This document shows, piece after piece, positions 1 through 35,727 of a DNA stretch of 35,727 nucleotides (within the stretch, counting starts at the first letter, position 1; the number at the start of each line of letters is the position of its first letter). This DNA is from an uncultured Bacteroides sp. Its GTDB lineage: Bacteria; Bacteroidota; Bacteroidia; Bacteroidales; Bacteroidaceae. The position numbers and the translations under genes were made by a program. The stretch is from NCBI GenBank assembly GCA_949288715.1, contig CASELH010000059.1, forward strand, positions 1 through 35,727. Reading direction: 5' to 3'. The notes beneath the pieces were generated by a model. The model ran no database searches, was not told the DNA's origin, and saw only the letters and a program-made list of their open reading frames with translations.

Positions 1-19
1 TCATCGCCGAAAGCGGGTG

Positions 20-50
20 CAAAAGTAGTGGGTTCCCACATAACAGCAAA
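20..50 (-). promoter_or_regulatory. Bacteroidota-type promoter for a gene off the left edge
   Basis: On the minus strand TTTG (47-50) is followed after 19 nt by TACTTTTG (20-27), an exact match to the -33 TTTG / -7 TAnnTTTG consensus of Bacteroides primary sigma promoters, with ideal spacing. Transcription would start near position 13 and run leftwards out of the window, so the driven gene is not visible. Confidence 0.6.
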
Positions 51-573
51 ATATATCAGAAAGTTTTTTCATCAAAATAATGAAGTTTTTTATTCAAATG
101 CTGAAACACAGGGAGTTATAAAGGCACATTTCCCGGAAAGGGAAGGAAGGGGATTAGGAATGTACACCATTGTATAATATATAAGGGAGAAAAATTGATG
201 TGCCTGCATCTGAGAAAAATTTCCCACCGAAGGCCCGAAAAAGGGCAAAAAAGGGAGATATCCTGACAGGCGGGGGCGGTTTTCCCGCGCAAACACGCGC
301 CATAGGGGCGCACCCTGTACGCATTTCCTACCTTCACGCTTCGGTCCATAGGGGGACGGAAGGAACGAAGAGGGAGCGAAGAAGGTACGAAGGGGGTTCG
401 AAGAAGGTAGGTAGATGGGTAGCATTTGTCAGCATAAAAAATTGTGTTTTAAGAATATACGATGGTTGAAAAGATGAAAATCTGTAAGGAAAAAGAAAAA
501 GCAGAGAGTTCTATTGTAAAATATTATTAGGAGAAACAGGATGCAGATTGTGAGGTAAAAGATTTTTATAAAT
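51..573. other. Gene-free stretch with a G/A-rich segment
   Basis: No reading frame here has family resemblance or credible composition; the possible frames overlap one another on both strands. The part from about 345 to 410 is G/A-rich with irregularly repeated CGAAG and GGTACGAA words and opens with TCCATAGGG. A similar segment lies at 23240-23312. I see no RNA gene or mobile-element end. Confidence 0.5.
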
Positions 574-626
574 AAAAAGCCCGCCCGAATGACGACGGCA
601 CAGGCCGGGAAGACATTTGGGCGGGA
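574..626 (-). terminator. Intrinsic terminator of the ftsB-like operon
   Basis: A 12-bp stem with one G.U pair is formed by 614-625 and 580-591. Read on the minus strand it is followed by a T-rich run (TTTTTATTTAT). It lies about 45 nt after the stop of the small membrane protein gene, so it ends the two-gene minus-strand operon. Confidence 0.85.
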
Positions 627-668
627 AAGGGGGACGGGTAATCAGTCGGCAAAAGAGACAAAGGGGCA

Positions 669-1010
669 CTATTTCTCGCCTTTCGCCTCTTCTTGCGGAA
701 GCCGGAACGCGGTGTACAGTTCAAGGACTGCCGCCACAGAAAGCGAGAGAATCCACTCATTGCCCTGCGTGAAGAACATCAGTCCGCCCGTAAGTAGCAG
801 GCAAAATGCGCCTAACAACTGCTGCCTGTGCAGCCGTCTGATGTTAAGACTATTGCCACGAGGAGGGGTACAGACTTGGGCAAATGCCACACACAAAGCC
901 CCTACACTATAAATATAAGGCGACAGAAACCAGCCGGTGATGTACAACGCTGCACCGGCCAAAGCCATCACGGCACCAACCGCAAAAAGACCCGGTATCA
1001 AAAACTTCAT
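669..1010 (-). CDS. Small four-helix membrane protein, function unknown
   Basis: This 113-residue protein is almost entirely hydrophobic, with likely membrane segments around residues 3-26, 30-48, 63-82 and 86-103 and a charged C-terminal tail (EEAKGEK). A basic stretch near residues 50-62 should lie between helices 2 and 3. I recognise no named family. The ATG is only 3 nt after the stop of the FtsB/DivIC-like gene, so the two are co-transcribed and probably translationally coupled, and a terminator follows. The context suggests an envelope or division-associated role, but nothing in the sequence proves this. Confidence 0.75.
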   Translation of the reverse strand: MKFLIPGLFAVGAVMALAGAALYITGWFLSPYIYSVGALCVAFAQVCTPPRGNSLNIRRLHRQQLLGAFCLLLTGGLMFFTQGNEWILSLSVAAVLELYTAFRLPQEEAKGEK

Positions 1011-1013
1011 AGC

Positions 1014-1334
1014 TTATTTCAAATCTTCGTCAAACACAAAAATATCTTCATTGGGCTTTTTCATCAGATACTTCTCGCGCGCGATGCGCTCAATAGCCCC
1101 TGAGTCGACCGAGAGTTCTTGGAGGCGCCGCGTGTTTTCTTCGTATTCTTTGGCATAGCGCTCTATTTCGTTTTGCAGACGGCTCTCCTCGCGGGCGTTT
1201 TGCAAACGGCGCAGCAGGCTGTTCTCGTCCAGGAAGCCCACTATCACAACAAACAGCAGGCACGTCACGGCATATTTGTTGGCCCAACGTTTGTGCCGAC
1301 AAAGGAAAGCCCAAAAAGATTTCATTCCATCCAT
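1014..1334 (-). CDS. FtsB/DivIC-family septum formation initiator
   Basis: The 106-residue protein has the FtsB/DivIC layout: a short basic cytoplasmic N terminus (HKRWANK), one membrane helix at about residues 21-35, a periplasmic coiled coil at about 38-75 (LLRRLQNAREESRLQNEIER), then the family-typical segment IERIAREKYLMKKPNEDIFV. Family members bridge FtsL and FtsQ in the division complex and help activate septal peptidoglycan synthesis. I chose the ATG at 1334; a second ATG lies three codons downstream, and the long in-frame extension upstream would cross the promoter region. It is divergent from dnaX and forms an operon with the following small membrane protein gene. Confidence 0.9.
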   Translation of the reverse strand: MDGMKSFWAFLCRHKRWANKYAVTCLLFVVIVGFLDENSLLRRLQNAREESRLQNEIERYAKEYEENTRRLQELSVDSGAIERIAREKYLMKKPNEDIFVFDEDLK

Positions 1335-1388
1335 AATAAAAAACGTTATAGAATAAAAAGCGAGGAACAGTATCCATGCCTTCGCTTG

Positions 1389-1396
1389 CAAAGATA
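1389..1396 (-). promoter_or_regulatory. -7 box of the ftsB-like operon promoter
   Basis: TATCTTTG on the minus strand matches TAnnTTTG exactly and lies about 55 nt upstream of the FtsB-like start codon. No convincing -33 TTTG is visible at the usual distance. It faces the dnaX promoter 33 bp away, so the two polymerase sites must overlap. Confidence 0.5.
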
Positions 1397-1429
1397 AGAG
1401 GAATAACCGAGAGTTTCTGTTTTTTTGCG

Positions 1430-1437
1430 TACATTTG
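1430..1437 (+). promoter_or_regulatory. -7 box of the dnaX promoter
   Basis: TACATTTG matches TAnnTTTG and ends 19 nt before the dnaX ATG, leaving a leader of about 12 nt. The -33 element is not clear. Confidence 0.5.
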
Positions 1438-1456
1438 CAAAAACGAACTGCCAAAT

Positions 1457-3256
1457 ATGGAAAACTATATTGTATCTGCCCGCAAATACCGCCCCTCCAC
1501 CTTCGACTCCGTGGTAGGGCAACGCGCACTCACCACAACGTTGAAAAATGCCATCAACACCGGCAAACTTGCCCATGCCTACCTCTTTTGTGGCCCCAGG
1601 GGCGTGGGAAAAACCACGTGCGCCCGCATCTTCGCCAAGACCATCAACTGCCTGCATCCCACCTCCGATGGAGAAGCATGCAATGAATGCGAATCGTGCA
1701 AAGCCTTCAACGAGCAACGTTCGTACAACATCCACGAGCTGGATGCCGCCTCCAACAACTCCGTCGACGACATCCGCCAATTGGTAGAACAAGTACGCAT
1801 CCCGCCACAAATAGGCAAATACAAAGTCTACATCATCGACGAGGTGCACATGCTCTCCACCTCGGCCTTCAACGCCTTCCTCAAAACCCTGGAAGAGCCA
1901 CCCCACCACGCCATCTTCATCCTGGCCACGACAGAAAAACACAAGATTCTGCCCACCATCCTCTCCCGCTGCCAGATATATGATTTCAATAGAATCGGAG
2001 TGGAAGACATCGTGGCACACCTGGCCTACGTAGCGTCGAAAGAAGGAATCAGCGCCGAACCGGAAGCCTTGAACGTCATTGCACTGAAAGCCGACGGAGG
2101 CATGCGCGACGCCCTCTCCATATTCGACCAAGTGGTAAGCTTCACCGGAGGGCACATCACCTACCAAAGCGTCATCGAAAACCTCAATGTGCTGGACTAT
2201 GAATACTACTTCAAGATGACCAGCCTCTGCCTGGAGAACAAAATACCCGACGCCTTACTCCTGCTCAACGAAATACTGAACAAAGGCTTCGACGCAGGCC
2301 ATTTCATCACCGGACTGTCGTCACACCTGCGCGACCTGCTCGTAAGCAAAGACCCCGTCACCCTGCCTCTGCTCGAGGTAGGCGCCAGCATCCGCCAGCG
2401 CTATCAGGCACAAGCCCAGCAGTGCCCACTGCCTTTCCTCTACCGGGCCATGAAACTGAGCAACGACTGCGACCTGAACTACCGCACAAGCAAAAACAAG
2501 CGGCTGCTGGTGGAACTGACCCTCATACAAATAGCCCAACTTACCGAGGCAGGAGACGAACTGCCGGGGGGGCGTAGCCCTAAAGAGTCAGCCCCATTAA
2601 AACCCGCCTTCAGCCAAGCCCGCCCAGCCCAGGCGCAGCCTGCCGCCCCCTCTGCACCGCAAGGCACCACAGCCACACCACAAAAGCCGGCCCCCCAGAC
2701 ACAGCCACCCGCGCAGCAACGCCCGCCACTGGCCACAGCACTGGCAGACAAAGAAAAAGAGCATAAAAAAGTGCCCAGCCTCAAAAAGGCAGGCCTCGGC
2801 GTATCCATAAAATACACCGAACAAGCACAACGCACGCAGGTCGTGGCCGAAGCCCCTGCCCCACCGGCAAGCACGCCCGCCGAAGAAGACGACTACATCG
2901 TCAATGAGCGCGACATAAACGACTATTGGAAAGAATATGCACGCCAGATGCCCCACGAACAAATTGCCATGGCGCGGCGGATGCAGGCCATGCACGTCGG
3001 CCTGCTGAATGAAAACACTTTTGAGGCGGTAGTAGACAACGACATCATCGCCAAAGAATTTACCTCACTCGCGCCCTCCATACAAGAATACCTGCGCGCA
3101 AAACTGAAGAACAGGCGCATCACCATGAACGTGCGAATTGCCGCCCCCGCCGAAAAGAAACAAGCCTATGGCCGCAAAGAAAAATTCCAAATGATGGCAC
3201 AAAAAAACAGCGCACTCATGGAATTGAAGGAACGCTTCGGACTTGAATTCTATTGA
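1457..3256 (+). CDS. dnaX: DNA polymerase III subunit gamma/tau
   Basis: This 599-residue protein is the ATPase of the clamp loader, which opens the beta clamp and, as tau, links polymerase cores and helicase. The AAA+ domain has the Walker A motif GPRGVGKT (46-53), a zinc module with C65, C75, C78 and C81, a Walker B-like DEVHMLS and the SRC motif in TILSRCQIYDF. A Pro/Ala/Gln-rich linker (about 376-440) leads to a C-terminal domain that would contact the polymerase. The start at MENYIVSARKYRP fits the family N terminus; the upstream in-frame ATG at 1376 would include the promoter. No correctly phased slippery site is seen near the linker, so a separate short gamma form is not predicted. Confidence 0.97.
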   Translation: MENYIVSARKYRPSTFDSVVGQRALTTTLKNAINTGKLAHAYLFCGPRGVGKTTCARIFAKTINCLHPTSDGEACNECESCKAFNEQRSYNIHELDAASNNSVDDIRQLVEQVRIPPQIGKYKVYIIDEVHMLSTSAFNAFLKTLEEPPHHAIFILATTEKHKILPTILSRCQIYDFNRIGVEDIVAHLAYVASKEGISAEPEALNVIALKADGGMRDALSIFDQVVSFTGGHITYQSVIENLNVLDYEYYFKMTSLCLENKIPDALLLLNEILNKGFDAGHFITGLSSHLRDLLVSKDPVTLPLLEVGASIRQRYQAQAQQCPLPFLYRAMKLSNDCDLNYRTSKNKRLLVELTLIQIAQLTEAGDELPGGRSPKESAPLKPAFSQARPAQAQPAAPSAPQGTTATPQKPAPQTQPPAQQRPPLATALADKEKEHKKVPSLKKAGLGVSIKYTEQAQRTQVVAEAPAPPASTPAEEDDYIVNERDINDYWKEYARQMPHEQIAMARRMQAMHVGLLNENTFEAVVDNDIIAKEFTSLAPSIQEYLRAKLKNRRITMNVRIAAPAEKKQAYGRKEKFQMMAQKNSALMELKERFGLEFY

Positions 3257-3351
3257 AAACCCGCTAACCAGACATGCCTGCCACTATTTAGACGATATAC
3301 AAATTAAGTCAAAAAACGCCCGAAAAGATAACAACAAACGGGGAAAAGCAT

Positions 3352-3359
3352 TACATTTG
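3352..3359 (+). promoter_or_regulatory. -7 box of the ferredoxin promoter
   Basis: TACATTTG matches TAnnTTTG and lies 41 nt upstream of the ferredoxin ATG in the gap after dnaX. No good -33 TTTG is present, so this rests on the -7 box and position alone. Confidence 0.45.
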
Positions 3360-3400
3360 CCGCATCAAATTTGAACTATCAACTTAAAACTACAACAAAA

Positions 3401-3571
3401 ATGGCTTACGTAATTAGTGACGACTGCATCGCTTGCGGAACTTGCATTGACGAGTGTCCGGTAGGCGCAATCTCTGAAGGTGACAAGTATTCTATCGACC
3501 CCGAAGCCTGCACCGAGTGCGGCACTTGTGCAAGTGTTTGCCCCTCTGAGGCTATCCACTTGGGTGAATAA
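3401..3571 (+). CDS. 2[4Fe-4S] ferredoxin
   Basis: This 56-residue bacterial ferredoxin is a low-potential electron carrier, typically partnering pyruvate:ferredoxin oxidoreductase or hydrogenase in anaerobes. Two cluster motifs are visible: CIACGTCIDECP in the N-terminal half and CTECGTCASVCP in the C-terminal half, the classic clostridial-type pair in which the fourth cysteine of each motif serves the other cluster. The ATG gives the canonical MAYVISDDCIACG start; the upstream TTG start would add residues untypical of the family. It is monocistronic, with a -7 box upstream and a strong terminator 25 nt after the stop. Confidence 0.95.
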   Translation: MAYVISDDCIACGTCIDECPVGAISEGDKYSIDPEACTECGTCASVCPSEAIHLGE

Positions 3572-3594
3572 TCAGTCACCTGTCTTATCAGTAA

Positions 3595-3629
3595 TAAAAA
3601 AGGATGCATCTGCGGTGCGTCCTTTTTTA
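3595..3629 (+). terminator. Intrinsic terminator after the ferredoxin gene
   Basis: The stem is AGGATGCA (3601-3608) against TGCGTCCT (3616-3623), with one G.U pair and a 7-nt loop, followed by a T6 run. A-residues before the stem extend the pairing and could also let it work on the other strand, ending the convergent AraC gene. Confidence 0.88.
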
Positions 3630-3684
3630 TTTCCTACCCCCATAGCGCCACTGTGGGCAAGGTATTTGCGAGCAAGAGATTGAG

Positions 3685-4533
3685 TCACTTAAAACTTCTC
3701 CGGTAGTCCATTGGCGACATCCCTGTCATCCGCCGGAAGTAGCGGCACATATAAGACACATCCTCAAAGTGCAGAGCGTCAGCAATGCCTTTGACGGGTA
3801 CATCCGTATTGACCAGATAAGTCTTGATTTCCGTCACGGTCTGCCGGTCCAACATCTCTTTGGGCGACATCTGCAAGTGCTTCCGGCAGAGCTTATACAG
3901 GTAGGTCGTGGTGATGGAGAGTCGGCTGGCGTAGAATGCCACCTCACGCGTTTCCCGGCAATGCAATGACACCAGCTTGAAGAAGCGGGTGATGAGCATC
4001 CACGCATGGCTTCCCTCATTGCCATGCGCCTTGCCCGGCCCGCTACGCATCACTTCCGTATCGATGGCTATCAGCAGGTTGCGGATGCTGTTTTTCAACA
4101 TTTCTTCCTGGCTGGCTTTGTCTTCCATGCGCTCCATCCAGCCTAACTGCCGCCACCAGGCATCCAGCAAGTCTTTCTGGGCAGCTGACGTGCGGAATAC
4201 GGGGCTTCCATACAATACGTCCCAAAAACGGTCGGAGAGCGGCTTGTAGATGGCTTCTTCTACCACATCATAGGCAAACGAGGCATAGCGGACGGAGAAC
4301 AGGGCGGAACTCCGCTCTATCGAAAAAGTACCATCATAGAGCAACACGACGAAATCGCCCCGGCGCAAGGGGCGTCGCTTGAAATTGACCGTCGCGACCG
4401 CGCAACCAGACGTGACAAACAAGGCGATGCAGCCGTTGGTGTCAACCAGACCGCCGTGGCTTTGCCGCAAATCCGTTATTCCTGCCGAAAACAGTGCATC
4501 GTCTGGCCGTAATGAATACTTGATAGCTTGCAT
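3685..4533 (-). CDS. AraC-family transcriptional regulator
   Basis: This 282-residue protein has an N-terminal effector or dimerisation region (about 1-170, no recognised cupin motif) and a C-terminal AraC double helix-turn-helix (about 185-282). The signature region LSITTTYLYKLCRKHLQMSP comes first; the second helix-turn-helix is VKGIADALHFEDVSYMCRYFRRMTGMSPMDYR. Such proteins are usually ligand-responsive activators of adjacent genes. The ATG at 4533 follows a good purine-rich ribosome site (GGAGGAAAG), unusual for Bacteroidota, which settles the start over a much longer in-frame extension. It is transcribed away from the MATE transporter gene, its likely target. Confidence 0.9.
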   Translation of the reverse strand: MQAIKYSLRPDDALFSAGITDLRQSHGGLVDTNGCIALFVTSGCAVATVNFKRRPLRRGDFVVLLYDGTFSIERSSALFSVRYASFAYDVVEEAIYKPLSDRFWDVLYGSPVFRTSAAQKDLLDAWWRQLGWMERMEDKASQEEMLKNSIRNLLIAIDTEVMRSGPGKAHGNEGSHAWMLITRFFKLVSLHCRETREVAFYASRLSITTTYLYKLCRKHLQMSPKEMLDRQTVTEIKTYLVNTDVPVKGIADALHFEDVSYMCRYFRRMTGMSPMDYRRSFK

Positions 4534-4559
4534 GGTGTCTTTCCTCCAGATTACCCGTG

Positions 4560-4567
4560 CAAAGATA
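4560..4567 (-). promoter_or_regulatory. -7 box of the AraC regulator promoter
   Basis: TATCTTTG on the minus strand matches TAnnTTTG and ends about 26 nt before the regulator's ATG, placing the GGAGGAAAG ribosome site in a short leader. The -33 element is unclear, as expected for a regulated promoter. Confidence 0.5.
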
Positions 4568-4635
4568 AGGGATGTCGTGCCAACATCCATAGGTTTGTAT
4601 CGAAAAGTACCGTTGTTGGCAAGATTATTCAAGCG

Positions 4636-4663
4636 TTTGTGTGGCAAAACCGTTCTACCTTTG
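4636..4663 (+). promoter_or_regulatory. Promoter of the MATE transporter gene
   Basis: TTTG (4636-4639) and TACCTTTG (4656-4663) are 16 nt apart, slightly tighter than the usual 19-21 nt. The shortened spacing fits a promoter needing an activator, plausibly the divergent AraC protein. The start codon is 35 nt downstream. Confidence 0.55.
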
Positions 4664-4698
4664 CAACCGTTCAACACCATTAGATATAACATAAGAAT

Positions 4699-6075
4699 AT
4701 GGAAAAAGACGCAATTGATTTCAAGCACACAAATGTCTCGACTTTGTACCGCAAACTGCTTATCCCCACCTTGCTGGGCACTTTGTCCATATCGGCTATG
4801 ACCACAATAGACGGTATCTTCGTGGGGCACGGTGTGGGCAGCGAGGGGGTTGCCGCGGTCAATATCGTCGGGCCCGTGTATCAGGTGTTTTCCGGCATAG
4901 GGCTGATGCTCGGTGCCGGGTGCTCCGTGGTCGTGTCCATCCAGATGGCAAAACAGAAGATAAAAACGGCACGGATGAACTTGACGCAGGCCTTGCTATT
5001 CTCCACCTTGCTGACTGCCGTGGTATGCGTGCTTGCCATGCTGTTTCCCCAGTGGTCTGCACGTCTGCTGGGGTCGTCCGAGACGTTGCTCCCGCTGGCC
5101 AGCGATTACCTGTTTTGGATTATGCCAAGCTATGTGTTCCAGATGTGGAGCCTCATCGGGCTGTTCATCATCCGCCTGGACGGCGCGCCCAAAGTCGCGA
5201 TGTGGTGCAATGTCGTGTCAGCGCTGATGAACATCGTGCTGGACTGGTTGATGATTTTCCCCCTCGGCTGGGGTGTGAAGGGCGCGGCTATCGCCACCTC
5301 CATCAGCATGATGACCGGCGGCATCATCGCGCTTGCCTATCTCCTGTTTTATGCCCGGACCTTGAAGCCCGTCTTGCCGAAGTTGAGCCGGAAAAGCCTG
5401 TGCCTTTCCCTGCACAACGTCGGCTACCATTGCCGCATCGGTTCACCCTCGTTGCTGGGCGAAATGACGCTGGCGGTGCTTATCTTCATGGGCAACCTCA
5501 TGTTCATGAAACTCCTGGGGGATGACGGCGTGGCTGCCTTCGGTATTGCCTGCTACTACACGCCTTTCTTCTTCAACATCGGGAATGCAGTGGCCCAGTC
5601 GGCACAGCCCATTATCAGCTACAATTACGGCATCTCCCGCTGGGACTATGTGGCAAAAGCACGCCGACTGCTGCTTGCTACCTCCCTACTGTGCGGTCTG
5701 GTCGTCATGGCACTGTTCTTGCTCGTGCCGCATCTGCTGGTCGCCCTGTTCCTAAATTCCGACAGCACGGCCGCCCACATTGCGCAAGACGGGTTCCCTT
5801 ACTACGCCATCGGCATCCCGTTCTTCATCCTGAATGTCGCCATCGTAGGCTATTGCCAAAGCATTGAGCGGATGAGGGCGGCCATGACGTTTGTCTTCTT
5901 GCGGGGAATAGGGCTATTGATACCCATCTTCCTCTTGCTACCTCTGCTGCTGGGAACGGAAGGCATCTGGCTTTCCATGCCCTTGGCGGAAATCCTGACG
6001 CTGGCAGTGATAGGCGGGTGGTGGCTTCTGGCGCATAACCATACGGATGCCTCCGACGTCCACATTGTAACTTAA
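4699..6075 (+). CDS. MATE-family multidrug/organic-cation efflux transporter
   Basis: This 458-residue protein has about twelve membrane helices in two related halves, typical of MATE antiporters that export drugs or metabolites using Na+ or H+ gradients. Diagnostic stretches are the N-terminal segment IPTLLGTLSISAMTTIDGIF, with the family-like VGHGVGSEGVAAVNIVGP after it, and in the second half GIACYYTPFFFNIGNAVAQS and QPIISYNYG. The length is normal and no helix is missing. It is divergent from the AraC gene, with only 165 bp between start codons, the usual arrangement for a regulator and its pump. The substrate cannot be read from the sequence. Confidence 0.92.
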   Translation: MEKDAIDFKHTNVSTLYRKLLIPTLLGTLSISAMTTIDGIFVGHGVGSEGVAAVNIVGPVYQVFSGIGLMLGAGCSVVVSIQMAKQKIKTARMNLTQALLFSTLLTAVVCVLAMLFPQWSARLLGSSETLLPLASDYLFWIMPSYVFQMWSLIGLFIIRLDGAPKVAMWCNVVSALMNIVLDWLMIFPLGWGVKGAAIATSISMMTGGIIALAYLLFYARTLKPVLPKLSRKSLCLSLHNVGYHCRIGSPSLLGEMTLAVLIFMGNLMFMKLLGDDGVAAFGIACYYTPFFFNIGNAVAQSAQPIISYNYGISRWDYVAKARRLLLATSLLCGLVVMALFLLVPHLLVALFLNSDSTAAHIAQDGFPYYAIGIPFFILNVAIVGYCQSIERMRAAMTFVFLRGIGLLIPIFLLLPLLLGTEGIWLSMPLAEILTLAVIGGWWLLAHNHTDASDVHIVT

Positions 6076-6258
6076 CTGCATTTTGGACTCCAGCCATGCC
6101 ATTGCGTCAGCATATTGACGATAAAGAGGACTGCCGAATTTCGTAAATTAACGAAACAGGACTTGTAAGCTCCGCTATCATTCAACAGAAAAGACGGAGC
6201 GTAAGAGCCAATGGGCGTTTTTTAACATTAGGATAAACGGAACGTGATTTTTTGTTTC

Positions 6259-6266
6259 TATTTTTG
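6259..6266 (+). promoter_or_regulatory. -7 box of the Nudix gene promoter
   Basis: TATTTTTG matches TAnnTTTG and ends 25 nt before the Nudix start codon. No clear -33 TTTG is present. The rest of the 6076-6291 gap shows only a weak 6-bp inverted repeat (6169-6174 / 6195-6200) before a T6 run, a possible but poor terminator for the transporter gene. Confidence 0.45.
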
Positions 6267-6291
6267 CCTAAGTAAATGATATGCAAAGATT

Positions 6292-6921
6292 ATGGATAAA
6301 CAAGAGCAGGAACACCAATGGTTGGAATGGGCTAAAGAGCTTCAGTTTATTGCGCAAGCGGGGCTGACTTATACAAAAGACCCTTTTGACAAAGAGCGTT
6401 TTGAACGTGTCCGGGAAATTGCAGCCGAGATAATGAGCTTGCAGAGCGGGCTTTCTTTGGCAAAGGTGAAAGATTTGTTTTGCAATGAAACGGGGTTTCA
6501 AACACCAAAGCTCGACACCCGCGCGGCTATTTTCAAAGATAATAAGATTCTGCTGGTAGAAGAAAATGACGGGACTTGGTCCATGCCCGGCGGGTGGGTG
6601 GATGTGATGGAGACCGTCAAGTCGAACACCGTCAAGGAAGTGAAAGAAGAAGCCGGGCTTGATGTAGAAGCGGTGCGGGTCATCGCTTTGCACGACCGCA
6701 ATTTGCACAATCAGCCTCCATACGCTTACAACGTCTGCAAGGTGTTTGTGCTTTGCGAGGTAAAAGGGGGCTGTTTTCATCCGAATATAGAGACCGTGGG
6801 AAGCGGCTATTTCGGATTGGACGAACTGCCTCCATTGTCGGTGGACAAGAACAGTTATCAACAAATAGAAATGTGCTTTACCGCCCGTTCGGACAAGGAC
6901 TGGCAGGTGGAATTCGACTAA
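6292..6921 (+). CDS. Nudix hydrolase with N-terminal Nudix-associated helical domain
   Basis: This 209-residue enzyme begins with a helical region (about 1-65; QEHQWLEWAKELQFIAQAGL) resembling the NUDIX_N domain found in many hydrolases of this subgroup, followed by the Nudix fold (about 74-205). The Nudix box runs from G101: G-x5-E107-x7-K115-E116-V-K-E119-E120-A-G122. It is complete except that the usual Arg of the REUXEE core is Lys115; the metal-binding glutamates are all present. Family members hydrolyse nucleoside-diphosphate-linked compounds such as ADP-ribose or NAD-type substrates. The specific substrate is unknown. It sits between an efflux gene and an acetyltransferase remnant, with no operon partner on this strand. 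Confidence 0.9.
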   Translation: MDKQEQEHQWLEWAKELQFIAQAGLTYTKDPFDKERFERVREIAAEIMSLQSGLSLAKVKDLFCNETGFQTPKLDTRAAIFKDNKILLVEENDGTWSMPGGWVDVMETVKSNTVKEVKEEAGLDVEAVRVIALHDRNLHNQPPYAYNVCKVFVLCEVKGGCFHPNIETVGSGYFGLDELPPLSVDKNSYQQIEMCFTARSDKDWQVEFD

Positions 6922-6938
6922 AAATGCAATGCTGATGA

Positions 6939-7052
6939 AAACTGAATACGAGAGTAGCCCGTTCCATCCCTGCCAACTGCGTGGCAGTGGGCAATCCTTG
7001 CCGCGTGATTAAGCAGATTGACAACAGTACCAGCAGACTATCGATTCAATAG
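6939..7052 (+). pseudogene. 3' remnant of a sugar O-acetyltransferase (hexapeptide-repeat) gene
   Basis: In one plus-strand frame this gap translates to a stop-bounded peptide containing VARSIPANCVAVGNPC followed by RVIKQID, the characteristic C-terminal end of maltose/galactoside-type sugar O-acetyltransferases, with the conserved IPA-x3-AVGNPCR motif. Only about 25 codons are recognisable; an in-frame TGA (6936-6938) lies just upstream and there is no room for the left-handed helix or catalytic His. A TAG closes it at 7050-7052. It therefore looks like the tail of a gene deleted when the present neighbours were joined. It cannot be functional as it stands. Confidence 0.7.
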
Positions 7053-7063
7053 TAGCCGGGATT

Positions 7064-7558
7064 TCAAGAGCGCCCTTTCTTTCCCCTGACCAGCTCGATA
7101 GCCTCCTTCCCCGTCAAATGCTCCACCGTGATTTCCACCATCAGCAAATGACGGAAACCTTTGGCTATCTCTGCCTCCAATCCCGCCTCACCGGGTGAAT
7201 ACTTGTCTGCCAATAGGCGCAAGGCGGATAGCTTTTCGCCCTCGTCTTCCAAGATGCGGGCTTTGCCGAAGACTATCACGCTGCGGAAGTAGGTGGTGAA
7301 CTCGGCTGGCTTGACGTCATCCTGCTCCACCACGCAGAACGAGACCTTAGCGTCCCGCCGGATGGCATCCACTTTGTGCCCTTTCACGGCAGTGTGGAAG
7401 TATATCTTGCCCTCGGCATACACATAACTGACGGGGACGGCATACGGATAACCGTCGTCCCCGTGAAGTGCCAACGTCCCGTTCGTCATCCGCTGAAGGA
7501 TGGCGACGCTTTCCTCGGTTGGCAACAATTGCCGCTTACGGCGCATTTCCCTAAACAT
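7064..7558 (-). CDS. Nim-like pyridoxamine 5'-phosphate oxidase-fold flavoprotein
   Basis: The 164-residue protein begins MFREMRRKRQLLP and carries GDDGYPYAVPVSYVY, FHTAVKGHKVDAI (54-66, with H61) and FRSVIVFGKARI, all landmarks of the Pyridox_ox_2 family that includes the 5-nitroimidazole-resistance (Nim) proteins. Members bind FMN or a related flavin in a split-barrel dimer; Nim proteins are proposed to reduce nitroimidazoles to harmless amines, but many homologues have no proven role. The length matches Nim proteins. It is the third gene of a tight operon, 12 nt after the second SMR gene, suggesting a detoxification unit. Calling it a resistance gene would go beyond the evidence. Confidence 0.85.
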   Translation of the reverse strand: MFREMRRKRQLLPTEESVAILQRMTNGTLALHGDDGYPYAVPVSYVYAEGKIYFHTAVKGHKVDAIRRDAKVSFCVVEQDDVKPAEFTTYFRSVIVFGKARILEDEGEKLSALRLLADKYSPGEAGLEAEIAKGFRHLLMVEITVEHLTGKEAIELVRGKKGRS

Positions 7559-7570
7559 ATCGCTTTATCG

Positions 7571-7891
7571 TTAAACCATTTTCAAACCAATAATAGACGC
7601 AATCAGCGTGACCATAAAGAAGATACGGGCAAACGAAGCCCGTTCACGGAAGCATACGATGCCGAGCAGGACCGTGCCCACCGCGCCGATGCCCGTCCAC
7701 ACGGGATAGGCTGTGCCGATGGGCAACGTCTGCACCGCCACGGCAAGCAGCCACATACTGACAACGAGGCAGCCCACAAAACCGGCAGCCCACAGGCGGT
7801 ATGCCCTGCCCCTTTTGCCCTTCATCTTGCCCAGACAGAAGGCGAAAGCCGTTTCAAACAATCCGGCTACAATCAAGATAATCCAATCCAT
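7571..7891 (-). CDS. SMR-family small exporter, second of a pair
   Basis: This 106-residue, four-helix protein has the SMR essential glutamate in helix 1 (E13 in LIVAGLFETAFAFCLGK), W65 and the helix-3 signature LPIGTAYPVWTGIGAVGT. The signature resembles the Gdx/SugE guanidinium-exporter branch as much as the Qac branch, so the substrate is open. The ATG at 7891 is preferred over a TTG three codons upstream because it aligns exactly with its neighbour's MNWIILIVAG start. It lies 12 nt downstream of the first SMR gene; the pair share long identical stretches and probably act as a heterodimer, each with its own charge bias at the loops. Confidence 0.9.
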   Translation of the reverse strand: MDWIILIVAGLFETAFAFCLGKMKGKRGRAYRLWAAGFVGCLVVSMWLLAVAVQTLPIGTAYPVWTGIGAVGTVLLGIVCFRERASFARIFFMVTLIASIIGLKMV

Positions 7892-7903
7892 AGGTGGCAA
7901 GGT

Positions 7904-8230
7904 TTAATGTGACACCATTTTCAGTCCCACAATCGAGGCTATCAACGTGGTGATGAAGAACAAGCGAAGGAACGATGCGGGTTCGTGGAAAAACACGATG
8001 CCCAGCACGACCGTGCCCACCGCGCCGATGCCCGTCCACACAGGATAGGCTGTGCCGATAGGCAACGTCTGCACCGCCTTGGCAAGCAGCGTCATGCTCA
8101 GCACAAGGCTGGTGAGGAATCCGGCTCCCCAAAGATACCATTCGGTGCCTGACACTTCTTTCATCTTCCCCAAACAAAAAGCAAAGCCGGACTCAAAGAA
8201 CCCGGCAACAATCAGAATAATCCAGTTCAT
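7904..8230 (-). CDS. SMR-family small exporter, first of a pair
   Basis: The protein has 108 residues and four hydrophobic helices, with E13 in helix 1 (LIVAGFFESGFAFCLGK), W65 and LPIGTAYPVWTGIGAVGT in helix 3. SMR proteins are dimeric H+-coupled exporters of guanidinium compounds or lipophilic cations. It differs from its neighbour mainly in loop charges: the first loop is EVSGTEWY here (acidic) but GKRGRAYR in the second protein (basic). That opposite charge bias is typical of paired SMR subunits with fixed opposite membrane orientations (EbrAB/YkkCD type). It is the first gene of a three-gene operon with a -7 box upstream. Confidence 0.92.
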   Translation of the reverse strand: MNWIILIVAGFFESGFAFCLGKMKEVSGTEWYLWGAGFLTSLVLSMTLLAKAVQTLPIGTAYPVWTGIGAVGTVVLGIVFFHEPASFLRLFFITTLIASIVGLKMVSH

Positions 8231-8275
8231 ACGGCTTTCTCAAATTTCTATGATACTATATGTAAAATGTTGGCG

Positions 8276-8283
8276 CAAAGGTA
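8276..8283 (-). promoter_or_regulatory. -7 box of the SMR-SMR-Nim operon
   Basis: TACCTTTG on the minus strand matches TAnnTTTG and lies 45 nt upstream of the first SMR start. No -33 TTTG is seen, so initiation may need an activator. Confidence 0.5.
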
Positions 8284-8583
8284 GAGCTTTCCCCTCACAT
8301 ACTATTTTGCATTTGGTAAAAAGTGGCATTGCTTCCCCGTCGCTTGTTCCTTTTGCTCCCAAGCCCTCGCCGCAGGTCTTAAAGGCCCCGTGCGGTAGCC
8401 TTCCAAGCCCCGCTTGCTGGGGTTGAAACGCTGGCAAGCTGGGGTTGAAACGCTTCCCCACCCTCTTTCCGAGAGCTGTGCATTTCGCCTAACTGCCTAA
8501 TCTTCAAGCGAAACTATTCAGCGGGCATATAGTAACCCTCGCCCTCAAGAGAGAGTGAGTATGGCGTTGTTGTATAATCACAC
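8284..8583. other. Gene-free gap with a short direct repeat
   Basis: No coding frame of substance is seen between the SMR operon promoter and the rpoC terminator. It contains the same 17-nt word (GCTGGGGTTGAAACGCT) twice, at 8416-8432 and 8438-8454, a 22-nt period, within a stretch where CCCC and GGGG blocks could form small hairpins. Two copies are not enough for a CRISPR array. Confidence 0.5.
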
Positions 8584-8625
8584 AAAAAAAGGCGCGCCAT
8601 GGTGTTCGCCACAACGCGCCTTTCT
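8584..8625 (-). terminator. rpoC: Intrinsic terminator after rpoC
   Basis: On the minus strand GGCGCG (8615-8620 side) pairs with CGCGCC (8591-8596), extended on both ends, and is followed by a T7 run. It begins 22 nt after the rpoC stop and ends the long tRNA-tuf-rpoBC transcription unit. Confidence 0.88.
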
Positions 8626-8646
8626 TCAATTATCAATCAAGTAGCT

Positions 8647-11600
8647 TTATTCTTCTACCTTCTCATCGACCGCATAATCAAGCACCGTCTTCTTATTGGC
8701 CAACATACGGTCGTACTCTTCCTTAGAGCCAACAATAATCTTGTCGAACTCACGCTGACCGGTACCGGCAGGAATAAGGTGACCGCAGATGACGTTCTCC
8801 TTCATACCCTCCAGCTTGTCGACCTTGCCATTGATGGCGGCTTCGTTGAGCACCTTCGTCGTCTCCTGGAAAGATGCAGCCGACATGAAGCTCGACGTTT
8901 GCAACGCCGCACGCGTGATGCCTTGCAGAATCTGCCGCGAAGTGGCCGGAACAGCATCGCGCACCTCAACCAACTTCATATCACGGCGCTTCAGCATGGA
9001 GTTTTCATCGCGCAACTTGCGGGCAGTCACAATCTGGCCGGGTTGCAGGGTTTGCGAGTCTCCGGCATCCACCACGACTTTCTTGCCCCAGATGCGGTCG
9101 TTTTCTTCCATGAACTCTACTTTGTCTACCACTTGCTGCTCCAGGAAGCGGGTATCGCCCGGTTCATCGATTTCAACTTTGCGCATCATCTGGCGGACGA
9201 TAATCTCGAAGTGCTTGTCGTTGATCTTCACACCTTGCAGGCGGTACACGTCTTGCACCTCGTTCACGATGTACTCTTGCACAGCCGTAGGACCCTTGAT
9301 GGCCAAGATGTCGGCCGGCGTAATGGCACCGTCGGACAACGGAGTACCGGCGCGCACATAGTCGTTCTCCTGCACCAGGATTTGTTTGGACAGGGGGACG
9401 AGGTATTTCTTCATCTCGCCGGTCTTGGAAGTCACCACGATTTCGCGGTTACCGCGCTTCACTTTACCCATGGTGATTTCACCATCGATTTCGGAAACCA
9501 CGGCCGGATTGGACGGATTGCGTGCCTCGAACAACTCTGTGACACGAGGCAGACCACCCGTGATATCGCCCGCCTTACCTACGGCACGCGGTATCTTCAC
9601 AATCACTTCACCGGCTTTCACCTTCTGTCCGTCTTCAACCACCACGTGGCCTCCCACCGGCAGGTTGTAGGTGCGAATCAGTTCGCCACTCTCGGTAAGG
9701 ATATGGGCTGTAGGCACCTTGGTCTTGTCTTTGGACTCAATGATGATGATTTCACGCAAACCGGTAGACTCATCGGATTCTACCTTATAGGTTACATTCT
9801 CGATGACATCCTCAAACTCAATCTTACCGGCAGCCTCTGTAATGATAACTGCGTTGAACGGGTCCCAACGGGCAATCAGCTTGCCTTTTTCCACCACTTC
9901 GCCATCGGATGCATACAGGGTAGAGCCATAAGGCACGTTGTGCGTAGAAAGCACAATGTCGGTATTCACGTCCACAAAGCGAAGCTCTGCCAGACGGCCT
10001 ACCACCATCTTGGCCGGCTCGCCTGCTTCATCGGTTACATCCACCGTGCGGAGCTCCTCGAACTCCAGGCGGGCATCATTCTTGGCCACGATGCTGGCGT
10101 TGGCAGCAATATTGGCGGCCGTACCACCGGCGTGGAAGGTACGAAGTGTCAGCTGTGTACCCGGCTCACCGATGGACTGTGCGGCAATAACTCCCACAGC
10201 CTCGCCTTTCTGAACCATGCGGCTGGTGGCCAGGTTGCGGCCATAGCACTTGGCACATACGCCCTTCTTGGATTCACAAGTCAGCACGGAGCGGATTTCA
10301 ACGCTCTCGATAGGAGAATCTTCAATCTTTTGGGCGATTTCTTCCGTAATCTCCTCACCGCCGGCAACAATCAGTTCGCCCGTAGTAGGATGCACGATGT
10401 CGTGTACAGACACACGGCCAAGGATGCGCTCGTAAAGCGTGGCAATGACCTCGTCATTGTTCTTCAAAGCCGTGCACACAAGTCCGCGAAGCGTGCCGCA
10501 ATCTTCTTCATTGATAATCACGTCATGCGACACGTCTACCAGACGACGCGTCAGGTAACCGGCGTCAGCCGTCTTCAAGGCCGTGTCGGCAAGACCCTTA
10601 CGGGCACCGTGCGTAGAGATGAAGTACTCCAGCACAGACAAGCCTTCCTTAAAGTTAGAAAGAATCGGGTTCTCAATAATCTGACCGCCCTCGGCACCTG
10701 CCTTCTGAGGCTTCGCCATCAAGCCACGCATACCGGACAGCTGGCGAATCTGCTCTTTAGAACCACGGGCACCGGAGTCAAGCATCATGTATACAGAGTT
10801 GAATCCTTGGTCGTCTGCAGAAATGGTCTTCATCAAGATGTTGGACAACTCGGAGTTGACGTGTGTCCAGATATCGATCACCTGGTTGTAGCGTTCGTTG
10901 TTGGTGATGAAACCCATGTTGTAGTTATTGATGACCTGCTCCACTTCATCATAACCCTTCTGCACCAAAGCTTCCTTTTCCTTGGGGATGATAATATCGC
11001 CCAAGTTGAACGACAAGCCGCCCTTGAAGGCCATGTAGTAGCCCAGATTCTTGATGCCGTCCAAGAAATCGGCCGCTTTCGACACACCGCACACCTTGAT
11101 GACATGACTGATGATGTCGCGCAGAGACTTCTTAGAAATAATGGTATTGATGTATCCGGCTTCGTCAGGCACCAGTTCGTTGACAATGACGCGGCCCACG
11201 GAAGTATCGTGCATCATCTTCTTCACGATGTTTCCGTTTTCATCCACATCATTTACTACTACGCTGACGGGAGCATGGATATCGCATTTCCCTTCGTTGT
11301 AGGCAATCAAGGCTTCTTCGGGGCCATAGAACGTCAGTCCTTCGCCTTTTGCCCCCTTACGCAACTTGGTGATGTAGTACAAACCAAGCACCATATCCTG
11401 AGCAGGCACGGTGATAGGAGCGCCATTGGCCGGATTCAAAATATTGTGCGATTGCAGCATCAACATCTGGGCTTCCAAAATTGCCTCATTGCTCAAAGGC
11501 AAGTGCACGGCCATCTGGTCGCCATCGAAGTCCGCGTTGAATGCCGTACAAGCCAACGGGTGAAGCTGGATAGCCTTGCCTTCAATCATTTTAGGCTGGA

Positions 11601-12942
11601 AAGCCTGAATACCCAGACGGTGAAGTGTCGGCGCACGGTTCAGCAGCACAGGGTGTCCCTTCATCACGTGCTCCAGGATGTCCCAAATGACGGGTTCCTT
11701 GCGGTCTACTATCTTCTTGGCGCTCTTTACCGTTTTTACAATGCCACGCTCGATAAGCTTGCGGATAATGAATGGCTTGTAAAGCTCGGCAGCCATCAGC
11801 TTAGGTATACCGCACTCGCCCATCTTCAACTCAGGGCCGACCACGATAACCGAACGTGCGGAGTAGTCGACACGCTTACCCAACAGATTCTGACGGAAGC
11901 GTCCCTGCTTACCTTTCAAGCTATCGGAAAGCGACTTCAACGGGCGGTTGGCATCAGTCTTCACTGCGCTCGACTTGCGGGAGTTGTCAAACAAAGAGTC
12001 TACAGCCTCCTGCAACATACGTTTCTCATTACGCAGAATCACTTCGGGCGCCTTGATTTCAATCAAACGCTTCAGACGATTGTTGCGGATAATGACGCGG
12101 CGATAGAGGTCGTTTAAGTCGGAAGTGGCAAAACGGCCGCCGTCCAGCGGCACCAACGGGCGCAGCTCGGGCGGTATAACCGGCACGATGCGAACAATCA
12201 TCCACTCAGGCTTGTTGCGTCCGCGCGATGCACGGAACGACTCTACAACCTGGAGGCGCTTCAGAGCCTCATTCTTGCGCTGTTGCGAAGCATCGTTGTT
12301 GGCACGGTGGCGCAGTTCGTAAGACAATGCATCCAAATCAAGGCGTGCCAACAAGTCATAAATAGCTTCCGCACCCATCTTGGCAATGAACTTATTGGGG
12401 TCTGAATCCTCTAAGAATTGATTATCCTTAGGAAGTTTGTCCAATAAATCCAAGTATTCGCTTTCTTCAAGCAAATCATATTCGGCTACCTCGCCAGCCA
12501 ATACACCGGGCTGGATAACGACATAGCGCTCATAATAAATAATGGCATCCAGTTTCTTGGTGGGCAAGCCCAGCAAGTAACCTATCTTGTTGGGCAGAGA
12601 ACGGAAATACCAAATGTGAGCCACGGGCACTACCAACTGGATGTGCCCCATACGTTCACGACGGACTTTCTTTTCTGTTACTTCCACACCGCAACGGTCG
12701 CACACAATGCCTTTGTAACGAATGCGCTTGTACTTGCCGCAATGGCACTCATAGTCCTTCACGGGACCAAAGATGCGCTCGCAAAACAAGCCGTCACGCT
12801 CAGGCTTATACGTACGATAATTGATGGTTTCAGGCTTTAATACTTCACCGCTCGAATTCTCAAGGATTTCTTCAGGAGAAGCCAAACCGATAGAGATTTT
12901 CGAGAAATTACTCTTTATCTTGTTGTCTTTTCTAAAAGCCAT
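8647..12942 (-). CDS. rpoC: DNA-directed RNA polymerase subunit beta'
   Basis: The 1431-residue beta' subunit carries the catalytic Mg2+ loop NADFDGDQM at residues 469-477 (D471, D473, D475). The N-terminal zinc ribbon uses C66, C68, C81 and C84, and a second cysteine cluster ([14 protein letters not shown]) lies in the C-terminal half. It joins beta, alpha and omega to form the core enzyme. The length is normal for Bacteroidota. It follows rpoB by 60 nt in the same operon. Long frames on the opposite strand across this gene are shadows of its codon pattern. Confidence 0.99.
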
Positions 12943-13002
12943 ACCTTTATTTTAATATTAATATAAATTGAAAATGTCCTCTCTTTTATGTTCTCTTAAT
13001 CC

Positions 13003-16000
13003 TCACTCAAGGTTAATGCTCAGGCACAAGCCTCTCAACTCATGCAGCAACACATTCAACGACTCCGGTATGCCCGGCGTAGGCATAGGTTCGCCCTTTA
13101 CAATGGCCTCATAAGCTTTGGAGCGTCCGACAACATCGTCCGACTTAATGGTCAGTATCTCTTGCAGGATGTGGGCTGCGCCGAAGGCTTCGAGCGCCCA
13201 AACTTCCATTTCTCCGAAACGCTGGCCACCAAACTGAGCTTTACCACCCAAAGGCTGCTGCGTAATCAGTGAGTACGGACCAATGGAACGTGCGTGCATC
13301 TTGTCTTCAACCATGTGGCCCAATTTCAGCATGTACGTCACGCCCACCGTTGCCTGCTGCTCGAATGCCTCACCCGTTCCACCATCATACAGTGTGGTCT
13401 TGCCATAACGGGGAAGCCCGGCTTTGTCTGTCCACTCATTCAAATCGTCCAGCGTAGCGCCATCGAAAATAGGAGTGGCAAACTTCACGCCCAACTTCTT
13501 TCCTGCACTACCCAAAACAGCTTCGAATATCTGCCCGATGTTCATACGCGAAGGCACGCCCAGCGGGTTCAATACGATGTCTACCGGAGTGCCGTCAGCC
13601 AAGAAAGGCATGTCTTCCTGGCGAACTACGCGCGACACGATACCCTTATTACCGTGGCGACCTGCCATTTTATCGCCCACACCAATTTTACGCTTCTTGG
13701 CAATGTAAACCTTGGCAATCTGAACAATACCTGCCGGCAGCTCGTCACCAATCGTAATGGCAAACTTCTTGCGCTTCAACTCGGCATCCAGTTCCTTATA
13801 CTTCTTGATGTAGTTCATCACCAAAGCCCGTATCATACCGTTGATACGCTCATCCTTGGTCCAACCACTCAGCTGGATGGCGGTAAAGTCCAAGTCACTG
13901 AAATCGGAAGCATGGAAACGGGCACCCTTGGCAATCACATCGGCTCCCATATAGTCTTTGACGCCTTCCGAAGTCAAGTCTTCTGTCAGTTTCAACAGCT
14001 TTTCAATTAGGATTTTCTTCAAGGCAGCAGCCTTTTCTTCAAACTCCTCATCGATTTTCGGCAAAAGAGCCTTGTCTGCCAACTTGGAGCTGCGGGTCTT
14101 GATGACTCTTGAGAACAAACGTTTGCCAATGACAACGCCTTTCAACGAGGGAGAGGCCTTCAATGAAGCATCTTTCACATCGCCTGCCTTGTCACCGAAA
14201 ATGGCGCGCAGCAGTTTCTCCTCAGGAGACGGATCAGACTCGCCCTTCGGTGTAATCTTACCAATCAAGATGTCACCCGGCTCAATACGGGCACCCACCC
14301 GGACAATACCATTGTCGTCCAAGTCCTTGGTAGCCTCTTCACTGACATTCGGAATATCAGAAGTCAGCTCTTCCATGCCACGCTTCGTTTCACGCACCTC
14401 CAACGAGAACTCTTCTACGTGTACAGAAGTCAGGATATCTTCACGAACCACGCGTTCATTCAGCACAATGGCATCCTCATAGTTATAACCCTTCCACGGC
14501 ATGTAAGCCACCAACAGGTTTTTGCCCAATGCCAGCTCACCGTCCTCCGTAGAATATCCTTCAGTAAGGATTTGCCCCGTAGTCACACGTTGCCCCTTTT
14601 CGCATATCGGACGAAGGTCAATCGTCATGTTCTGGTTAGTACGGCGCCACTTCGGAATCCTGTATTCTTTCAGTGCAGGCTCAAAGCTGACAAATTCTTC
14701 ATCTTCCGTGCGGTCATACAGGATACGGATAGTCGTAGCATCGACAAAGTCAACCACGCCATCGCCTTCGGCCGCGATTTGCGTACGCGAGTCACGTGCC
14801 AACTGGCGTTCAATACCCGTTCCCACAATAGGTGCCTCGCTCCTCAACAAAGGTACAGCTTGGCGCATCATGTTTGACCCCATCAAGGCACGGTTGGCGT
14901 CATCATGCTCCAGGAAAGGAATCAATGAAGCCGCGATAGAAGCAATCTGTTGCGGAGATACATCCATCAGTTCCACCTCTTCGGGAGCCACCACCGGATA
15001 ATCGGCATCCTGACGCGCCTTCACTTTGTCGCGAATAAAGGTACCGTCATCATTCAGCGGGGCATTGCCTTGCGCAATAATCTTTCCTTCTTCCTCTTCA
15101 GCGCTCAGGTAAACGAGGCCGTTTTCAGAAAGGTCTACCTTGCCGTTCTCCACCTTGCGGTAGGGAGTTTCTATAAAGCCCAGGTCATTAATCTTGGCAT
15201 ACACACAAAGCGAAGATATCAAGCCGATGTTAGGACCTTCAGGCGTTTCGATGGGGCACAGACGACCGTAGTGAGTATAGTGCACGTCGCGCACCTCAAA
15301 ACCTGCGCGCTCACGCGACAAACCACCGGGACCCAAAGCCGACATACGACGTTTATGGGTAATCTCAGCCAAGGGGTTTGTCTGGTCCATAAACTGCGAC
15401 AAGGCATTTGTACCAAAGAACGAATTAATCACAGAAGAAATCGTCTTGGCATTAATCAAGTCAATTGGCGTAAATACCTCATTGTCGCGGACATTCATAC
15501 GCTCGCGAATGGTGCGCGACATACGGGCCAAACCGATAGCAAACTGATTGGATAACTGTTCGCCCACTGTGCGCACACGACGGTTGCTCAAGTGGTCGAT
15601 ATCATCTACGTCAGCCTTCGAGTTAATCAGTTCAATCAGATATTTGATAATTTCAATAATATCTTCCTTAGTCAATACGCGCACATCCATGTCGGTCGTC
15701 AAGTTCAACTTTTTGTTGATACGATAACGGCCTACATCACCCAAATCATACCTTTTCTCCGAGAAGAACAAGTTATTGATAACCTCACGCGCACTGGCAT
15801 CATCCGCCGGGTCGGCATTACGCAACTGACGATAGATGTAAAGCACAGCCTCTTTCTCCGAGTTACTCGGGTCTTTCTGCAGCGTATTGTATATGATAGA
15901 ATAGTCAGACTGGTTCGGTTCCTCTTTATGCACCAGGATATTCTGAACGCCCGACTCCAAAATAATATCCACATGTTCCGGCTCGAGCACTGTCTCACGG

Positions 16001-16815
16001 TCAATAACCACCTCATTACGTTCGATGGATACAACCTCGCCGGTATCCTCATCTACAAAATCCTCAATCCATGTCTTCAAGACACGAGCCGCAAGCTTAC
16101 GCCCAATAACTTTCTTAAGGTTGGTCTTATTAACCTTTACATCTTCTGCCAGATTAAAGATTTCAAGAATATCTCTATCGTTCTCAAAACCGATAGCCCT
16201 CAGCAAAGTGGTAACAGGCAATTTTTTCTTACGGTCAATGTATGCATACATCACATTATTAATGTCTGTAGCAAACTCTATCCAAGAACCTTTGAACGGA
16301 ATGATACGTGCAGAATACAATTTCGTTCCGTTGGCATGCACGCTTTGACCGAAAAACACACCCGGAGAACGGTGCAACTGGGAAACAACAACACGCTCGG
16401 CACCGTTGATGACAAACGTAGCCTTGTCCGTCATGTACGGGATAGGCCCCAAGAATACATCTTGAATAACCGTATCAAAATCTTCATGATCGGGGTCAGT
16501 ACAATACAACTTCAACTTAGCCTTCAGAGGGACACTATAAGTGAGCCCTCGCTCTATACACTCGTCTATGCTATAGCGCGGCGGATCAATATAATAGTCC
16601 AAAAACTCAAGGACAAAGTTATTTCTTGTATCGGCAATAGGGAAGTTCTCAGCAAATACTTTATACAATCCCTCATTTTTACGTTTTTCGGGCGGAGTGT
16701 CCAGTTGTAAAAAGTCTTTGAATGACTTCAATTGTACTTCCAGGAAATCCGGATAAGGCAACGGATTTTTAGTCGAAGCGAAATTAATTCTTTGATTTAC
16801 AGTAGTTGAAGACAT
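13003..16815 (-). CDS. rpoB: DNA-directed RNA polymerase subunit beta
   Basis: The 1270-residue beta subunit contains the rifampicin-binding region with [19 protein letters not shown] followed by [20 protein letters not shown]. The residues most often altered in resistant mutants (Gln, Asp, His and Ser of the E. coli numbering 513, 516, 526, 531) are all wild type, so the sequence predicts a sensitive enzyme. The C-terminal [18 protein letters not shown] and [21 protein letters not shown] motifs are also present. It starts about 40 nt after a terminator-like hairpin that separates it from rplL and probably tunes its expression. Confidence 0.99.
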
Positions 16816-16854
16816 CTGATAATGGATTTGTAGAAGTAAAATTTAAATATATAC

Positions 16855-16896
16855 ACAAAAAGGTTAAGAACCCTTTTAACGAAGGGTTCCTAACCG
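16855..16896 (-). terminator. Terminator-like attenuator between rplL and rpoB
   Basis: On the minus strand 16884-16895 pairs with 16862-16873 in a 12-bp stem (one G.U pair) with a 10-nt loop, directly followed by a T5 run. It lies between the rplL stop and the rpoB start in a co-directional operon, so it should act as a partial terminator, reducing polymerase gene expression relative to ribosomal proteins as known at the equivalent place in E. coli. Confidence 0.75.
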
Positions 16897-16920
16897 AGTT
16901 ACCTGATTTACAGGCCAATG

Positions 16921-17298
16921 TTATTTAAGTTCAACTTCAGCTCCAGCTTCTTCCAATGTTTTCTTCAACGATTCTGCCTCGTCCTTAGCCAAACCTTCTT
17001 TTACTGTGCTAGGAGCACCATCTACCAAGTCCTTAGCTTCCTTCAAGCCAAGACCGCAAGCTTCCTTCACAGCCTTAACAACCTGAAGTTTTGCACTACC
17101 GGCGCTCTTCAAAACTACGTCGAAAGAAGTCTTTTCTTCAGCAGCGGCAGCAGCACCAGCTGCGGGGCCAGCAGCAACAGCAACAGCTGCAGCAGCAGGT
17201 TCAATACCATATTCTTCCTTCAAGATTGTAGCAAGTTCATTAACTTCTTTTACTGTCAAGTTAACTAATTGTTCTGCAAAAGCTTTCAAATCTGCCAT
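16921..17298 (-). CDS. rplL: 50S ribosomal protein L7/L12
   Basis: The 125-residue stalk protein has an N-terminal dimerisation helix (about 1-30), a flexible Ala/Gly-rich hinge (about 33-55) and the globular C-terminal domain that contacts translation factors ([20 protein letters not shown], then [20 protein letters not shown]). Present in multiple copies on L10, it recruits EF-Tu and EF-G. It follows rplJ after a 74-nt gap with no promoter, and is followed by the attenuator before rpoB. Confidence 0.98.
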
Positions 17299-17372
17299 TT
17301 TTGTATGAATTTAATTGTTTTTGTCGAGGTAGATTGCCATACTCGTGTAGCCAACCGCCCTCTTGCGAGTTC

Positions 17373-17897
17373 TTAAGCCTCGCCTCTTTCACCCAGAGTC
17401 TTCAAAACTCCGTGGAGAGTATTGCCACCCGATTGCAAAGCAGAAATAACGTTCTTGGCCGGCGATTGCAGCAAAGCAACAATTTCGGCAATAACCTCAT
17501 TCTTACTCTTGATGGCAACAAGAGCATCCAACTGGTCAGCACCTACATAGAAGCCTTCTTCAGCGTAGGCAGCCTTCAGTCCGGGGATTCCATCTTTAGC
17601 CTTATTCTTAATCAGCTTAGCCGGTGCATTGGCTACCTGGCTGAACATAATAGCCGTGGTACCCTTCAAGCAACCAAACAGCGGAGAATAATCCACGCCT
17701 TCCAAGCTTTCCAGAGCCTTGCGGAGCAATGTATTCTTTACCACCATCAGCTTAATGCCGGCCTTGAAGCAATCTGCTCTCAAAGCGCTGGTAGAAGCAG
17801 CATTCATGGCAGTAGTGTCTACCAAGTAGAAATGACCATACTCCTTTACAGTAGCAGCAATCTGCTCGATAATAATGTTTTTATCTTCCTTTCTCAT
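17373..17897 (-). CDS. rplJ: 50S ribosomal protein L10
   Basis: The 174-residue protein anchors the L7/L12 dimers to 23S rRNA. Its N-terminal rRNA-binding domain begins MRKEDKNIIIEQI, and the C-terminal helix that carries L7/L12 is at about 140-174. Only 15 nt separate it from rplA, so the long L10-binding leader that regulates rplJL in E. coli has no space here unless it lies inside rplA; autoregulation may act elsewhere. Confidence 0.97.
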   Translation of the reverse strand: MRKEDKNIIIEQIAATVKEYGHFYLVDTTAMNAASTSALRADCFKAGIKLMVVKNTLLRKALESLEGVDYSPLFGCLKGTTAIMFSQVANAPAKLIKNKAKDGIPGLKAAYAEEGFYVGADQLDALVAIKSKNEVIAEIVALLQSPAKNVISALQSGGNTLHGVLKTLGERGEA

Positions 17898-17912
17898 TAC
17901 TTCTCCGTTTTA

Positions 17913-18611
17913 TTAGATTTCTTCTACTGATTTCGGGTCAATCTTGATACCCGCACTCATCGTGCTCGAAAGATAAATGCTCTTAATATATGTACCCTTG
18001 GCTGCACTCGGTTTCAACTTATTCAGTGTAGAGATAAACTCCTTAGCATTCTCGCGAATCTGCTCAGCACTGAAAGAAACCTTACCGATAGAAGTATGAA
18101 CGATACCGCTCTTATCTACCTTGAAATCTATTTTTCCTTGCTTTACTTCTTTTACAGCCTTGGCAACATCCATAGTCACGGTGCCGCTCTTCGGGTTAGG
18201 CATCAGGCCACGCGGACCCAGGATGCGTCCCAGAGCACCAATCTTACCCATGATAGACGGCATGGTGATAATCACATCCACATCCGTCCATCCGCCTTTG
18301 ATCTTTTCAATATATTCGTCAAGACCAACATAATCGGCTCCAGCTTCTTTTGCAGCAGCTTCAGCATCCGGCGTACACAACGCCAAGACACGCGTCACTT
18401 TACCAGTGCCGTGAGGAAGTGATACCACGCCTCTCACCATCTGGTTAGCCTTACGCGGGTCAACGCCCAAGCGGACATCGATATCCAATGAAGCATCAAA
18501 CTTGGTGTAAGTAATGTCCTTAACCAACTGAGAAGCTTCCTTGAGAGAGTATGCTTTCCCTGCTTCAATTTTTCCAGCAGCCAACTTTTGATTTTTTGTC
18601 AGTTTACCCAT
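17913..18611 (-). CDS. rplA: 50S ribosomal protein L1
   Basis: The 232-residue two-domain protein forms the L1 stalk that moves deacylated tRNA out of the E site. Family motifs include [26 protein letters not shown] and [19 protein letters not shown]1 commonly represses its own L11-L1 mRNA, but no obvious mimic of the rRNA site is visible in the short rplK leader. It lies 15 nt downstream of rplK. Confidence 0.98.
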
Positions 18612-18626
18612 TCTAATTGAAGTTTA

Positions 18627-19070
18627 TTAGTTATTAACCGGGAACTCCCCTTTTACAGCGATACCCATACTACGAGCTGTACCTGCAACCATCTTCATGG
18701 CTGCCTCCACAGTGAAGCAATTTAAGTCAACCAACTTGTCTTGGGCAATCGTACGAACCTGCTCCCAAGTAATCTCGGCAACTTTCTTACGATTAGGCTC
18801 AGCTGAACCACTCTTCACCTTGGTCAATTCAAGCAACTGAATTGCTACGGGAGGAGTCTTGATGACAAAGTCAAAAGACTTATCTGCGTAGTAAGTGATA
18901 ATCACAGGAAGAACTTTTCCTGCTTTGTCTTGGGTTCTGGCGTTGAATTGCTTGCAAAACTCCATAATATTGATACCCTTGGAACCCAAAGCAGGACCCA
19001 CGGGAGGAGATGGATTTGCTGCGCCACCTTTAATCTGTAATTTGATTAATCCAGCAACTTCTTTAGCCAT
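18627..19070 (-). CDS. rplK: 50S ribosomal protein L11
   Basis: The 147-residue protein of the GTPase-associated centre shows [20 protein letters not shown], then [17 protein letters not shown], with the conserved N-terminal proline-rich helix needed for factor and thiostrepton interactions, and the C-terminal rRNA-binding domain ending [18 protein letters not shown]. The ATG at 19070 gives the standard [12 protein letters not shown] start; an in-frame TTG two codons upstream is less likely. It sits 57 nt after nusG without an intervening promoter. Confidence 0.98.
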
Positions 19071-19127
19071 TTTCAAAAAAAAATTATTGATTACATAAAA
19101 TGACAGAACAACCCGGCGTAACCCGAA

Positions 19128-19670
19128 TTATTCTTTCTCAACTTGCATAAAGCCCAATTCCAGCGGAGTCTTCCGCCCGAATATCTTTACCATGACCTTC
19201 AGTTTCTTCTTCTCAGTGTTCACTTCTTCAATGACACCGCTGAAACCACTGAACGGACCGTAATTCACCTTTACAGTCTCACCGACGATATACGGGATGC
19301 TCACGTCTTCCACGGCATCCTGCAACTCGTCGACCGTACCGAGTATGCGATTCACTTCTGCTTGCCTCAGAGGTACCGGTTTGTCAGTCCCCCCCAAAAA
19401 GCCAATGACATTGGGAGTATTCCTCAAATGATGGGCAACCTCGCCCACCAAAGCAGCTTCCACCAAAACATATCCGGGAAGATAACTTCTTTCCTTCACA
19501 ACCTTTTTGCCGTTGCGAACCTGATAAACCTTTTCAGTGGGAATCAATACCTGAGACACGTAATCGCCAAGCTCGCTGTTTTTAATATCAGCTTCAAGGT
19601 ATTCCTTTACCTTCGCTTCCTTTCCGCTAATAGCACGCAGCACGTACCACTTCTTTTCAATCTCAGACAT
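19128..19670 (-). CDS. nusG: Transcription termination/antitermination factor NusG
   Basis: The 180-residue protein has an N-terminal NGN domain (KKWYVLRAISGKEAKVKEYL, about 6-110) that binds the beta' clamp, and a C-terminal KOW domain (VKVNYGPFSGFSGVIEEVN, about 130-175) that contacts Rho or ribosomal protein S10. It links transcription with translation. It lies between secE (12 nt upstream) and rplK, the near-universal gene order. Confidence 0.98.
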   Translation of the reverse strand: MSEIEKKWYVLRAISGKEAKVKEYLEADIKNSELGDYVSQVLIPTEKVYQVRNGKKVVKERSYLPGYVLVEAALVGEVAHHLRNTPNVIGFLGGTDKPVPLRQAEVNRILGTVDELQDAVEDVSIPYIVGETVKVNYGPFSGFSGVIEEVNTEKKKLKVMVKIFGRKTPLELGFMQVEKE

Positions 19671-19682
19671 TTCTACTTAAAA

Positions 19683-19871
19683 TTAATGAGGATAAACAAA
19701 CTCCATGATATTCTGGAAACAGAAGTCCATCACAAACACCACCAGCGCAATAATCAGGGAAGCAGATAATACAGCTACTGCACTGCTGGACAGCTCAGAA
19801 TACGTAGGCCACGACACTTTATGAACAAGTTCGTCGTAAGTTTCCTTCAAATAAGATACAATTCTTTTCAT
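19683..19871 (-). CDS. secE: Preprotein translocase subunit SecE
   Basis: This 62-residue minimal SecE has an amphipathic N-terminal helix (MKRIVSYLKETYDELVHKVS), the conserved WPTYSEL motif and one membrane helix (about 31-53). It clamps SecY in the inner-membrane protein channel. The ATG at 19871 is chosen because the longer in-frame version would begin inside the tRNA-Trp gene just upstream; only 14 nt separate the tRNA 3' end from this start. Confidence 0.96.
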   Translation of the reverse strand: MKRIVSYLKETYDELVHKVSWPTYSELSSSAVAVLSASLIIALVVFVMDFCFQNIMEFVYPH

Positions 19872-19885
19872 TGCAATAACATTAG

Positions 19886-19958
19886 CACGGGAGGAGAGGC
19901 TCGAACTCCCGACACCCGGTTTTGGAGACCGGTGCTCTACCAACTGAGCTACTCCCGT
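19886..19958 (-). tRNA. tRNA-Trp (CCA anticodon)
   Basis: The 73-nt gene folds as a complete cloverleaf: acceptor ACGGGAG/CTCCCGT with discriminator G, D arm AGCTCAGTTGGTAGAGCA, anticodon stem CCGGT/ACCGG with loop CTCCAAA, and T arm with GTTCGAG. The 3' CCA is not encoded. It lies within the mRNA between tuf and secE, so it must be cut out of the operon transcript. Confidence 0.96.
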
Positions 19959-19963
19959 GTGAA

Positions 19964-19999
19964 CTTAATCAGTTCCCGTTTCACCGGGAACCGATTAAG
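19964..19999 (-). ncRNA. 15-bp RNA hairpin between tuf and tRNA-Trp
   Basis: Arms 19985-19999 and 19964-19978 pair over 15 bp with one G.U on the minus-strand RNA and a 6-nt loop. It begins 10 nt after the tuf stop and ends 5 nt before the tRNA. There is no U-run, so it is not a normal terminator; a 3'-end stabiliser of tuf mRNA or a processing site that frees tRNA-Trp is more likely. Confidence 0.65.
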
Positions 20000-20008
20000 G
20001 GTTTTATT

Positions 20009-21193
20009 TTAGTCCAGAATTTCAGTAATCTGGCCAGAGCCTACCGTACGGCCACCTTCGCGGATAGCGAAACGCAGACCAACGTTCAGGGCTACCGGAT
20101 AAATCAGCGTTACAGTGATTTCCACGTTGTCGCCCGGCATTACCATTTCTACACCTTCCGGCAAAGTGATTTCACCGGTACAGTCCATTGTGCGGAGGTA
20201 GAATTGAGGACGATATTTGTTGTGGAACGGAGTGTGACGGCCACCTTCTTCTTTCTTCAAAACATAGATAGAAGCTTTGAACTTAGAGTGGGGCTTAATC
20301 TGACCCGGCTTGCAGAGCACCATACCGCGCTTGATTTCGTTCTTGTCGATACCACGCAGCAACAGACCTACGTTATCGCCAGCTTCACCTTCATCCAACA
20401 GCTTGCGGAACATTTCAACGCCTGTTACAACAGACTTCTTATCTTCACCCAAGCCAAGGATTTCAACTTCGTCACCTACCTTAACAACACCAGTTTCAAT
20501 ACGACCAGTTGCTACAGTACCACGACCAGTGATAGAGAACACGTCTTCAACCGGCATCAAGAAAGGCTTATCGATATCGCGGGGAGGCAGAGGAATCCAA
20601 GTGTCGCAAGCATCCATCAGCTCCATGATCTTCTCTTCCCATTTGGGCACGCCGTTCAATGCGCCAAGAGCAGAACCCTGGATGAAAGGAGTGTTGTCAC
20701 CATCGAAATCGTATGCAGACAGCAGTTCGCGCATTTCCATTTCAACGAGCTCCAACATTTCGGGGTCGTCTACCATATCGCACTTGTTCATGAATACAAC
20801 CAGTCTCGGTACGTTTACCTGACGAGCCAACAGGATGTGTTCGCGAGTCTGAGGCATCGGACCATCGGTAGCAGCCACAACGATGATAGCACCATCCATC
20901 TGAGCAGCACCAGTTACCATGTTCTTTACATAGTCGGCGTGTCCCGGGCAGTCAACGTGTGCATAGTGACGGTTCTTGGTCTCATACTCTACGTGAGCGG
21001 TATTGATAGTAATACCTCTTTCCTTTTCTTCCGGAGCGTTGTCAATCTGGTCGAAAGACTTAACTTCAGAAAGACCTTGCTTAGCCAGCACCGTAGTAAT
21101 AGCAGCCGTCAACGTGGTTTTACCGTGGTCTACGTGACCAATTGTACCAATGTTTACGTGAGGTTTGGTACGTTCGAATTTCTCTTTAGCCAT
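20009..21193 (-). CDS. tuf: Elongation factor Tu
   Basis: The 394-residue GTPase delivers aminoacyl-tRNA to the ribosome. It shows the G1 motif GHVDHGKT (19-26), the switch II motif DCPGH, NKCD for guanine recognition, and beta-barrel domains 2 and 3 with [14 protein letters not shown] (switch I) intact. The length matches the family. It is transcribed from the upstream tRNA promoter, since the 48-nt gap to tRNA-Thr(GGU) contains no TAnnTTTG box. Confidence 0.99.
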
Positions 21194-21241
21194 AGCTTTA
21201 CTTGTTATTTATTTGATTAATAATCAGCATTCACTATTTTG

Positions 21242-21313
<72 letters not shown>

Positions 21314-21321
21314 AAGATGGG

Positions 21322-21404
21322 TGGGCAAAGATGGATTCGAACCACCGAAGGCGTAAGCCAGCAGATTTACAGTCTGCCCCATTTGGCCACTCTGGAATTT
21401 GCCC
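21322..21404 (-). tRNA. tRNA-Tyr (GTA anticodon)
   Basis: The 83-nt class II tRNA has acceptor GGGCAAA/TTTGCCC with discriminator A, anticodon stem GCAGA/TCTGC with loop CTGTAAA, and a long variable arm (TGGCTTACGCCTTC region) as expected for tyrosine tRNAs. CCA is not encoded. Confidence 0.96.
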
Positions 21405-21434
21405 TAATATCTTTTTCCCTTTTCGTCACTTTCG

Positions 21435-21508
21435 AGCCTCTTGTCGGATTCGAACCAACGACCCCGAGATTACAAATCACGTGCTCTGGCCAACTGAGCT
21501 AAAGAGGC
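21435..21508 (-). tRNA. tRNA-Thr (TGT anticodon)
   Basis: The 74-nt cloverleaf has acceptor GCCTCTT/AAGAGGC with discriminator T, loop TTTGTAA giving anticodon TGT, and T arm GGTTCGAATCC. The anticodon stem CGTGA/TCTCG contains one central T-T mismatch. It is the first gene after promoter P2, with a leader of about 45 nt. Confidence 0.93.
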
Positions 21509-21560
21509 GAATTGCTCAAAAATACAGCCGTCACGTTCTGTAGTGTGAGCGAAACGGCTG

Positions 21561-21591
21561 CAAAGTTACGCATTATTTTCTTTCCCGCAAA
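21561..21591 (-). promoter_or_regulatory. Promoter P2 of the tRNA-tuf-rpoBC operon
   Basis: On the minus strand TTTG (21588-21591), 19 nt, then TAACTTTG (21561-21568) is a perfect consensus promoter placed between the hpf stop and the first tRNA. No comparable site is seen until the rpoC terminator, so it probably drives the whole block. Confidence 0.8.
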
Positions 21592-21603
21592 TTTTTAGCG
21601 GAA

Positions 21604-21903
21604 TTATTTGCTTCTTTGTTTCTCTTTGTACTTCACCAGCTGCTTTTCCAACGCCTCCAAGCACAAATCCACGGCTTCTTCAAACGTGTCGCACACCTTG
21701 TTAGCGTAAAACTCGCCGTTCGCTACCAATACCTTCACGCCGGCTTCTTTGTTTTCAGCAGTCTCAGGCTTCACAACTTTCAATGACACCTCTACTTTCC
21801 TTATATCATCGTAAAACCTTTCCAACTTGGCAGTCTTTTTCTGAATAAAAGCCTGCAATTGCTCTGATGCATCAAAGTGAATCGATTGAATTCTTACTTC
21901 CAT
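21604..21903 (-). CDS. hpf: Ribosome hibernation-promoting factor, short HPF/RaiA type
   Basis: The 99-residue protein has the HPF/RaiA beta-alpha-beta-beta-beta-alpha fold: MEVRIQSIHFDASEQLQAFI, then KLERFYDDIRKVEVSLKV, a mid strand (VKVLVANGEFYANK) and the C-terminal helix CLEALEKQLVKYKEKQRSK. It binds the small subunit and silences or protects ribosomes during slow growth. It lacks the C-terminal extension of the long dimer-forming type. It follows xerC by 17 nt. Confidence 0.93.
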   Translation of the reverse strand: MEVRIQSIHFDASEQLQAFIQKKTAKLERFYDDIRKVEVSLKVVKPETAENKEAGVKVLVANGEFYANKVCDTFEEAVDLCLEALEKQLVKYKEKQRSK

Positions 21904-21920
21904 ACTTACCTCCTTTTTCT

Positions 21921-22805
21921 TTAAGCTCGAGGATGAGCTTGGTTATACACTTTTTTTAGTTCCTCGAACGTAGTGTGCGTATAGACCTCGGTGGTGGCCA
22001 GACTTTCGTGCCCCAGCAGCTCCTTTATGGCATCCAGGTCGGCGCCATTGTTCAACATTACCGTTGCAAAGGTATGCCTTAGCACGTGCGGGCTCCGCTT
22101 CTTTATCGTAACTACCTTCGAGAGGTTTTGTTTCACAATCTGTGCTACGACACTCTGCGAAATCCGTCGTCCTTTCTTCCCGACAAAAAATGCGCCCGAC
22201 CTCATCGGTACGGCGTCATTGCGCACCGCCATGTACTCCTCCATGGAATGCCTCAGCTCCTCGTCGAACGGTATGAGCCGTTGCTTGTTTCGTTTTCCCG
22301 TCACCTTGATGACCGATTCCGAGAAGTCAACATCCACATCGTTCAGCCCGACCAGCTCCGCACGCCTCATGCCCGTTTCATAGAGCATTTCCACAACCAT
22401 GCGGTCACGGCATCCTTCAAAGCCTTCTCCGAAGTCCATGTCGTCCAGCAGCCTGTCCATTTCCTTCTCCTTCACGAATACGGGCAGCGGTTTCTTCCGT
22501 TTAGGCCCCGTCACCTTTCGCAACGGGTCGGTTGCCACTTCCCCTCGTTTCAGCAGGAACTTGAAATAGGCGCGCACCGAACTCAGTTTCCGGTTAATGG
22601 TATTGGAGGCTAAGCCTTCGTCCATCAGCGAAGTAATCCAGTCACGGACCAGCTCCGCATCCACATCCGCAGGCTCCACATCGCCACGCAACTTTTTGCC
22701 GAACTCCTGCAATTCGTGCACGTCAGCCAGGTAATAGGAAACCGTACCGGCCGCGTAGTTCCGCTCGAACTGCAGATACTCAAGAAAAGAGTCTGTCGCC
22801 AACAT
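21921..22805 (-). CDS. xerC: XerC-type tyrosine recombinase
   Basis: The 294-residue enzyme resolves chromosome dimers at dif with a partner Xer protein. The N-terminal SAM-like core-binding domain spans about 1-90 and the catalytic domain follows, with R147 (ETGMRRAEL), K171 (VTGKRNK), H240 and R243 (HVLRH), H266 (LGHESL) and nucleophile Y275 (TTEVYTH), so all catalytic residues are present. The length is that of housekeeping Xer proteins rather than longer transposon integrases, and its place between rpsU and hpf is the conserved Bacteroidales position. It could be the partner Xer rather than XerC itself. Confidence 0.92.
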   Translation of the reverse strand: MLATDSFLEYLQFERNYAAGTVSYYLADVHELQEFGKKLRGDVEPADVDAELVRDWITSLMDEGLASNTINRKLSSVRAYFKFLLKRGEVATDPLRKVTGPKRKKPLPVFVKEKEMDRLLDDMDFGEGFEGCRDRMVVEMLYETGMRRAELVGLNDVDVDFSESVIKVTGKRNKQRLIPFDEELRHSMEEYMAVRNDAVPMRSGAFFVGKKGRRISQSVVAQIVKQNLSKVVTIKKRSPHVLRHTFATVMLNNGADLDAIKELLGHESLATTEVYTHTTFEELKKVYNQAHPRA

Positions 22806-22849
22806 ATCGTCGCACTCCTATTAGTAATTCATGCAACGAATGTATGAAA

Positions 22850-22886
22850 AAGAATTCAATAATTCAAACGATTTTACGAATTATTA
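22850..22886 (-). terminator. Weak AT-rich terminator after rpsU
   Basis: AATAATTC/GAATTATT (22878-22885 with 22858-22865) forms an 8-bp A/T-rich stem followed on the minus strand by GAATTCTTTTTC. It overlaps the rpsU stop. The low GC content suggests only partial termination, giving more S21 than XerC. Confidence 0.35.
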
Positions 22887-23075
22887 ATCTTCCTGTTGAT
22901 GAAGTTTCTGTACGTAAACAGCGTGTTCCTTTTTAAGTCTCTTGATTACAGAGGGTTTGTCGAATTGCTGACGGCTGCGCAATTCCTTCACCACGCCGGT
23001 CTTCTCAAATTTGCGCTTGAACTTCTTCAGCGCCTTCTCGATGTTCTCGCCTTCTTTTACAGGTACTACAATCAT
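22884..23075 (-). CDS. rpsU: 30S ribosomal protein S21
   Basis: The 63-residue basic protein MIVVPVKEGENIEKALKKFK, with the family-typical RKFEKTGVVKELRSRQQF, is S21, which lies near the 3' end of 16S rRNA. In some Bacteroidota S21 helps hide the anti-Shine-Dalgarno sequence, which agrees with the scarcity of Shine-Dalgarno sites here. Its own start has no Shine-Dalgarno (the 20 nt before the ATG are A/T-rich), unlike the strong site reported for rpsU in some flavobacteria. It heads the rpsU-xerC-hpf operon. Confidence 0.97.
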   Translation of the reverse strand: MIVVPVKEGENIEKALKKFKRKFEKTGVVKELRSRQQFDKPSVIKRLKKEHAVYVQKLHQQED

Positions 23076-23143
23076 TTTTTTAGCTTTAAGTATTTAATAT
23101 GGTTAATGAATAAATAACCGCCCATGCCGGACGATTTGAGCCG

Positions 23144-23176
23144 CAAAATTACACATAGTTTATTTATTCACAAAAC
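23144..23176 (-). promoter_or_regulatory. rpsU: Promoter P1 of rpsU-xerC-hpf
   Basis: On the minus strand TTTG (23173-23176), 21 nt, then TAATTTTG (23144-23151) fits the -33/-7 consensus. The transcript would have a leader of about 60 nt before rpsU. Confidence 0.75.
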
Positions 23177-23438
23177 ATTCCGCCTAAAAAGTGCCGACTT
23201 CCACCCAATTCAGTCTTATTTTGTCCGCTCTTTTTCCGCTCCATAGGGTCGAAGGCCAACCGAACCAGCACCGAATGGGGTACGAGTGGGGTACGAATGA
23301 GGTCTGTAGCGGGATTGTAAATGTTGGTTACCGACAGGATTTTCCGCCCGCCGCGTGTGCATATTCCGGCATTTCTGCGTATTTTTGTATCCGGTTAAAT
23401 CAATTATTCGCATTCTCAACAAACACGTTATCAACCTT
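23177..23438. other. Intergenic gap with G/A-rich repeat-like segment
   Basis: No gene is visible. From 23240 to 23312 the sequence begins TCCATAGGG and continues with degenerate copies of GGGGTACGAA, resembling the segment at 345-410. Further right, TATTTTTG at 23380-23387 matches the -7 box and lies 51 nt before the hydrolase start codon, so it is the likely promoter of that gene; its -33 element is not recognisable. Confidence 0.45.
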
Positions 23439-24242
23439 ATGAGAACTTTTCTTTTCATCCTGGGCATGCTGGCATGCCTCCAGCTTTCCGCCCAAGAGGC
23501 ACACTATGCCACCGAGCGGAACTTGACTTACACCACCTCGACCGACGCCTATGCACAAGAGCGGTGCAAGTTGGACGTGTATCACCCTACCGACGCGAAG
23601 GACTGCCCCGTAGTGGTGTGGTTTCACGGCGGCGGACTGACGAGCGGGCAAAAAGCCATCCCTGCCAAACTGCGGGAGCACGGCATGGCGGTGGTGGCCG
23701 TGAACTACCGGCTGCTGCCCCGCGTAGACATCAACGCCTGCCTGGACGACGCGGCGGCGGCCGTGGCCTGGACGTTCAGGGAGATTGCCAAATATGGCGG
23801 CAGCACGCAGAAAATCTTCCTGTCGGGGCACTCGGCCGGCGGCTACCTCGTCACCATGCTGGGACTGGACAAGCAGTGGCTTAATAAATATGGTATAGAT
23901 GCCGACTCCATTGCCGGGCTGATTCCCTTCAGCGGGCAGATGATAAGCCACTTTGCCTACCGGGACATGAACGGCATAGGCAACCTGCAGCCTACCATCG
24001 ACCGGTATGCCCCGTTGTTCCACGTGCGGAAGGATGCCCCGCCCTTGGTACTCATCACGGGCGACCGCGAGCAGGAGCTCTTTGGCCGCTACGAGGAGAA
24101 TGCCTACATGTGGCGCATGATGAAGCTGACAGGGCACACGGAAACCTACCTGTACGAGATAGGCGGGTATGACCACGGCGCCATGGCCGAGCCGGCATTC
24201 CACATCTTGCACCAGCATGTGAAGAAGATATTGGGGAATTGA
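23439..24242 (+). CDS. Secreted alpha/beta-hydrolase (esterase/lipase-like)
   Basis: The 267-residue protein starts with a signal peptide (MRTFLFILGMLACLQLSAQ, cleavage probably after A18), so it acts outside the cytoplasm. The hydrolase fold shows the oxyanion motif HGGG (63-66), the nucleophile elbow GHSAGG with S132, a probable acid D209 in TGDRE and H246 in YDHGAM, the arrangement of HSL-type esterases. Substrates of such proteins include short-chain esters and acetyl groups on glycans; none can be assigned. It is convergent with the sigma/anti-sigma operon. The start was chosen for the signal peptide; the longer frame upstream would include the promoter box. Confidence 0.88.
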   Translation: MRTFLFILGMLACLQLSAQEAHYATERNLTYTTSTDAYAQERCKLDVYHPTDAKDCPVVVWFHGGGLTSGQKAIPAKLREHGMAVVAVNYRLLPRVDINACLDDAAAAVAWTFREIAKYGGSTQKIFLSGHSAGGYLVTMLGLDKQWLNKYGIDADSIAGLIPFSGQMISHFAYRDMNGIGNLQPTIDRYAPLFHVRKDAPPLVLITGDREQELFGRYEENAYMWRMMKLTGHTETYLYEIGGYDHGAMAEPAFHILHQHVKKILGN

Positions 24243-24302
24243 ACCGAAGAAACGGGAAAGGCAATTCTACCGTCCGCAGCTCTCCGCCGCACAGGGCAAA
24301 GT

Positions 24303-24377
24303 GCCCCTCACGACGGAGAACTGCCATATCCGGTAGAGACTTCCGCCTCTGTCTGCGTCAACCATGAGGGGCTACTT
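24303..24377 (+). terminator. Possible terminator of the hydrolase gene
   Basis: GCCCCTCA (24303-24310) can pair with TGAGGGGC (24365-24372), followed by TACTTTTT. The 54-nt loop is long, although it contains smaller complementary segments. The right arm overlaps the last codon of the convergent anti-sigma gene. Confidence 0.3.
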
Positions 24378-24743
24378 TTTACCGAAAGAACGCTTGAAAT
24401 AGGCCTTACGCATCCAATAATCGAAAAGCAACAAGAGCACGACTAACACGCCCAATGCCCACAGAGGCATGGCGGGCACATTGCAACTGTCGTTTACCAC
24501 CTGCAGCAAATCTACCTTGAAAACATCGGGGGAATAATGCGACAAAACGGCAATGCCACCTGCGGCAAGAGCCAAGGAAACACACAGCAACACTACAGCC
24601 ATACGCCGTCCGGCCTTCCGCTCCTGCAACTGTGCCGCCTCTTCCACCTTTTTCACCATACGGTAATAATAATTGGAAGACAATCTGACCGGTTCTTCTT
24701 GCATCAAAGCCTGTTTCAATCCTTTATCCCTGCCTATTTCCAT
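24372..24743 (-). CDS. Putative anti-sigma factor, membrane-bound
   Basis: The 123-residue protein has a charged N-terminal cytoplasmic part (about 1-42, including LSSNYYYRMVKKVEEAAQLQ) and two membrane helices (about 46-68 and 92-108), ending in a basic tail. Its start overlaps the ECF sigma gene by 10 nt, so the two are translationally coupled. Short membrane proteins in this position usually sequester the sigma factor, but it lacks the zinc-binding HxxxCxxC motif of ZAS-type anti-sigmas and has no clear named family, so the role is inferred from context. Confidence 0.65.
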   Translation of the reverse strand: MEIGRDKGLKQALMQEEPVRLSSNYYYRMVKKVEEAAQLQERKAGRRMAVVLLCVSLALAAGGIAVLSHYSPDVFKVDLLQVVNDSCNVPAMPLWALGVLVVLLLLFDYWMRKAYFKRSFGKK

Positions 24744-25297
24744 AACTGTTCCTCCTCTTTCTTCACTAACAAATATATCTTCTTGCGGATGCGGTGCAAC
24801 CGTACCTTTAAGGCGCCGGGGGAGACACCGACAATACGGGCTACCTCCTGCACATCTTTTTCCTCTTTATAAAATAGAACAATAATCAGTCTTTCTTCCG
24901 GTTCAAGCCGGGAAACAGCTTTTTGCAACAAGTGGATGCGTTCTTCGCTTTCATCATCCAACGCCTCATCGACCACAGCATCCGAAAGCACCGACAACTC
25001 CCGTTCATCCATCACACAAGTATTAAAGTCACGCTTCCGTGCATAAGATATGCCCACGTGATAGGCTATGGCATACAGCCAAGTGGAAAAACTGCTTTTG
25101 CCACGGAAGGTGCGGAGTTTACAGTAAGCCTTCAGAAAGACATCTTGGGTGAGTTCTTCGGCATCTTCCCTGTTACCGGAAAGCCGGAAAAGCAGATTGA
25201 ACACCTGCGTGCTGTATGCCCGCAGAAAGTATTCATACTTCCCGGTGTCTCCATTAAGGACACAATCGATAATATGTTTTTCTGTTTCCGGTTCCAT
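24734..25297 (-). CDS. ECF-family RNA polymerase sigma factor
   Basis: The 187-residue protein has a sigma region 2 at about 20-90 (YEYFLRAYSTQVFNLLFRLS, then DAEELTQDVFLKAYCKLRTF) and a sigma region 4 helix-turn-helix at about 128-178 (LEPEERLIIVLFYKEEKDVQ, then EVARIVGVSPGALKVRLHRI). There is no region 1 or 3, as in all ECF sigmas. It is followed by a membrane protein gene, the likely anti-sigma. An ECF-type promoter directly upstream suggests that it transcribes its own gene. The predicted start site lies only a few bases before the ATG, so the mRNA may be nearly leaderless. Confidence 0.93.
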   Translation of the reverse strand: MEPETEKHIIDCVLNGDTGKYEYFLRAYSTQVFNLLFRLSGNREDAEELTQDVFLKAYCKLRTFRGKSSFSTWLYAIAYHVGISYARKRDFNTCVMDERELSVLSDAVVDEALDDESEERIHLLQKAVSRLEPEERLIIVLFYKEEKDVQEVARIVGVSPGALKVRLHRIRKKIYLLVKKEEEQLWK

Positions 25298-25302
25298 AAT
25301 TA

Positions 25303-25335
25303 CCTATTAGACGCAATGCTACGCCTTAGGTTACA
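25303..25335 (-). promoter_or_regulatory. ECF-type promoter of the sigma/anti-sigma operon
   Basis: On the minus strand TGTAACC (25329-25335), a 15-nt spacer and CGTCTA (25308-25313) form a -35/-10 pair of ECF type. It is the mirror image of the promoter at 25383-25415. This predicts positive autoregulation by the adjacent sigma factor. Transcription should start near 25301, about 4 nt before the ATG. Confidence 0.75.
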
Positions 25336-25382
25336 GTGATATGCCTATTTTCTTTCTACCCTCATTTTTTTATTCGGCTCAA

Positions 25383-25415
25383 TGTAACCTTGCCCGCCTC
25401 TATGCGTCTAACAGG
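25383..25415 (+). promoter_or_regulatory. ECF-type promoter of the divergent membrane protein gene
   Basis: TGTAACC (25383-25389), 15 nt, CGTCTA (25405-25410), with the flanking bases also conserved. The same elements at the same spacing occur inverted at 25303-25335, so one sigma factor should drive both directions. The start codon at 25456 leaves a leader of about 40 nt. Confidence 0.75.
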
Positions 25416-25455
25416 TACAAAGGAATAAATATTAATCATTAAAACAATTACTATT

Positions 25456-25845
25456 ATGATGGATTTTATTACGGTACCGCTTATTACAGGTATTATTGTG
25501 TTGGGTATCTACAAGTTATTTGAACTGTTTGTATGCCGCCGCGAGCGAATTATGCAACTGGAAAAGAGCAATGAACTATGGCCGAACAAGAACATGCTGC
25601 AACATTATGGTTTTCACTTGTCTTTTTCTACACTAAAATGCGGCTGCCTGCTGTTGGGAATAGGAATCGGGCTGCTATTGGGCTACTTGATATGCGCGAC
25701 CACAATACCGGGATTCCTCGAAGATAAAGTTGCTTACTACAGATTACCATCGCTGGTATTTGGCGCATGCGTGTTACTGATGGGAGGACTGGGGTTGCTA
25801 ACAGCCTTTGTCATTGAACTGAAAATAAACAAAAAGCCAGAATAG
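25456..25845 (+). CDS. Small membrane protein, likely ECF-sigma target (DUF6249-like)
   Basis: The 129-residue protein has an N-terminal membrane helix (about 7-25, LITGIIVLGIYKLFELFV), a short charged cytoplasmic loop starting CRRERIMQLEK, and two further helices at about 58-81 and 97-121. The helix-plus-CRRER start resembles Bacteroidales membrane proteins labelled DUF6249 that often neighbour ECF sigma genes; this match is from memory and tentative. It shares a mirror-image ECF promoter with the sigma operon, so it is probably part of the same stress or envelope response. ATG codons at 25456 and 25459 are equally possible starts. Confidence 0.75.
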   Translation: MMDFITVPLITGIIVLGIYKLFELFVCRRERIMQLEKSNELWPNKNMLQHYGFHLSFSTLKCGCLLLGIGIGLLLGYLICATTIPGFLEDKVAYYRLPSLVFGACVLLMGGLGLLTAFVIELKINKKPE

Positions 25846-25926
25846 AGGCCGACATTCCTTGCGCCATGCGCAAACTCCCCCTCTACTCCAGAAGGTGTTA
25901 TGAATGCCTTCAAATGTTATATATTG

Positions 25927-25993
25927 GGCACGGATTACGCGGAATAACGCGGATTTAATAAACTTAATCCGTGAAATCCGCGTAATCCGTGCC
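25927..25993. repeat. Intergenic palindrome with 17-bp perfect arms
   Basis: 25927-25943 and 25977-25993 are perfect inverted copies, and the 33-nt centre contains further partly complementary GCGGATT/AATCCG words. The arms repeat the words GGATTACGCGG and ACGCGGATT, a style common in Bacteroides intergenic repeats. No T-run follows, so it is not a simple terminator. Small hairpins built on CAGAAGG/CCTTC lie on either side (25891-25911 and 26010-26042). Confidence 0.7.
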
Positions 25994-26110
25994 TAAAAGA
26001 AATCATTCAGAAGGTTTTGACACACCTCCATACAGAACCTTCAATAGCACTCAATGAAAAACAAATAAATCCTAAATTCAGAAGAAATACCGAATATATT
26101 TCGCTAAACA

Positions 26111-26142
26111 CTTGCAGAATCCATCGAAAACTATTTCCTTTG
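26111..26142 (+). promoter_or_regulatory. Possible promoter of the persulfide-protein operon
   Basis: CTTG (26111-26114), 20 nt, TTCCTTTG (26135-26142) matches the Bacteroides consensus with one mismatch in each box. The ATG is 87 nt downstream, leaving space in the leader for a regulator site. No inverted repeat typical of a MarR operator stands out. Confidence 0.35.
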
Positions 26143-26228
26143 CACAAAATATTCCAATGGAAACTATTTACAATAGACAAGAAGTACCGGGAAGGAAACA
26201 GTTTTAACCCCCAAACGACAGAAACATT

Positions 26229-28688
26229 ATGAAGTACATCATTGTAGGCGGAGTAGCCGGAGGAGCCACAGCGGCAGCACGCATCCGGCGGAACACGGAA
26301 GAAGCGGAAATCATCTTGCTGGAGCGGGGCAAGTACATCTCTTATGCCAATTGCGGACTACCATATTATATAGGCGGCGTGATAAGCGAGCGCGATCGCT
26401 TGTTTGTGCAGACGCCGGAGGCCTTTGGGCGGCGGTTCAACATAGACGTGCGCACGCAGTCGGAAGCCACGGCGATAGACGCGGCGCGGCGGGAGGTGAC
26501 CATACGCCGCAGCGACGGAACGACCTACACCGAGGGCTACGACAAATTGCTGCTCTCGCCCGGCGCCTCTGCCGTGCGGCCTCCCCTGCCGGGCATAGAC
26601 AGCGTGGGCATCTTCACCCTGCGCAATGTGGACGACACGGACCGCATCAAACAGTACATGCAGCAGCACAACGTGCGCCAGGCCGTGGTGGTAGGCGGCG
26701 GCTTCATCGGGCTGGAGATGGCGGAAAACCTGCAGGAGGCCGGGGCAGAAGTGGCCGTGGTGGAGATGGCCGACCAGGTAATGGGTCCCATAGACTTCTC
26801 CATGGCTGCACTGGTGCACAGGCACTTGCAGGAGAAGGGTGTGAAACTCTACCTGCAGCAGGCAGTAGAGGCTTTTGAGCCGGCGGGCGGCGACGGCGGC
26901 GTGGACGTGCGCCTGAAGTCGGGCATCCGCCTGCATGCCCAGCTGGTGCTGCTCTCCATAGGGGTGCGTGCCGAGACGCGCCTGGCCTCCGAAGCCGGAC
27001 TGAAGCTGGGCGACATGCGCGGCATCTGGGTAAACGAGTACCTGCAGACCTCTGACCCGGACATTTATGCCGTGGGCGACGCCATAGAGTATCCGCACCC
27101 CCTGACAGGCAAACCCTGGCTGAACTTCCTGGCAGGTCCGGCCAACCGGCAGGCGCGCATCGTGGCAGACAACATGACCTTCGGCAACCGCGAGAAATAC
27201 GAGGGCTCCATAGGCACCTCCATCGCCAAGGTATTCGACCTCACGGTGGCTTCCACCGGACTTCCAGCCAAGCGGCTGAAGCAGATGGGCATGCCTTACC
27301 TCTCGGCCACCATCCACTCCGGCGCACACGCGGGCTACTATCCGGGTGCCTCGCAGATGGATATAAAAATCACCTTTTCGCCTGTCGACGGACGGCTGTA
27401 TGGCGCACAGATAGTGGGCTACGACGGGGTAGACAAGCGCATTGACCAGTATGCCCTGGCCATCAAGCAAGGCGGCACGGTGCACAGCCTCACGCAGCTG
27501 GAGCATGCCTACGCCCCACCCTTCTCTTCGGCCAAAGACCCGGTAGCCATATCGGGCTATGTGGCGGGCAACATTCTTTCCGGCAAAATGACGCCCTTGT
27601 ACTGGCGGGAATTGCAAGCCGCCGACTTGTCTAAAGTCACCCTGGTGGACGTGCGCACGGCTGACGAATATGCCTTGGGACACATAAACGGCGCCAAGAA
27701 CGTGCCACTGGACGACCTGCGCGGACGCCTGCAGGAGATTCCGGCTGACAAGCCCGTTTACGTGTATTGCGCCGTGGGCCTGCGCGGCTATCTGGCCTCC
27801 AACATACTGAAAGGACACGGATACAAAGACGTGCGCAACCTGGTGGGCGGACTCAAGACCTACCTGGCCGCCACCACGCCCGTATGCCTTCCGCCCGACG
27901 GAGAGGGCGGCCACCGGCCTTCCGGCAAGCCTCAGCCGGCCACAGCTCCCGGCGGTGCCAAGGTGATAAAGGTGGATGCCTGCGGCATGCAGTGCCCCGG
28001 CCCCATCTTGAAACTGAAGAAAAGCATGGAAAACCTCCGCCCGGGCGAGCGGATAGAGGTGCTGGCCACAGACGCGGCCTTTCCGCGCGACGCCGAAGCC
28101 TGGTGCCGCTGCACGGGGCACCGCTTCTTGTCGACATCCGCCCAAAGCGGTACCTACAGCGTCAGCATAGAAAAGTCGGCACCTGATGCCTGCAAAGCGC
28201 CGGCCGAGACTGCCGCAAGGCGGGGCAAAACGCTCATCCTGTTCAGCGACGACCTGGACAAGGCGCTGGCCACCTTCATCCTGGCCAACGGCGCAGCAGC
28301 CACCGGGCAGAAGACCACCATCTTCTTTACCTTCTGGGGCCTGAACGTGCTGAAGAAGCAGCACAAGCCGCGCGTGGAGAAAGACTTCTGGGGCAAGATG
28401 TTTGGGTGGATGCTGCCCTCCAGCTCCCTCCGGCTGAAGCTCTCGCAGATGAACATGCTGGGCATAGGCGCCAAGATGATGCGCCACCTGATGGCATTGA
28501 AAGGCATAGACTCCCTGGAGTCACTGCGCAGGCAGGCGCAGGAAAACGGTGTGGAGTTCATAGCCTGCCAGATGTCCATGGACGTGATGGGCATCCGCAA
28601 AGAAGAACTGCTGGATGGCGTGAGCATAGGCGGCGTGGCCACCTACATGGAGCGCGCGGAGCAAGCCAACGTAAATCTGTTTATTTAA
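26229..28688 (+). CDS. Four-module CoA-disulfide/persulfide reductase fused to rhodanese, TusA and DsrE-like domains
   Basis: This 819-residue protein joins four sulfur-handling modules. Residues 1-450 are a flavin disulfide oxidoreductase of the CoA-disulfide reductase/NADH-persulfide reductase type: FAD motif GGVAGG (7-12), redox C42 in SYANCGLPYY, NAD motif VVGGGFIGLE (154-163). Residues 460-548 are a rhodanese with C514 in VYCAVGLRG. Residues 578-650 are a TusA-like sulfur carrier with CPGP (C589; also C585). Residues 665-819 are a DsrE-like domain with C780 in FIACQMSMDVMGI. All candidate cysteines are present, suggesting internal transfer of sulfane sulfur. Such proteins reduce CoA persulfides or disulfides with NAD(P)H. 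A cysteine-rich MarR gene follows 32 nt later. Confidence 0.92.
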   Translation: MKYIIVGGVAGGATAAARIRRNTEEAEIILLERGKYISYANCGLPYYIGGVISERDRLFVQTPEAFGRRFNIDVRTQSEATAIDAARREVTIRRSDGTTYTEGYDKLLLSPGASAVRPPLPGIDSVGIFTLRNVDDTDRIKQYMQQHNVRQAVVVGGGFIGLEMAENLQEAGAEVAVVEMADQVMGPIDFSMAALVHRHLQEKGVKLYLQQAVEAFEPAGGDGGVDVRLKSGIRLHAQLVLLSIGVRAETRLASEAGLKLGDMRGIWVNEYLQTSDPDIYAVGDAIEYPHPLTGKPWLNFLAGPANRQARIVADNMTFGNREKYEGSIGTSIAKVFDLTVASTGLPAKRLKQMGMPYLSATIHSGAHAGYYPGASQMDIKITFSPVDGRLYGAQIVGYDGVDKRIDQYALAIKQGGTVHSLTQLEHAYAPPFSSAKDPVAISGYVAGNILSGKMTPLYWRELQAADLSKVTLVDVRTADEYALGHINGAKNVPLDDLRGRLQEIPADKPVYVYCAVGLRGYLASNILKGHGYKDVRNLVGGLKTYLAATTPVCLPPDGEGGHRPSGKPQPATAPGGAKVIKVDACGMQCPGPILKLKKSMENLRPGERIEVLATDAAFPRDAEAWCRCTGHRFLSTSAQSGTYSVSIEKSAPDACKAPAETAARRGKTLILFSDDLDKALATFILANGAAATGQKTTIFFTFWGLNVLKKQHKPRVEKDFWGKMFGWMLPSSSLRLKLSQMNMLGIGAKMMRHLMALKGIDSLESLRRQAQENGVEFIACQMSMDVMGIRKEELLDGVSIGGVATYMERAEQANVNLFI

Positions 28689-28720
28689 AGTAACCCGCCC
28701 GACAATAAAGACTGAGACAA

Positions 28721-29080
28721 ATGGAAAAGATACAATGCATCTGCGCAATGCGGGAACTTCTGCAGACACTTACCATGCTGGAGAACCAACTGACGGAGAA
28801 CTATGGCCTGAAGTTGAACGAGGCCATGGTGCTATGCAGCGTGGGCAACGACACCGTAAGCGCAAGCACCATAGCCGAATGCACGGGAATGACCCCTTCG
28901 CACGCCTCAAAGGTGATAGGAGCCGTAGAAAAGAAAGGCCTGCTGACCCGCAGTCTGGGGGATTGCGACAAACGCCAAATGCACTTCGCCCTGACGGACA
29001 GCGGGAAAAGCCTTTTACGCCGCCTCAAAGAGGAGGGAATGGAGATGCCGGAAAAGTTAAAAGGCTATTTTGAAGGATAA
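28721..29080 (+). CDS. MarR-like winged-helix regulator, cysteine-rich
   Basis: The 119-residue protein has a MarR-type winged helix: recognition region STIAECTGMTPSHASKVIGA, wing segment RSLGDCDKRQMHFALTDSG. It has five cysteines (C6, C8, C39, C54, C82), many for so short a protein, with C6-x-C8 near the N terminus and C82 in the wing where the family usually has an Asp/Arg motif. Being 32 nt downstream of the persulfide-handling gene, it may sense reactive sulfur or redox state and control that operon; this is inference from context. It is shorter than most MarR proteins, as the C-terminal dimer helix is abbreviated. Confidence 0.8.
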   Translation: MEKIQCICAMRELLQTLTMLENQLTENYGLKLNEAMVLCSVGNDTVSASTIAECTGMTPSHASKVIGAVEKKGLLTRSLGDCDKRQMHFALTDSGKSLLRRLKEEGMEMPEKLKGYFEG

Positions 29081-29117
29081 CAACCGCGTTTTCCGCCGCA
29101 TTTGTCGCAAAAAAGCG

Positions 29118-29125
29118 TAACTTTG
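29118..29125 (+). promoter_or_regulatory. -7 box of the aminopeptidase gene promoter
   Basis: TAACTTTG matches TAnnTTTG and lies 44 nt before the ATG. A TTTG at 29101-29104 is only 13 nt upstream, too close for the usual -33 element. Confidence 0.5.
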
Positions 29126-29169
29126 GGGAGTGAAAACGACATTGGTCATCAACATAAGCATAACAGCCT

Positions 29170-30954
29170 ATGAAACAGACAATAAAGCAACGCATTGAAG
29201 ACTTGCGGAAAATAATGGCAGAAGAAGGCGTACAGGCCTTCATCGTGCCCAGCACCGACCCGCACATGAGCGAATATGTGGCGCCCCACTGGCAAGCCCG
29301 CGAGTGGATTTCGGGCTTTACCGGCTCGGCCGGCACCGTGGTGGTAACGACAGACAAGGCGGGGCTGTGGACCGACTCACGCTACTTCCTACAGGCCGCC
29401 GAACAACTGGAGGGCACGGGCATCGGCCTTTTCAAGGAAATGCTGCCCGAAACGCCGGACATTCCCGCCTTCTTGTCCAAAGAATTGCAACCGGGCGGAA
29501 CGGTGGGCATAGACGCCACCGTGTTCTCCACCCGTGAGGCAGAAACGCTGACGGGAAAGCTGGCCGGGGCAGGCATTGGCGTGAAGTGCATGGCCGACCC
29601 CTTTGCCCGCATTTGGCACGACCGTCCCGCCATGCCGGAAGCTGCCGCACAGGTATATCCCCTGCACTATGCAGGCAGAAACTGCACCGACAAGCTGGCC
29701 GACATCCGCCAGAAGATGCTGAAGGACGGGGTGCAGGCCTTGCTGCTTTCCGCCTTGGACGAGATAGCCTGGACACTGAACCTGCGCGGCGACGACGTGC
29801 ATTGCAATCCCGTAGTGGTGAGCTATCTGCTGGTAACCGAAAAGGAGGCGCACTACTTCATCGACCCCGCCAAGCTGACCCGCGAAGTGACGGAATACCT
29901 GGCCGCACACGCCATCACGTGGCATCCGTACGAAGAAATCACCGGCTTCCTGTCCCGAATGCAGGGGCTAACCGTAGGACTGCAACCCGGGCAAACCAAC
30001 TACGCCCTCAGCACCGCCCTGCGTGCCACTACTTGCACCGTGCGGCAGATGGCCTCGCCTGTCGCTCTGCTGAAGGCTGTGCGCAACGAGCAGGAGATTG
30101 AGGGCATCCGTGCCGCCATGCAGCGCGACGGGGTAGCCTTGGTACGCTTCCTGATGTGGTTGGAGCAGGCCGTGCCGCAAGGCGGGGAAACGGAAATGAG
30201 CATTGACCGCAAGCTGCACGAACTGCGTGCCGCACAACCCCTATACAAGGGCGAAAGCTTCGACACCATAGCCGGCTACGGCGCGCACGGGGCCATTGTG
30301 CACTACGAGGCCACCCCGGAAACCGATGCCCCCCTGCTCCCCCGGGGCTTCTTGCTGCTCGACTCGGGCGCACAATACCTGGACGGCACGACGGACATCA
30401 CCCGCACCATTGCCCTCGGCCCACTGACCGACGATGAGCGCCTGGACTACACCCTGGTGCTGAAGGGGCACATTGCGCTTGCCTCTGCCGTATTTCCTGA
30501 AGGCACGCGCGGCGCGCAACTCGACGTACTGGCACGCATGCCCTTGTGGCAACACCATGCCAACTACCTGCATGGCACCGGGCACGGCGTGGGGCACTTC
30601 CTCAACGTGCACGAAGGGCCGCAAAGCATCCGCATGCAGGAGAATCCCGTGGCCTTGCTGCCGGGCATGGTCACCAGCAACGAGCCGGGCGTCTACCGCG
30701 CAGGCAGCCACGGCGTGCGCACCGAGAACCTGCTGCTCACCGTACCTGCGGGCGAGGGGCTGTTTGGCCGCTACCTGCGCTTTGAGACGCTGACCCTTTG
30801 CCCCATCTGCACGCGTGGCATCATTAAGGGAATGCTAACAGCGGATGAAACGGCTTGGTTGAACAGTTACCATCAAATGGTATATGAAAAACTATCGCCC
30901 AGCCTCAACGAAGAAGAGCGCAACTGGCTGGCACGGGCGACATGGGCTATTTAA
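29170..30954 (+). CDS. Xaa-Pro aminopeptidase (M24 family, long form)
   Basis: The 594-residue enzyme has two non-catalytic creatinase-like N-terminal domains (about 1-300; FIVPSTDPHMSEYV, then ISGFTGSAGTVVV) and a C-terminal pita-bread M24 domain with all five metal ligands: D398 (LLLDSG), D409 (GTTDITRT), H472 (GTGHGVGHFL), E505 (SNEPGVY) and E519 (RTENLLL). It removes N-terminal residues preceding proline, using two Mn or Zn ions, and is probably cytoplasmic as there is no signal peptide. The three-domain length matches the eukaryote-like aminopeptidase P group common in Bacteroidota. It appears monocistronic, followed by a repeat element. Confidence 0.93.
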   Translation: MKQTIKQRIEDLRKIMAEEGVQAFIVPSTDPHMSEYVAPHWQAREWISGFTGSAGTVVVTTDKAGLWTDSRYFLQAAEQLEGTGIGLFKEMLPETPDIPAFLSKELQPGGTVGIDATVFSTREAETLTGKLAGAGIGVKCMADPFARIWHDRPAMPEAAAQVYPLHYAGRNCTDKLADIRQKMLKDGVQALLLSALDEIAWTLNLRGDDVHCNPVVVSYLLVTEKEAHYFIDPAKLTREVTEYLAAHAITWHPYEEITGFLSRMQGLTVGLQPGQTNYALSTALRATTCTVRQMASPVALLKAVRNEQEIEGIRAAMQRDGVALVRFLMWLEQAVPQGGETEMSIDRKLHELRAAQPLYKGESFDTIAGYGAHGAIVHYEATPETDAPLLPRGFLLLDSGAQYLDGTTDITRTIALGPLTDDERLDYTLVLKGHIALASAVFPEGTRGAQLDVLARMPLWQHHANYLHGTGHGVGHFLNVHEGPQSIRMQENPVALLPGMVTSNEPGVYRAGSHGVRTENLLLTVPAGEGLFGRYLRFETLTLCPICTRGIIKGMLTADETAWLNSYHQMVYEKLSPSLNEEERNWLARATWAI

Positions 30955-30964
30955 ATGATGATTT

Positions 30965-31176
30965 GTCGGGCTGCGTTGTGTGTGCGATGGCACGCAGATG
31001 ACGCAGACGAGCGCAGATTTACGCAGATTTTTAATAACTGAGACATTTATCTGTCATTCTGAACGCAGTGAAGAATCTCCTATTATGTGAGAGATGCTTC
31101 ACTTACGTTCAGCATGACGAAAAGAAATAAATCTGCGGTCATCTGCTATATCTGCGTCATCTGCGTGCCATCTAAA
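30965..31176. repeat. Nested palindromic intergenic repeat, copy 1
   Basis: Outer arms are a perfect 20-bp inverted repeat (30988-31007 with 31151-31170), rich in CGCAGAT words. Inside is a second imperfect inverted pair: 31053-31080 (GTCATTCTGAACGCAGTGAA start) with 31091-31118 (ending ACGTTCAGCATGAC). The inner CTGAACG-AGTGAAG-ATCTC words belong to a repeat style widespread in Bacteroidota. A second copy at 35572-35727 has the inner part reversed. No coding frame is present. Confidence 0.85.
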
Positions 31177-31212
31177 TGCACAGTTAAATTCCCATTTATA
31201 ACTTAAGAAAAT

Positions 31213-31725
31213 ATGGCACTCATTAAATCAGTAAGGGGATTTACCCCGGAAATTGGAGAGAATTGTTTTTTGGCAGACAATGCCACAGTGATAGGCGATG
31301 TGAAGATGGGCCGCGACTGCAGCGTGTGGTTCAACACCGTGTTGCGGGGTGATGTCAACTCCATCCGCATAGGCAACGGGGTGAACATACAGGATGGCAG
31401 CGTGCTGCACACGCTTTACGAGAAGTCGGTCATTGAAATAGGCGACCACGTGTCCATCGGGCACAATGTCACCATCCATGGGGCTACCGTCAAAGACTAT
31501 GCCCTCATCGGCATGGGGGCCACTGTGCTCGACCATGCTGTAGTGGGCGAAGGCACCATCGTGGCAGCCGGCGCGCTGGTGCTGAGCCACACGGTCATTG
31601 AGCCGGGCACCGTGTGGGCAGGCGTCCCCGCCAAGTTCGTCAAGAAAGTAGATCCCGAGCAGGCAAAGGAATTGAACCAGAAGATAGCGCACAACTACCT
31701 GATGTACTCGGAATGGTATAAGTAG
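31213..31725 (+). CDS. Gamma-class carbonic anhydrase-like protein
   Basis: The 170-residue left-handed beta-helix protein has hexapeptide repeats (ATVIGDVKMG, VIEIGDHVSIG, ALIGMGATVLDHAVVGEG) and the three zinc-ligand histidines H66 (VLHTL), H84 (SIGHN) and H89 (TIHG). Gamma-class homologues (Cam/YrdA family) form trimers with metal at the interfaces and may hydrate CO2, although many have low or untested activity. The ATG follows a short leader after the repeat element, and no promoter match is seen; the inserted repeat may have separated the gene from its original upstream region. Confidence 0.9.
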   Translation: MALIKSVRGFTPEIGENCFLADNATVIGDVKMGRDCSVWFNTVLRGDVNSIRIGNGVNIQDGSVLHTLYEKSVIEIGDHVSIGHNVTIHGATVKDYALIGMGATVLDHAVVGEGTIVAAGALVLSHTVIEPGTVWAGVPAKFVKKVDPEQAKELNQKIAHNYLMYSEWYK

Positions 31726-31745
31726 TGCTTAAAAAGCGCACGCCA

Positions 31746-31777
31746 TTTGGCAACCCTGTAAATATATAGTATCTTTG
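31746..31777 (+). promoter_or_regulatory. Promoter of the glycan-assembly gene group
   Basis: TTTG (31746-31749), 20 nt, TATCTTTG (31770-31777) fits the consensus very well. It begins 21 nt after the carbonic anhydrase stop and lies 37 nt before the first glycosyltransferase start. Confidence 0.78.
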
Positions 31778-31814
31778 CCCCATCCTCTTGCATAAACAAA
31801 TTTAATGAAAGCAC

Positions 31815-32606
31815 ATGAATCCGGATATTCCAAAACAACAGGTCATTGTATCGCTAACGTCATTCCCGCCGGCAATATCATACGCCACCCGAGCCATACA
31901 ATCCATTTTGAAAGGCTCCGTTCTTCCCGACAAGGTGGTGTTGTACCTTACCGTTGCACAATTTGGCAATGCAGGGATTCCACAAGACCTTCTGAAACTG
32001 GCAGCGAATAGTTCAATCTTTGAGATACGAAATTATGATTGGGACATCCGTTCATACCGGAAGCTGATTCCGGCACTGAAAGACTTCCCGGATGCCATCA
32101 TTGTAACAATAGACGATGACGTGGCCTACCACAGACACATGTTGCGCGACTTGCTGCGCTTGCATGAGCAAATACCAAGTGCTGTACTGGCGCATCGCGC
32201 CAAAAGGATGAAGCCGGACAAGCCCTATCATAAATGGAGCAAATACAGGTGGTACAACTTCGTGGGGCAGAAAATTCACTGCGGCTTTAAGAATATTCAA
32301 ACGGGTGTAGGCGGAGTTCTCTATCCCCCCCACTCTTTAAAGGAAGAGATGCTCGATGAAAATCTGTTCACCCAAATAGCTCCGACAACGGACGATATAT
32401 GGTTCTGGGCGGCAGCAGTGGCCAATGGAACTCCGATTGTGCCTGTTCCCTTCGGACACAACAAGCCACACGGACTGGGGAAGCCCAAACAACTGTCTTT
32501 GAAAACCACCAACTTCAAGTCGGGCACCGATAAGAACGCTGCCGCGCTGAAGGCTATCTTAGAAAAATATCCTGCAATCAAACAGAAAATAGAGCATGAA
32601 AAGTGA
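31815..32606 (+). CDS. Putative glycosyltransferase with DDD motif
   Basis: The 263-residue protein has a GT-A-like N-terminal half: a strand start (QVIVSLTSFPPAI), SIFEIRNYDWDIRSYRKLIP and the metal-binding acidic cluster IVTIDDDVAYHR (D100-D102), where sugar-nucleotide-dependent enzymes hold Mn2+ or Mg2+. The segment TGVGGVLYPPHSLKEEML and TTDDIWFWAAAVANGTPIV follow the pattern of acceptor-side motifs in such enzymes. There is no membrane helix. It overlaps the next gene by 11 nt, and the pair are read from the strong promoter just upstream. The sugar and acceptor are unknown. Confidence 0.82.
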   Translation: MNPDIPKQQVIVSLTSFPPAISYATRAIQSILKGSVLPDKVVLYLTVAQFGNAGIPQDLLKLAANSSIFEIRNYDWDIRSYRKLIPALKDFPDAIIVTIDDDVAYHRHMLRDLLRLHEQIPSAVLAHRAKRMKPDKPYHKWSKYRWYNFVGQKIHCGFKNIQTGVGGVLYPPHSLKEEMLDENLFTQIAPTTDDIWFWAAAVANGTPIVPVPFGHNKPHGLGKPKQLSLKTTNFKSGTDKNAAALKAILEKYPAIKQKIEHEK

Positions 32607-33546
32607 CTCCAACGAAATTGACCTAGTATACTTGTGGGTAGATGGAAACGACCCGGCATGGCAGGCAAAGCATAACGCCTTCATAGGTCTGCCCCAAGAA
32701 AATCTGCCAGTGAACTGCAAAGGCCGGTATGCCGACAATGACGAACTGAAATACAGCCTGAGATCGGTAGAAAAGTATGCGCCCTGGATACGGCGGGTAT
32801 TCATTGTCACCGATAACCAGATACCCGCGTGGTTAGACACATCAAACACAAAGGTCAGGATAATAGACCATGCCGAAATCATGCCGCCGGAAAGTTTGCC
32901 TTGCTTCAATTCCAGCTTGATAGAACATTTCCTGTACCGGATACCAGGACTTGCAGAACGATTTCTGTTTGCCAACGATGACATGTTCATAAACATGACC
33001 GTCACGCCCGATGACTTTTTCACATCGGAAGGCTTCCCCATTATACGGCTCACACGCAAACCTTTCCGAAGATTACAATGGTTCTGTCGCGAAAAGATAC
33101 TCCAAAAACCGCTGAAAAATTACAGCAAGATGCTAGCACGCTCCTCGCAACTAGTCAACAACAGGTATGGAGTCTACTACACAGGGCTACCCCACCACAA
33201 CATAGATGCTTATCTCAAAAGCGACTACCGGCGAGTTGTGGAGGAAGTGCTGCGCGATGAATTTTCTGCCAACAACCAAAACCGGATGCGTAACAACAAA
33301 GATGTACACCGTAGCGTAATTTCATACATCGCTTTGGCAGAAAAGCATGGACTGCTGCGCTATGTCTCCAAAGAAGAATCGATGCATATCATGATACATA
33401 AAGATCGGCACTATAAAAGGTTGGAGAAATGCCACCCCATGCTGTTCTGCATGAACGATTCGGAATATGCCACGGATAGCGACAGAATAAAGGCGAAAGT
33501 CTATCTAAAAAAACGGTTTCCGGAGAAATCGGCATTCGAAAAATAG
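32596..33546 (+). CDS. Stealth-family sugar-phosphate transferase
   Basis: The 316-residue protein contains the Stealth conserved regions in order: CR1 IDLVYLWVDGNDPAW (8-22), CR2 DNDELKYSLRSVEKYAPWIR (47-66), VFIVTDNQIPAWL, NSSLIEHFLYRIPGL and FANDDMF (125-131), a basic CR3 region (about 185-240) and the CR4-like end KRFPEKSAFEK. Stealth proteins transfer hexose-1-phosphates to make phosphodiester-linked capsule or surface glycans. The length is that of a complete member. It overlaps the upstream glycosyltransferase gene, suggesting coupled synthesis. The exact sugar cannot be told. Confidence 0.9.
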   Translation: MKSDSNEIDLVYLWVDGNDPAWQAKHNAFIGLPQENLPVNCKGRYADNDELKYSLRSVEKYAPWIRRVFIVTDNQIPAWLDTSNTKVRIIDHAEIMPPESLPCFNSSLIEHFLYRIPGLAERFLFANDDMFINMTVTPDDFFTSEGFPIIRLTRKPFRRLQWFCREKILQKPLKNYSKMLARSSQLVNNRYGVYYTGLPHHNIDAYLKSDYRRVVEEVLRDEFSANNQNRMRNNKDVHRSVISYIALAEKHGLLRYVSKEESMHIMIHKDRHYKRLEKCHPMLFCMNDSEYATDSDRIKAKVYLKKRFPEKSAFEK

Positions 33547-33617
33547 CATCCGTTTGCCGATGTTCTTCATTTGCCCTATAAACATAGGGGTCACATTACT
33601 ACTTTTTACACTTCATT

Positions 33618-34652
33618 ATGAACTGCTTTTTACCAAAAGATTACAAATATAAGCACATCAATGACGCAGGAAGCAAAGCGCGCTGGGATATTGAGCAAAT
33701 AATGAAAGACATGGGATTCCGAGCCATTGGGAAATGTCACATGGTAAGCAAGCACCGCCTACTCCATTTCATACGCATGCTTATTACCACCATGCGCATG
33801 CCGGATCGGATAAACAAAGGCGACATGCTTGTCTTACAATATCCAATAAAATATTATGAGACCATTTGCCGCCTGGCCCATTGGCGCGGATCGCGCGTGG
33901 TCACCTTTGTGCACGACTTGGGGTGCTTCCGCAAAAAGAACCGCTCGGTAAAGAAAGAAATGCAGCGACTGAACATGTCCGACGACCTTATAGGCTGCAA
34001 CCCGACCATATGCCAATGGCTGCGCGACAATGGCTTCACAGGATATAAGGGGAAAGGTTGCTTGGAAATACTCCAAGCATTCGATTTTCTGTCGAACTCA
34101 GAATGTACAGACAGGAAAGGCAAGTGCCCTTCGCACCAAATAGCCTATGCCGGACAATTGGCACGCCGAAAGAACAGTTTTTTATACAAATTCGGGCATC
34201 ACATTGAAGGCTACACAGTCAATGTATACGGAAAGGGGTTTGACAAATCGCACGCCGCAAACCCCGAAAAGTTTAATGACAAGGGGTTCATGGAGCCCGA
34301 CGCGTTGATAGCGAACATAGAGGGAGACTTCGGACTGGTATGGGACGGGGATGCCGTAGATTGCTGCAGCGGGGACTGGGGGGAATACCTCATGGTAAAC
34401 ACGCCCCACAAAGTATCTTTGTACATGCGTTGCGGCTTGCCCATCATAATATGGCGCAAGGCGGCGATGGCTAGGTTTGTAGAAGAAAACGGCATCGGCA
34501 TCTGCGTGGATTCCCTGCGCGAGATAAACGGAATATATCGGCGATTAGCGCAGGTGGATTACGACAGAATGTGCGACAACGTAGCGCGCGTAAGCCGCAT
34601 GATGTCTGAAGGCAAGTTTTTCAGCTACGCCATATCCAGGCTTATGTTCTAA
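33618..34652 (+). CDS. Gtf3/galactofuranosyltransferase-like glycosyltransferase
   Basis: The 344-residue protein resembles the GT-B-fold Gtf3/WbbI-type family: DAGSKARWDIEQIMKDMGF at the start, DMLVLQYPIKYYETICRL, VVTFVHDLGCFR, QIAYAGQLARRKNSFLYKF at the domain junction, and a sugar-nucleotide region with FGLVWDGDAVDCCSGDWGEY and NTPHKVSLYMRCGLPIIIW. Members transfer galactofuranose or glucose to surface glycans. No membrane helix is seen. It follows the Stealth gene by 71 nt and its stop codon overlaps that of the convergent GT92-like gene. Confidence 0.85.
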   Translation: MNCFLPKDYKYKHINDAGSKARWDIEQIMKDMGFRAIGKCHMVSKHRLLHFIRMLITTMRMPDRINKGDMLVLQYPIKYYETICRLAHWRGSRVVTFVHDLGCFRKKNRSVKKEMQRLNMSDDLIGCNPTICQWLRDNGFTGYKGKGCLEILQAFDFLSNSECTDRKGKCPSHQIAYAGQLARRKNSFLYKFGHHIEGYTVNVYGKGFDKSHAANPEKFNDKGFMEPDALIANIEGDFGLVWDGDAVDCCSGDWGEYLMVNTPHKVSLYMRCGLPIIIWRKAAMARFVEENGIGICVDSLREINGIYRRLAQVDYDRMCDNVARVSRMMSEGKFFSYAISRLMF

Positions 34653-35536
34653 GCACCTTGCACCGCCTCGTCCATATCATTTAGGTCGTATTGTTCAAAG
34701 TAGTCCATATCCCGCAAACTGGTCACGCGGGCGCGGCCCCTAGCGCGCTTGGCCAAGAATTCTTCGTACGACTTCACCGCATAGTGGTTGATGCGAATGA
34801 TGTCTTGCTGTGGCAAACGGTCGCGGAAGCCTTTCTTCAGCGGCATGCCGTGCGAGTCGGCTGCACGGCCGAACAGGCGTGCCGCCTCGTGACACCCCGT
34901 CATGGTGCAGACGCGCCGAGGGTCAGCAATACTCTTGACGTGGGTGTTCAACCGGTGTCCGGGGAGGGAGTGCCGCTTGAACCTTTCCATCACTCTGCCC
35001 GGCTCGTGCGTCTTTGCGCCACTGCTGCCATACACCAGCCAATTCACTTCTACCACGGAGAACTTCTCCATGCGCCGCAGGAAGTCGGGGATGGTGCGGT
35101 CTTTCACCGGCACAATGAATTCATCCAAGTCGATTACAGCCAGCCAACGCGTTTCCAGCCTATGGCGTTCAAAGCAGTCATCATAGGCGGCAAGTTGCTG
35201 TTTCTGCCCCGGCCAGTAGCGATACTCCACCAGCCCGGAAGCGATATAAGGCTCCAACACTGCCTTAGTACAGTCCGTACTCTCGTTGTCGTAGATATAA
35301 AACTTCTCGACGCCTTGCTGCCGATGCCACTCTATCCACTCCTCGAAGTAAGGCCCTTCATTCTTGGCTATGGCGCACACGGCCAGGTAATAACGGGGCG
35401 GCGTGTGGTCGCGCCACAGCCGCCACCTCAGCTTCAAGGCTTTGAAAACGCCGTAGCGCAACAGGCCGCGCCAACGGTTCCGGGCCATTTTGCAGGGGAT
35501 TATCCCTGCTATGATTTCTGCATATACCTTTTTCAT
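34649..35536 (-). CDS. GT92-like (GT2-type fold) glycosyltransferase
   Basis: The 295-residue protein has the family segment VCAIAKNEGPYFEEWIEWHR (53-72), FYIYDNESTDCT (79-90) and the metal-binding DLDEF motif (D136, D138) in WLAVIDLDEFIVP, followed by VNWLVYGSSGAKT and a C-terminal IRINHYAVKSYEEFLAKRAR segment. These are features of the GT92 / Glyco_tranf_2_4 group, which includes galactosyltransferases of surface glycans. A basic N terminus (KMARNRWRGLLR) may bind the membrane surface. It is transcribed towards the other glycan genes, with overlapping stop codons. Confidence 0.88.
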   Translation of the reverse strand: MKKVYAEIIAGIIPCKMARNRWRGLLRYGVFKALKLRWRLWRDHTPPRYYLAVCAIAKNEGPYFEEWIEWHRQQGVEKFYIYDNESTDCTKAVLEPYIASGLVEYRYWPGQKQQLAAYDDCFERHRLETRWLAVIDLDEFIVPVKDRTIPDFLRRMEKFSVVEVNWLVYGSSGAKTHEPGRVMERFKRHSLPGHRLNTHVKSIADPRRVCTMTGCHEAARLFGRAADSHGMPLKKGFRDRLPQQDIIRINHYAVKSYEEFLAKRARGRARVTSLRDMDYFEQYDLNDMDEAVQGA

Positions 35537-35571
35537 TTATAAATAAATGTACAAAATTAAATGGTAATTTA

Positions 35572-35727
35572 GCGGGCTGCGCTGTGTGTATGCGATGGCA
35601 CGCAGATGACGCAGACGGGCGCGGATTTACGCAGATTTATTTCTTTTCGTCATGCTGAACGTTAGTGAAGCATCTCCTAAAAGCAGGAGCAAGTAGGAGA
35701 TTCTTCGCTTGCGCTCAGAATGACAGA
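35572..35727. repeat. Nested palindromic intergenic repeat, copy 2 (cut by window end)
   Basis: The outer segment 35572-35638 matches 30965-31030 of copy 1 nearly base for base in the same orientation. From the shared CGCAGATTT word onwards, however, the sequence matches the reverse complement of copy 1's core: 35630-35676 agrees with the complement of about 31091-31138 at all but one or two positions. The window ends before the right outer arm would appear. Confidence 0.8.

Follow-up and report, generated by a model that had tools for sequence, protein, structure and literature searches.

The 158-nt gap between an ECF sigma factor gene and a divergently transcribed DUF6249 membrane protein gene (positions 25298-25455 of the window, by which we mean the whole 35,727-nt stretch of DNA analyzed here) very probably contains a pair of back-to-back promoters that act independently and serve the adjacent sigma factor, forming an amplifying loop with DUF6249 as its output. 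The motif TGTAACC-N15-CGTCTA occurred twice in this gap, at 25308-25335 on the minus strand and at 25383-25410 on the plus strand. With their longer arms, both copies read TGTAACCT-N12-TGCGTCTAAYAGG (25303-25335 and 25383-25415, in opposite orientation), and free variation between the two was confined to the 12-nt middles. The promoter facing the sigma operon (25303-25335, minus strand) was made up of the -35 part TGTAACCT at 25335-25328, N12, and the -10 part TGCGTCTAATAGG, with its core CGTCTA at 25313-25308; the promoter facing the DUF6249 gene (25383-25415, plus strand) had TGTAACCT at 25383-25390, N12, and the -10 part TGCGTCTAACAGG, with its core CGTCTA at 25405-25410. The pattern that includes these cores, TGTAACC-N13-17-CGTCTA, had 2 matches in the window and 0 in 100 dinucleotide-preserving shuffles of it. 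The original prediction, made from the sequence alone, had described two opposed copies of the motif in a 158-bp gap, with conserved longer arms and unconserved 12-nt middles, and all of these details proved correct. When the source genome was scanned (3,284,642 bases in 103 contigs, 94% complete), TGTAACC-N14-16-CGTCTA had 2 exact matches, both in the 158-nt gap, and the window locus was the only one of the 17 sigma loci in this genome to carry paired elements.

By definition, ECF (group 4) sigma factors have no sigma region 3. The sigma gene of the window (24734-25297, minus strand), identified with Pfam and NCBIfam, encodes a protein of only 187 aa that combines regions 2 and 4, as expected for group 4 of the sigma-70 family (TIGR02937, 1.7e-28; Sigma70_r2, 7e-16; Sigma70_r4_2, 4.6e-12), and its ATG lies 12 nt after the CGTC of the promoter. 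The second gene of the operon (24372-24743, minus strand) overlaps the sigma gene by 10 bp and encodes a putative anti-sigma factor of 123 aa. A homologous second gene was present at 124 of the 147 sigma loci collected in this study, and 18 of the 23 loci without it had been fetched with little sequence past the sigma gene. The structural model of the window protein (pLDDT 80.5, pTM 0.47) had N-terminal helices (residues 3-15 and the start of 23-70) followed by two membrane-length helices. No anti-sigma family in Pfam or NCBIfam matched this protein, a Pfam scan of 22 aligned members gave no anti-sigma match and only scattered weak ones, and a profile search against solved structures returned only designed or unrelated proteins; the second gene thus fell outside the recognized Class I anti-sigma (ASDI) families. 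As described in the survey PMC7406223, a class I anti-sigma domain is found in the neighborhood of only 6% of Bacteroidetes ECFs, which is consistent with an anti-sigma of an unrecognized type here.

The divergent gene (25456-25845, plus strand) encodes a 129-aa membrane protein with three long helices in its model (pLDDT 79.1, pTM 0.54). Taken alone, the window protein matched the DUF6249 family (PF19762) at 2.3e-6 and 27.9 bits, below the Pfam cut-off of 33 bits; all 31 aligned members, the window protein included, matched PF19762 at E ≤ 0.01, and a Glu-Arg (ER) pair and a Gly (G) were invariant in their alignment. The gene identities given in the original prediction therefore stood for the ECF sigma and for DUF6249, but the partner of the sigma was without a family match, and its designation as a putative membrane anti-sigma is taken from its position and shape.

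We then compared the gap across relatives. Sigma homologues came from searches of family and genus genomes and from the best 80 of 342 relatives in named genomes (Bacteroides, Mediterranea, Tannerella, Parabacteroides, Marinifilum, Labilibaculum, Kordia, Maribacter, and others), and 19 further stretches were added from congeneric genomes whose sigma is more distant. This gave a total of 147 sigma loci. A DUF6249-like ORF stood no more than 2.8 kb upstream at 127 of them, and at 4 of these it shared the strand of the sigma gene. Omitting the 20 loci without a DUF6249 ORF and the 4 same-strand loci, and removing duplicates by gap sequence, left 118 distinct divergent gaps from Bacteroidota, which were searched with TGTAAC-N15-17-CGTC (only spacers of 14-16 nt are admitted by this pattern, counted as in the window motif). 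The sigma-facing element was found in 108 gaps, the DUF6249-facing element in 103, and both in 99, with the window gap counted among them. Sampling was uneven, with many loci from uncultured genomes, and nearby relatives are over-represented in these counts because the sigma loci were found through protein similarity. The reversed motif was absent from all 118 gaps, and randomized gaps gave few matches, on average 0.1 in 200 base shuffles and 0.07 in 100 first-order Markov simulations. A chance origin of the pair was dismissed on the combined basis of the window shuffles, the genome scan, the gap shuffles, and the Markov simulations.

Conservation extended to positions that the search pattern had not fixed. 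Among the elements with a 15-nt spacer (77 facing the sigma and 63 facing DUF6249), information at the seventh base of the -35 part amounted to 1.71 bits on the sigma side and 2.0 bits on the DUF6249 side, and at the G before CGTC to 1.66 and 1.34 bits, respectively. The TG preceding CGTC and the TAA after CGTC were also conserved, and the middle of the spacer mostly stayed below 0.25 bits. In the 19 further stretches, a sigma gene was present in 18 (the L211 stretch lacked it), and all 18 had both elements, with CGTCAA or CGTCCA on the DUF6249 side.

By the strict pattern, one or both elements were missing in 19 of the 118 gaps. Two apparent losses (L049 and L102) were artefacts of the gap boundaries, with both elements actually present, and six loci (L027, L035, L067, L122, L129, and L144) had neither element even within 900 nt. 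Ten loci kept the sigma-facing element with no DUF6249 gene in the fetched stretch (L030, L076, L086, L087, L089, L093, L095, L099, L120, and L125); for one of them, L030, the DUF6249 gene was later located about 2 kb away in the same genome (L218). Loss of the half-elements in relatives carrying the same genes, which had been named in advance as an outcome that would speak against the two promoters, was thus not what we saw, with 99 of 118 gaps keeping both. At one locus (L270 in genome G148, positions 316-900), the paired promoters were intact and the sigma frame lacked region 4 and ran into the anti-sigma sequence, which could be a genuine deletion or a mistake in the assembly.

The arrangement of the two copies bears on whether they act separately. 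Their inverted symmetry, and the recurrence in 20 of 99 loci of a 33-35 nt distance from one -35 start to the other, would suit a single inverted operator through which a dimeric regulator controls both genes. Because the pattern excludes spacers outside its own range, we also searched with 3-40 nt allowed; of 215 pairs, 211 still had their two halves 14-16 nt apart. On the sigma side, 108 of 111 pairs fell in this range (15 nt in 77 and 16 nt in 31), and on the DUF6249 side 103 of 104 did (14, 15, and 16 nt in 7, 62, and 34 pairs, respectively). The distance from element to element, in contrast, ranged from 10 to 2219 nt over the 99 loci, with the copies about 1.87 kb apart in L217 and L218 and 2.2 kb apart in L098. 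Two points favor separate promoters: the spacing is constrained within a copy but not between copies, and the sigma and DUF6249 genes each retain an element of their own across separations of 1.86 to 2.22 kb. Together with the unconserved middle of each copy, these distances largely refute the single operator, which we regard as very improbable. The two elements fit independent promoters of one autoregulated sigma, as had been proposed from the conserved -35 and -10 parts and the unconserved spacer, and the presence of a conserved, fixed-spacer -35/-10 element before the sigma gene in 108 of 118 gaps is the hallmark expected of such an autoregulated promoter.

Independent promoters could still be read by a factor other than the neighboring sigma. 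TGTAAC/CGTC is a common theme of ECF promoters, and an unrelated, conserved ECF sigma gene of the source genome (G000:C22:3779-3817; L227 and L236) had the similar sequence TGTAACT-N15-CGTCAA 12 nt before its ATG. A like element was kept 12-15 nt from the ATG in all 30 loci fetched for this second sigma, out of 57 matches in 60 genomes. The promoters might therefore be real but serve chiefly a different ECF sigma, or more than one whose specificities overlap; an overlap of ECF regulons has been proposed for Flavobacterium psychrophilum in the account given in PMC9723704. However, the promoter of the second sigma differed from the window elements in that the seventh base of its -35 part was T in 30 of 30 loci, exact matches to the window motif were nearly confined to the neighborhood of the window sigma, and the motif clustered on the tree of window-type sigmas. 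On this tree (137 rows, built by a quick method), presence of the motif required 13 changes, compared with a mean of 22.5 after shuffling, and none of 500 shuffles was as low. A related sigma clade without the motif (L031-L034, L036, L037, L040, and L041) was separate, with moderate support of 83. We consider reading by another sigma quite improbable. The elements, their conservation and independence, their start-codon distances, and the near-absence of other strict targets (below) are features of the sequences themselves; that the adjacent sigma is the factor recognizing them is inferred from the logic of autoregulation together with the phylogenetic association.

To see how far the motif reaches, we looked for it in 149 congeneric genomes, where the exact 28-mer pattern gave 77 matches in 50 genomes and the reversed controls summed to 31. 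The module of sigma and DUF6249 genes contained 73 of the 77 matches: 70 lay within 700 nt upstream of the sigma gene, one (G129) was beside a DUF6249 gene near a contig end, and two (G148) were between a DUF6249 gene and the sigma frame without region 4. Of the four matches elsewhere, two were in long ORFs (in genomes G261 and G128) and two stood upstream of genes in genomes G210 and G137. These last two genes (at loci L266 and L267, respectively) looked by eye like similar alpha/beta hydrolases; they are a possible third target and the sole hint of a further one. Six of the 53 sigma-bearing congeneric genomes had no exact match. In the source genome, allowing up to two mismatches at a spacer of 15 gave 32 sites (2 exact, 0 with one mismatch, and 30 with two), compared with 98 for the reversed motif; a large regulon reached through relaxed matches was rejected, as the two-mismatch sites were fewer than this control. 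Since 73 of the 77 exact matches sit in the module, the circuit appears nearly closed by the strict motif, and weaker sites could exist. The original prediction had offered the consensus as an entry point to a regulon and had suggested a genome-wide scan for further targets. The consensus was upheld and the scan recovered the module itself, but as an entry point it was weaker than anticipated, with no further strict target in the source genome and almost none beyond the module in the 149 congeneric genomes.

The two promoters differed in their distance to the gene that follows. If transcription is assumed to start 7-9 nt after CGTC, as at ECF promoters, the predicted 5' leader of the sigma mRNA in the window is about 4-6 nt (25298-25303, minus strand) and that of the DUF6249 mRNA about 39-41 nt (25415-25455, plus strand). 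Across the relatives, we took as the sigma start whichever of ATG, GTG, or TTG came first in frame after the sigma-side element (one of 106 loci, L085, had none) and found it ≤13 nt from CGTC in 77 of 105 loci, 14-40 nt away in 9, and >40 nt away in 19. The short distances were seen in Bacteroidales and also in Kordia and Maribacter. Sixteen of the 19 long ones belonged to Marinifilaceae-type loci (L094, L101-L108, L110-L114, L116, and L118; Ancylomarina, Marinifilum, Labilibaculum, and kin), in which the promoter was kept and CGTC lay 88-240 nt from the start. On the DUF6249 side, counted with spacers of 13-16 nt admitted, the first ATG was 25-88 nt from CGTC (median 46; 47 in the window) and never within 13 nt (0 of 103). 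With the sigma promoter so close to the start codon, an mRNA with almost no 5' leader is expected, and the sigma mRNA may begin almost at its start codon; the predicted leaders are roughly 1-6 nt in the short-distance class of sigma genes and about 40 nt for DUF6249. The CGT box of the SM6 promoters of F. psychrophilum has likewise been assigned to the -10 region in the account of PMC9723704.

The missing leader might instead be an effect of annotation, if translation of the sigma began at a start codon further downstream, or if another promoter gave a longer transcript. An extra upstream promoter is possible, the leader length is predicted only from the distance between the -10 part and the ATG, and this distance exceeded 13 nt in 28 of 105 loci. 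In the window, however, the ATG at 25297 is the first in-frame start and the next one is a GTG at codon 32; at 121 of 129 loci, the similarity to other sigmas set in within residues 1-8; and the short distance in 77 of 105 loci recurs in groups as far apart as Bacteroidales, Kordia, and Maribacter. An annotation effect thus appears rather unlikely, and we favor a sigma message that is close to leaderless. The predicted first transcribed bases on the DUF6249 side were conserved well past the -10 part in L201-L208 (about AAAYNNTRCAAAGAACGAA), and TACAAAG from this conserved leader was also present in the leader of the window.

DUF6249 genes accompanied ECF sigmas in other settings too. An additional DUF6249 gene was present in 22 of 23 genomes, and in all 20 fetched loci, which include that of the source genome (G000:C21:22057-22688; L197 and L221, on the same strand as the ECF sigma), it immediately preceded another ECF sigma gene in the same orientation. 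These 20 loci served as a control for the promoter pair, and none had a paired-motif element at the second DUF6249 gene. In L031-L034, the ECF sigma downstream of DUF6249 was of yet another kind, again on the same strand. As an association, the three arrangements point to a role for the DUF6249 family in sigma signaling. A full-text literature search for DUF6249 listed a single paper, which by its title deals with a plant gene family.

Taken together, the data suggest a small self-amplifying circuit, both copies of whose promoter have been kept in distant relatives within Bacteroidota. In the mechanism that we consider most likely, the product of the second gene, a small membrane protein, would hold the sigma inactive until an envelope signal frees it. 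The freed sigma would direct RNA polymerase to both promoters simultaneously. The promoter on the sigma side would close a positive loop, yielding more sigma and more anti-sigma from an mRNA almost without a 5' leader, and the other would yield the DUF6249 membrane protein from an mRNA with an ordinary leader, either as the main protective product or as a modulator of the anti-sigma. A bolder version would have a Bacteroidota-wide, near-closed circuit limited to its own operon and DUF6249, with a sigma mRNA that is leaderless by design next to a partner with a normal leader, sigma synthesis coupled to the state of the ribosomes, and DUF6249 as a recurrent component of ECF signaling and not a mere target. 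We put this forward tentatively, as possible and on balance doubtful. If it were true, the like promoter 12-15 nt before the ATG of the second ECF sigma would point to a general design for self-amplifying sigmas in Bacteroidota.

Autoregulated ECF sigma/anti-sigma operons have their type case in E. coli rpoE-rseA. The module resembles them in that a single operon encodes both a sigma and a membrane protein, with a promoter of the GTAAC/CGTC kind before the sigma gene. It differs in the second promoter copy facing a divergent DUF6249 gene, in the near-absence of other strict targets, and in the short distance, ≤13 nt in 77 of 105 loci, between CGTC and the sigma start. Compared by description only, it is also like the CirY/CirZ-spy system of Phocaeicola vulgatus, another Bacteroidales ECF sigma/anti-sigma pair, for which the account in PMC13114119 gives a short list of most-induced genes, names spy and two downstream genes, and has the sigma gene rise upon deletion of the anti-sigma; unlike the window module, that description includes no divergent DUF6249 gene. 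EcfO/Reo and Das/Dma (ECF21, Bacteroides) likewise pair a Bacteroidales ECF sigma with a membrane anti-sigma, here a putative one, but Reo and Dma are presented as large anti-sigmas reaching the outer membrane (PMC9308784, PMC13114119, PMC13088901), whereas the partner in the window has 123 aa and, in its model, two likely membrane helices. An identity with EcfO/ECF21 was set aside on the size and reach of the anti-sigma. The targets of the SM6 promoters of F. psychrophilum include several type IX secretion genes, and the account of them in PMC9723704, in contrast to the window module, includes no divergent DUF6249 gene.

Among the papers listed by full-text literature searches, none describes the module, as judged by title or the start of the abstract. 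Within this scope, the promoter pair kept across the phylum, the nearly closed strict regulon, the link to DUF6249, and the predicted near-leaderless sigma message were without precedent. Many ECF sigmas of Bacteroidota have no known promoter or targets; according to Ryan et al. 2020 (PMC7366714), none of the alternative ECF sigmas of Bacteroides thetaiotaomicron had a known motif at the time. The present analysis provides a tight consensus for a phylum-wide sigma, TGTAACCT-N12-TGCGTCTAA, and a partner family, DUF6249. About 3.7% of 5' leaders in B. thetaiotaomicron are shorter than 10 nt and leaderless messages are described as rare there (PMC7366714), as they are in F. psychrophilum, with 5.5% (PMC9723704). 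Given this rarity, a conserved sigma message predicted to be near-leaderless would be a ready-made test of leader length, and its position next to a co-regulated gene with a normal leader would provide a contrast that reveals what leader length does. Elsewhere in the window, positions 26229-28688 hold an 819-aa ORF in which, by eye, a pyridine-nucleotide disulfide oxidoreductase is joined to rhodanese-, TusA-, and DsrE-like parts.
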